Assembly: GCA_029560215.1 (NCBI GenBank)
Contig: JAKPZB010000091.1
Coordinates: 1 to 43,329, forward strand
DNA: 43,329 nucleotides
Reading direction: 5' to 3'
Source: Methanobacteriota archaeon
Lineage (GTDB): Archaea; Thermoplasmatota; Thermoplasmata; Methanomassiliicoccales; UBA472
In this document: one piece after another, positions 1 through 43,329 of the stretch
Position numbering within the stretch: position 1 is the first letter of the stretch
How the letters are laid out: each line of letters starts with the position of its first letter
Made by a program: the position numbers and the translations under genes
The notes under the pieces: model-generated
The model's database searches: none
Seen by the model: the letters and a program-made list of their open reading frames with translations, nothing else
Told to the model about the DNA's origin: nothing

Positions 1-32
1 GCCCGAGGTGTCCCTTGGGAAAGAAAGAGAAG

Positions 33-212
33 ATGGCCTCGGTGCTCCATCTGGTGGGAGGAAAGCCGGAGAACGTGGAGAAGATCGTGGACGAGATCGA
101 CATGTTCTTCGATACGTTGAACGCCGAGCTGGAGGACTGGAAGGTTTCCATGGAGGAGTTCCCGGACGGCACGCGCATCTATGCCCGCTTCCAGGTGCTG
201 GTCAGGAAGTAG
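33..212 (+). CDS. Small conserved-looking protein, paralog of the one at 1723-1899
   Basis: This 59-residue soluble protein has no recognised family. Its second half carries the pattern N-A-x-[LI]-E-x-W-K-x-S-[MV]-E-E-x3-G-x-R-[IV], which recurs with the same spacing in the minus-strand gene at 1723-1899, so the two are paralogs. The ATG at 33 follows a purine-rich stretch and gives a length matching that paralog. A TTG at 15 is in frame, and the frame stays open to the window edge, so a longer N-terminus cannot be excluded. The stop at 212 directly abuts the GTG of the next gene, which points to cotranscription with the unknown protein and the kinase-like protein downstream. The function is unknown. 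Charged residues with alternating hydrophobics suggest a small alpha/beta fold, but that is inference. Confidence 0.6.
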   Translation: MASVLHLVGGKPENVEKIVDEIDMFFDTLNAELEDWKVSMEEFPDGTRIYARFQVLVRK

Positions 213-914
213 GTGCCCAAAATGCCCGAGGATGAGGAGGCTCCCCGCGAAAGGGTGCTGATGTGCGCGGCGGACTGGAAGGACCCCGAATGCCGCACGG
301 TCATCAGCGAGTTCCATAAGGAAGGCATCGACTCTGAGATACTGGACGTGGACCAGGACCTGCAGGGCTTCGAGAAGAAATGGGGCGACCAGGGTCCGGC
401 CAAGTTCCACAGCGAGTACCACAAGGAGGGAGCCCCGTACCTGGAGAAGGACGGCCTCAACGATTACCTCCCCTCCGGACCCGTGGAGCGCACCGGCCGT
501 TCGCCCAAGGACGCGGTCCTGGACCGAAAGCTTGACGCGGGCACGGTGGAGGTCATCACCTACGCCCTGTTCCGGGCCATCTTCGGTTACGGGGTGAACA
601 TACCCATCAAACGCCCGGGGGTGGTGGACATGGACGTCACCATCAAGGGCAAGGACATCAACATCAACACCAACGACTTCTACCTCAACGTCCCGGACCT
701 CATCGTCTGGAGGGTGGTGTACTCGCATCAGGGGACGCCGATCATGGAGTTCGGCCGGGGGGTGGACAAGGGCTTCAAGGTCCACCGTTGGCAGGCGCTC
801 AAATTGTTCCTGGCCCTGCGTTCCAGGTCCAAGAAGGCCACCAAGGCCCGCATGGCCGCGCGAAGGGCGGCCATGGAGGAGGCCGCCCGGGAGAAGGAGG
901 CCAGGGCGCGATGA
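213..914 (+). CDS. Hypothetical protein, basic C-terminal tail
   Basis: I do not recognise this protein of about 233 residues. It starts with GTG directly after the previous stop, and an ATG at 222 is an alternative. It has no signal peptide or membrane segment. The first ~105 residues are acidic and charged. The middle (about 110-195) is the best-folded-looking part, with alternating hydrophobic strands around V-N-I-P-I-K-R-P-G and I-N-I-N-T-N-D-F-Y. The last ~35 residues are an Arg/Lys/Ala/Glu-rich helix that could bind nucleic acid or form a coiled coil. The stop overlaps the start of the kinase-like gene in an ATGA, so the two are probably translationally coupled. Confidence 0.6.
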   Translation: MPKMPEDEEAPRERVLMCAADWKDPECRTVISEFHKEGIDSEILDVDQDLQGFEKKWGDQGPAKFHSEYHKEGAPYLEKDGLNDYLPSGPVERTGRSPKDAVLDRKLDAGTVEVITYALFRAIFGYGVNIPIKRPGVVDMDVTIKGKDININTNDFYLNVPDLIVWRVVYSHQGTPIMEFGRGVDKGFKVHRWQALKLFLALRSRSKKATKARMAARRAAMEEAAREKEARAR

Positions 915-1726
915 CCCCGGTCCGCGACGACCAGATGGAGCATTTCCGGGACGTTCTCCGTTCCATCCACCTCATAATGGTCGAATCGTTCAAGTTGCGG
1001 CAGGTGAAGGTCACCCCGCTCGGTTCGGAGGGCTCCCGCCTTTCCATACCGATCAGGATCGACGGGGTGGACCGGACCGGCTCCCCGGTCCGTTATTTCG
1101 GCAAGATACTCGGCGGCAGCGACATCATGACCGAGAAGACCATCCAGTTCTTCAAGAACGTCTACCTGCAGATGGAGGGCCGTCCACCCCTGTTCAACTT
1201 CGACCGTTCGGCCAAGGAACTGGCGCTTCACCAGTATGAGACCATGGGCCAGGTGCACCGCCTGGGCATCCCCACCGCCAAGCCCCTGGGCACCTTCGCC
1301 TTGCCGGGAGGGATGTGGCTCTTCGTCGCCGAGTTCCTGGAGGCGGCGTCCTCCTCCACCAACAAGGTGAGCGAGGCGCAGCTGGACAAGGCTTTCGAGC
1401 ACCTTCGCCTGATGCACAGGAACGGCATATTCCACGGGGACATCAAGCCGGAGAACTTCCTGTTCGCCGACAAGGTTTACATCATGGACGTGGGCAACTT
1501 CCTGAGGGACGCTCCGGAAAAGGAGAAGCTGTCATACGATCTGGCATGCGCGCTGGCATCCTTCCTCGATCTGGCAACCCCGGAGAAACTGGTCAGGCTG
1601 GCTAAGGGCTACTACGGGGTTAGAGACATGAAGAGGGCGGCGGGCTATCTCGAACTGATCGGTCGCCGGCCGGATTTCCGGATGTCCGCTGAAAATATGA
1701 AAAGGTTGAAGGAGCTGATGTCCTAG
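911..1726 (+). CDS. Protein-kinase-fold protein (RIO/lipopolysaccharide-kinase-like)
   Basis: The 271-residue protein has the core of a minimal protein-kinase fold. Y-F-G-K at 62-65 offers a candidate ATP-binding lysine, H-G-D-I-K-P-E-N at 175-182 is a catalytic loop with Asp177 and Asn182, and I-M-D-V-G at 191-195 replaces the metal-binding DFG. Eukaryotic activation-segment motifs are absent, as in RIO, Kdo and aminoglycoside-type kinases. The start is the ATG at 911 overlapping the previous stop (ATGA). A longer upstream reading of this frame is only a shadow of the preceding gene. The target is unknown. It could be a protein or small-molecule kinase, and the two small paralogs that flank this unit are possible partners. 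The 3' end overlaps the convergent gene by 4 bases. Confidence 0.7.
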   Translation: MTPVRDDQMEHFRDVLRSIHLIMVESFKLRQVKVTPLGSEGSRLSIPIRIDGVDRTGSPVRYFGKILGGSDIMTEKTIQFFKNVYLQMEGRPPLFNFDRSAKELALHQYETMGQVHRLGIPTAKPLGTFALPGGMWLFVAEFLEAASSSTNKVSEAQLDKAFEHLRLMHRNGIFHGDIKPENFLFADKVYIMDVGNFLRDAPEKEKLSYDLACALASFLDLATPEKLVRLAKGYYGVRDMKRAAGYLELIGRRPDFRMSAENMKRLKELMS

Positions 1727-1899
1727 GAGGGCTCCTTCTTCTTGAGCAGGGCCTTGGCCGCGAACTCCACGCGTATGCCTTCCTTGGTCTCCTCGACCGA
1801 GAACTTCCATTGCTCGATGTTGGCGTTGTAGTCCTTGAACAGCTTCTTCAGTTCCTGGCCTTTCTCGTTGAGCACTACGGTAACGTCCTTCTCGGGCAT
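1723..1899 (-). CDS. Small protein, paralog of the one at 33-212
   Basis: This 58-residue, Lys/Glu-rich soluble protein is of unknown function. From about residue 20 it aligns without gaps to the protein at 33-212, sharing N-A, E, W-K, S, E-E, G and R at the same spacing and ending in a similar Leu/Lys-rich tail. The ATG at 1899 is preferred because an AGGTG Shine-Dalgarno-like sequence lies 8 bases upstream. A GTG at 1908 is in frame. It converges on the kinase-like gene with a 4-base overlap. Two diverged copies around one kinase-like gene suggest a shared functional unit, but there is no direct evidence of interaction. Confidence 0.65.
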   Translation of the reverse strand: MPEKDVTVVLNEKGQELKKLFKDYNANIEQWKFSVEETKEGIRVEFAAKALLKKKEPS

Positions 1900-1954
1900 G
1901 TGGGGCACACCTGTGGACGGAACTATGGCGGCCCGGGATAGATTAAGGTTTGGC

Positions 1955-3607
1955 TCAGACGTCCGGCCACAGTTCGGCGGCCATCTCCCGGAGCTTGACC
2001 TTCATGATCTTACCGCTAGCGGTCATGGGGTAATCGTCCACGAAGTGCACGTGCTTGGGGATCTTGTAGAAGGCGATCTGTCCGCGGCAGTGGTCCACGA
2101 TGTCCTCGACCGTCAGGTTCGCCCCCGGCCTCAGCTTGACGAAGGCCGCGGGAAGCTCGCCGTACTTGGCCGACGGCAGACCGACCACCTGGACGTCCGC
2201 CACGCCTTCTATGTGGTGTATGAAGTCCTCCACCTCCTTGGGGTAGATGTTCTCCCCGCCGCGGATGATCATGTCCTTGAGGCGCCCGGTGACCGCGTAG
2301 TAACCGTCCTCGTCCTCCATTCCGATGTCCCCGGAGTGCAGCCAGCCGTCCTTGTCGATGGCCTTGGCGGTCTCCGCGGGCATCTTGTAGTAGCCTTTCA
2401 TCACGTTGTGGCCGCGGCAGCACAGCTCGCCGTGCTTTCCCGGCCCAAGATGCTCTCCGGTTTCGGGATCTATGATCGCCACCTCGATGCCCGGGAACGC
2501 CTTTCCCACGGTGGAACATTTCTTGGCCAGGCTCTTTTCGTCGTAACGCGTCTGGGTCATGGCCGGGCTCGACTCGGTGAGGCCGAAGACGATGGTCACT
2601 TCGCGCATGTTCATGCGTTCCACGCACTCCTCCATGGTCTTCACCGGGCAGGGTGAGCCGGCCATTATGCCGGTGCGCAGGGTGGAGAAGTCGAACTTGT
2701 CGAACAGCCTGTGCTCCAGGATGCTGATGAACATGGTCGGTACGCCGTACAGGGCGGTGCAGCGCTCCCTCTCCACGGACATCATGACGTTCACCGGGTC
2801 GTACTTCTCCAGTATGACCATGGTGGAGGCGTGGTTGAGACAGGCCATGACCGCCAGCACGCAGCCGAAGCAGTGGAAGAGCGGAACCGGTATGCATACC
2901 CGGTCGGCGGGGGTGAAGTTCTCGTTCACCCCCACCCAGTAGCCGTTGTTGGTGATGTTGAAATGGGTGAGCATGACCCCTTTGGGGAAGCCGGTGGTCC
3001 CCGAGGTGTACTGCATGTTGACGACGTCGTGGGTGGATAGTTCGCCTTGCCTCTGGAGGTACTCCTCATCGCTCACCGCCACGCTCATGGCCAGGAGCTC
3101 GTTCCAGGAGTACATGCCCCGGTGCTTCTCCGGGCCCAGGAAGAGCACGCGCTTGAGGTGCGGGTAGTTGTTCGAACGAAGCTGCCCCCGGGGCTGCTCC
3201 TTGAGCTCGGGTATCAGCTCATATAGCGTTTTCACGTAGTCAGTGTCCCGGTAACCGTCGATCGCGAAGATGTTCTCGCAGTCCGATTGCTTTAGCAGGT
3301 AGTCGATCTCCGCGTTGCGGTAGTTGATGTTGATCGTCAGCAGTATGGCCCCGATCTTCGCGGTGGCGAACTGCAGGGTCACCCAGTGAGGGACGTTCGT
3401 CGCCCAAACCGCCACCTTTTCCCCCTTCTTGAGGCCCAGGGCCATGAGACCCTTGGCCGCCTTATCGACCGTATCCCGGAACTCCCTCCAGGTCTGCCGG
3501 TAGTCCCGGTCGGCGTAGACCACCGCGTCGTTGTCCGGAACCCTATCCACGGCCTCGTCCAGCAGCTGGCCGATGGTGGCCTCCCGGGTGATGTTCTCCC
3601 TCGGCAT
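1955..3607 (-). CDS. AMP-binding acyl-CoA synthetase
   Basis: This adenylate-forming ligase activates a carboxylic acid to acyl-AMP and then acyl-CoA in the cytosol. All family motifs are visible in order: P-loop Y-T-S-G-T-T-G-F-P-K-G near residue 200, F-G-L-T-E-S-S-P near 340, G-W-L-H-S-G-D near 420, the hinge G-R-L-K-D-M-I-I-R-G-G-E-N near 440, and the C-terminal T-A-S-G-K catalytic lysine near 530. At 550 residues it has the usual length of medium- and long-chain or aryl acyl-CoA ligases. The ATG at 3607 follows an AGGTGAG ribosome site and lies 9 bases after the XRE-cupin gene, so the two form an operon. Substrate cannot be read from the sequence. The nearby 2-oxoacid oxidoreductase suggests branched-chain or aryl acids. 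Confidence 0.92.
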   Translation of the reverse strand: MPRENITREATIGQLLDEAVDRVPDNDAVVYADRDYRQTWREFRDTVDKAAKGLMALGLKKGEKVAVWATNVPHWVTLQFATAKIGAILLTININYRNAEIDYLLKQSDCENIFAIDGYRDTDYVKTLYELIPELKEQPRGQLRSNNYPHLKRVLFLGPEKHRGMYSWNELLAMSVAVSDEEYLQRQGELSTHDVVNMQYTSGTTGFPKGVMLTHFNITNNGYWVGVNENFTPADRVCIPVPLFHCFGCVLAVMACLNHASTMVILEKYDPVNVMMSVERERCTALYGVPTMFISILEHRLFDKFDFSTLRTGIMAGSPCPVKTMEECVERMNMREVTIVFGLTESSPAMTQTRYDEKSLAKKCSTVGKAFPGIEVAIIDPETGEHLGPGKHGELCCRGHNVMKGYYKMPAETAKAIDKDGWLHSGDIGMEDEDGYYAVTGRLKDMIIRGGENIYPKEVEDFIHHIEGVADVQVVGLPSAKYGELPAAFVKLRPGANLTVEDIVDHCRGQIAFYKIPKHVHFVDDYPMTASGKIMKVKLREMAAELWPDV

Positions 3608-3616
3608 CGGCTCACC

Positions 3617-4180
3617 TCAGATGGGGGTATAGATCACGGCGAAAATCTCCGCCGCCTCCCCGTTCGCCGCGCCCAGGTGGTGAGGCACCACGGAATTGTA
3701 GTGCATGGAGTCGCCCTCTTGCAGGTAGAACCTCTCCTTCCCGTACACCAATTCCACCTCGCCCTTGACCACGATGACGAACTCCTCGCCTTCGTGGGAG
3801 GAGGTGCAGGTGTCGTCGCAAGGCTGCACCACTATGTACAGCGGCTCCATGTGACGGTCGGTCTTGCCCTTGGCCAGGGGATAGTAGTGGTACTTGCCGA
3901 CCGCCCCCTCCTTGTGGGCGGCGGTCTCCTCGGTCCGGTCCTTGTAACGGGTGATGACCGGGTCCGGGCGGACCTGGTCGTCCATGAAGGTGCCCAGTCT
4001 CTGCCCCAGCGCCCTGGAGAGCTTGACCAGCACGCCCAGGGGCGGATAGACCTCCCCCGCCTCGGCCTTACGCACCAAACTGGCCTCCACGCCGGCGTTC
4101 TTGGCCAGGTCCTCCACGCTCATGTTCAATCTCTCGCGATAGGCGCTTATCCGCGTACCAAGTTTGTCAGGAGTGGTCAA
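3617..4180 (-). CDS. XRE-family regulator with C-terminal cupin domain
   Basis: The 187-residue transcription factor has an N-terminal helix-turn-helix at about residues 8-62 (L-N-M-S-V-E-D-L-A-K-N-A-G-V-E is the recognition part) and a C-terminal cupin barrel at about 105-185, including H-E-G-E-E-F and E-G-D-S-M-H-Y. This architecture is known from regulators that sense a small ligand with the cupin and bind palindromes with the HTH. The start is TTG at 4180, supported by GGAGG 8 bases upstream. The ATG a few bases earlier is out of frame. It is first in an operon with the acyl-CoA synthetase, so it probably controls that gene and itself. A long dyad at 4258-4292, just upstream of a TATA-like TTAAAC at about 4246-4256, is a candidate operator. 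Confidence 0.9.
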   Translation of the reverse strand: MTTPDKLGTRISAYRERLNMSVEDLAKNAGVEASLVRKAEAGEVYPPLGVLVKLSRALGQRLGTFMDDQVRPDPVITRYKDRTEETAAHKEGAVGKYHYYPLAKGKTDRHMEPLYIVVQPCDDTCTSSHEGEEFVIVVKGEVELVYGKERFYLQEGDSMHYNSVVPHHLGAANGEAAEIFAVIYTPI

Positions 4181-4257
4181 TCGGTCATCCTCCGGTCAGC
4201 CAGGCATCAGGCCCAGGTCCGTAATGTCCTAACCTAAACCGCTGGACGTTTAAGAAA

Positions 4258-4292
4258 CTTACTTAATGTGGTCATTTGACCAACGTAATAAG
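4258..4292. promoter_or_regulatory. 35-bp imperfect palindrome, candidate operator for the XRE-cupin operon
   Basis: The core TGGTCA-TT-TGACCA at 4269-4282 is a perfect 6-2-6 inverted repeat. The symmetry continues outward with one gap, CTTA.TTA on the left facing TAATAAG on the right. The dyad lies immediately upstream of the TATA-like element at about 4246-4256 that would drive the XRE-cupin gene, the position expected for an operator or activator site. It also follows the poly-T part of the 2-oxoacid oxidoreductase terminator, so an RNA role is an alternative. Confidence 0.5.
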
Positions 4293-4321
4293 AAAAAATG
4301 AGCAGAGTGCTTGAGCACTCT
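4293..4321 (-). terminator. Hairpin plus T-run terminator of the 2-oxoacid oxidoreductase operon
   Basis: Read on the minus strand, AGAGTGC-TCAA-GCACTCT (4321-4304) forms a 7-bp stem with a 4-base loop. It is followed after five bases by six T residues (4298-4293). It begins at the stop codon of the beta-gamma subunit. The form resembles a bacterial intrinsic terminator. Archaeal polymerase needs mainly the T-run. Confidence 0.65.
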
Positions 4322-5718
4322 CATAAATTGTTCTTCGCCCAATCGAAAGCCGCCTGGAACACCTTCCGGTTCCTCTCCACCAGGGCCGGCTTGGCCGCGA
4401 AGCTGGCGTCGAGCGCCGCGAGCACCTTCTCCAAGGGAAGGCCGTGCAGATCCAGGGCCGTCAGCGCGACGAGCAGCGCGGTATTGGCCGCCTTGGGCGT
4501 TCCCGCCTCCGCCGCGATCCGGGCGGCGGGGAAGGCCATCACCCTCACCCCTTCCCGGGCCTTCGGCTCCGGCAGGGAGGCCTCGTGGATCACGACGCCT
4601 CCGGCGGGCACGGTCGCGGCGAACTTCTCCGCCGCCTGCTGGCTCATGGCCACCAGGACGTCCGGCGAGTCGACCGCGGGCGATCCCACCTCCTTTCCGC
4701 TGACCACCACCGAGCAGGAGGCGTAACCGCCCCTCTGTTCCGGCCCGTAGCTGGGGAGCCAGGATACGAAGCGGCCGGATGCTCCGGCGGCCTCCGCCAC
4801 CACCAATCCCAGCGATAGCACGCCCTGGCCTCCAAAACCGGAGAACTTGAACCGGCGCTCCTTGAAACCCGGATCGACCTTGGCCGCGGGGCCTTCGTGC
4901 CCCTTGCCCAACAGCTCCTCGATGGTCGATCGGGGGACGGGGTTCGCCACCGGCGCCGGCTCGGCGGAGCGGTCCCGGAAGTTGCCCAACGGGAACACCT
5001 TCTCCATCTGATCGTTGACGAACCGGGCGGAGGCGACAGGGTCCATGCGCCAGTTGGTCGGGCAGGGGGAGAGGAACTCCACGAAGGCGTACCCTTTGCC
5101 GTCCCTTTGGATCTCCAGGGCCTTGCGCATCGCCTTCTTGGCCTGCATGATGCGCTTGGTGTCGGAAACGGAAACCCGCTCGATGAACATCGGGGCGTCC
5201 AATTGGTTCAGCATCTCGCACACCTTCAGCGGATAACCTTCCTTGACCGGATCGCGGCCGAAGGGCGTGGTGGTGGTTCTCTGGCCGAGCATGGTGGTCG
5301 GGGCCATCTGCCCGCCGGTCATGGCGTATATGGAATTGTTCACGAAGAAGCAGGCGAAATGCTCACCGCGGTTCGCCGCCTGGAAGGCGTTGTTGAAACC
5401 GATCGCTCCCAGATCGCCATCTCCCTGATAGGATATGACCACCTTTCCCGGTAGGGCGCGCGAAACGCCGGTGGCCACCGCGGACGCCCGTCCGTGCGGC
5501 CCGGCCACGTTCCCGCAGTCGAAGTAGTGGAAGCAGAAGGCCGCGCATCCCACCGGCGAAACGAAGACGGTGCGGTCCTGGATGCCCAGCTCGGCCATGG
5601 CCTCCCCGATGAGCTTGTGGATGATCCCGTGGCCGCAGCCGGGGCAGTAATGCGTGGCCTTCGTACCGGGTTCCTTCCGGTCGAAGGTCTCGTAGAATCC
5701 CTTGGCCTTCCGGATCAT
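4321..5718 (-). CDS. 2-oxoacid:ferredoxin oxidoreductase, fused beta (TPP) and gamma subunits
   Basis: This protein oxidatively decarboxylates a 2-oxoacid to acyl-CoA with reduction of ferredoxin, or runs the reverse carboxylation. Residues 1-245 are the TPP-binding beta subunit, with C-P-G-C-G-H at 25-30, the TPP/Mg motif G-D-G-D at 99-102 with N-N at 109-110, and the downstream [12 protein letters not shown] Pro/Ala-rich linker covers about 247-287. Residues 289-465 are the gamma subunit, starting F-S-G-F-G-G-Q-G-V and including Y-G-P-E-Q-R-G-G. In many organisms these are separate polypeptides, and here they are one 465-residue chain. The ATG overlaps the alpha-subunit stop in an ATGA. The type resembles branched-chain (VOR) and 2-oxoglutarate (KOR) enzymes. 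Substrate is inferred from the VorB-like alpha subunit. Confidence 0.93.
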
Positions 5719-6770
5719 GCCCTCGCCTCCAGCATCTCGCGGGCTCGAAGCACCACGTCCTCCACCGTCATCATGTTCCCGCCCATTCGGTTGATGAGTT
5801 CGACATCGCAGTCGATCTTGCGGTCCAGATGCAATAGCACATCGTCCCGGTACTGCCCGTTGCTTAGCTCCACCGCCAGCAGCTTCCCGGCCTTGGCCGC
5901 CTTGTTGAGCGCCTTCGCCGGGAACGGGAACAGGGTGAGCGGATGGAACAGTCCGGCCTTCACGTTTTGGGACCTCAGCTCGTCCACGGCGGAGCGGGCT
6001 ATCCGGGAGCAGGTCCCGTATCCGGTCAGCACGATCTCCGCGTCGCCGGTCTTATAAGATTCGGAGAGGGCGTCGGCCTCCATCGAGGCGTACTTTTCCT
6101 GCAGCATCCAGTTATGCCGCTCCTGCAGCTCGTTGTCCAGGTATATCGACGACACCAGGTTCCCGCGGGTGTCGGCGTCCCCATGCACCGCCCAGGAGGA
6201 GGTTTCCGGACGGGGCGATTCCATTTTCGGAAGTTGCAGGAACTCCATCATCTGGCCGAGAACGGCGTCCGCCAGTACCACGACCGGATTGCGGTACTTG
6301 AAGGCCATCTCGAAGGCCTTGATGGTCAGGTCGCACATCTCCTGGACGGAGGCGGGGGCCAGCACGATGTTGTGGAAGTTGCCGTGACCGCCGCCCTTCA
6401 CCGCCTGATTGTAATCGCCCTGCTCCGGGCCGATATTGCCCAGGCCGGGTCCCACCCGCTGAACGTTGACGATGACCGCCGGGAGCTGCGCCCCGGCCAG
6501 GTAGGACAGGCCTTCCTGCATGAGCGATATCCCGGGTCCGGAGGAGGCGGTCATGGCCAGCTTACCGGCCGAGGCCGCCCCGAAGATCATGTTGATGGTG
6601 CCGGTCTCACACTCCGCCTGGAGGTGCTCCCTTCCCAGCTGCGGGAAGTACTCCGCCACGGCGTGCGCGATATCGCTCGCCGGTGTGATCGGATAGCCGA
6701 AATAGGTGTCGCATCCCGCGTAGACGGCGCCGATGGCCACCGCCTCGTTGCCCTTGACGAACTTCCTCAT
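5715..6770 (-). CDS. vorB: 2-oxoacid:ferredoxin oxidoreductase alpha subunit, VorB-like
   Basis: The 351-residue alpha subunit carries the pyrimidine-binding and transketolase C-terminal domains of the complex. It begins with the family-typical [12 protein letters not shown] and has F-G-Y-P-I-T-P-A-S near residue 25. The middle stretch [14 protein letters not shown] is characteristic of proteins annotated as 3-methyl-2-oxobutanoate dehydrogenase subunit VorB. It overlaps both neighbours by 4 bases (ATGA), so ferredoxin, alpha and beta-gamma are cotranscribed and probably made in equal amounts. A KorA-type 2-oxoglutarate enzyme is the main alternative. The sequence alone does not fix the substrate. 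Confidence 0.9.
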
Positions 6771-7003
6771 TGCCCATCCCTCCCATCGTCCACCTGTACC
6801 GCATAAGGTTCTGGGCAGTTATAGAAGCAGGCGGCGCAGCCGATACATCCCTCACCAACGTATTCGACGGCATTGTAGCCGCGGCGGTTGACGCGGCCGG
6901 AGAGGCGCAATACCTTCTTGGGGCAGGCGGCCACGCAGCGGCCGCAACCCTTGCACTCGTTCTCGTCGATGATGGGGCGGGAGATCCTCTTCTCGGTGCT
7001 CAT
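6767..7003 (-). CDS. Ferredoxin-type delta subunit of 2-oxoacid:ferredoxin oxidoreductase
   Basis: The 78-residue protein has two [4Fe-4S] motifs, [12 protein letters not shown] near residues 17-28 and [12 protein letters not shown] near 53-64. It would pass electrons from the TPP centre of the beta subunit to free ferredoxin. It is the first gene of the three-gene operon, and its stop overlaps the vorB start. The ATG at 7003 sits about 28 bases from a TATA-like CTTAAAGT (7029-7036), which fits a leaderless or nearly leaderless message. Confidence 0.92.
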
Positions 7004-7028
7004 CGCCTATCTGGATAGAGGGTCGGTA

Positions 7029-7036
7029 CTTAAAGT
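7029..7036 (-). promoter_or_regulatory. TATA-like element of the 2-oxoacid oxidoreductase operon
   Basis: On the minus strand the sequence reads ACTTTAAG, about 28 bases before the ferredoxin ATG at 7003. That spacing would place the transcription start at or very near the start codon. Confidence 0.5.
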
Positions 7037-7067
7037 TACTTCAACCTGCTTCGTCGGTGCGCCTGGC

Positions 7068-7877
7068 TCAGGTGCTACCGTATTTCCGCACGTGTTCCCA
7101 GGCCTCATAGAGGTCCGGGTCCTTGTCCGGTCCGTCGTACAGTCCCATGTCCTTTCGCTGGAACAACTTGCGGTCCTCGCCCACCGGACAGACCTTGATG
7201 CATATGCCGCAGGGGGAGCGATACCTCTTCTTCAGTTCGATGCTCCGCTTGGAACACTTGACCTTGTCTATGGACGCCCGCGGATAATCGATATCGCCGA
7301 TGGCTTGCACCGGGCAGGCCTTGATGCAGCGGTGGCAGCGAACGCACAGCGACCTTTCCATGGGCTTTCCGGGCGGAATGTCGGCCGTGGTGAAGACGGA
7401 TACGAAGCGCACCCTGGGCCCAAACTCCTTGGTGAGCAGCATGTTGTTCAGGCCGAAGGTCCCCAGCCCTGCCAGGTAAGCGGCGTGGCGGTGGGAGAAG
7501 AATGCATAGGGATTATCGACCAGCACCTCCACCGATCCGTAGCCGTCCCTGGGGACGTACACCGAGGCGTGGCCCAGGCTGTTCAGCAGCTCCGAGAGCT
7601 GATAGGCCCTCTCATCCAGCTGGGTGTTGAGGTTCGTGTACAGCTCCTTGTACCAGATAGAGGGGGAGGTCTCCAGGATCGGAAGCGTGACTGGAAGCCC
7701 CAGGACCACCACGGTGCGGCATCCCGGGAATATCGCCTTGGGGCTGAACTCCTGGGGTGGGAAAGGTCCGAACGGCGGGTCGTCCCAACTGTCGGCGGAG
7801 GCGAAACCGACCATCTCGACCCCCCATTCTCGGCAGCGGTCCATTATCTTCCGGCGCAGGTCGGCGCTCATGCCCAA
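7068..7877 (-). CDS. QueG-like double-cluster iron-sulfur protein
   Basis: The 269-residue protein belongs to the epoxyqueuosine-reductase-like (COG1600) group. Two [4Fe-4S] motifs lie in the C-terminal half, C-V-R-C-H-R-C-I-K-A-C-P near residue 180 and C-G-I-C-I-K-V-C-P near 230. A conserved glycine-rich G-L-G-T-F-G-L-N-N-M-L-L lies near 145. It is shorter than bacterial QueG because the C-terminal HEAT-like repeats are absent. Archaea normally make archaeosine rather than queuosine, so true QueG activity is doubtful and a cobamide- or iron-sulfur-dependent reductase of unknown substrate is more likely. It lies 39 bases after the dehydrogenase gene on the same strand and may be the last gene of that operon. 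Confidence 0.75.
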   Translation of the reverse strand: MGMSADLRRKIMDRCREWGVEMVGFASADSWDDPPFGPFPPQEFSPKAIFPGCRTVVVLGLPVTLPILETSPSIWYKELYTNLNTQLDERAYQLSELLNSLGHASVYVPRDGYGSVEVLVDNPYAFFSHRHAAYLAGLGTFGLNNMLLTKEFGPRVRFVSVFTTADIPPGKPMERSLCVRCHRCIKACPVQAIGDIDYPRASIDKVKCSKRSIELKKRYRSPCGICIKVCPVGEDRKLFQRKDMGLYDGPDKDPDLYEAWEHVRKYGST

Positions 7878-7916
7878 TGGAACGCCGTGGAAAATAGAAA
7901 TAGATGCCCCTTCGCC

Positions 7917-8909
7917 TCAGCTCAAACGCTCGGCCACCCGCTCCGCGAACTCCATGGTACCAAGCGTACCGCCGAGGTCCCGGGTCCGGTCCCCCTCGGT
8001 CAAGGTCTGCACCAGGGCGGACTGCAGCCGGCTGGCGGCGTCCATCTTCTTCAGGAACTCCAGCATCAGGCAGGCCGACAGTATCGTGGCCGAGGGGTTG
8101 GCGATCCCCCTGCCGGCGATGTCCGGGGCGCTGCCGTGAACCGGTTCGAAAAGTCCGAAGTGATCGCTCAGGTTGGCGGAAGGGGCCATCCCCAATCCTC
8201 CGGTCAGGGCGGCCGCCTCGTCCGAGAGGATGTCGCCGTAAAGGTTCAAGGTCACTATGCACTGGAACTGCTTGGGCTTGGAGATCATCGCCGCGGCCAC
8301 CGCGTCCACGATCATATCGTCGGCCTCCATCCCGCTGCCGCTCATCACCTCGTAGAACACCTTTCGGAACAGGCCGTCCGATTTCCTCAGGACGTTGGCC
8401 TTGTGCACGCAGGTGATCTTGTTGAAGCCCATGACCCTGGAGACCTTGATGGCCTTCTCCACGATCCGGCGGCAGCCCTTCTCGCTGACCACCCGTTCGA
8501 GGACGACCGCGCCCTCCTCCTCCCGCTCGCGGCCGGTGTACATCCCCTCGGTGTTCTCCCGGACGATCACCGCGTTCAGGTCTACCACCTTGAACTCCGG
8601 GAGTATGGGGAAGCAGGGGCGGATGTTGGCGTAGAGGTCGAAATGCTTGCGCAGCTGCAGCAGCGGCGATCGGTAGCAGGGGTCCGGCGTGACCGGCGAA
8701 GTGATGGCCCCGAACAGCACGGCCTTGGAGGATTCCAGGGTCCGGAGGGTCTGCGCCGGGAGGTACTCGCCCGTCCTCTCGAAGCAGTTCAGCCCCATGT
8801 GCGCCTTCACGAACTCCAGGTCCAGGTCCATCTGTTCCAGGATGTGCATGGTGGCGCCCACCACCTCGGGGCCGATCCCGTCCCCGCCCATCACCGCCAC
8901 TCTGGTCAT
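7917..8909 (-). CDS. Isocitrate/isopropylmalate dehydrogenase family enzyme
   Basis: This NAD(P)-dependent beta-decarboxylating dehydrogenase of 330 residues has the N-terminal G-G-D-G-I-G-P-E, the substrate-loop stretch S-P-L-L-Q-L-R-K with D-L-Y-A-N-I-R-P (about 80-100), the metal-binding N-L-Y-G-D-I-L-S-D-E-A-A (about 222-233), and the nucleotide loop H-G-S-A-P-D-I-A-G near 260. The Leu-rich substrate loop suggests 3-isopropylmalate (LeuB) or homoisocitrate (AksF) rather than isocitrate, which usually shows S-x-N at this site. No leuC/leuD partners are in the window. The ATG overlaps the deoxyhypusine synthase stop by 4 bases, so it is the second gene of that operon, an unexpected pairing of metabolism with translation-factor modification. 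Confidence 0.85.
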   Translation of the reverse strand: MTRVAVMGGDGIGPEVVGATMHILEQMDLDLEFVKAHMGLNCFERTGEYLPAQTLRTLESSKAVLFGAITSPVTPDPCYRSPLLQLRKHFDLYANIRPCFPILPEFKVVDLNAVIVRENTEGMYTGREREEEGAVVLERVVSEKGCRRIVEKAIKVSRVMGFNKITCVHKANVLRKSDGLFRKVFYEVMSGSGMEADDMIVDAVAAAMISKPKQFQCIVTLNLYGDILSDEAAALTGGLGMAPSANLSDHFGLFEPVHGSAPDIAGRGIANPSATILSACLMLEFLKKMDAASRLQSALVQTLTEGDRTRDLGGTLGTMEFAERVAERLS

Positions 8910-9838
8910 TTCATCCGCTCGATTATGGAAGCCACCAATATGGGAAGGGTGATGGTGGCGTCGCCCTCCACGTTCACCTGCCAGGCGTCCTCACGCACCT
9001 TGCCCCAGGATATGGCCTCGCGAACCTGTGCTCCGCTGAGCGATCCGTCGTACTCCACCGCGGTGGTCATGTACACCGCGTAATCCAATCCGCCCCGGAA
9101 CTGGTTCCACCAGATCACGTGGTGCTTCGAGATGCCTCCGCCCACGATGAGGGCGCCGCTCGCCTCGGCCCGGAAGACCAGGCCGGAAAGCTCCTGCTCG
9201 TCCCCGAAAAGGTCGATCTTCAGGTCGCGGTGGGTCTGCCAGTACATCCAGAGCTGGCTTCCGAAGGACCCGTCGGTTATTCCCGGAACGAATATCGGGA
9301 TTCCGTTCCGGTGGGCCCAGTATAGCAAGGAATCCTCGTTGTCCAGGCGGGCGCCCACCTGGTCGATGATCTCCCGGGTGGAGATGGCGGTCCTTCCGGC
9401 CAATATCTCCTCGAACATCGGGATAAGCTTCTCCTCCAGCACCAGCCCGTAGCTCTCGTCCGGGACCAGAACGTTGCCCAGACGGTTCACTCCCTCCTCG
9501 CGCAGCTCAGCATCGTCCATGGCGAAGTCGCCGTGATAGTAATCCTTCCAGGAGCGGGCGAGGTCGTGGTCCAGGGTGCCGCAGGTGGTTATCACCACGT
9601 CCACCAGCTTCCGCCTGACCAGTTCGACGATGACCCCCCTGGTCCCAGTGGCCATGATGCAGGCCGGGAAGGACAGGAAGGTGAGGCACTTCTCATCCTT
9701 CACCATCTTCTCCACGATGTCTATGGCGTCCGCCAGCTTCTTGGCGGTAAAACCGCCGGAATCGGACATGGCCCGGACCAATTGATCGACGGTCATGCCC
9801 TCGGCGACCTTGATGTCGCGTACCGCTCTTTCTTCCAT
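8906..9838 (-). CDS. dys: Deoxyhypusine synthase
   Basis: The enzyme transfers the aminobutyl group of spermidine to a lysine of archaeal initiation factor aIF5A, the first step of hypusine formation. The protein of about 310 residues shows the family pattern G-G-G-I-S-K-H-H with the active-site lysine near the C-terminus, the NAD-binding D-G-S-F-G-S-Q-L, and the T-C-G-T-L-D-H-D segment. The ATG at 9838 is chosen over an upstream in-frame ATG at 9883 because a GGAGGG ribosome site lies just before it and homologs begin at this point. A TATA-like AATATATTTTAAG lies at 9866-9879. Confidence 0.93.
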   Translation of the reverse strand: MEERAVRDIKVAEGMTVDQLVRAMSDSGGFTAKKLADAIDIVEKMVKDEKCLTFLSFPACIMATGTRGVIVELVRRKLVDVVITTCGTLDHDLARSWKDYYHGDFAMDDAELREEGVNRLGNVLVPDESYGLVLEEKLIPMFEEILAGRTAISTREIIDQVGARLDNEDSLLYWAHRNGIPIFVPGITDGSFGSQLWMYWQTHRDLKIDLFGDEQELSGLVFRAEASGALIVGGGISKHHVIWWNQFRGGLDYAVYMTTAVEYDGSLSGAQVREAISWGKVREDAWQVNVEGDATITLPILVASIIERMK

Positions 9839-9943
9839 GATGATCGTCCCTCCTATCCCCCGCGCCTTAAAATATATTGCCACCGAAACGGCGGTTCGGG
9901 CCTTGGCAATCCCTTATTTATGAACTAAAGCTTTATCCTGGCA
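9839..9943. promoter_or_regulatory. Divergent promoter region for dys and the MFS gene
   Basis: The 105-base spacer holds a minus-strand TATA-like element (9866-9879), about 30 bases from the dys ATG, and GGAGGG as its ribosome site. On the plus strand TTATTTA at 9914-9920 is about 27 bases before the MFS ATG at 9944, which predicts a leaderless transcript. Confidence 0.5.
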
Positions 9944-11119
9944 ATGGACACCAAGCGCCTGGCGGTGCTCAGCGGCGGTTATATCGGGCCGCTCTCGAGC
10001 AACGCCGTCCTGGCCATGATACCGGTGCTCAAGACGGAGTTCGGGGCGAGCGCGGAGGAGATACTGGTATCCATCACCTTCTTCATGCTCCCCTTCGCCC
10101 TCTTCAACCTGTTCTCCGGGACGGTGTCCGACGTCTACGGCCGGCGCAAGATGTTGACAATCGGTTTCCTCGTTTACGCCCTCGGCTGCATATTCTGCGT
10201 CCTCAGCTCCGATCTCATGTCCTTCTACCTCTCCCGTTCAGTGCAGGGAGTGGGATACGCTTTCGTGAACCCGGTGCTCCTGGCCCTGCTGGGTGACCTG
10301 ACCCCTCCCCAAGAACGGGGCAAGGTCATGGGATACTTCGGCGCGTTCACCACCGCCGGGATCGCCACCGGACCGATGATCGCCGGTTTCCTCACTCCCT
10401 ACGACTGGAGATGGATGTTCGTGCTGGTGGCCGTTCTGGCCGTCCTCGTCAGCATATGGATAAGGACCGCCTGCCCGGTCTCCCGGCCAAACCCGGACGC
10501 CTTGAGGAGTCTGAAGAGCAACGTGTTGACCGCGGTCTCCAACAAGGCGGTCATAACCCTTTGCGCGCTCGGTTTCCTGGCATTCATTTGCTACATGGGC
10601 GCCCTGGGCTTCCTGTCCGATCACCTCTCGATACCGCCGCTGTCCATGGACGAGGAGGCGGTCGGACTCCTGGTGGGCATGAGCGGGGTGGCCGGCATGT
10701 TCGCCGCCCCCTTGGGCGGCCGCCTGGTGGACGCCAGAGGAAGGACCTTCACCGCCACCATCGGCTTCGCGGTGGTCGACATGGCCTTCCTGGCATTGTA
10801 CTTCTCCACGAACTGGGTCCATTTCGCCGGATCCTTGCTGGTGTTCGGAACCGGCACGGCCTTCATCTGGGCCTCGCTTCTCACCATTACCGTGGAGGTC
10901 ATTCCGAGGCTGAAGGGCACGGTCTCTTCGGTATTCAACAGCTCCCGCTTCTTCGGTTACTCCCTGGCCCCTTTGGTCTTCGCGCCCATCTATTCGCAGG
11001 GCGGCTTCGGCATGCTGTTGCTGGTGGGCATCGCCATAACCTTCATCGCGTTGCCGGTGATCCTCATCTTGAAAGCTCAGCTAGAAGCGTCCCAGTCCGA
11101 CAGGACCCTGGCCAGCTGA
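9944..11119 (+). CDS. MFS transporter
   Basis: This 391-residue membrane carrier has twelve predicted hydrophobic segments. The MFS loop 2-3 signature is G-T-V-S-D-V-Y-G-R-R-K (about residues 59-69). A second, weaker copy G-G-R-L-V-D-A-R-G-R-T near 265 marks the start of the C-terminal half. Such proteins export drugs or move small metabolites with protons. The substrate cannot be told. The start is the ATG at 9944 directly behind a TATA box. The last 43 bases overlap the convergent thymidylate-kinase-like gene, so its charged tail (about 14 residues) is encoded on both strands. Confidence 0.9.
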   Translation: MDTKRLAVLSGGYIGPLSSNAVLAMIPVLKTEFGASAEEILVSITFFMLPFALFNLFSGTVSDVYGRRKMLTIGFLVYALGCIFCVLSSDLMSFYLSRSVQGVGYAFVNPVLLALLGDLTPPQERGKVMGYFGAFTTAGIATGPMIAGFLTPYDWRWMFVLVAVLAVLVSIWIRTACPVSRPNPDALRSLKSNVLTAVSNKAVITLCALGFLAFICYMGALGFLSDHLSIPPLSMDEEAVGLLVGMSGVAGMFAAPLGGRLVDARGRTFTATIGFAVVDMAFLALYFSTNWVHFAGSLLVFGTGTAFIWASLLTITVEVIPRLKGTVSSVFNSSRFFGYSLAPLVFAPIYSQGGFGMLLLVGIAITFIALPVILILKAQLEASQSDRTLAS

Positions 11120-11655
11120 GCGCGGGTATCCTCCACCGAGCCACAGTTGTTCAGCACCTTCCAGCCGTGGGTGGACAGGTCCAGGACCTTCCCGCGCACC
11201 TTCTCCAGGGACGCCAGGTTCTCGAACATCTCCCGCTCGTGCTCCCTTTCCTCGATCCGGCGCAGGGCGCATTCCGGGGTCACGTCCACCAGCAGCAATT
11301 TGTCAGGGATCGGAAGTATCTTGCAGAAGAACTCGTAACCTGTCTGGTACAACGACGAAGGCAGGTAGGCGGTGGCCATCACGTATCGAACGAAGATGAC
11401 CTTGTCGCGGTCCTTCCAGCCGCGCAAGAGCCGCAAGGAGTTCAGGACGTCAAGGATGAAGAACACCGTGGCCACCGTGCGCATCAGCTTGCCCTCGGAG
11501 GTCAGCGACCGCCGGCTTAGACGCCCGCAGAAGGAATCGGAAGGGTGAGCCCTCACCAACACCTTCTCCCCCCGGGACCGGTAGTGTTCGGCTATCCATT
11601 CGGCCACGGTGCTCTTTCCCGAGCCGTCAATGCCGTCCACCACTATCATTTCCAT
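11077..11655 (-). CDS. Thymidylate-kinase-like nucleotide kinase
   Basis: The 192-residue P-loop kinase has D-G-I-D-G-S-G-K-S-T at residues 7-16, as in dTMP kinases, which phosphorylate dTMP to dTDP. The dTMP-binding D-R-Y motif is changed to V-R-Y, followed by a partly conserved S-S-L-Y-Q. A lid-like E-E-R-E-H-E-R-E segment lies near 150. Because of the altered D-R-Y, a divergent (deoxy)nucleoside monophosphate kinase is possible. It shares 43 bases with the 3' end of the MFS gene on the other strand and lies 9 bases downstream of the kinase-like membrane protein, so those two are probably cotranscribed. Confidence 0.78.
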   Translation of the reverse strand: MEMIVVDGIDGSGKSTVAEWIAEHYRSRGEKVLVRAHPSDSFCGRLSRRSLTSEGKLMRTVATVFFILDVLNSLRLLRGWKDRDKVIFVRYVMATAYLPSSLYQTGYEFFCKILPIPDKLLLVDVTPECALRRIEEREHEREMFENLASLEKVRGKVLDLSTHGWKVLNNCGSVEDTRAQLARVLSDWDASS

Positions 11656-11664
11656 CGAAATACC

Positions 11665-12393
11665 TCAGATCCCCGCCAGGAACATTATCAGCGCCGTGGA
11701 CAGGGGTATGACCAGATTATCATATTCGCCCGGGGTGTAAAGCTCCACCACCGCCACGTAGGCGCTCAGCCCGACCGCGGTGAGGGCGCTCACCGCCAAC
11801 GGTATCGATCGGGTGCCGTAAAGCCCCTCGGCGAAAAGGAAGTTGTAATAGTTGATAATAAGGAATATCGCCAGGGCCGCGAAGATGAACACCGCGACGG
11901 TCCCTTCCAGGGTCTTGTTGCCGTGTATCTTGCGCCGGCCGAAGGTCTTGCCCACCAGGCCGCCCATGCCGTCTCCGTAGGCCATGCACACGATGCCGAC
12001 GGAGGCGATGACCAGATCGTTGAAGGCGAAGAACGCCAGCAGGGTCCAGGAGATGGCGTAGTAGACCAATCCCAACTTGTGCCCGTCGTAGGAAGCGGTG
12101 GACAGTATCGATCCCTTGAGCTCGCCGACCAGCTTGCTGTCTCCCTCTTCACGTCTCCCTCCGTACCGGGAGAAGATGAGCAGCAAGGGTATGAACGGCG
12201 CGGCGGCCAGGAGGGACATGACATAATTGGTGTCGAACACCCACCAGAACAATGCGATGTTGCCGATCATCACGTGGATGAACTTCCGGTGAAAGGAGTG
12301 ATCTCGAAGGAAGCGGGACTTGGCGGTGATCACCACCATGACGCCCACGTATGCGTAGACCAATATCAGTCCGAGAGCGTCGCCGCCTGTCAA
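11665..12393 (-). CDS. SEC59/DGK1/VTE5-family membrane protein (polyprenol or diacylglycerol kinase-like)
   Basis: This 242-residue integral membrane protein has about seven hydrophobic segments. The CTP-transferase-like signature is visible around residues 135-165: Y-G-D-G-M-G-G-L-V-G-K, then F-G-R-R-K, then N-K-T-L-E-G-T. Family members phosphorylate dolichol, diacylglycerol or phytol with CTP, so a role in archaeal lipid or polyprenyl-phosphate recycling is likely. The substrate is not determined. H-R-K-F-I-H at about 34-39 is also typical. The start is TTG at 12393 with AAGGA upstream. A minus-strand TATA-like TTAAATATT lies at about 12421-12430. Confidence 0.85.
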   Translation of the reverse strand: MTGGDALGLILVYAYVGVMVVITAKSRFLRDHSFHRKFIHVMIGNIALFWWVFDTNYVMSLLAAAPFIPLLLIFSRYGGRREEGDSKLVGELKGSILSTASYDGHKLGLVYYAISWTLLAFFAFNDLVIASVGIVCMAYGDGMGGLVGKTFGRRKIHGNKTLEGTVAVFIFAALAIFLIINYYNFLFAEGLYGTRSIPLAVSALTAVGLSAYVAVVELYTPGEYDNLVIPLSTALIMFLAGI

Positions 12394-12452
12394 AGCAATC
12401 CTTACCCAATGACCTTGGGAATATTTAATATTAGGAGGGCTCCAGCACTTGT

Positions 12453-12488
12453 TTCGTTCTGATTATCGAAATCGATTGGAGGAACGAA
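12453..12488. promoter_or_regulatory. 36-bp two-level dyad between divergent promoters
   Basis: The outer arms TTCGTTC (12453-12459) and GAACGAA (12482-12488) and the inner arms ATCGA (12465-12469) and TCGAT (12472-12476) are perfect inverted repeats with the same centre. The dyad lies just upstream of TTATATA (12492-12498), the TATA box for the KaiC-like pair, and about 25 bases from the opposite TATA of the lipid-kinase-like gene. A shared centre for two separate arm pairs argues for a dimer- or tetramer-binding operator rather than chance. Confidence 0.55.
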
Positions 12489-12491
12489 CTG

Positions 12492-12498
12492 TTATATA
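12492..12498 (+). promoter_or_regulatory. TATA box of the KaiC-like pair
   Basis: TTATATA lies about 34 bases before the ATG at 12529, predicting a leader of roughly 9 bases. Confidence 0.6.
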
Positions 12499-12528
12499 CG
12501 CTACTTTTTCAATGGCATCCGGGCGCAG

Positions 12529-13176
12529 ATGAACTCCAGGGGCCTCATTCAGTGCGATAATCTTCGCAGCCAGCTAGGCGATGTCCCAGCACCGGGGCTC
12601 TATGTTCTGAACGTCAACTCCACGCATTTCGTGGTGGCGGAGCTGGTGCTGCTAAAAGCCCTCCTAGGCCATGGGAACCCCGGGCTGTTCGTATCCGTCG
12701 ATCGCCCGCACCAGTACATCGTTCATCTGCTGAAGATGCATGGGATCGCCCACGAAGGGCTGCGTTTCATCGACACCGTGTCCCGGTTCTCCCCCGGCGA
12801 GGCGAACCGCCGGGAGGGCATCGGTCTGATCAAAAATTCCAGCCACATCGACGAGCTGCCCGTGGCGCTCAGGGATTGTTCGTCCGTCCCAGGGGGCATC
12901 GACGTCTCCCAGCTGAGGTTCGCGATCATCGACAACGTTTCCATTTTGCTGATGTACAACAGCCATCGGGCCGTGGAGGGCTTCCTCCGGGATTTTACGC
13001 AGCTTCTCACCAGGAACGCGGCGGTGGTCTTGGTCATCAACCGGGAGAGGTATTCGGACCTGTACGCCACTGTCCTCTCGTTGGGGGCTGTGGAACTTGG
13101 TCTGGAATCCGAACAAGAGGGGGCGAACGGCGCCGTCCAATTCACAGAAGGCTTAAACTCAAGGAGGGGAAATTGA
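12529..13176 (+). CDS. RecA/KaiC-fold protein lacking the P-loop
   Basis: The 215-residue protein has the strand-helix order of a RecA/KaiC core. The strand G-L-Y-V-L-N-V followed by N-S-T-H-F-V-V-A-E-L stands where a Walker A motif should be, with no G-K-[ST]. The stretch R-F-A-I-I-D-N-V-S-I-L-L near residue 130 looks like a Walker-B-type strand. It is therefore probably an inactive paralog of the KaiC-like ATPase that starts 3 bases after its stop. The two probably act together, for instance as a regulatory and a catalytic subunit, but this is inference. Similar ATP-binding-deficient proteins occur beside archaeal signal-transduction genes. The start is the ATG at 12529 behind the TATA box. 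Confidence 0.65.
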   Translation: MNSRGLIQCDNLRSQLGDVPAPGLYVLNVNSTHFVVAELVLLKALLGHGNPGLFVSVDRPHQYIVHLLKMHGIAHEGLRFIDTVSRFSPGEANRREGIGLIKNSSHIDELPVALRDCSSVPGGIDVSQLRFAIIDNVSILLMYNSHRAVEGFLRDFTQLLTRNAAVVLVINRERYSDLYATVLSLGAVELGLESEQEGANGAVQFTEGLNSRRGN

Positions 13177-13178
13177 TC

Positions 13179-13880
13179 ATGGAGAAGGATAAGGTGCAAG
13201 GCGTGGAAATGGAAAGGATTCCTTCAGGCATACCTGGTCTGGATGAACTTATCGAAGGCGGATTTCCGTTTCCCTCGGTGATATTGGTATCAGGACCCAC
13301 AGGCACCGGGAAGACCACTTTCTGCCTGCGTTTCCTCTGCAAAGGCGCGGAACGGGGAGAGCGGGGGCTGTTCTTCACCACCCTGAGCGAATCAGTTCAT
13401 TGGATGCTTCGCTTCTCCTCTCAGCTCAGTTTCATGCACCCGGAGTACATCGACCAGGACATTGTGTATGTGGATTTGGGCGAACTGATAAGGTCCGGGG
13501 ACCACGACAAGATATTGGAGGCCATCGAGCGCAACATCGCGGAGGTCATGCCGCAGCGCATCGTCATCGACCCCATCACGGTGGTGGGGGACATGCTCAA
13601 GGAGGATTACCGCAGCTTCCTGTTCGACCTCGGCAACCGCCTCAAGCATTGGAACGCCACCACCCTGGTCACCGGGGAGGTCCATCCCGGCGAGCTGTAC
13701 CCTCCGGAGATAGCCTACACGGTGGATGGCATAGTCCTGCTGGTGGTGGATGATGAGCATGGAGACCGGCGCAAGTACCTGGAGGTGTTAAAGATGCGGG
13801 GGACCGCTCACAGCTCCGGAAGGCACTCCATAGACATCTCCCGCAAGGATGGATTGGTGGTCCTCAAGGCCAGGTTCTGA
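13179..13880 (+). CDS. Single-domain KaiC-like ATPase
   Basis: This 233-residue RecA-superfamily ATPase opens with the KaiC-type I-P-S-G-I-P-G-L-D-E-L-I-E-G-G (about residues 14-28). Walker A is G-P-T-G-T-G-K-T (39-46) and the Walker B strand is R-I-V-I-D-P near 127. The C-terminal R-K-Y-L-E-V-L-K-M-R-G is typical of the family. Archaeal single-domain KaiC proteins are thought to be signalling ATPases or regulators rather than clock proteins. The ATG at 13179 follows AAGGAGGGG and begins 3 bases after the preceding stop, so translation is coupled. A TTG at 13173 is an alternative. The usual catalytic Glu pair after strand 3 appears here as S-E-S, so ATPase activity may be weak. Confidence 0.9.
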   Translation: MEKDKVQGVEMERIPSGIPGLDELIEGGFPFPSVILVSGPTGTGKTTFCLRFLCKGAERGERGLFFTTLSESVHWMLRFSSQLSFMHPEYIDQDIVYVDLGELIRSGDHDKILEAIERNIAEVMPQRIVIDPITVVGDMLKEDYRSFLFDLGNRLKHWNATTLVTGEVHPGELYPPEIAYTVDGIVLLVVDDEHGDRRKYLEVLKMRGTAHSSGRHSIDISRKDGLVVLKARF

Positions 13881-13974
13881 TATTCTTTAGGTTTCCTAGG
13901 ATAGATCATAGGATCCGGCCTTCTAGCGACGCTTTTCCAATGCCAGACTGCGTTTTTCGTGGTCAATATTAGCT

Positions 13975-13988
13975 AAATAATTAATATA
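13975..13988 (+). promoter_or_regulatory. TATA-like element of the pyrophosphatase gene
   Basis: AAATAATTAATATA lies about 45 bases upstream of the ATG at 14028. A start near 14010 would leave a leader of about 18 bases containing AGAGG at 14017-14021. The rest of the 147-base spacer holds no gene that I can see. Confidence 0.55.
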
Positions 13989-14027
13989 GGTAGCCGTATC
14001 TAGGCTGGAATTTAAAAGAGGTTTTCT

Positions 14028-16172
14028 ATGTTAGACGATCCTCTGTATCTGACGATACCGATTGCAGGGCTGATAGGGTTGGCCTTCGCCGGATATCTCA
14101 CCTGGTGGATTCTCAGGAAGGACACTGGTACCCCTGAGATGAAGTCCATCAGTGATGCCATCCGCGAGGGAGCCATGGCCTACTTGGCCCGACAGTACAA
14201 GACGATCGCCATCTTCAGCATCATCCTCGGGGTCCTGATCGCCATCGGGATCAACTGGTTGACCGGAGTGGCCTTCCTGTTGGGAGCGTTCTTCTCTGCT
14301 CTCTCGGGATATATCGGAATGTATGTGTCCGTGAGCTCGAACATTAGGACTGCCAGTGCTGCCAGGCGCACACTGAACGAGGCTCTTTTGACGTCTTTCC
14401 GCGGCGGCGCCGTTTCCGGCATCGCCGTGGTCGCCTTGAGCCTGTTGGGCGTGGCCAGCATCTTCTACGTTTACCAGGGATGGCTGGTCCCCGGCGCCGG
14501 TACCGACGAAGGCTTCCGCCAGGCCCTGTTCCTGGGCGTCGGCTACGCCTTCGGTGCCTCCTTCGCTGCGCTGTTCGCCCAGCTGGGTGGCGGTATCTAC
14601 ACCAAGGCCGCCGATGTGGGCGCTGACCTGGTGGGCAAGGTCGAGGCCGGTATTCCGGAAGACGACCCGCGCAACCCCGCCGTCATAGCCGACCTGGTCG
14701 GCGACAATGTGGGAGACTGCGCCGGACGTGGCGCTGACCTGTTCGAATCCACCGCCGCCGAGAACATCGGCGCGATGATCCTTGGTCTGGCCATATATGC
14801 ATATTCCGTATCCATCGGCCACCCGAACACCGGTTGGTTCATGTTCCCACTGGTCGTCCGCGGATTCGGTCTGCTGGCCGGTCTGGTCGGAATCATGACC
14901 GTCAGGCTGCGGAACGAGGAAGAGAACCCCATGAAGGCTTTGAACCGCGGATATTACATAACCTGTGTTCTGGCCGCCCTTTTGTTCTACTTCGCCGTGG
15001 ACCAGTTGCTGGAAGGGGAGATCATCTTCTTCTACTGCGGTCTGATCGGTATCGTTCTGAGCATAGTCATCGTCTACATCACCCAGTACTACACCGCCGG
15101 TGAGTACCGCCCGGTCAGGGAGATCGCCAAGGCCTCCGAGACCGGACCGGCCACCAACATCATCACCGGTATCTCCATAGGCATGGAGACCACCGCCGCC
15201 TCCGTCGTGGCCATCGCCGCCGCTCTGATCGGTTCGTACGTCCTGGGAACCACCGCAGCCCCCAACGGAGACTACGAGTTCATCTACGGTCTCTATGGCA
15301 CCGCCGCGGCCACCATGGGTATGCTGGCCACCTGCGCATTCGTATTGGCTGAGGACACCTTCGGACCCATCACCGACAACGCCGGTGGTATCGTGGAGAT
15401 GTCTGGACAGCCCGAGGAGGTTCGCGTCAGGACCGACCGTCTGGACGCCATCGGCAACACCACCAAGGCCCTGACCAAGGGATACGCGATGGGCGCAGCC
15501 GCACTGGCCGCCTACCTGCTGTTCGGCGCCTTCTTCGAGAAGGTGGCTGAGATAAGGGGAGTCGACCTGATAACCTTCTACGAAGGCTTCACCGTCGACC
15601 TGATGCAGCCTGCGGTGTTCGTCGCCGCCATGATCGGCGCCATGCTCGTCTACCTGTTCGCCTCCCTGGCCATACGCGCCGTGGGCAAGGCCGCTGGAGA
15701 CATGATCTCCGAGGTCCGCAGGCAGTTCCGGGAGAAACCGGGCATCCTCGCCGGTACCGAGAAGCCGGACTACGCCACCTGCGTGGACATCAGCACCAAG
15801 GGCGCCCTGAAGGCCATGATCCTGCCGGGCATACTGCCCGTCGTGGTGCCGGTGATCATCGGTGTCGGCTACAGGTTCGCCTTCCCGGAGAACAACGACA
15901 TCGCCGTCATGGGAGTCGGTGCGTTCCTAATGGTCGCCACCATCTCCGGTGTGCTCATGGCCCTCTTCCTGAACAACGGGGGAGGAGCCTGGGACAACGC
16001 CAAGAAGTACATCGAGTCCAGGGGCCTTAAGGGCACCCCGCAGCACGCCGCCGGCGTGGTGGGAGACACCGTCGGAGATCCGTTCAAGGACACCGCCGGT
16101 CCCTCGCTCCACGTGCTGGTGAAGCTGCTGTCGACCATCACCCTGGTCTTCGCCGTGCTCTTCGTGGTCTGA
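14028..16172 (+). CDS. hppA: Membrane-bound proton-translocating pyrophosphatase, K+-independent type
   Basis: The 714-residue polytopic protein (about 16 membrane segments) hydrolyses pyrophosphate and pumps H+ across the cytoplasmic membrane. The catalytic signature D-V-G-A-D-L-V-G-K-V-E is near residues 203-213, followed by D-D-P-R-N-P and D-N-V-G-D-C-A-G-R-G-A-D. The C-terminal half has the matching D-T-V-G-D-P-F-K-D-T-A-G-P. G-N-T-T-K-A-L-T at 476-483 places Lys at 480 and Thr at 483, the pair that in this family marks potassium-independent H+ pumps. Potassium-dependent members have Ala at the lysine position. It is monocistronic with its own promoter and a T-rich end. It probably recovers energy from PPi released by biosynthesis, including the tRNA and acyl-CoA synthetases. 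Confidence 0.96.
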   Translation: MLDDPLYLTIPIAGLIGLAFAGYLTWWILRKDTGTPEMKSISDAIREGAMAYLARQYKTIAIFSIILGVLIAIGINWLTGVAFLLGAFFSALSGYIGMYVSVSSNIRTASAARRTLNEALLTSFRGGAVSGIAVVALSLLGVASIFYVYQGWLVPGAGTDEGFRQALFLGVGYAFGASFAALFAQLGGGIYTKAADVGADLVGKVEAGIPEDDPRNPAVIADLVGDNVGDCAGRGADLFESTAAENIGAMILGLAIYAYSVSIGHPNTGWFMFPLVVRGFGLLAGLVGIMTVRLRNEEENPMKALNRGYYITCVLAALLFYFAVDQLLEGEIIFFYCGLIGIVLSIVIVYITQYYTAGEYRPVREIAKASETGPATNIITGISIGMETTAASVVAIAAALIGSYVLGTTAAPNGDYEFIYGLYGTAAATMGMLATCAFVLAEDTFGPITDNAGGIVEMSGQPEEVRVRTDRLDAIGNTTKALTKGYAMGAAALAAYLLFGAFFEKVAEIRGVDLITFYEGFTVDLMQPAVFVAAMIGAMLVYLFASLAIRAVGKAAGDMISEVRRQFREKPGILAGTEKPDYATCVDISTKGALKAMILPGILPVVVPVIIGVGYRFAFPENNDIAVMGVGAFLMVATISGVLMALFLNNGGGAWDNAKKYIESRGLKGTPQHAAGVVGDTVGDPFKDTAGPSLHVLVKLLSTITLVFAVLFVV

Positions 16173-16193
16173 GCGAAAACCCCTTTCCATCCC

Positions 16194-16206
16194 TTTTTCT
16201 TTTTAT
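16194..16206 (+). terminator. T-rich terminator after hppA
   Basis: A run of ten T residues broken by one C, ending in AT, begins 22 bases after the hppA stop. This is typical of archaeal termination without a hairpin. Confidence 0.6.
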
Positions 16207-16243
16207 CCAGCATCCCGAACGCTTATATGCTCGATGCTCAATC

Positions 16244-16251
16244 TTTATATA
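16244..16251 (+). promoter_or_regulatory. TATA box of the rpo7 operon
   Basis: TTTATATA lies about 42 bases before the rpo7 ATG, giving a leader of about 15 bases. Confidence 0.65.
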
Positions 16252-16289
16252 ACAGATTTATCATGCCAAGGTAGTTAAGAGGATTCCTC

Positions 16290-16856
16290 ATGTACATGTT
16301 GACCCAAAGGGAAAAGGTAGTCCGCATCCCACCCAGCAGACTGGGCGATGACGTGGACGAGGTGGTCAATGAGCTGGCCCGCGAGTCCTACGAAGGCAGG
16401 ATCGAAGGGGACGACTCGCTCACCGTCATGATCAAGAACATCGAGCCCGTCGGCGAAGGCCGCATCGTGCACGGCGACGGCGCCGTCTACCAGACCGTCC
16501 GGTTCGATTCCCTGGTCTTCAAACCCATGGTCAACGAGGTCGTGGAGGGCCACGTCTGCGAGGTGCTCAAGTTCGGCGCCTTCGTCCGCTTTGGACCGTT
16601 GGACGGACTTCTGCACATCAGCCAGGTCATGGACGACCGCATGGACGCGGATGAGCAGAACCAGAGGCTCATCGGCAAGGACACCAAGCGCGAGGTCAGG
16701 ATAGGCGACCTGGTCCGCACCAGGATAGTCACCCTCTCCTTCAACGAGCGCAACCCCCGCGAGAGCAAGATCGGTCTGACCATGAGGCAGCCCGGCCTGG
16801 GCAAGAAGGAGTGGTTGGCCGAGGACCGCGCCAAGAAAGGGGGACAGGAGAAATGA
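16290..16856 (+). CDS. rpoE1: DNA-directed RNA polymerase subunit Rpo7 (RpoE')
   Basis: The 188-residue protein is the stalk subunit of archaeal RNA polymerase that, with Rpo4, aids open-complex formation and binds nascent RNA. The N-terminal RNP-like domain starts with the typical E-K-V-V-R-I-P-P. The C-terminal S1/OB domain has V-V-E-G-H-V-C-E-V-L-K-F-G-A-F-V (about 85-100) and L-L-H-I-S-Q-V. The C-terminus ends in a basic tail. The first ATG at 16290 is used, since homologs begin with M-Y. The gene order rpo7-spt4-DUF359-S24e-S27ae is common in Euryarchaeota. The spt4 start overlaps its stop (ATGA). Confidence 0.96.
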   Translation: MYMLTQREKVVRIPPSRLGDDVDEVVNELARESYEGRIEGDDSLTVMIKNIEPVGEGRIVHGDGAVYQTVRFDSLVFKPMVNEVVEGHVCEVLKFGAFVRFGPLDGLLHISQVMDDRMDADEQNQRLIGKDTKREVRIGDLVRTRIVTLSFNERNPRESKIGLTMRQPGLGKKEWLAEDRAKKGGQEK

Positions 16857-17038
16857 AGGTAGCCAAGGCCTGCAAGGTTTGCTTCGCCATCACCGAGGAG
16901 GACAAATGCCCGCTATGCGGCGGAGAGACCTCCAAGGACTGGCAGGGCTACGTGGTCATCATCGACCACACCAAGTCCGAGATAGCAAAGAGGATGAACA
17001 TTGACAAGAACGGTAAGTTCGCCCTCAAAGTGCGCTGA
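16853..17038 (+). CDS. spt4: Transcription elongation factor Spt4 (RpoE'')
   Basis: This 61-residue zinc protein forms the elongation factor Spt4/5 with Spt5 and clamps RNA polymerase on DNA. Four zinc ligands are visible: C-K-V-C at residues 7-10 and C-P-L-C-G-G near 19-22. They are followed by the conserved S-K-D-W-Q-G and the V-V-I-I-D strand. The ATG at 16853 overlaps the rpo7 stop, coupling translation of the two transcription factors. Confidence 0.96.
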   Translation: MKVAKACKVCFAITEEDKCPLCGGETSKDWQGYVVIIDHTKSEIAKRMNIDKNGKFALKVR

Positions 17039-17066
17039 TCTGGAGGTTCCCCCGAAAGGGTGGAGC

Positions 17067-17561
17067 ATGCCGGACAGCATGAGGAACGAACTGGGAATGC
17101 CATTCGGAAGCCTGTTCAAGGGCGAGGACGTCCTGAACGCGCTATCTGAATGCGACAGGGTAATAGCGGTGGGGGACGTGGTCTCCAGCACCCTTATAAA
17201 CAAGGGTGTCATCCCCCACCTGACCGTTTACGACCGGCGCAACGAGAGGAAGGAGATGGAGACGGGAGAACATCCCGCCGACCTTCTGCCGCTGCCGGAG
17301 ACGAAAGTGGAGAACCCTCCCGGATCGATAACCCCCGGACTGATCAGGGCCATGAAGGATGGCCTGGAGTCCCCGGGCAAGACCAAGGTCCGGGTGATAG
17401 GAGAGGAGGACCTGGCCGCGCTGGTGTGCGCCGCCATAGCCCCGGCGGGGTCCTGCCTCGTGTACGGTCTCCCGGGAAAGGGAGTGGTGTTGGTGCGCAC
17501 CGACGCCAAGGTCAACCAGGCGGCGCAGAGACTGATACGCTCAATGGAGGTATTGAAGTGA
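17067..17561 (+). CDS. GTP-dependent dephospho-CoA kinase (DUF359)
   Basis: The 164-residue archaeal enzyme phosphorylates dephospho-CoA with GTP, the last step of coenzyme A synthesis. Recognisable DUF359 features are the N-terminal L-G-M-P-F-G-S-L-F, V-I-A-V-G-D-V-V-S near 32-40, L-T-V-Y-D-R-R near 54-60, N-P-P-G-S-I-T near 83, and V-I-G-E-E-D-L-A near 112. It has no classical P-loop, as is known for the family. The ATG at 17067 is preferred because GGTGG lies directly upstream and homologs start here. The longer reading would overlap spt4. It sits between transcription and ribosomal protein genes, as in many Euryarchaeota. Confidence 0.9.
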   Translation: MPDSMRNELGMPFGSLFKGEDVLNALSECDRVIAVGDVVSSTLINKGVIPHLTVYDRRNERKEMETGEHPADLLPLPETKVENPPGSITPGLIRAMKDGLESPGKTKVRVIGEEDLAALVCAAIAPAGSCLVYGLPGKGVVLVRTDAKVNQAAQRLIRSMEVLK

Positions 17562-17863
17562 AGATCGAGATCGAGAGCAAGAAGCCCAACGCCCTGATGG
17601 ACCGCACCGAGGTCACCTTCAAGGCAGACCACCGCGGAGAGGGTTCCCCCAAGAGGGCCGAAGTGAAGGCGAAGCTGGCGGAGGCCCTGGCGGTCAGCAA
17701 GGACAAGGTTGTCATCGACCACATGGAGACCGAGTTCGGAATGGGCGTCAGCGCCGGGTACGCCAAGGTGTACGGCAGCGAGACGTCGGCCAAGAAGTAC
17801 GAGAAGAACTACTTGCAGGCCAGGAACGGCCTCGCTGAGAAGAAAGCGGTCAAGAAGAAGTGA
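17558..17863 (+). CDS. rps24e: Ribosomal protein S24e
   Basis: This 101-residue small-subunit ribosomal protein matches the family pattern K-x-N-x-L-M-D-R-T-E-V-x-F-x-A-D-H near the N-terminus, then the G-M-G-V-S-A-G-Y-A-K-V-Y motif (about 64-75) and a Lys-rich tail. The start is GTG at 17558, overlapping the preceding stop as GTGA, and no closer ATG exists. It belongs to the rpo7 operon. Confidence 0.96.
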   Translation: MKIEIESKKPNALMDRTEVTFKADHRGEGSPKRAEVKAKLAEALAVSKDKVVIDHMETEFGMGVSAGYAKVYGSETSAKKYEKNYLQARNGLAEKKAVKKK

Positions 17864-17873
17864 GGTGTGATCC

Positions 17874-18065
17874 ATGGCTGCCAAGAAGAAAGAGGTCAAG
17901 AAGGAAGCCCCCTCGGCGAAGAAGGACTACTACCAGGCGAAGGGGGAAAAGCTGGAACGGTTGAAGAAGAGCTGCCCCAAGTGCGGACCCGGCGTGTTCA
18001 TGGCCGAGCACAAGGACCGGACGTCCTGCGGCAAGTGCGGATACACCGAGTTCAAGAAGAAGTGA
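17874..18065 (+). CDS. rps27ae: Ribosomal protein S27ae
   Basis: This 63-residue zinc-binding ribosomal protein has C-P-K-C-G-P-G near residues 34-40 and C-G-K-C-G-Y near 52-57 as the four zinc ligands, with V-F-M-A-E-H-K-D-R between them as in homologs. The N-terminus is Lys/Ala-rich and probably reaches into rRNA. A 10-base gap follows S24e. It is the last gene of the operon before tRNA-Arg. Confidence 0.96.
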
Positions 18066-18098
18066 GCGAGTCTCGATCTTCCCTTCCCGAAAGGGCGG

Positions 18099-18107
18099 GC
18101 AAATAGG
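18099..18107 (+). promoter_or_regulatory. TATA-like element of tRNA-Arg
   Basis: GCAAATAGG lies about 27 bases upstream of the tRNA 5' end, the normal archaeal spacing. Confidence 0.5.
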
Positions 18108-18128
18108 TCATGGTATCCCGATGACCGC

Positions 18129-18202
18129 GGGCCTGTAGTGTAGCTTGGATATCACTGAAGCCTCCGGAGCTTCGAACTGGGGTTCGAATCCCCACAGGCC
18201 CG
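18129..18202 (+). tRNA. tRNA-Arg (anticodon CCG)
   Basis: This 74-nt cloverleaf has acceptor arms GGGCCTG and CAGGCCC with discriminator G. The D stem is GTG/CAC. The anticodon stem GAAGC/GCTTC has loop CTCCGGA, giving anticodon CCG for the codon CGG. The T arm is TGGGG-TTCGAAT-CCCCA. No CCA end is encoded and there is no intron at the canonical site. It lies between rps27ae and the phosphomevalonate dehydratase genes on the same strand. Confidence 0.95.
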
Positions 18203-18255
18203 CCTTAACTCTTCAATCCAACACCTTCTTATCTATCGATTCTGTTCTCCTGGAC

Positions 18256-19422
18256 ATGCAGCTCACCCCGGAAGAGCAGGCCATGCTGGCCGGCAAGGAA
18301 GGCAAGGCCAAGCGCAAGGCCATGGAGCTATTGGTGGCCTTGGGGGCCATATACGGCGCCGACCGCCTCGTACCCATCACCTCCGCCCACCTCTCCGGAG
18401 TGTCCTACAAGACCATAGGCGAGGGCGGGATCGATTTCCTGGAGGAGATGGCCGCCGACGGAAAGGTGGTCGTGCCCACCACCCTAAACCCCATGGGGAT
18501 GGACGGGGAGCGGTGGAAGGAGATGGGCGTGGACCAGCATTTCGCCGACCGGCAACTGCTCATCATATCGCTCTACGAAAAGATGGGCGTGGAGGTCAAC
18601 TGCACCTGCACCCCCTATCTGCTCACCAACCGGCCGAAGGTGGGGGACCACATCGCCTGGGCGGAATCTTCGGCGCTTTCCTTCGCCAATTCCGTGCTGG
18701 GCGCCCGCACCAACCGGGAAGGTGGCCCGGGAGCCCTGGCCGCGGCCATCACCGGGCGCACCCCCAACTACGGGCTGCATCTGGACCAGAACCGCAGGGC
18801 CACCCACGTGGTGGAGGTGGAAAAGGGGATAACCAAGGACGAGTGGTCCCTGGTCGGGCACGCCGTGGGAAGGAAACTGGGGGCCTGCATACCCTTCTTC
18901 CGCGGGCTCGGCAACGACGTGAACTGCCTCAAATCCCTGGCCGCGGCCATGGCCGCCGCTGGTTCGGTGGCCATGTTCATGGTGGAGAACGCCACCCCGG
19001 AGCAGCCTGATTCGCTCGAGGGGCTGCCGGTGGTCAAGATCACCCGCCAGGACATCGAGGACACCGTCAAGCGGCTGAGAACCGGGACCAAGCCGGACCT
19101 CATCGCCATAGGCTGCCCCCATCTCTCGGAGAGGGAGATGAAGGAGCTGGCCGGTTTCCTCGACGGCAAGAGGAAGAAAGGCGATGTGGAGGTCTGGTTC
19201 TGCACCTCCAAGGGCGTGTGGCTGCGCTGCCCCAAGGAGCGGGCGGTGCTGGAGCGCTTCGGCAAGGTGCTCTGCGACACCTGCATGGTGGTGGCGCCTA
19301 TCGAGGGGAAGCACAAGGTCACCGCCAGCGATTCCGCCAAGGCCTGCGCCTACCTTCCCGGGCTGTGCTCGCAGAAGGTGTATTGCGGTTCCCGGCGCGA
19401 ACTCATGGAGCTGATGCTGTGA
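18256..19422 (+). CDS. Phosphomevalonate dehydratase large subunit (aconitase X, DUF521)
   Basis: The 388-residue catalytic subunit of the aconitase-X family would dehydrate 5-phosphomevalonate to trans-anhydromevalonate 5-phosphate in the archaeal mevalonate pathway, using an iron-sulfur cluster. Visible family features are A-H-L-S-G-V-S-Y near residue 43, C-T-C-T-P-Y near 116, the active-site region E-S-S-A-L-S-F-A-N-S-V-L-G-A-R-T-N-R-E-G near 136-155, and later cysteines near 345-380. The ATG at 18256 gives a start typical of homologs (M-x-L-T-P-E-E). It is coupled to the small subunit by a GTGA overlap. cis-3-chloroacrylate or hydroxyproline-type AcnX activities are unlikely in this context. 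Confidence 0.88.
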   Translation: MQLTPEEQAMLAGKEGKAKRKAMELLVALGAIYGADRLVPITSAHLSGVSYKTIGEGGIDFLEEMAADGKVVVPTTLNPMGMDGERWKEMGVDQHFADRQLLIISLYEKMGVEVNCTCTPYLLTNRPKVGDHIAWAESSALSFANSVLGARTNREGGPGALAAAITGRTPNYGLHLDQNRRATHVVEVEKGITKDEWSLVGHAVGRKLGACIPFFRGLGNDVNCLKSLAAAMAAAGSVAMFMVENATPEQPDSLEGLPVVKITRQDIEDTVKRLRTGTKPDLIAIGCPHLSEREMKELAGFLDGKRKKGDVEVWFCTSKGVWLRCPKERAVLERFGKVLCDTCMVVAPIEGKHKVTASDSAKACAYLPGLCSQKVYCGSRRELMELML

Positions 19423-20192
19423 AGCTGAAAGGGCGGGAGATATTCAAGGGAAAGGCGATCGGACGGCTGCTGTTATTGGACGAACCGTTCAGCTTCCTGG
19501 GCGGGGTCGACCCGAAGACCGGGCTGCTGACGGTGGCCTCCGGGCGGGAAGGGGAGAACGTGGAGAACCGTATCCTGGTCTTCCCGTACGGCAAAGGCTC
19601 CACGGTCGGTTCGTACACCATCATGGACCTGAAGAAGAACGGACACCTGCCCGCGGCCATCGTCAACGCCCAGGCGGAGACGATAGTGGCCACCGGGGCG
19701 GTCATGGCCGGAGTGCCGATGATCGACTCCATCGACCTCTCCCTGCTCCGGGACGGCGACCGGGCAGTGGTGATCGGCGACGGATTGGACATGATGGACC
19801 TGGTGGAGAAGAGAGTGGTCACCTGCGTGCTGCGCCGTAAAGGGAAGATGCTGATACTGAAGCGCAGCCAGAAGGTCGGGACCAACAGAGGCAAGTGGGC
19901 CGCGGTGAGCGGCTACATCGAGCGCGGCGAGAGGCCGGAGGAGACCGCCCTGAAGGAGGTGGCCGAGGAGACCGGGATAACCACCGCCCGGCTTGAAGGC
20001 CGGGGAGAGACGCTGCGCATCCGGGACGGAACCTACGTTTGGAGCATCTATCCCTTCCTGTTCGAGGTGGGCGACGAGGAGGTCAAGCTGGACTGGGAGC
20101 ACACCGAGTGCGCCTGGGTGGAGGTCTCGGAGCTACAGGGCTACGACACCGTCCCCGGCTTCCTCAAGGTGCTGGGATCACTGGGACTATAG
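19419..20192 (+). CDS. Phosphomevalonate dehydratase small subunit (DUF126 swivel) fused to a Nudix hydrolase
   Basis: The 257-residue protein has two domains. Residues 1-127 are the aconitase-X swivel domain, with the catalytic-serine segment G-S-T-V-G-S-Y-T-I-M-D-L at 60-71 and the A-E-T-I-V-A-T-G-A-V stretch at 86-95. Residues 132-257 are a Nudix domain whose box fits G-x5-E-x7-[RK]-E-U-x-E-E-x-G-U exactly from Gly165 to Ile187, with Lys179 in place of Arg. The dehydratase small subunit is normally a stand-alone protein of about 130-150 residues. The start is GTG at 19419 within GTGA. The Nudix partner could hydrolyse a nucleotide or an isoprenoid diphosphate, and the fusion to a mevalonate enzyme favours a link to isopentenyl phosphate/diphosphate balance. 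That is inference. The 3' end overlaps ileS by 6 bases. Confidence 0.88.
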   Translation: MKLKGREIFKGKAIGRLLLLDEPFSFLGGVDPKTGLLTVASGREGENVENRILVFPYGKGSTVGSYTIMDLKKNGHLPAAIVNAQAETIVATGAVMAGVPMIDSIDLSLLRDGDRAVVIGDGLDMMDLVEKRVVTCVLRRKGKMLILKRSQKVGTNRGKWAAVSGYIERGERPEETALKEVAEETGITTARLEGRGETLRIRDGTYVWSIYPFLFEVGDEEVKLDWEHTECAWVEVSELQGYDTVPGFLKVLGSLGL

Positions 20193-23100
20193 CGTCCCGT
20201 CCACTTCCTTCTCCAGCAGGTTCAGCTCGTTGGCGTCCAGGGTGGAAGGGTTCAGCACCATCATCATGATGGAGTTGTTTATGGCCACCTGGTCCCTCAG
20301 CGACTGGACGAAGCGCAGCACGGTGAGGAAGTTGTTGTTGGTTATCAGGTACTCCAACCCATCCAGCAGCACCACGCCCTGCCCCTGGGTCAGGAACTGC
20401 TCGAGCGAGTAGTTCAGCTTCTCCAGGTCCTTGGGGCGCAGGCTGTCCTCCTTGCCCACGTTGCTCAGCCAAACGATCGGGGTCTCGCCCAGTTCGTACT
20501 TGCCGCGGATCTTCACCGGGTAGTTGCGGGTGATGCAGAATCCCCGCTTGCCCTTCTTCAACTGTTCCATGAACAGCTCGTACGAGCGGTCGGAACGGTC
20601 GTCCTTGATCAGGTAGCTGTATCCATCCTGCAGTCCCTGGACCTTGGGCGCTTCCGTTTCCTCCTCTACGACCTCCACCCGCAGCGAGGCGCCGCAGGAA
20701 GGGCAGTTCAGGTCCTTGGCGGATACCTCCCGCCCACACTTGGCGCAGGGGGTGCAGCGCTGGAAGCCTCCGTCGGCGATATACCTCAGTATCTCGTCGA
20801 TGGTCTTGCTCCCCAGCCCGGGGACGCTCTTCAGCTCTTCCCGGTCGGCCGCCTGCAGCCGGTCCAATGAATCGTATCCAGCATCGTATAGCATCTCTGC
20901 CTTGAGCTCGTTCATGCGCGGAATGCGCAAGAGGTAAGGCGCCATCTCCGCCTTGTCCATGGTCTTGCCGGTGCCCTCCGGGACGGCCTTGCAGACCTCG
21001 ACGGCGCGGTCGGAGTGGTGCAGCGCCCGGCGCACGTCGGCCTTGGGCAGCTTGGTCATCTCCTCGATCTTGTCCTCGCCCAACTGCTTCAGGTCGGCCT
21101 CGGTGCGAACCCCGGCGTCCACCAGGGCCTCGGCGGCCTTGGCGGTTATCCCGGGTATCTTGGCCAGCTCCTTGATGGAATCCTTCAGGTTCATGGAGGT
21201 GATGCCCATCTCCACTTTCTCCCCCTCGATCTCCCACTTGCCGACCTGGTCGCCGTGGACCTCCATCACCAGTTCCAGGGATTTGGAGCGCACCTCGGAC
21301 ATGATGTGCTGCTTCCACATCTTGATGTATTCCGCCAACTTCGCGTCGGCGCGGACCTCAACCTTGATGAACTCCTCGACGTCCAGCTTCATCTCCTTGC
21401 GGGTCTGCTGGATCCGGCGTATGATCTCCCGGGAGAACCCTTCCGCCTCGATCTCACGGGTGACCTCGAAGTCCAGGTAGAGCTCGCCGCCGCTGAATGT
21501 GGCGGCGTAGACGTCCTTGGGAAGGGAAACGGTGAAGGATACCATGTTCGGCTCGATCTTCACCAGCTGCCCCTCGATCCCCAGGGAATACTCGCCCCGC
21601 TGCATGCTCTCCTTGATCAGTCCGGCCGGCCGGCTCTGCAGCAGCACCGCGATCTTGGAGGCCCATTGCCGATACACCTTCCCGATGGCCATGGGGTTCG
21701 GCACGACGTTGAGAACGGTCTCCGACCACTCCTCGCCGGTGCCCACGTACTCGACCTCCTTGACATTGGCCTGGGACTTGAGAATGTCCTCCAGGGCGCG
21801 CAATGCGATAAGGGTGTCGTTGCTGTCGACCTTGATCACCACCCTTTTCATCGGCCAGCGCAGCTTGACGTTCTTCAGCTGTCTCTCCCGGGTGACCGTC
21901 TCCACGATCTCCTGGACCATGGACATGGCCTTCTCCAGGCGTTCGTCGACCTTGGTCAGGTCGCTGTTGGGCCAGTCCATCATGTGCACCGTCGGCTTGG
22001 AGCCGTCCATGTGCCGGTAGACCTCCTCGGCCAGATGCGGACATATCGGCGCCAGCAGCAGCGTGGTCTCCATTATCGCGTCGTATAGCGTGCGATAGGC
22101 GGCCAGCTTCCCGGCGTCACCCTCCTCGCTCCACATGCGGTCCCTGATCAATCGAACGTACCATCTCGACAGATCGTCCAGTATGTACTCTTCCAAGGCC
22201 CTTCCGGCCTTGTGCAGCTCCAGGGCGTTCACCTGGCGGGTGAACTCGTTCTTGAGCTTCTCGGTGCGGGAGATGAGCCAGATGTCCTCCTGTTTGAGAT
22301 GCGCGCGCACCGCCTCCTTGGTGATGCGCTGCGGCTCGAAGCGGTCGATGGCCATGTAGGTGGTGGCGAAGTTGACCACGTTCCAGAAGACGTTCAAGGT
22401 CTTGCGGGCGTTCTTCACCCCCTCCATCTGGAAGGGGATGTCCTCCCAAGGGGCGGAGGTCTTCAGCAGGTAGAAGCGAAGGGCGTCGGCCCCGTGCTCC
22501 TTGATGACCTTGCCCGGCTCGACCACGTTGCCCTTGCTCTTGGACATGGGCTGGCCTTGGCCGTCCAGCATCCATCCGTGCATCAGCACCGATTCGTATG
22601 GAGCGCGTCCGAAGGCGATCACGCCCGCGGCGAGCTGCGAATAGAACCATCCCCTGGTCTGATCGTGAGCTTCGACGATGAACTTGGCCGGCCAGAGCCG
22701 CTCGAAAGCGTCCCGCCTCTTGGGGAATCCCAGCTGCGCCCACGAGGCCACGGCCGAATCGAACCAAACGTCCAGAACGTCCGGCACCCGGCTCATCTTG
22801 CCCCCGCACTTGGGGCAGACCAGCTTGACGGAGTCTATCCAGGGGCGGTGAAGCTCCATGTCCTCCACGTAGCCTTCGGCTCCCTTGAGCTCGTCGGTCA
22901 TGCCCACCACCCGTATCTCTCCGCAGGAACAGGTCCAGACCGGGATGGGTATGCCCCAGTACCTCTGCCGGGAGATGCACCAGTCGCGGGCGTTCATGGC
23001 CCAGTCGTATTCGCGGGAGGACCCGGCCCAGTCCGGGGTCCAGCGGACCTTCTCGATCTCCTCCAGCATCTGGTTCTTGACCTGGGTGACCCGCAGGAAC

Positions 23101-24347
23101 CACTGGTCGGTGGTTCGGAATAGAACGGGAGATTTACAACGCCAGCAGTGGCCGAAACGGTGTTCGATGGTGCCGCTGAAGAACAAGCGGTCGTTGGCCT
23201 CCAGGTCCTTGAGCAGCTCCGGATTGGCCTTCTTTATGTGCATGCCGACGTACTTGCTTCCCACCAGCGGGGTGTACACCCCGGCCTCGTCGACCGGGCA
23301 GAAGGGCTCGAGCCCGAACTCCTTGCCCAGCTCGAAGTCCTCCGGGCCGTGGCCGGGGGCGATGTGCACCAGTCCGGTGTTGGAGGCCTCCACGTTCTTG
23401 GAGGGAAGGACCTTGTGCAGCCATTTTCCAGTGGCCTGCGCCTGATAGGGGACCATGTCGATGAAGGGGGTTATGTACTCCACTCCGACCAGGTCGTCGC
23501 CCTGGATGGTCTGGAGCACCTCATACTTCTCCCAGCCTCCCAGGTCCTTGATCTCCTCCTCCAGCCCCTTCATGATGATGACCGTGTCGGTGACCCCGAT
23601 GCGCCGGTAGCGCACCTTGACGTATTCGAAATCGGGGTGAGCGGCCACCGCCAGGTTGGCCGGCAACGTCCAGGGAGTGGTGGTCCAGATCAAGAGCGAG
23701 ACCTTGGGGTCGTCCTTCAGTCGGAACTTGACGTAGATCGAAGGGTCCTTCTCGTCCCAATAGTCGATCTCCGCCTCGGCCAGGGCGGTCTCGCAGCGCG
23801 GGCAGCCCGGAAGCACCCGGCTGGCCTTGATCAGAAGTCCTTTGTCGTAAGCGCGCTTGAGCGTCCACCAGGCCGCTTCTATGTAGCCCGGGGCGATGGT
23901 GAGGTACGGTCTATCCCAATCGAACCACACGCCCAGCTCTTTGAAGTCGGCGTTCATCTGCTTCTGGAAGTCCAGGGCGAAGTTCTTGCACGTACCGACG
24001 AAGCGGTCGATGCCGTACTCCTCGATCTCCTTCTTGTTCTTCACGCCTATGGACTTCTCCACCTTGACCTCGATGGGTAGCCCATGCATGTCGTAGCCAG
24101 GAGTATCGCTCACGTTGAACTTCTGCATGCGCTTGAACCGGACGATCATGTCCTTGATGGTCTTGTTCATCGCTGTGCCAAGGTGGATGTATCCAGTGGT
24201 GTAGGGAGGACCGTCCACGAAATAGAAGTCCGGGCCGGAGGCCCTGAGTTCCTTGGTCTTCTTGTACGCGTCGGTCTCCGCCCAAAGGGCCTGCACCGAC
24301 CTTTCCAGCGCGCTAGGGTTATAACTGCCTTGGACCTGCTTTATCAT
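20187..24347 (-). CDS. ileS: Isoleucyl-tRNA synthetase with C-terminal HhH, zinc-ribbon and DUF835 domains
   Basis: One uninterrupted 1386-codon frame. Residues 1 to about 1048 are an archaeal/eukaryotic-type IleRS: HIGH-like H-L-G-T at 55-58, the editing domain around 200-400, W-C-I-S-R-Q-R-Y-W-G at 456-465, M-S-K-S-K at 601-605, and the anticodon-binding region around 660-830. The normal enzyme ends near 1050. The extra ~340 residues comprise two helix-hairpin-helix units (about 1054-1110 with I-P-G-I, and 1137-1193 with V-P-G-L-G), a zinc ribbon with cysteines 1201, 1204, 1215 and 1218, and a DUF835 domain (1241-1386) ending near L-L-D-G-L-E-Y-L-I. DUF835 resembles a P-loop-less RecA/KaiC-type fold and is usual in archaeal regulatory proteins. 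The 3' end overlaps the Nudix fusion gene by 6 bases. Confidence 0.93.
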   Translation of the reverse strand: MIKQVQGSYNPSALERSVQALWAETDAYKKTKELRASGPDFYFVDGPPYTTGYIHLGTAMNKTIKDMIVRFKRMQKFNVSDTPGYDMHGLPIEVKVEKSIGVKNKKEIEEYGIDRFVGTCKNFALDFQKQMNADFKELGVWFDWDRPYLTIAPGYIEAAWWTLKRAYDKGLLIKASRVLPGCPRCETALAEAEIDYWDEKDPSIYVKFRLKDDPKVSLLIWTTTPWTLPANLAVAAHPDFEYVKVRYRRIGVTDTVIIMKGLEEEIKDLGGWEKYEVLQTIQGDDLVGVEYITPFIDMVPYQAQATGKWLHKVLPSKNVEASNTGLVHIAPGHGPEDFELGKEFGLEPFCPVDEAGVYTPLVGSKYVGMHIKKANPELLKDLEANDRLFFSGTIEHRFGHCWRCKSPVLFRTTDQWFLRVTQVKNQMLEEIEKVRWTPDWAGSSREYDWAMNARDWCISRQRYWGIPIPVWTCSCGEIRVVGMTDELKGAEGYVEDMELHRPWIDSVKLVCPKCGGKMSRVPDVLDVWFDSAVASWAQLGFPKRRDAFERLWPAKFIVEAHDQTRGWFYSQLAAGVIAFGRAPYESVLMHGWMLDGQGQPMSKSKGNVVEPGKVIKEHGADALRFYLLKTSAPWEDIPFQMEGVKNARKTLNVFWNVVNFATTYMAIDRFEPQRITKEAVRAHLKQEDIWLISRTEKLKNEFTRQVNALELHKAGRALEEYILDDLSRWYVRLIRDRMWSEEGDAGKLAAYRTLYDAIMETTLLLAPICPHLAEEVYRHMDGSKPTVHMMDWPNSDLTKVDERLEKAMSMVQEIVETVTRERQLKNVKLRWPMKRVVIKVDSNDTLIALRALEDILKSQANVKEVEYVGTGEEWSETVLNVVPNPMAIGKVYRQWASKIAVLLQSRPAGLIKESMQRGEYSLGIEGQLVKIEPNMVSFTVSLPKDVYAATFSGGELYLDFEVTREIEAEGFSREIIRRIQQTRKEMKLDVEEFIKVEVRADAKLAEYIKMWKQHIMSEVRSKSLELVMEVHGDQVGKWEIEGEKVEMGITSMNLKDSIKELAKIPGITAKAAEALVDAGVRTEADLKQLGEDKIEEMTKLPKADVRRALHHSDRAVEVCKAVPEGTGKTMDKAEMAPYLLRIPRMNELKAEMLYDAGYDSLDRLQAADREELKSVPGLGSKTIDEILRYIADGGFQRCTPCAKCGREVSAKDLNCPSCGASLRVEVVEEETEAPKVQGLQDGYSYLIKDDRSDRSYELFMEQLKKGKRGFCITRNYPVKIRGKYELGETPIVWLSNVGKEDSLRPKDLEKLNYSLEQFLTQGQGVVLLDGLEYLITNNNFLTVLRFVQSLRDQVAINNSIMMMVLNPSTLDANELNLLEKEVDGTL

Positions 24348-24381
24348 CGCCGTCCCTTTACGCCCCTATTGGCCAACTTCC

Positions 24382-24388
24382 TTTTAAA
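24382..24388 (-). promoter_or_regulatory. TATA-like element of ileS
   Basis: On the minus strand this reads TTTAAAA, about 38 bases before the ATG at 24347. AAAGGG just before the start codon is a likely ribosome site. It sits in the 83-base gap after fen, so ileS can be transcribed on its own. Confidence 0.5.
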
Positions 24389-24430
24389 CCCGTTGGTCCT
24401 GGCTACGCGTCATCGCATCCTCCGGACGGC

Positions 24431-25441
24431 TCAGAACATGTCGAGGCGCATTTGGTCCTTCTTGCCGGAGGAGAACTTGTCCAAGGCCCCGTTCACCCTT
24501 TTCTCGGAGAACCCGTACTCTCCGCAGAGCATATCCAGCACCTTCTGGCGGTTCGGCGGGCTCCAGACCAGGCGATAATCGTCGGTGCGTTCATAGTCCA
24601 GGAATATCGAGCGCACCCGCTCCATCTCCTGGTCCTCCAGGCCCAGCGAGCGCAATGCCCCGGTCAGCGTCCCGTGCTGCTTGATCAGCTTGAGCGCTTT
24701 CCTCGGCCCGATGCCCATCACCCCCGGGTGAAAGTCCGTTCCGACCAGGATGCAGAGGTCCACCAGCTGCTTCCCGTTGAGCCCCAGGGCCGCCAGGGTC
24801 TCCTCGCGGTCGATGATCTGCATGCGCACCTCGCGGTACTCGTCCCTTCCTGGCATCTTGCGCCTTCCTGAAAGGGTGAGGTTGCGCACCAGCCGCGGGG
24901 CGCCGAAAAGAAGCGAATCGAAGTCCTGGGAGGCCGAGGCCCAGACATCCCCTTTGGCGCACATGTAGGCGGCCTGCGCCTCGCCTTCCTCGGGGGCTTG
25001 CACCACCGGAATGCCCAGGTGGGTCAAGAGGATGCGCGAGGATTCCACGATCTCATTGGTGATACGCGAGGACTGGGTGGCCTTGGAGTAGGCCTTCCGT
25101 ACATCGCCCTCGGCCTTGGCCTGCTCCCATTCCTTCTTGGCCGTCTCCCTCCTTTCCCGGCGCTCCCGGATGGTGGCGTCCTTCTTCTCCGGGGGGATGC
25201 CGTCGAAGACGTAGGCGGGCCGCAGCCCCATCTCCATCAGGTTGGCGTTGCGGTTGAGCAGACCCTCGAGGTGCGAGGTGATCCTACCCCGGGGGTCCAT
25301 GAGCGGGGTCCCGTCCGGCTGCCTGATCACCGATAGGAACTGATAGATGGCGTTGTAGGCGTCGATGGCCACGGTCCTTCCCATGAGGTCCCGCGGCTCC
25401 AGGTCCTTGGCCGCGACGAGGTCGGATAGGTTTACGCCCAT
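24431..25441 (-). CDS. fen: Flap endonuclease 1 (FEN-1)
   Basis: This 336-residue structure-specific nuclease removes 5' flaps during Okazaki-fragment maturation and base-excision repair. The N-terminal M-G-V-N-L-S-D-L, the V-A-I-D-A-Y-N-A-I-Y-Q metal site near 25-35, V-F-D-G-I-P-P-E-K-K near 80, E-A-P-E-E-G-E-A-Q-A-like acidic cluster near 150, S-Q-D-F-D-S-L-L-F-G near 173, and the G-T-D-F-H-P-G-V / G-I-G-P-R-K-A-L helix-hairpin region near 230 are all present. The C-terminal Q-M-R-L-D-M-F is a PCNA-binding PIP box. The ATG at 25441 is chosen because the mature protein must begin with M-G. Upstream residues in the frame are not family-like. Confidence 0.96.
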   Translation of the reverse strand: MGVNLSDLVAAKDLEPRDLMGRTVAIDAYNAIYQFLSVIRQPDGTPLMDPRGRITSHLEGLLNRNANLMEMGLRPAYVFDGIPPEKKDATIRERRERRETAKKEWEQAKAEGDVRKAYSKATQSSRITNEIVESSRILLTHLGIPVVQAPEEGEAQAAYMCAKGDVWASASQDFDSLLFGAPRLVRNLTLSGRRKMPGRDEYREVRMQIIDREETLAALGLNGKQLVDLCILVGTDFHPGVMGIGPRKALKLIKQHGTLTGALRSLGLEDQEMERVRSIFLDYERTDDYRLVWSPPNRQKVLDMLCGEYGFSEKRVNGALDKFSSGKKDQMRLDMF

Positions 25442-25505
25442 ATCGATCGAGGAGGTTATCCCTCTCGGCCATAAAGTTATTGTCCAAGTCACGAATGATT
25501 TCATC
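25442..25505. promoter_or_regulatory. Shared divergent promoter of fen and the TRAM gene
   Basis: In this 64-base spacer CATAAAGTT/AACTTTATG at about 25470-25478 lies about 32 bases from both start codons. It can be read as a TATA box in either direction, suggesting leaderless or near-leaderless transcripts and competition for TBP. Confidence 0.45.
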
Positions 25506-25715
25506 ATGCGCGACGAGCACGGCGAACCCGGAAGGAGGCCGGTGACGGAAGGCCAGACCTACGAGGTGAAGATCACCGACATCGGCGAAAGGGGTGACGG
25601 GATCGGAAAGATAGACGGTCTGGTGATAATCGTCCCCGATGCCACGCCGGGGGAGACGGTGAAGGTGCGCATCTCCCGGGTGGAGAGAAAGGTGGCGTTC
25701 GGCCGGAAGGTCTGA
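25506..25715 (+). CDS. Stand-alone TRAM domain protein
   Basis: This 69-residue protein consists almost entirely of a TRAM/OB RNA-binding domain. G-Q-T-Y-E-V-K-I-T-D-I-G-E-R-G at about residues 16-30, the G-D-G-I-G-K-I-D-G loop, and V-K-V-R-I-S-R-V near the end match the family. Archaeal stand-alone TRAM proteins are known as RNA chaperones that act like bacterial cold-shock proteins in methanogens and haloarchaea. The ATG at 25506 begins the family-like region. The longer upstream reading is antisense to fen. Confidence 0.88.
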   Translation: MRDEHGEPGRRPVTEGQTYEVKITDIGERGDGIGKIDGLVIIVPDATPGETVKVRISRVERKVAFGRKV

Positions 25716-25883
25716 TCAGTCTTCGGCCTTGGGAATATAGAGCATGGTGAGCCCTACGCCCAGCCAGATGACGGCGAGCATGATCACCCAGATGCTAGGC
25801 GTGATCAACAGAGCGGCCAATAGGAACAACAGCGGGGCGATGACAGTGAGGAAGATCACCATCTGCCTTCCAGACATCTTCAT
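25716..25883 (-). CDS. Small two-helix membrane protein
   Basis: This frame encodes about 55 residues, M-K-M-S-G-R-Q followed by two hydrophobic stretches (about 8-28 and 30-49) broken by T-P-S-I, and a polar end K-A-E-D. GGGGAG lies 8 bases before the ATG at 25883. An ATG two codons earlier (25889) is too close to it. The stop abuts the TRAM gene stop, so the genes converge without a spacer. No family is recognised. The positive-inside pattern suggests both ends are cytoplasmic. Confidence 0.65.
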   Translation of the reverse strand: MKMSGRQMVIFLTVIAPLLFLLAALLITPSIWVIMLAVIWLGVGLTMLYIPKAED

Positions 25884-25932
25884 GTACATCGCTCCCCGGA
25901 TAGCCGCCCTTTCGATATGAACTTTCCTGCGC

Positions 25933-26343
25933 TCAGTCCAGTTCCTTCTTCTTGTTCACGAACTTGATCCCCGCCCAGTCCTCGTCCAGGGAGGAGATCT
26001 TGACCTCGGCCATGCCGTGTCCGGTGCCCACCTCGCGGACGGTGACCCCGACGAGATCGGAATCGATCTTCGAGGAGGTCCTGGGGTAGGATATCCAGAT
26101 GATGCCTTCCCTCTTCAGGGCACGCATGAGCTTGGGGAATTCCTTGCGCAGTTCGTCCTCGGAGGTGGTGAAGAGCTGAATGAAATCCAGGTCGGTATCC
26201 CCGCTGCCGGCCTCGATCACGTTCTTGGGGAGGCGTCCCAAGGCCATATCGTACTTGGAAGGTGCGTTTATGATGCGTATCCTCTGACCTTCCTTAATTC
26301 CCAGCTTGGCCACCAGTGATTTCTTGGAACCTATTCTCGCCAT
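25933..26343 (-). CDS. DUF3052 family protein
   Basis: The 136-residue soluble protein shows the DUF3052 layout. An N-terminal L-G-I-K-E-G-Q-R-I-R-I-I-N-A-P strand pair (about 14-28) is followed by a D-L-D-F-I-Q-L-F segment near 53, then I-I-W-I-S-Y-P-R-T-S-S-K near 81-92 and V-G-V-T-V-R-E-V-G. The W-I-S-Y-P block is the most diagnostic part. Family function is unknown and no catalytic residues are established. The ATG at 26343 is about 40 bases downstream of a TATA-like TATTTAAA (26379-26386). It probably forms its own transcript, possibly running on into the small membrane protein gene. Confidence 0.82.
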   Translation of the reverse strand: MARIGSKKSLVAKLGIKEGQRIRIINAPSKYDMALGRLPKNVIEAGSGDTDLDFIQLFTTSEDELRKEFPKLMRALKREGIIWISYPRTSSKIDSDLVGVTVREVGTGHGMAEVKISSLDEDWAGIKFVNKKKELD

Positions 26344-26447
26344 GATCGGACCATTCCCGCGATTTGTAAAACCCTATCGTTTAAATACGACAAGGTTCGC
26401 CCTAGATTTCGGTTCACCGTTATTATACTTGCTATTGAAAATCGCTT
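26344..26447 (-). promoter_or_regulatory. Promoter region of the DUF3052 gene and 3' end of rpe
   Basis: In this 104-base spacer the minus-strand TATTTAAA at 26379-26386 lies about 36-40 bases before the DUF3052 ATG. The AT-rich remainder near 26400-26447 includes short A runs on the plus strand (T runs on the minus strand) that may end rpe transcription. No gene is visible. Confidence 0.45.
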
Positions 26448-27095
26448 TCAATACTTGTGCCAAAGGTCGATCTCGGCCGCCATGTCCTTGGCCTTGAACA
26501 AGGCCGATCCGGCGGCCAGCACGGTGGCGCCGTTCTCCACGCACAGCTTTCCGGTCTCCCGGTTGACGCCGCCATCGATGACGATCTCGAAATCCAGCTT
26601 GTTGTCGTCCCTGATCCGGCGGGACCGCGATATCTTCGGCAGAACGTCCGACCGGAAGGATTGGCCGCCGAAGCCGGGCTGAACGGTCATGATCAACAGC
26701 AGATCGATGTCCCCAAAATAGGGTTCCACCTTGGCCAGCTCGGTTCCGGGATTGAGGGATATCCCGGCCTTCATCCCCAGTCGCTGGATGTGGGCGAGAA
26801 CGCCCTTGACGTCATGGGTGGCCTCCACATGCACCGTGAGATAATCGGCCCCGCACTCCGCGAAGCGCTCCACATACCTCTCAGGCATCTCGATCATCAG
26901 GTGCACGTCAAAAGGTATCTTGGCGTGCGGCCGCAAAGCCTTGATCACCTCCGGACCGATGGTCAGGTTGGGAACGAACACCCCGTCCATGACATCCACG
27001 TGTATCCAGTCGGCCTTGGCCGCCTCGACCCGGCGAACCTCGTCGCCCAGCCGGGCGAAATCGGCGGAAAGTATCGATGGGGCTACCTTGACCAT
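26448..27095 (-). CDS. rpe: Ribulose-phosphate 3-epimerase
   Basis: The 215-residue TIM-barrel enzyme interconverts ribulose 5-phosphate and xylulose 5-phosphate. The signatures are present in order: P-S-I-L-S-A-D-F near 6-13, H-V-D-V-M-D-G-V-F-V-P-N near 32-43, D-V-H-L-M-I near 63, M-T-V-Q-P-G-F-G-G-Q-S-F near 136-147, and I-D-G-G-V-N near 172-177. The catalytic aspartates (in V-D-V-M-D and I-D-G-G) and metal-ligand histidines are kept. It would supply pentose phosphates in an archaeon. No other pentose pathway genes are adjacent. The start is the ATG at 27095. A TATA-like AGTATTTTTA lies about 45 bases upstream. Confidence 0.95.
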   Translation of the reverse strand: MVKVAPSILSADFARLGDEVRRVEAAKADWIHVDVMDGVFVPNLTIGPEVIKALRPHAKIPFDVHLMIEMPERYVERFAECGADYLTVHVEATHDVKGVLAHIQRLGMKAGISLNPGTELAKVEPYFGDIDLLLIMTVQPGFGGQSFRSDVLPKISRSRRIRDDNKLDFEIVIDGGVNRETGKLCVENGATVLAAGSALFKAKDMAAEIDLWHKY

Positions 27096-27162
27096 GATGG
27101 GACCTCGGAACGGTCTGGAGATGGTCCCCAGGCTAAAAATACTTTGGATTCCCGCCTTTCGG

Positions 27163-27579
27163 TCAAGGGACCAGCAGCAGTGGGACCTTGATGTTCTGGG
27201 ATACCTGGCCTGAGACGCCTCCCAGGGAGATGGCCGGCGAGCTTCCCGATCCCTTGCGGCCCATGATCACCAGATGATGTTTCCCGGACATCTTCAGGAT
27301 GGCCTCCGCCGGATTCCCGGTCAGCACGCTCAGGCAATGTTCCACACCCGATTCCTTTAGCAGCGAGGCGGCGGCGCGGGACTTGGCCTTGGCGATGGCC
27401 TCCACGTCGCAGACCGGGGCGGTCTTCTCCATGAAGTAGTCGCAGTCCATGGGCGTCACCACCACCAGCAAGGTCACGCAACCGTCTACCGACACCAGGA
27501 GGTCGCGGGCGAACTCCACCGCCCTGAGGGAGTTCTCCGAGCCGTCAACGCAGACCAGGACCTTGCGCCTGTCGTTCAT
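27163..27579 (-). CDS. Universal stress protein (UspA family)
   Basis: The 138-residue single-domain protein begins K-V-L-V-C-V-D-G-S-E-N-S-L-R-A and ends with the nucleotide-binding stretch M-G-R-K-G-S-G-S-S-P-A-I-S-L-G-G-V-S and V-P-L-L-L-V-P. The G-x2-G-x9-G pattern of ATP-binding UspA proteins is kept, with Gly where Ser or Thr usually follows. ATP or cAMP binding is likely and the precise role is unknown. The ATG at 27579 lies about 28 bases from a minus-strand TATA-like GCTTATTG, so the message may be leaderless. Confidence 0.92.
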   Translation of the reverse strand: MNDRRKVLVCVDGSENSLRAVEFARDLLVSVDGCVTLLVVVTPMDCDYFMEKTAPVCDVEAIAKAKSRAAASLLKESGVEHCLSVLTGNPAEAILKMSGKHHLVIMGRKGSGSSPAISLGGVSGQVSQNIKVPLLLVP

Positions 27580-27661
27580 GATAATCGATTCCTCGCTCGG
27601 GCAATAAGCATATCCCCCGGGGGGACAATCCTATTATATCCATAAGGGAGGTTCCAGGTCC
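27580..27661. promoter_or_regulatory. Divergent promoters of usp and the small zinc-protein gene
   Basis: In this 82-base spacer the minus-strand CAATAAGC at 27602-27609 serves usp. The plus-strand ATTATAT at 27633-27639 is about 26 bases before the ATG at 27662. GGGAGG at about 27646-27651 is a possible ribosome site if transcription starts earlier. Confidence 0.45.
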
Positions 27662-27877
27662 ATGGCGGAAGCTCGTCACGCTACCAAGGCCAGCAGGGCC
27701 TGCGATGTCAAGGGATGCGGTTCCGAGGCCGAGCGCTCCATATCCGGGGATGCGGCCAGCGAAGCCAAGCTCAAGGTCGATGAAGGCCTGAAGCGGGTGC
27801 ACCTGTGCAAGGACCACTATCGGGAGTACAAGAAGGGCTCCCGGAAGGAGCGGGAGCTGGAATCCCTCGGAAGGTGA
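27662..27877 (+). CDS. Small predicted zinc-binding protein
   Basis: This 71-residue, highly charged protein has C-D-V-K-G-C at about residues 14-19 and H-L-C-K-D-H-Y near 47-53, a C-x4-C...C-x2-H arrangement that could bind one zinc ion. The C-terminal third is Lys/Arg/Glu-rich. Similar short cysteine-histidine proteins are common in Thermoplasmatota and other archaea, with unknown function. It has its own promoter signal and lies 40 bases before the MFS gene, which has a separate TATA-like AATAATATC. Confidence 0.65.
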   Translation: MAEARHATKASRACDVKGCGSEAERSISGDAASEAKLKVDEGLKRVHLCKDHYREYKKGSRKERELESLGR

Positions 27878-27917
27878 TTCAGCAAAGAATAATATCCTTT
27901 AAGGATTCCCCCGGGTC

Positions 27918-29024
27918 ATGAAGGCAGGCTATATCCAGTTGCTCTCCAGCGCCGGTCTGTCCGGCGCCGCTCTGCTCATCCCCAACATGCTGAGGGACGA
28001 GCTGGGCGCCAACACCATGGAGATCGGCCTGATCACCGCCTCCTTCAATCTCGCCCTTTTCTTATCGTCCTACATCTTCGGAAGGGCCTCCGACGTGCAC
28101 GGACGGAAGCTGTATCTTCAGGGCGGTCTCGCCCTCACGACCATATCCCTCTTCCTGCTGGTGTTCGCCAACAGCAAGGAGACCATCGCCGTGGTCCGCA
28201 TCATGATCGGGCTGTGCGCCGGTATCTATCCATCGGCTCTGCTGACCTATGTTTACGAGACTGAAGGGAAGATAGGCAAGTTCACCGCCTACGGCAGCCT
28301 CGGTTTCGGCATCGGAACGTTCATCGCCGGGTTGCTTACGATCTATTATGAGATATTCCTCGTCAGCGGGTTGATGCTGCTGGTGGCCTACGTCATCTCC
28401 ACCCGCATGATGTTCACCAGTGAGAAGGTGCATCAGGTCCCGCTGTTCCCGGCGGCGATGATCCGGCACAATTATCCGGTGTACCTGTCGATCATGTTCA
28501 GGCACACCGGCGCCAACATGATATGGGTGGTCTACCCGCTGTTCCTGGCCGACCTGGGGGCGACACCTCTCTTCATCGGCTTCGTCTACGGCATCAACGC
28601 CATCGGCCAATACATCTTCATGCGCTTCATCGACCGTTTCAAGACCTATCACCTGGTGATGGCCGGTTTCGTCTTCTCCATCATCACCTTCCCATCATAC
28701 ACCCTGGCCACCCGCCCCGAGGAGATCATCCCCATGCAAGTGTCCCTCGCCGCCGCCTGGTCCTGCCTTTACGTCGGCTCGATCAAATACCTCATGGAGA
28801 GGAACGAGGAGAAGGGGACCTCGTCCGGACTGCTGCAGTCCTTCCTGAGCATCTCGGCCATCATCGGCGCCCTGGTCGGCGGGATAACCGTCTACGCCCT
28901 CGGTTATCACGGCTCGATGTTAATCGCCACCGCTCTGGCCATCATCGGTTTCCTCATCTTCATCGTGGGCAACAGCTTCATGAACCGTAAGGAGAAAGGC
29001 GTTATAGCCCCCAAGGGGGTTTAG
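27918..29024 (+). CDS. MFS transporter
   Basis: The 368-residue protein has about eleven or twelve hydrophobic segments. The MFS signature G-R-A-S-D-V-H-G-R-K-L is at about 55-65. The central cytoplasmic loop (about 170-185) is short. Family members export or import small solutes. The substrate is unknown. The start is the ATG at 27918, about 30 bases downstream of a TATA-like element near 27889-27897. It ends 6 bases before RNase Z, so the two are probably cotranscribed. Confidence 0.88.
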   Translation: MKAGYIQLLSSAGLSGAALLIPNMLRDELGANTMEIGLITASFNLALFLSSYIFGRASDVHGRKLYLQGGLALTTISLFLLVFANSKETIAVVRIMIGLCAGIYPSALLTYVYETEGKIGKFTAYGSLGFGIGTFIAGLLTIYYEIFLVSGLMLLVAYVISTRMMFTSEKVHQVPLFPAAMIRHNYPVYLSIMFRHTGANMIWVVYPLFLADLGATPLFIGFVYGINAIGQYIFMRFIDRFKTYHLVMAGFVFSIITFPSYTLATRPEEIIPMQVSLAAAWSCLYVGSIKYLMERNEEKGTSSGLLQSFLSISAIIGALVGGITVYALGYHGSMLIATALAIIGFLIFIVGNSFMNRKEKGVIAPKGV

Positions 29025-29030
29025 GTAGCC

Positions 29031-29939
29031 ATGGACCTGACATTCCTGGGCACCGGCGGGAGCGTTCCCACCACCAAGCGCAACACGGTGTCCATAGCCT
29101 TGCGGTTGGGCCCGGAGGTTCTGATGTTCGATTGCGGGGAGGGCACCCAGAGGCAACTGATGGCCTCCTCGGTGTCCTTCATGAAGATCACCAGGATCTT
29201 CATCACCCATCACCACGGAGATCACTTCCTGGGGTTGCCGGGGCTCATCCAATCCATGAACTTCTACGGTCGGGAAGCCCCCCTTGACATCTACGGGCCG
29301 GACGGCACTCGGGAGATGGTAAAAACCGTTCTGGGATTGGGGATATTCGACCGGATGTATGAGGTCAAGGGGCATGACCTGGCTCCGGGCGACGTAGTCG
29401 TCGGTGAAGGTTACAAGGTCGTCGCCATCAAGGTCGAGCACACCATCCCCGCGCTCGGTTACGTGTTCCAGGAGGACGACCGTCCCGGGCGCTTCGATCC
29501 CGAGCGGGCCAAGGCTCTGGGGGTCAAGGAAGGTCCCAGCTTCTCCCGCCTGGTGGAAGGCCACCCGGTCAAGGTGGGCGGGTCCACGGTCACTCCGGAC
29601 ATGGTCATGGGGCCGGCCCGCAAGGGCCTCCGTCTGGTCTACAGCGGGGACACCGCCCCCTGTTCCGAGCTGGAAGCGGCTTGCAAAGGCGCCGATGTGC
29701 TGGTCCATGAGGCCACCGTCGCCTCCGACCTGGAGGCCAAGGCCAGGGAGTTCGGGCACAGCACGGCCAAGGACGCGGCGTTGCTGGCGAGGGAGTCGCG
29801 GGCGGGCGTTCTGTACCTGGTCCACATCAGCGGTCGTTACGATGGGGCCGAGGTCCTTATCGAGGAGGCCCGCGGAATATTCGAGAACACGTGCGTACCG
29901 AACGACCTGGAATCATTCGTTCTCCGCGTCGACCGTTAA
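29031..29939 (+). CDS. rnz: Ribonuclease Z (tRNA 3' endonuclease)
   Basis: The 302-residue metallo-beta-lactamase-fold enzyme cleaves the 3' trailer from pre-tRNAs, needed here because the tRNA in this window has no encoded CCA. The N-terminal F-L-G-T-G-G-S-V-P-T, the zinc motif T-H-H-H-G-D-H with His60, His62, Asp64 and His65, the Y-S-G-D-T metal ligand region near 203-207, and H-E-A-T near 225 are all present. Length and motif order fit the short RNase Z form. The ATG at 29031 follows AGGTAG and lies 6 bases after the MFS stop. Confidence 0.96.
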   Translation: MDLTFLGTGGSVPTTKRNTVSIALRLGPEVLMFDCGEGTQRQLMASSVSFMKITRIFITHHHGDHFLGLPGLIQSMNFYGREAPLDIYGPDGTREMVKTVLGLGIFDRMYEVKGHDLAPGDVVVGEGYKVVAIKVEHTIPALGYVFQEDDRPGRFDPERAKALGVKEGPSFSRLVEGHPVKVGGSTVTPDMVMGPARKGLRLVYSGDTAPCSELEAACKGADVLVHEATVASDLEAKAREFGHSTAKDAALLARESRAGVLYLVHISGRYDGAEVLIEEARGIFENTCVPNDLESFVLRVDR

Positions 29940-29957
29940 TTCTTTTAGGAATATTTA

Positions 29958-30521
29958 TCACAGCATCTTGAGCAGGTCGGCCGATGTTATTATGCCGATC
30001 ATGTCGCCGTTGCGTCCGACCATCACCGCGTGGGAGCTGCTGAGAAGGGCGGTCACCGCCTCCACTGGAGTGTCCTCGTTCACTATCGGAAAAGCGTCCT
30101 CCATGATATCGCTCACCTTGAGCTCCACGATGGTCTCCATGCGTTCCCCGTCCCTTAGGCGAGCGAGTATCTGGTTCTCGCTGACGCTCCCCACGTGCTG
30201 CCGTCCGAGGAACACCGGCATCTGTGATATGCCAGCGGACCGCATGAGCTCGGTGGCCGCCTTCACCAGCTCGTTGGACTGCACCCCGACGATCTGCCTG
30301 GTGGCCAGGTCCCCGGCCTTGCTGGCCTTGGAATGGCGGCGGGATTCCTCCTGCAGGGCGGTGAATATTCTGGTCACCGCCTCATAGCTGCCCTTTATGC
30401 TCCCCCTCTCCAGCTTGGCGATGGTGGACTGACTTACGCCGCAGAGCCTGGCCAGCTCCTGCTGCGTGATATCAAGTGACTTGCGCAGCCGTTTGATCTC
30501 GCTCTCCGAAGGGAACTTCAT
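29958..30521 (-). CDS. XRE-type regulator with paired CBS domains
   Basis: This 187-residue DNA-binding protein has a helix-turn-helix at about 8-55 (T-Q-Q-E-L-A-R-L-C-G-V-S-Q-S-T-I-A-K) and two CBS motifs (about 65-120 and 125-185), a Bateman module that binds adenosyl ligands such as AMP, ATP or S-adenosylmethionine. HTH-CBS regulators are widespread in methanogens. It is transcribed divergently from the AdoMet synthetase gene with 125 bases between, so AdoMet sensing and control of that gene is an attractive inference. The near-palindrome at 30539-30552 overlaps its own TATA region and suggests autoregulation. The ATG at 30521 starts the HTH. Confidence 0.88.
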   Translation of the reverse strand: MKFPSESEIKRLRKSLDITQQELARLCGVSQSTIAKLERGSIKGSYEAVTRIFTALQEESRRHSKASKAGDLATRQIVGVQSNELVKAATELMRSAGISQMPVFLGRQHVGSVSENQILARLRDGERMETIVELKVSDIMEDAFPIVNEDTPVEAVTALLSSSHAVMVGRNGDMIGIITSADLLKML

Positions 30522-30538
30522 GCTTTACGGTAATGATT

Positions 30539-30552
30539 ATTCGTATATGAAT
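30539..30552. promoter_or_regulatory. Near-palindromic candidate operator ATTCGTATATGAAT
   Basis: Six of seven base pairs of this 14-bp dyad are symmetric. It overlaps the minus-strand TATA region of the XRE-CBS gene, about 25 bases from its ATG, a position where a bound repressor would block its own promoter. Confidence 0.45.
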
Positions 30553-30569
30553 ATTTGAGTCAATCACCC

Positions 30570-30575
30570 TTATAT
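30570..30575 (+). promoter_or_regulatory. TATA box of the AdoMet synthetase gene
   Basis: TTATAT predicts a transcription start near 30597 and a leader of about 50 bases, unusually long for this window. Confidence 0.55.
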
Positions 30576-30593
30576 CAAACCAGGAATTTCCAA

Positions 30594-30610
30594 GGAACCA
30601 TCCAGGTTCC
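30594..30610. promoter_or_regulatory. Inverted repeat at the predicted start of the mat transcript
   Basis: GGAACC-atcca-GGTTCC is a perfect 6-bp inverted repeat with a 5-base spacer. It sits where transcription of mat is expected to start. It could be a repressor site or a hairpin at the 5' end of the message. Confidence 0.45.
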
Positions 30611-30646
30611 CTCGCGGGTCCCTGCTTACAACAAGGTGAACGATCC

Positions 30647-31945
30647 ATGGCTAAGGTAAGCGCGAAGTCGAAGGCCGCCGCCAAGACGGTTGGCCGCAAG
30701 GTTTCCCCCAGGAAGGCATCCAAGAACATCGTGGTCGAGAGCATGAAGGCCGTCCCCCTCGCCCAGCAGAACGTTGAACTGGTGGAGAGAAAAGGCATCG
30801 GCCATCCGGACAGCATCTCCGACGGCATAGCGGAGGCCGTCTCGTTGGCATTGTGCAAGATGTACCTGGAGAGGTTCGGGGAGATATTGCACCACAACAC
30901 CGACCAGAACGAGGTGGTGGGCGGACAGAGCACCCCGAGGTTCGGCGGTGGAGAGGTCCTCGAGCCCATTCACATCATGCTCTCCGGACGCGCCATCACC
31001 CAGGTCAACGGCGAGCGCCTGCCCTACAGCACCACCGCCATCAACGCCACGAAGGAATATCTCAAGCGCTTCCCCAACCTCGATGTCAACCGCCACATCA
31101 CCGTGGACTGCCGCATCGGGAAGGGTTCCTTCGACCTGATCAAGAACTTCGAGGCCCTCAAGGACCAGTGCAAGATGGACGGGCGTGGCAACCACTGCCT
31201 GCTGGCCAACGACACCTCCTTCGGCTGCTCCTTCGCCCCCTACTCGGACACCGAGCTGGTGTGCCTGGAGACCGAGAAGTACGTGAACGGCGCGATGAAG
31301 AAGAAGCTCAAGGAGACCGGAGAGGACGTCAAGGTCATGTGCTCCCGCAAGGACAAGAAGATCAACATGACCATCGCCTGCGCCATGGTCGACCGCTACA
31401 TCCCGGACGCCGATCACTACAAGAGCGTCGTCGAGGAGATGAAGGAGAGGGTGCTGGACAACGCCACCAAGTTCACCGATTACGACGTGGCCTTGGACAT
31501 CAACCACGCCGACAATTCGGCTATCGGCAACTTCTACCTGACCGTCACCGGCCTCAGCGCCGAGAACGGGGACGACGGCTCCGTCGGCCGCGGGAACCGC
31601 ATGAACGGTCTGATCACCCCGTACCGCACCATGTCCATGGAGGCCTCGGCCGGCAAGAACCCCATCACCCACGTGGGCAAGATGTACAACATCCTGGCCA
31701 ACTGGATCGCCAACGACATCGTCAAGAAGAGCAACGGCAACATCGTGGAGGCCGACGTGCGCATCCTCTCTCAGATCGGCCGCCCCATCAGCGACCCGGA
31801 GACCTGCAGCGTGCAGCTGTTCCTGGCCCCTGGCGCCGACGCGGCCAAGTGGCAGAAGGAGGCCTACGCCATATCCGACGAATGGTTGGAGAACATCGGC
31901 AAGGTCACGGAGAAAGTTGTAAAAGGACAGGTCACGGTATTCTGA
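30647..31945 (+). CDS. mat: S-adenosylmethionine synthetase, archaeal type
   Basis: The 432-residue enzyme makes AdoMet from methionine and ATP. The archaeal family motif [15 protein letters not shown] lies at about 46-60, followed by the conserved H-N-T-D-Q and G-R-A-I-T stretches, [10 protein letters not shown] near 310, and [10 protein letters not shown] near 340. Most archaeal enzymes are near 400 residues and reach G-H-P-D near residue 28. Here about 25 extra N-terminal residues contain nine Lys/Arg and many Ala. The ATG at 30647 has AAGGTG upstream. A later ATG at 30743 would cut into conserved sequence. A DUF4443 gene follows after 3 bases. Confidence 0.95.
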
Positions 31946-31948
31946 GGC

Positions 31949-32533
31949 ATGAAGCTCGTCGACCTGCCCCGCTACGGTCCGGTGCACCGCTTCGGCAATC
32001 ACCACGTGTACCGCACGCTGATGGTGCTCTCGGACCAGAAACGCAAAGGGCGTAAGCAGATAGCGGACGCGGTGGGCATCGGCGAAGGCAGCATGCGCAC
32101 GATAATCGAATACCTCCGTGGACTGGACATGATCGATATACGTCAAACCGGCGTTAAGATCACCCGCCACGGAAACGCCTTCCTATCCGACCTTCCCATC
32201 AAGATGGCCGACATAGGCCACGGCTCCATCGCCCTGGGCAAGGAATGCGTCGCGGTGCACATGAGCAACAACGGCGACAAGATCAAGATGGGCGTGGAGC
32301 AGCGCGACTCGGCCATCATGGCCGGGGCGGAGGGGGCTACCACCCTGGTGGTCCGTGATGGCAAGCTCACCGTGCCGCCCGATTATGTCATAGACGAGCG
32401 TGACCCGACCCTGGCCAAACTTCTTCATGAGAAGTTCAACCTGCGCGAGGGGGACGCCATCATAATCGGCACCGCCTCCACGGTGTCCAAGGCCGAGGAC
32501 GGAGCTCTGGCCGCCGCTTTCGACCTACTCTAG
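31949..32533 (+). CDS. Winged-helix protein with DUF4443-like C-terminus
   Basis: The 194-residue protein starts with a winged helix-turn-helix (about 15-75: [22 protein letters not shown]) and ends with an alpha/beta domain of DUF4443 type, including [19 protein letters not shown] and a final G-D-A-I-I-I-G-T-A. It is cotranscribed with AdoMet synthetase (3-base gap). The HTH suggests DNA binding, and the C-terminal domain may sense a metabolite. Function is not established. It overlaps the convergent DUF255 gene by 9 bases. Confidence 0.75.
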
Positions 32534-34525
32534 GAGCCGTTCGATCTCATTCCGGTCGTCGGTCTCCGGCAGGCAGGCGCCTTTTACGCATAGCCGGTAT
32601 CCATGGGGAAGCAAGGGCTGCCCTTCAAGATGCTCGGCCCTGATGGTCAGCAGGTGAGGGTTATATCCAGCGAACCAGGGGTCGGAATTTCCGAAGACCT
32701 CCAAGGTCCTCGAGGACTTCTTCATCAGCGCCCCGCACATGAACATGGCATAGGCGGACGGCGTTAAACGTAGCTCCCGCATGAAGTGCTTCTCCACACC
32801 TTCCAGGGCCTCCGCCGTCCGGGGGTCGCCGAAAAGGGCGGACAGCTGTGCGAGGACATAGTACGCGACCGAGTTACCGGAGGGGGATGCCCCGTCGTAA
32901 AGGTCCTTGGTCCTGATCAGCAGGCCCGGGTCCTCCCGCGACAGGTAGAACCCTCCGTCCTCACGATCGAGGAACAGCGCCATCATCTCCTCTATCAGGT
33001 CCAAGCATCTTTCCAGGTGCCTTCTCTCCAAGGTGGCGAAGTACATCTCCAGATGGGCCCAGGCCAGGCAGGCGTGGTCGTCCAATAGTGCGGGCACCCC
33101 GATCTCCCCATCTCGATATGAATGATAGAGGGCACCTTCCTTGAACAGGTTCCGGTCCAGGAAGTCCATGGCTTTGATGGCCAGGGGGAGAGCCTCTTCG
33201 CAATCGAGCTGGCGATGCGCCTTGCACAGGGCCGCCACCATCAGTCCGTTCCAATCAGTGAGGACCTTGTCGTCCAAGGCCGGTCGTGGTCTCTTCTGCC
33301 GATGAACGTTCAGTTCCTTCCGGATACGTTCGTCCCAGGCGTACATCTCCCCGGGGTCCGTTCCCTTCAGGGAGGCGAACTCCCGGATGGTCCTGGTACG
33401 ATGGAGCACATTGAGGCCAGACCTGGTACGGGTGGCCTCGTCACGGAAATTTCCCGAGTCCCAGACGTCGTACAGCTCCTTGAATCTCTGCAGGTCCTCC
33501 GGGGAGAGCAGGGTGGAAAGCTCCTCATACCTCCAGACATAGAAGGCTCCCTCCTTTCCCTCGGAATCCGCGTCCTCGGAGGAACGGAACCCGCCTTCCG
33601 GGGAGGCGAGGTCCCGTTCGACGTAGCGGACCAGCTCGATCCCCGCCTGGCGGTACTCCCGATCGCCGGTGACCGCGTAGGCCTCCGCCAAGGCCATCAG
33701 CATCATGGCCTGGTCGTAGAGCATCTTCTCGAAGTGCGGCAGGTGCCAGCGGTGGTCTGTGGAATACCGGTGGAATCCTCCGCCCAGATGGTCCCTTATC
33801 CCGCCTCGGGCGATATTATCCATGGTCTTGATGGCCATTTCCAGGGCCTTTACGTCCTTCCTCTCTCGGTAAAATCGCAGAAGGAACAGAAGCTTGTGCG
33901 GGGAGGGGAACTTCCGTTCCGCGTCGAACCCGCCGTATCGAGGCTCGAAGTCCTCGCCCAGGTGCTGAAACGTCAGGTCGATCAGCTCAAGGACGTCCCC
34001 CTCGGCGGGGTCCCGCTCGAAGGAGTCCAGGATCTCCAGGACCTTGACCGCGACATCCTGGATCTCTTCCCTCCTCTCCTGCCAGGTGCGATGCGCCGCC
34101 GGCAGCAGGTCGATCATCCCCGGCATTCCCTGGCGGGACCGTTTCGGCAGGTAGGTCCCGGCCCAGAAGGGGACCCGCTCCGGGGTCATCAATATGGTCA
34201 GGGGCCATCCTCCGCTCCCGGTCATCATCTGGCAGACCTTCATGTACAAGCTGTCCACCTCCGGCCGCTCCTCCCGGTCCACCTTGATGCTGACGAACCA
34301 GTCGTTCATCATCTTGGCCACCTCGACGTCCTCGAAGCTCTCCCGTTCCATGACGTGGCACCAGTGGCAGGACGAATAGCCGATGGAAAGGATGATCGGT
34401 CGGTCGAGCTCCTTCGCCCTCTCGAACGCCTCCGCTCCCCAGGGATACCAATCCACCGGATTGCGGGAGTGCTGCAGCAGGTAGGGGCTACGCTCCTTGG
34501 CGAGGCGGTTCTCAGGTCCGGCCAT
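32525..34525 (-). CDS. Thioredoxin-domain DUF255 protein (YyaL/SSP411 family)
   Basis: The 666-residue cytosolic protein has an N-terminal thioredoxin-like domain (1 to about 160) with C-H-W-C at 53-56 and the family hallmark [18 protein letters not shown] (13-30). An (alpha/alpha)6 glycosidase-like barrel covers the rest, with H-L-G-G-G-F-H-R-Y near 240-250, H-F-E-K-M-L-Y-D near 262, and D-W-N-G-L-M near 430. Length is normal for the family, which occurs in bacteria, archaea and animals with no firmly known reaction. It is on its own transcript, divergent from the MFS gene. Confidence 0.93.
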
Positions 34526-34602
34526 GAATGGTGCTAACGAAGCTGCTCGGTAATCTACCTATTCCTTCGGTGTAAAATATCGGGTCATAGTGATAGTATT
34601 AT
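34526..34602. promoter_or_regulatory. Divergent promoter region of the DUF255 and MFS genes
   Basis: In this 77-base spacer the plus-strand TAAAATATC at about 34572-34580 lies about 28 bases before the ATG at 34603, consistent with a leaderless message. I see no strong minus-strand TATA. Confidence 0.4.
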
Positions 34603-35871
34603 ATGACGGTCGTCCAATCACCTTGCCAGTATTTCCGGTCTTTGGGATGGGATGCGCCGGTGAACATTCGCAATTGGTTGGGTGGAGGGAGGGATAGCGC
34701 TAGCGTCAGCGAACGCCAGTCCCTCCGTTACGCCACCTTTTTCATACTCCTTCTCGGCGTGGTGTCGCTTTTCGCCGACATGTCCTACGAGGGCGCGAAG
34801 AGCATCAGCGGGTCATACCTGAAGACCCTGGGCGCCACCGCGGCCACCGTAGCCCTGGTCTCCGGCTTCGGGGAGTTCATCGGTTACGGCTGGAGAGTGG
34901 TCTCCGGCCATATCACCGACCGCACCGGCCGCTACTGGACCATCGTGGTCATCGGCTACGCCATGAATTTGCTGGCCATTCCGCTGCTGGCCTTCACCGG
35001 GGACTGGTACACGGTGGCCATACTGATCGTCATGGAGCGCATGGGCAAGGCGATCAGGGCACCGGCCCGCGACGCCATGCTCTCCCACGCCGCCATCAAG
35101 ACCGGCCGGGGATGGGCCTTCGGGGTGCAGGAGGCCCTGTCCTCCGTGGGAGCCATGATCGGGCCGGTGGCCATCTTCCTGGTGTTCTGGGCCGGCGGTG
35201 ACTATTCCATGGCCTTCCTGCTCATGGGGATCCCGGCGCTGCTGTCCCTGGGCGTTCTTTATTACACGTACACGAAGTACCCCAAGCCGCAGCTGATGGA
35301 ACCGCCCAAGCCGCAGGAGAAGGCGATGCTTCCCCGCCGCTTCTGGCTGTACGCGCTGGCCGCCGCGTTCATGGCCGCAGGTTACATCGATTATCCCCTA
35401 GTGGCCTATCACATACAGAATCACGAGCTAGGCAACGAGATGGTGATCCCTCTGCTCTATGCCCTGGCCATGGGGGCGGACGCCATATCGGCGATGGTTC
35501 TGGGCAAGCTGTTCGACCAGGGCGGGCCGAAGGTGCTTCTGGTGGTCATTATCCCGGCCGCCTTCTTCCCGGTGCTGGCCTTCTCCGATTCGATGGTCCT
35601 CATCGCCGCCGGAATGGGCCTGTTCGGGCTGGGCATGGGCGCCCAGGAATCGATAATGCGGGCGGTCGTCGCCGACCTGGCGCCGGTGGGAAGAAGAGCC
35701 ACCGCCTACGGCTATTACAACACCGTGTTCGGCATATTCTGGTTCGTGGGGTCCCTGGGTTTGGGCATGCTCTACGACCTGTCGATACCGACGATGATCG
35801 CCATATCCGTGGGAGTGCAGCTGATCTCCGTTCCCCTGTTCCTGATGTTCCTGCGCGACAGAACAGGGTAA
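34603..35871 (+). CDS. MFS transporter
   Basis: This protein of up to 422 residues has about twelve hydrophobic segments. The loop 2-3 signature is G-H-I-T-D-R-T-G-R-Y-W near residue 105. A second half starts near 245. L-S-S-V-G-A-M-I-G-P near 178-187 matches the C motif of exporter-type MFS proteins, so efflux is plausible. The start is uncertain. The ATG at 34603 fits the TATA box but adds about 45 polar residues before the first helix. GTG at 34660 with GGGATG upstream would give a more usual N-terminus. A hairpin follows 12 bases after the stop. Confidence 0.88.
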   Translation: MTVVQSPCQYFRSLGWDAPVNIRNWLGGGRDSASVSERQSLRYATFFILLLGVVSLFADMSYEGAKSISGSYLKTLGATAATVALVSGFGEFIGYGWRVVSGHITDRTGRYWTIVVIGYAMNLLAIPLLAFTGDWYTVAILIVMERMGKAIRAPARDAMLSHAAIKTGRGWAFGVQEALSSVGAMIGPVAIFLVFWAGGDYSMAFLLMGIPALLSLGVLYYTYTKYPKPQLMEPPKPQEKAMLPRRFWLYALAAAFMAAGYIDYPLVAYHIQNHELGNEMVIPLLYALAMGADAISAMVLGKLFDQGGPKVLLVVIIPAAFFPVLAFSDSMVLIAAGMGLFGLGMGAQESIMRAVVADLAPVGRRATAYGYYNTVFGIFWFVGSLGLGMLYDLSIPTMIAISVGVQLISVPLFLMFLRDRTG

Positions 35872-35883
35872 TAAAAGGTTTGG

Positions 35884-35921
35884 AAGGGGTTTGGGCGGCC
35901 TTTCGAGGCCTTGAACCCCTT
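35884..35921 (+). terminator. Hairpin after the MFS gene
   Basis: AAGGGGTT (35884-35891) pairs with AACCCCTT (35914-35921), with an inner GGCC/GGCC pair, followed by TT. It begins 12 bases after the stop. A similar AACCCCTTTT on the opposite strand (about 36046-36037) ends the convergent glutamate synthase gene. The remaining ~110 bases between are AT-rich with a TATA-like TTATAAAAG near 35980, but no gene is visible. Confidence 0.55.
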
Positions 35922-36058
35922 TTGGCGTTTCTCCTCCTATTCGTCCCGCGAAAGATGAGGATCACCGCGAGACGATATTATTATAAAAGTAGCATTTAAT
36001 AAATTTACCTAGGCAAAAATGTGAAAGGAGTTTAGAAAAGGGGTTTGGATGGACGCTT

Positions 36059-37669
36059 TCACCATTTTTCCAACATGGGCATCATGACCCGCTCGGCCAG
36101 GTTCTCCAGGGTCTCCACGCCGGTGACCTTCTGGGCGTATGGCGTCAAGGAGGCGATGTCGCTGCGTTGGATGTTCTCCAGGGTGAACTTCCTGCTTCCG
36201 GCCATCAGCTGCTTGAGCCCTTCGCCGAGACGGTCCACGAAGTAGGTGTACTCGCCGACCGCGCCGTAGGGGATGTCCGTTCCCAGTTTCTTCTTGTAGC
36301 GGTGCTCCAGCTCCTGTGCGGCGATGAAGAAGGTCTTCGGGTCGCTGCCGTAGGCGGCGGTGAAGCTGCTGGGCAAGGAATTGGTCTCCGCCAGCTTCAC
36401 GAAGTTGGCGCTCTTCATGGCCGTCAGCAGCGGGGCCCGGGCCATGGCGATGGCCTTCACCAGCGGCCCGTCGCCGAGGTTGCTCATGGCCATCGACTTG
36501 TAGATCTGCGTCTCGTTGACGAAACCGCCGGCCATGACCAGGTCGGGGATGAACTTGCCCTTCCTCATCATGACCTGGGCGCACATCATCATCTGCGCCT
36601 GGAGGTGCACGGTGGGGGTGCTCATCTCGTTCATCATGGGCACCGGGGACATGCCAGTCCCGCCGCCCGCGCCGTCGAAGGTCAGCATGTCGATCTTGGC
36701 CTCCGAGGCCGCCTTCATGGTGAAGGCCACCACCTCCGGCCGATAGGCGCCGGTCTTGAGGAACACGTACTTGGCGCCTCGCGACCTAAGGTCCTCGACA
36801 TCCTCGATGAAGGACCGGTGGTCCGGGAAGCCCACCCGGGAGTGCCTCTCGAAGCTCTTGAAGGCTCCGGCCTTGAAGGCATCCTGCACATCCTTGTCCT
36901 CGGGGTCCGGGAGCACCAGGTATCCGCGCTTCTTCAGCTCCAAGGCCCGCTCCAGGGTGGTCAGGCGGACCTCGCCTCCGATGGCCTTGGCGCCCTGTCC
37001 CCACTTCCTCTCGATGATATCCACCTCCAGCTTGCTGAGCGCGTACTCGTCGACGCCTCCGCGCTGGTCCTCGACATTGGTCTGCACGGCGATGCCGCCG
37101 TATTTGCCGTCGTAGAGCTCCTTGTAGGACCTGACCCTGAAGGCCAGGTCGGGCGAGCTGGTGACCTTGCCCCTGGTGTAGACGGACTCGTGGTCCATGC
37201 CGCATACGTTCTCGCCCACGGTCTGGACGACCCCGCTCATGGCCGCGCCCTTGGCCATGGCCTCCCAGTGGCGCTTGGCGACGGCGGTCGAGCCCAGGCC
37301 GGCGATGATCAGGGGCACCTTCAGCTTGATCGGTCTCTTGGAACGGGTGGCCACCGCGGTGGTGATGTCCACGTTCTCAAAGAAGGCCTTGTCCGGGGTC
37401 GCCTCGATGCCATGGGCCCCGATCAGCTCGGCCATGATCTGGAAGTGCGACCAGTCCAGGTGGAACTCCTTGTTGGAGGCGGCGGTGCTCTTGCCAAAGT
37501 ATTCCGGCAGGGGGTATAGCACTTCGCGTCCCCGGAAGGCGGACTTCCCGACCTCGCAGAGAACGTTGCAGTCCTCCACGCAGATGGGGCACATTCCGTT
37601 CACAGGGCTGATATCTGGCACACGGGTCTTGGTTCCGGTGGTCGATCTGCTGTTCTCTATGGTGTTCAA
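36059..37669 (-). CDS. FMN-dependent glutamate synthase-type protein (archaeal GltB-like)
   Basis: The 536-residue protein corresponds to the FMN/synthase domain of glutamate synthase, which makes glutamate from 2-oxoglutarate and ammonia with reduced ferredoxin or a partner flavoprotein. It lacks the N-terminal amidotransferase and C-terminal GXGXG domains, as in archaeal stand-alone forms. N-terminal cysteines C-P-I-C-V-E-D-C-N-V-L-C (27-38) suggest an iron-sulfur or zinc site. P-L-I-I-A-G-L-G-S-T-A (about 119-129), L-T-F-D-G-A-G-G-G-T-G-M-S-P near 340, and a glycine-rich phosphate site near 395 mark the FMN barrel. TTG at 37669 is used with GTGAG upstream, and no closer ATG fits. The AT-rich upstream region carries repeated dyads. 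Confidence 0.9.
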   Translation of the reverse strand: MNTIENSRSTTGTKTRVPDISPVNGMCPICVEDCNVLCEVGKSAFRGREVLYPLPEYFGKSTAASNKEFHLDWSHFQIMAELIGAHGIEATPDKAFFENVDITTAVATRSKRPIKLKVPLIIAGLGSTAVAKRHWEAMAKGAAMSGVVQTVGENVCGMDHESVYTRGKVTSSPDLAFRVRSYKELYDGKYGGIAVQTNVEDQRGGVDEYALSKLEVDIIERKWGQGAKAIGGEVRLTTLERALELKKRGYLVLPDPEDKDVQDAFKAGAFKSFERHSRVGFPDHRSFIEDVEDLRSRGAKYVFLKTGAYRPEVVAFTMKAASEAKIDMLTFDGAGGGTGMSPVPMMNEMSTPTVHLQAQMMMCAQVMMRKGKFIPDLVMAGGFVNETQIYKSMAMSNLGDGPLVKAIAMARAPLLTAMKSANFVKLAETNSLPSSFTAAYGSDPKTFFIAAQELEHRYKKKLGTDIPYGAVGEYTYFVDRLGEGLKQLMAGSRKFTLENIQRSDIASLTPYAQKVTGVETLENLAERVMMPMLEKW

Positions 37670-37745
37670 GGTGGTCTCACTTCCTTTACTAACGCTTGAG
37701 ACGATGGCATATGATGTCTGTATATGAATCTTATCGGAGAAAAAA

Positions 37746-37833
37746 TAGACATATATCTAACAATTATAAAAGGATTGTATCTAAATATCTAAATATTTAA
37801 TCTTAACAACCTGTAATTCTAGACATTTGTCTA
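37746..37833. promoter_or_regulatory. Operator-like repeats in the AT-rich gap between glutamate synthase and the membrane-protein genes
   Basis: TAGACA-TA-TATCTA (37746-37759) and TAGACA-TT-TGTCTA (37820-37833, a perfect dyad) share the half-site TAGACA. Between them TATCTAAA occurs twice in tandem (37778-37793). Another AGACAT half-site lies near 37713-37718 on the minus strand. A central TTATAAAAGG at about 37764-37773 can serve as a TATA box in either direction. The whole 223-base gap (37670-37892) otherwise holds no gene. Confidence 0.5.
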
Positions 37834-37892
37834 TGAAGCATATTCGAAACCTCCTTATGTAGTAAAGTAATCCCCCGGTGTAGGTGCGGTAA

Positions 37893-38093
37893 TTGGCTCC
37901 GAGTCTGCTTTGGGTAAGTACCATGTGGGGAGCGTCGGTAGGAATCATAATCGCGGATATAGTCTACTTCTTCACCGATTCTCTGGCCTCGTTCCTGCTC
38001 TTCATCCCTTTTGCCATCATTGGCTATCTCTTGGCTAGAAGGTTCCTGCGTAAATGGGGTTCGGTCGAAGGATACATAAAAGGCGGCAAATAG
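37893..38093 (+). CDS. Small membrane protein upstream of the SPFH operon
   Basis: The 66-residue protein has two predicted membrane helices (about 10-28 and 31-49) and a basic C-terminal tail R-R-F-L-R-K-W. The TTG at 37893 is favoured because AGGTG lies 6 bases upstream. An ATG at 37923 would shorten it by ten residues and lacks a ribosome site. It is unrecognised. It lies 53 bases before the SPFH operon on the same strand, with a TATA-like TTTTTAATC (38101-38109) between, so it may be a separate transcript with a related membrane role. Confidence 0.55.
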   Translation: MAPSLLWVSTMWGASVGIIIADIVYFFTDSLASFLLFIPFAIIGYLLARRFLRKWGSVEGYIKGGK

Positions 38094-38146
38094 GCCAACA
38101 TTTTTAATCACAACCTACAATATACACGGCAGGAGAAGGGATTCCT

Positions 38147-38680
38147 TTGCCAGACATAAGGGATAGGGTGGAGGACGACCGCGGATTGTTGAAGAAGATC
38201 CAATTGGTCGTTCCGGGATTCCGTGGTTATAGGATCAGGGAGGACCTAAGGGACTCCGATCGCATGCTCAGGGCCGAGCTGGCCAAGAGGCTGGCCTTGC
38301 AGAGGTCCCAACTGGAGGATGCGCGAAGAGCCCTGGTCAGGGAGAATCCCATGTCCAAGGCCCTGGAGGAGATGGGCGGGGTGGTCAGCTCCATGAAGAG
38401 AGTGGAGGGCGAGATGCTGCACGCCGAGGTCGGCTACTCCGGGATCTCCGCCGACGTGAAGATGAAGGACGGCGAGCTCAACCGGCTCTACGAGTACGAC
38501 TATTCGATGATCGAGAGCCTGAACTTCATCGATGACGCGCTCATCAAGGTTCCGGAGATGGTCCGGTCCAGCAATGACGCCGGACTGCGGGACGCGGTGG
38601 AGACGGTGAGGACCAGGGTCGACGGGTTGGAGAGCCGCTTCAAACGCCGCAAGGCGGCCATAACTGGAACGGGGCTGTGA
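38147..38680 (+). CDS. Coiled-coil protein, first gene of the SPFH operon
   Basis: The 177-residue, Arg/Glu/Asp-rich, mostly helical protein opens with V-V-P-G-F-R-G-Y-R-I-R-E-D-L-R (about 21-35) and then shows long helices with heptad-like Leu spacing. Proteins with this G-[FY]-x-G-Y-x-x-R-E-D start are found next to SPFH proteins in other prokaryotes, as far as I can recall, so it is probably a conserved partner. It could play the scaffold role of PspA in the related Bacillus system, but it is much shorter and not visibly homologous. The start is TTG at 38147 with AGGAGAAGG upstream. The SPFH gene follows after 4 bases. Confidence 0.7.
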   Translation: MPDIRDRVEDDRGLLKKIQLVVPGFRGYRIREDLRDSDRMLRAELAKRLALQRSQLEDARRALVRENPMSKALEEMGGVVSSMKRVEGEMLHAEVGYSGISADVKMKDGELNRLYEYDYSMIESLNFIDDALIKVPEMVRSSNDAGLRDAVETVRTRVDGLESRFKRRKAAITGTGL

Positions 38681-38684
38681 TCAT

Positions 38685-39815
38685 ATGAGCTTGATCGGTG
38701 CTGAGACGTTCAACTGGGAGGACGGGAACAAGCGGAACAACATCATGTACCGCATGCCCCGCAACATAAAGTTCAACGACAACATCGTGGTCCGCGAGGA
38801 CGAGATCGCCGTGTTCTATCGGGACGGGAAGGCCTTCGCCTACCTGGACCGTCCGGACCGTTACGCCCTCACCTCCTTGAACGCGCCTATAATCGGCAAG
38901 GTCATCGAGGCCTTATCTGGCGCCAGGCAGCAGGCCGAGATCGTTTACCTGCAGAAGAGGGCCTTCGACGGGAAATACGGAAGCAAGCAGCCCTACCAGT
39001 TCCGCGACGCCGAGTTCGGGATGGTCAATCTGCGGGTGTTCGGCGAGTTCCGTTACAAGGTAGGCGCTCCGGAGAACTTCGTCAACCAGTTCGTGGGAAC
39101 CTTCAACTTCACCACCTCCGCCGAGGTCGAGGACCGCATAAAGGAGCAGATGGTGGTGCTCATCTACAACGCCATCGGCGAGCTCAAGAACAAGGGCATG
39201 GGAGTGGCCGACCTGGCCAGCCAGCTCATGAACATCGAGCAGGTCGTTCTGGCGAAGGCCAAAGATCACTTCGAGCTCTACGGCGTGCTGATCGACAAGG
39301 TCTCGGGAATGTACATCTCCCTGCCCGACGAGGTGCAGAAGGCGGTGGACATGAGGGCCTCCATGCAGATCCTGAACACCAACTATGCCACCTACCAGGC
39401 CGGACAGGCCATGCGCGAGGCGGCCTCCAACCCCTCGGGCGGGGCCGCGGCGGCTGGTGTCGGGGTCGGCGCTGGTTTCGGCGCGGGATACATGATGGTC
39501 GATGCTATGAGACAGGGCGGGACCGCTCCGCCGGCTGGTGGCGCTCCCGCTCCCGCGGCGGCGGCCGTTCCAACGGTCGCCTGCCCCAAGTGCGGCACTC
39601 CCAACCCCGCGGACGGCAAGTTCTGCCGCAACTGCGGGAACAAGATGCAGAACAACACCGTGAAATGCGGAAAATGCGGCAACGAGGTGCCGTCAGACTC
39701 CAAGTTCTGTCCGGAATGCGGCAACCAGCTCAAAGGCAGCAAGAACTGCCCCAAGTGCGGAAAGGAGTCGCCGACCAACGCCAAGTTCTGTCCGGAGTGT
39801 GGTACTAGCTTCTAA
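38685..39815 (+). CDS. SPFH-domain protein with three C-terminal zinc ribbons (YdjI-like)
   Basis: This 376-residue protein resembles Bacillus YdjI and related proteins once called virion-core-like. Residues 1-245 form the SPFH/band-7 region, with F-N-D-N-I-V-V-R-E-D-E-I-A-V-F near 30-44 and V-N-L-R-V-F-G-E-F-R-Y near 108-118. A Gly/Ala/Pro-rich flexible stretch runs from about 247 to 297. Three C-x2-C...C-x2-C ribbons follow at 300-317, 328-345 and 355-372, spaced regularly. SPFH proteins oligomerise into rings on membranes. The ribbons probably bind the ribbons or partners encoded by the next genes. It has no transmembrane helix, so it is likely membrane-peripheral. One zinc ribbon is common in this family, and three is at the high end. 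Confidence 0.87.
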   Translation: MSLIGAETFNWEDGNKRNNIMYRMPRNIKFNDNIVVREDEIAVFYRDGKAFAYLDRPDRYALTSLNAPIIGKVIEALSGARQQAEIVYLQKRAFDGKYGSKQPYQFRDAEFGMVNLRVFGEFRYKVGAPENFVNQFVGTFNFTTSAEVEDRIKEQMVVLIYNAIGELKNKGMGVADLASQLMNIEQVVLAKAKDHFELYGVLIDKVSGMYISLPDEVQKAVDMRASMQILNTNYATYQAGQAMREAASNPSGGAAAAGVGVGAGFGAGYMMVDAMRQGGTAPPAGGAPAPAAAAVPTVACPKCGTPNPADGKFCRNCGNKMQNNTVKCGKCGNEVPSDSKFCPECGNQLKGSKNCPKCGKESPTNAKFCPECGTSF

Positions 39816-39824
39816 GGTGATCCG

Positions 39825-40568
39825 ATGGCCAGTATGAAGTGCACCAAATGCGGGGCTCCGGTGGAGTTCGATACCGGCGACAAGTTCGTCAAGTGCTCCT
39901 ACTGCTCCTCGCAGATCTTCATCGACCGGTCCGGGGCCGGCTTCTATTATGCGTTACCGTTCTCCGTCCAGGAGAACGATGCGGTGGGCATCTTCCGCCG
40001 CTGGGCGGGCGGTTCCACCAGGGCCAAGGACCTGGACAAGCTGGCCCAGATATCCTCGCTTAAGAAACAGTACTTCCCGGTCTACATGTTCAAGCGGGAC
40101 GTGAACGGGATGGAGCAGGTTTACGTGGAACCGGCCGCGTCCACCACCCTGCCTGGGCTGCACAGCCTCAAGGTCCCGGGAGGCGACCTCAAGGTGTTCG
40201 ACGATAAGTTCAGCACCAACGGGGCGGAGATGATCAAGATCGACATCGAGATGGCCCCCTATCTGAGCAACCTACCCGGCGCGCCCAAGGAGCAGGCGCT
40301 GGTGTACTTCCCCATTTGGAAGCTGGATTACGTCTTCGAGCAGAAGAACTACGTGGTGGTCATCAGCGCCTCTTCGGGAGAGGTGTTCTCCGCGGAGTTC
40401 CCGCCGCGCAGCTCGGCGGCGTACATCGCGGTGGCCGGAATAGGCTTCCTGGCCTTCCTGGCCGAAGGAATATTGGCATTGTTCTCGCCGCTATTGGCGG
40501 TGGGGTTGATCGCTGTCACCATCGCGGGCGTGTTCGTCGCGTCCAACTTCGTCGCCAGGAGGATGTGA
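39825..40568 (+). CDS. Zinc-ribbon membrane protein (YdjG/YdjH-like)
   Basis: The 247-residue protein has an N-terminal zinc ribbon with cysteines 6, 9, 24 and 27, a soluble domain (about 35-190) with repeated strands including Y-F-P-V-Y-M-F and V-Y-F-P-I-W-K-L-D-Y, and two closely spaced C-terminal membrane helices (about 198-243) ending in a short basic tail. The soluble part and the Y-F-P-[IV]-[WY] repeats recur in the next protein, so they are related. It lies 9 bases after the SPFH gene. It is likely a membrane anchor or receptor for the SPFH assembly, with the zinc ribbon in the cytoplasm. Confidence 0.75.
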   Translation: MASMKCTKCGAPVEFDTGDKFVKCSYCSSQIFIDRSGAGFYYALPFSVQENDAVGIFRRWAGGSTRAKDLDKLAQISSLKKQYFPVYMFKRDVNGMEQVYVEPAASTTLPGLHSLKVPGGDLKVFDDKFSTNGAEMIKIDIEMAPYLSNLPGAPKEQALVYFPIWKLDYVFEQKNYVVVISASSGEVFSAEFPPRSSAAYIAVAGIGFLAFLAEGILALFSPLLAVGLIAVTIAGVFVASNFVARRM

Positions 40569-40570
40569 GC

Positions 40571-41575
40571 GTGTCCATCAGCGTAGGTTTGAACTGTCCG
40601 GCCTGCGGAGGCGCCATCCAGATCAGCGAGGGGGAGAACGTCCTTAACTGCAATTACTGCGGTTCGCTGCTGTGGGCGGAAGGGGACGCCGGGGTGATGA
40701 CCGTGGCCTTCCGCAATGCTCAAGGCCGGGATAGCGTCCTCCGGGCCACCGAGGAATGGTGGCGCAAGGGTTTCAAGGCGAGGGACCTCAGGACCAAAGG
40801 GAAGCTCCTGGAATGCTATCCGATATACCTGCCTTTCTGGAGCACCACCACTCGGGTGGCGGGTTGGATATGCGGTTATGAGGAGAGGCATCACACCGAC
40901 CGCAACGGGAACACTCGTACGGAACGAATACCCAAGGAGGAGATGGTCCTCCACGATTACCGATACACCAACATCGCCTGCGACCCTGGCGATCTGGGCG
41001 TAAAGTTTCTCAGGAACGTGAGCGGCGAGGCTTCGTTCGCCGACTTCGAGAGCATTCCCACCTTCGAGAGCACCACCAGCAAGGACGATATGGTGGAGAT
41101 GTCCAAGCAGAACGCCCTGAGCGACGCGAGGAGCGACGCCAACGTTCCGCACATAACCTTCGAGAAGGTGACGGCGATACCGAAGCAGATAAGTCAGATA
41201 TTCTACCCGGTCTGGGTCGTCCGCTACTCCTACGGGGAGAGGATGTACATGGCCACCGTGGACGGGGTGACCGGGAAGGTGCTGTCCGGGCGGGCTCCGG
41301 GCGACGCGCTCTACCAGAGCTTGGCCATGACCGGGGGCACCTCCGTGAGCGGACTTATCGCCGCCGGCTCCATAGCCTTCGGGATCGGCTCGGGCGAGGG
41401 GACCATAGCCATAATCGGCCTGGTGGTGGGGGCGGCGGTCCTGGGCTTCACCTACCGCTTCTTCCGACACGGCTCGGAGATAATCGAGGGCGATTTCGAC
41501 GATAAACGCTCCTCCGACCTGGGCAAGGAGCTGCGCAAAGGATTGAAATTCAATGTGGGAGGGTTCCGGATATGA
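40571..41575 (+). CDS. Zinc-ribbon membrane protein, second of the operon
   Basis: The 334-residue protein has N-terminal zinc-ribbon cysteines at 9, 12, 27 and 30 (C-P-A-C-G-G...C-N-Y-C-G). The soluble part has C-Y-P-I-Y-L-P-F-W and later I-F-Y-P-V-W-V-V-R-Y, echoing the Y-F-P-[IV] repeats of the preceding protein. Two membrane helices lie near 250-300, followed by a basic cytoplasmic tail. GTG at 40571 is chosen because AGGAGG lies 8 bases upstream. A GTG at 40565 overlapping the stop is too close to it. The next gene overlaps its stop as ATGA, showing tight coupling. Confidence 0.75.
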   Translation: MSISVGLNCPACGGAIQISEGENVLNCNYCGSLLWAEGDAGVMTVAFRNAQGRDSVLRATEEWWRKGFKARDLRTKGKLLECYPIYLPFWSTTTRVAGWICGYEERHHTDRNGNTRTERIPKEEMVLHDYRYTNIACDPGDLGVKFLRNVSGEASFADFESIPTFESTTSKDDMVEMSKQNALSDARSDANVPHITFEKVTAIPKQISQIFYPVWVVRYSYGERMYMATVDGVTGKVLSGRAPGDALYQSLAMTGGTSVSGLIAAGSIAFGIGSGEGTIAIIGLVVGAAVLGFTYRFFRHGSEIIEGDFDDKRSSDLGKELRKGLKFNVGGFRI

Positions 41576-42159
41576 AGGTAATCCAGATCAAGTGCCCCCG
41601 CTGCCAACAGCCCATCTACTCCAAGGTCAAGGACCGGGCGTTCTACTGCAATCATTGCCGCACCATGCACATCCGCAACGGAGGGCAGGAGGTCATCGAC
41701 TTCGATATCGGCGAGTTCAACGTCAACGCTCCGGCCGACCGCCTGTACATGCCTTTCTGGAGGCTGTTCTCCGCGTTCTCCATCAACCAGTCCAAGGTGG
41801 CCGGGGGCACCATCCACAAGCTGGGCCGGATGATCAAGGGCGAGGCCAACGGCGGCAACCTGTTCATCTACGTTCCCGCCTGGGAGACCGAGGTCAACGA
41901 GTTCAAGCACTGGTCCGTCGGTCTCACCGAAAATCAGCCGATGTACTCGCTGCGCTCGGACTTCAACAACGTGGAGAGGTGGCCTACCACGATGTCCAAG
42001 GAGGAGGCCATGCAACTGGCCGATTTCGTCATCGTAACCATGGAGGCGGAGCGTCCTGGCGTCCTTCAATACCTCGATTACGGGTTGCAGGTTCACGACG
42101 CCCGTTTGGTGTATCTGCCGTTCGTCCGCGGACCGTCGGGCCTGGCTCCCGGCTTCTGA
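41572..42159 (+). CDS. Soluble zinc-ribbon protein, last of the SPFH operon
   Basis: The 195-residue protein has zinc-ribbon cysteines at 8, 11, 26 and 29 (C-P-R-C...C-N-H-C), then an alpha/beta region with R-L-Y-M-P-F-W-R-L near 60 and L-F-I-Y-V-P-A-W-E near 97, again like the strand repeats of its two neighbours, and L-V-Y-L-P-F-V near the end. It has no membrane helix. It probably arose from the same ancestor as the two upstream proteins and lost the anchor, and could be the soluble member of a three-subunit zinc-ribbon set. The ATG overlaps the previous stop. Confidence 0.75.
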   Translation: MKVIQIKCPRCQQPIYSKVKDRAFYCNHCRTMHIRNGGQEVIDFDIGEFNVNAPADRLYMPFWRLFSAFSINQSKVAGGTIHKLGRMIKGEANGGNLFIYVPAWETEVNEFKHWSVGLTENQPMYSLRSDFNNVERWPTTMSKEEAMQLADFVIVTMEAERPGVLQYLDYGLQVHDARLVYLPFVRGPSGLAPGF

Positions 42160-42255
42160 GCATAGAATCATTTGGGGCGGGGGACGGAAGGGGGGAGGAG
42201 AGAGCAATTCTGGATTGCCAAAACCATTCCAGGTTTATTCCTCCGGCTCAACAAC

Positions 42256-42295
42256 CTTTAACTAATCTCTTATTAATCAGCCAAAAAGTCAGGTG
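42256..42295 (+). promoter_or_regulatory. Promoter and ribosome site of leuS
   Basis: CTTTAACTA at about 42256-42264 is a TATA-like element, about 40 bases before the ATG. AGGTG at 42291-42295 is a ribosome site 5 bases before the ATG. The 141-base gap after the SPFH operon otherwise shows no gene. Confidence 0.45.
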
Positions 42296-42300
42296 CACAG

Positions 42301-43329
42301 ATGTCCACAAGGTCCAGCGAGATAGAGGCGAAGTGGCAGGAGCGTTGGTACGCCGCGCGCATCAACGAGGTCGAGAACGACGGCCGGCCCAAGTTCATGT
42401 TGATCTTCGCCTACCCTGGCGTGACCGGATATCTGCACGTCGGGCACATGCGCGGCTTCACCTACGTGGACGCCATCGCCCGCTTCAAGCGTTTGGAAGG
42501 TTACAACGTCATGTTCCCGGTGGGAGCCCACGCCACCGGCAACGGCGCGATAAGCCTGGCCGCCCGCATCGCCCGGCGGGACCAGAAGACCATCGACTAC
42601 CTTTGCGGCAACACCTGCCCGGTGGACATGCTCGACTCGCTGAAGGACCCCGTGAAGGTCGTGGAGTTCTTCAACGAGGTGTACGTGAATCAGTACTGGA
42701 AGCGCTTCGGTTTCATGTGCGACTGGCGGCGCTTCACCTCCACGGTGAGGCCGGACTACCAGATGTTCATCCAGTGGCAGTTCCGCAAGCTGATGGAGAA
42801 GGGGCTGCTCATCCAGAAGCCCTACTTCGCCCCCGCCTGCGTCACTCACGGCCCGGTGGCCATCGACGCCTCGGAAACGGACATACAGTGCGGCGGTACG
42901 GCCGAAACGGTGGAATACACCCTGTTGAAGTTCAAGTGCGGGGACATGTACCTGGTGGCCGCCACCCTGCGGCCGGAGACGGTGTTCGGACAGACCAACT
43001 TCTGGGTGAACCCGAACGTCGATTACCTCAAGATCAAGGTCCGGAACGAGATCTGGGTGGTCAGCGAGGACGCCTATCTCAAGCTCACCTACCAGATGGA
43101 CGGCGTGGAGAAGGTCGGGTCGGTGAAAGGTTCCGAGCTGATCGGGCTCAAGTGCCTGGCGCCCATGGTCCACCGGGAGATACCGACCCTGCCGGCGGAC
43201 TTCGTCGATCCCAATGTGGGGACCGGGCTGGTAACCTCCGTGCCTTCCGACTCGCCGGATGACTGGATATCCCTGAGGGCGGTGCAGCGGACGACGCCCT
43301 GCTCGACCGTTTCGGCCTGGACAAGGCGG
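42301..43329 (+). CDS. leuS: Leucyl-tRNA synthetase, archaeal type (5' part, cut by window end, apparent frameshift)
   Basis: Only the first ~340 codons are in the window. The class I HIGH motif appears as Y-L-H-V-G-H-M-R-G near residues 43-51, preceded by Y-P-G-V-T-G. V-G-A-H-A-T-G-N near 75 and the editing-domain motifs A-A-T-L-R-P-E-T-V-F-G near 220 and G-T-G-L-V-T-S-V-P-S-D-S-P-D-D near 307 identify archaeal/eukaryotic LeuRS. After D-D-W-I-S-L-R-A-V-Q the reading turns into T-T-P-C-S-T. The other forward frame gives the sensible A-D-D-A-L-L-D-R-F-G-L-D-K-A, so one base seems to be missing near 43288. This is probably a sequencing or assembly error, as the gene is essential. Confidence 0.93.
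   Translation, partial: MSTRSSEIEAKWQERWYAARINEVENDGRPKFMLIFAYPGVTGYLHVGHMRGFTYVDAIARFKRLEGYNVMFPVGAHATGNGAISLAARIARRDQKTIDYLCGNTCPVDMLDSLKDPVKVVEFFNEVYVNQYWKRFGFMCDWRRFTSTVRPDYQMFIQWQFRKLMEKGLLIQKPYFAPACVTHGPVAIDASETDIQCGGTAETVEYTLLKFKCGDMYLVAATLRPETVFGQTNFWVNPNVDYLKIKVRNEIWVVSEDAYLKLTYQMDGVEKVGSVKGSELIGLKCLAPMVHREIPTLPADFVDPNVGTGLVTSVPSDSPDDWISLRAVQRTTPCSTVSAWTRR

Follow-up and report, generated by a model that had tools for sequence, protein, structure and literature searches.

The stretch of DNA analysed here (the window, 43,329 nucleotides) belongs to a member of the order Methanomassiliicoccales, class Thermoplasmata, and comes from a 1.37 Mb MAG that is 83% complete and lies in 160 contigs. 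On the minus strand, a 1386-aa frame runs without interruption from an ATG at 24347 to a stop at 20187-20189 (Table 1). Its first three quarters match the isoleucyl-tRNA synthetase (IleRS) equivalog profile TIGR00392 at 942 bits (cut-off 621; residues 6-845), and Pfam places Anticodon_1 at residues 688-837 and DUF5915 at 853-1050. Like the archaeal IleRS described by this profile, the protein has all of the catalytic, editing, anticodon-binding and C-terminal domains. In a motif alignment its catalytic motifs are intact (PPYTTGYIHLGT, GQPMSKSKGN), with HLGT as the HIGH-type motif and MSKSKGN as the KMSKS-type motif. A search of the 83%-complete MAG found no second IleRS; as the only IleRS found in its genome, the protein is presumed to charge tRNA-Ile with isoleucine.

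To these archaeal IleRS domains the protein adds a 336-aa tail made up of helix-hairpin-helix (HhH) units, a zinc ribbon and a DUF835 domain. The first HhH unit is matched by Pfam over about residues 1056-1100, the second (HHH_5) over 1138-1188, and DUF835 (PF05763) scores 118.8 bits against a gathering cut-off of 33.1 over residues 1251-1381. Cysteines 1201, 1204, 1215 and 1218 form the putative zinc-binding ribbon; they are kept in most of the order and are missing or moved in L032, L035 and L052. The first-pass annotation had described a complete IleRS, two HhH units, a four-cysteine ribbon and DUF835 in a single frame, and both the frame and the profile matches bear this out. Convergent with the IleRS gene is a gene, conserved across the order, in which an AcnX swivel domain is fused to a NUDIX domain.

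Table 1. The tailed IleRS gene, its domains, and other genes of the window named in the text.
Feature	Position	Strand	Basis
Tailed IleRS gene, 1386 aa	20187..24347	-	Open frame; TIGR00392 942 bits
IleRS proper, residues 1-1050: catalytic core, CP1 editing, anticodon-binding, DUF5915 C-terminal domain	21198..24347	-	Pfam/NCBIfam, motif alignment
First HhH unit, about residues 1056-1110	21018..21182	-	Weak Pfam matches; family profile 8e-30
Second HhH unit (HhH2), HHH_5 type, GLGSKT motif, residues 1138-1190	20778..20936	-	PF14520 61 bits; AF2 pLDDT about 90
Four-cysteine zinc ribbon (putative), CAKC...CPSC, residues 1201-1218	20694..20747	-	Order-level conservation of four Cys
DUF835, residues 1249-1386, predicted RecA/KaiC fold without P-loop	20190..20603	-	PF05763, invariant columns, Foldseek to FlaH/PH0284
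AcnX swivel-NUDIX gene	19338-20192	+	
KaiC ATPase gene	13158-13880	+	PF06745
215-aa gene	12529-13176	+	No Pfam match

Distribution and origin of the fusion

The fusion of IleRS to HhH units, ribbon and DUF835 is confirmed as genuine, being neither an artefact nor private to the window. Wherever a genome of the same genus has the gene within a single contig, the fusion is unbroken (84-94% identity). These uninterrupted frames exclude the missed stop or frameshift near position 21200 against which the first-pass annotation had cautioned. The same annotation had asked whether the fusion is conserved in a clade or confined to the window, and tailed orthologues were found throughout the class, in 23 of the 27 families of Thermoplasmata sampled (f1-f27). 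Among 61 near genomes, f1 has the fusion wherever its gene is complete, as do f3, f4, f5 and a large part of f6. Sampling 141 genomes across the class added f7, f8, f9, f10, f11, f13, f14, f16, f17, f19, f20, f22, f23, f25, f26 and f27, and two genomes of f12 carry strongly eroded tailed IleRS. Tailed IleRS are absent from the sampled members of f15, f18, f21 and f24 and from the other classes of the phylum examined, and no genome searched outside the class had one. Of 80 loci recovered from named genomes, every one that extends sufficiently upstream has IleRS fused to DUF835, apart from L205, a stand-alone DUF835 copy. The names give the window's order as Methanomassiliicoccales, and the rest are nearly all Thermoplasmatota.

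Because the source MAG is fragmented (160 contigs), the fusion might be suspected of being an error of assembly or gene calling, or a chance read-through. We consider such an explanation extremely improbable: the same frame occurs in all intact same-genus genomes and in many families, both the junction and the tail are under purifying selection, and the fusion recurs among dozens of independently assembled genomes. The idea was rejected after the near-genome and named-genome searches had both recovered the fusion.

The tailed IleRS has a single origin on the tree, with losses later. In an IleRS tree of 89 rows every tailed protein lies on one branch (99% SH-aLRT), with support of 96/97 when the most diverged rows are removed; the untailed archaeal-type IleRS from f21 and from other classes lie outside it. 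Tail-less IleRS occur as sole copies in f2, f6 and f21, and the losses in the first two are nested within their families. The gene order FEN1-IleRS-AcnX does not differ between tailed and tail-less genomes, and therefore the tail was lost from the orthologous gene. The untailed second IleRS of many relatives belongs to a separate bacterial/eukaryote-like clade with PPTANGxPHxGH motifs. One f2 genome that retains a tail (G054, with a DUF835 36% identical) was considered as an independent fusion and rejected; because it is basal in f2 and has a weak first HhH unit, its tail is taken as a diverged remnant of the same fusion.

A tree of DUF835 sequences sets the IleRS-type domains apart from those of REC type (96/96), and a profile of the IleRS tails scores these at 200 bits or more and other DUF835 at up to about 162. 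Strict monophyly of the IleRS-tail DUF835 was not recovered, because L205 and stand-alone copies of f5 fall inside the group; a single clade is not rejected (p-AU 0.30). These stand-alone genes (L251-L255 in f5, and L205) are small frames of 152-221 aa that group with the IleRS tails, as though the domain had broken away from the enzyme. A DUF835 gene about 10 kb from the IleRS in f2 was examined as a split-off tail and rejected as a decayed REC-DUF835. In L246-L249 of that family, the sole remaining DUF835 gene, about 8-15 kb from the IleRS, is a decayed REC-DUF835 resembling a response regulator. Other families and classes also have large DUF835 proteins (L266, L267, L269, L282-L285), which are not further synthetase fusions.

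Constraint and predicted fold of the tail

DUF835 is the one tail element common to nearly all tailed IleRS; HhH units and ribbons may be absent and differ in number and order. Across 23 proteins from diverse families the domain has 23 invariant and 26 nearly invariant columns. Within the genus its pN/pS equals that of the IleRS core (0.14 for each); the C-terminal domain of IleRS has 0.19, and the stretches of HhH, linker and ribbon have 0.24-0.45. L052 has lost HhH2 and the ribbon and kept DUF835, the ribbon has moved in L032, and in f11 (L090, L091, L093) all HhH units are gone and DUF835 is retained. Conversely, f13 has extra copies of the HhH/ribbon units. The tails of L096-L100 and L103 (f13 and f17) measure 690 to more than 1700 aa and repeat the HhH/zinc-ribbon unit, and L103 adds TPR repeats.

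AF2 modelled the tail with well-formed HhH and DUF835 domains (mean pLDDT 84, pTM 0.47) and residues 640-1386 with a pTM of 0.53. Both pTM values are low, so the models do not fix how the tail packs against the synthetase and show it as domains on flexible links. Foldseek matched the tail model to Rad51/RadA across its HhH and RecA-fold parts, a likeness that holds per domain because the multi-domain alignments have large rmsd. The DUF835 model aligned with the KaiC-family proteins FlaH and PH0284 at 3.3-3.9 A, and the predicted RecA-type fold has Foldseek E values of about 1e-5 to FlaH, PH0284 and Rad51. As modelled, the tail thus resembles RadA/Rad51 recombinases and KaiC-family ATPases in having HHH_5 followed by a RecA-type fold; it differs from them in that the P-loop is lacking and the KaiC-like domain sits on an aaRS. 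The Walker A motif GxxxxGK[ST] is absent from DUF835, whose first strand-helix reads YLIKDDRSDRSYELF. A PDB sequence search found no chain matching DUF835, for which no structure has been solved, and the literature searched gives no tested function for any DUF835.

Tailed copies with altered active sites

The survival of the tail after the catalytic site in several lineages, which the first-pass annotation missed, is the most informative fact about it. Many relatives have two IleRS, and in nearly all such genomes one copy alone has a canonical active site. When 71 genomes were checked for a second IleRS, two were found in f8, f9, f10, f13, f17, f23, f27 and three of the four genomes of f19, and one in nearly all the others. 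In G145 (f26) the two hits are pieces of a single gene; the tailed copies of G064 and G149 fell below the threshold of this search and were read separately, as L108 and L107, respectively. The tailed copies of f9, f10, f13, f17, f23 and f27 have lost KMSKS, and their HIGH motif or DQTRGWF block is altered or gone; the untailed bacterial-type IleRS of these genomes is canonical. The pattern is reversed in f8, where KMSKS is altered in nine untailed copies and the tailed ones are canonical. These untailed bacterial-type pseudo-IleRS (L114, L207-L214) have no DUF835 and are a mirror image of the tailed pseudo-synthetases. Exactly one unaltered KMSKS-type motif is present in each of the 24 genomes of f8, f9, f10, f13, f17, f23 and f27 in which both copies were read.

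The situation in f19 calls for care in reading motifs: LSKS and a changed DQTRGWF block are found in the tailed copy, and a GVHH signature in the other. Archaeal IleRS with GVHH or GIHH in place of HIGH were seen in f19 (L220-L222) and in L245. GXHH is the signature of IleRS2, active enzymes of bacterial mupirocin hyper-resistance (PMC10485003). An altered HIGH motif was for this reason rejected as the sole criterion of a dead enzyme, and loss of activity was judged on HIGH and KMSKS jointly.

The tailed copies of f12 (L268:1046-5173 and L281:955-5124, both on the plus strand; 1376 and 1390 aa) are eroded further than the other decayed copies. Their catalytic half is eroded, HhH and DUF835 are kept, and matches persist for CP1 and for the anticodon/C-terminal part. 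In the decayed tailed copies Pfam continues to identify class I synthetase, Anticodon_1, DUF5915, HHH_5 and DUF835. The editing-site motifs WTTTPW and GHGxED are lost as well in f9, f10 and f27, and no conserved substitute motif was seen in the decayed tailed copies.

These decayed copies are not pseudogenes: their frames are full-length and their pN/pS of 0.07-0.48 indicates purifying selection, the values for decayed pairs being rough since synonymous sites are near saturation. DUF835 has the lowest pN/pS in the decayed copies of f23 (0.02) and of f10 g49 (0.15); in f10 g36 its constraint does not exceed that of the core. Between the window protein and L107 and L109, DUF835 is 51% and 49% identical, compared with 22-25% for two catalytic segments. 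The exception is f9, in which the DUF835 of the tailed copy is strongly diverged (L105) or undetected (L106). Since tailed pseudo-synthetases are under purifying selection with DUF835 usually the best kept part, the tail is selected for a role other than charging. Its retention after loss of the active site in several lineages makes a second job besides protein synthesis very likely, and we are nearly certain that the tail has a separately selected, non-catalytic function.

Judged from motifs, the arrangement resembles HisZ and the LeuRS-I of Sulfolobaceae, where one synthetase copy lacks aminoacylation and another retains it. Other aaRS paralogues with new functions include the IleRS homologue SbzA (PMC9437257) and the duplicated IleRS1/IleRS2 (PMC10485003). 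Unlike in all of these, the decayed copy here bears a KaiC-like tail that is also found on motif-intact, sole-copy synthetases, so that both stages can be compared. Because many would-be IleRS of the class have no recognisable active site, homology-based annotation of IleRS is unsafe there.

Possible roles of the tail

In published work on archaeal response regulators, DUF835 figures as an output domain that occurs joined to response-regulator (REC) and PAS domains (REC-DUF835, REC-PAS-DUF835) and is classed as an inactivated KaiC (PMC5847659). That paper, the only one naming DUF835 or PF05763 in the full-text literature searched, concerns no synthetases. The IleRS tail shares the domain family of these regulators, PF05763, and differs from REC-DUF835 proteins in having neither a REC nor a PAS partner and in forming a separate DUF835 branch. 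REC-DUF835 is also encoded in the window genome. The first-pass annotation had linked DUF835 and HhH domains to archaeal signalling and KaiC-like proteins, a link that holds up in the published REC/PAS fusions (PMC5847659), in the REC-DUF835 of this genome and in the RadA/Rad51/KaiC-like model of the tail.

The number of DUF835 genes per genome varies with the tail. Tail carriers of the order have 6-13, tail-less f2 genomes 0-1, and tail-less f6 genomes 2, 3 and 5 at comparable genome size and completeness; G054, the f2 genome that kept its tail, has 2. The f18 genomes have neither a strong DUF835 match nor a tail, and in f21 and in other classes DUF835 genes occur where no IleRS is tailed. 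The co-loss of the tail and other DUF835 genes in f2 and part of f6 fits a joint role and is not proof of one; it may not be causal, because it tracks phylogeny and host association.

We propose that an ancestor of the class added a C-terminal docking arm to a working IleRS. In this arm, HhH and zinc-ribbon modules would act as spacers ahead of DUF835, a RecA/KaiC fold that would have lost its ATP-binding loop and serve as a protein-protein module binding KaiC-type proteins or further proteins with DUF835. This would couple the synthetase, or its state (isoleucine present, tRNA-Ile bound), to DUF835/KaiC signal transduction. Methanomassiliicoccales would keep both jobs in one polypeptide; in other families a bacterial-type IleRS would have taken over charging, leaving the tailed copy with the second job only, as a pseudo-synthetase. 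Domain family, predicted fold and co-loss point to docking of this kind, and we give an even chance to the view that the tail docks IleRS into a DUF835/KaiC signalling network. A more tentative suggestion is that the tailed IleRS is a sensor of amino-acid or tRNA status, reporting uncharged tRNA-Ile or isoleucine supply into that network; it would be a bifunctional enzyme and sensor in Methanomassiliicoccales and purely a pseudo-synthetase sensor where a bacterial-type IleRS does the charging. The nature of the signal, isoleucine or tRNA-Ile status, is speculative.

The conserved parts of the tail also bear on other explanations. HHH_5 units and zinc ribbons are typical nucleic-acid modules, and some families multiply them (L098, L100, L103), as might be expected of an arm that grips RNA and raises the affinity for tRNA-Ile, in the manner of domains appended to other aaRS, with DUF835 as a structural cap. 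However, it is DUF835 and not HhH that is conserved, HhH2 is acidic (pI 4.9), f11 has DUF835 without any HhH, the tail is retained on copies lacking the motifs needed for tRNA charging, and f2, f6 and f21 manage with a tail-less sole copy. These observations make an arm of this sort unlikely. The first-pass suggestion that the tail could bind DNA or RNA is likewise weakened, the HhH and ribbon stretches being the least conserved. Self-association is common to RecA-fold proteins, and with its RecA/Rad51-like fold DUF835 might act in a purely quaternary way, building an IleRS oligomer or a tailed/untailed heteromer without signalling; genomes with one decayed copy do resemble pairs of catalytic and non-catalytic subunits. 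Alone, however, this does not account for the parallel drop in other DUF835 genes on tail loss, and in f8 decay went the other way, KMSKS being altered in the untailed copy. It too seems rather improbable.

A change of reaction appears much less probable still. Tailed pseudo-synthetases might transfer isoleucine to a non-tRNA acceptor or edit in trans, with the tail positioning the reaction; an IleRS homologue with another acceptor exists (SbzA, PMC9437257), and the f12 pseudo-copies keep CP1 and anticodon/C-terminal matches despite their eroded catalytic half. Against this, the loss of WTTTPW and GHGxED extends over f9, f10 and f27 with no conserved substitute motif seen.

A search of full-text, mostly open-access literature found no description of a fused archaeal IleRS; one may nevertheless have been published. 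To our knowledge, no archaeal counterpart to the main amino-acid starvation sensors has been described, and KaiC/DUF835 proteins are proposed signalling hubs for which we know of almost no inputs. An essential synthetase with DUF835, together with relatives that keep its non-catalytic half only, offers a direct handle on both starvation sensing and KaiC/DUF835 inputs. If the sensor reading is true, the tailed IleRS would be the archaeal counterpart, in logic, of synthetase-derived starvation sensors.

Other KaiC and DUF835 genes were noted along the way. The first-pass annotation had offered the KaiC-like pair at 12.5-13.9 kb of the window as a partner of the tail. The KaiC ATPase gene there, preceded by the 215-aa gene (Table 1), lies upstream of an H+-pyrophosphatase gene, and the same KaiC-HPPase pair is found in L264. 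Because the KaiC gene stands beside the pyrophosphatase and has no special linkage to IleRS, it offers no evidence for a partner; a KaiC-IleRS linkage was rejected, as KaiC pairs with H+-pyrophosphatase and FEN1-IleRS-AcnX synteny is independent of the tail. Two DUF835 genes lying within about 1 kb of each other on opposite strands form a pair that recurs across families (L060/L062 on contig C91 of G000, with similar pairs in G004, G025, G028, G029 and G043).
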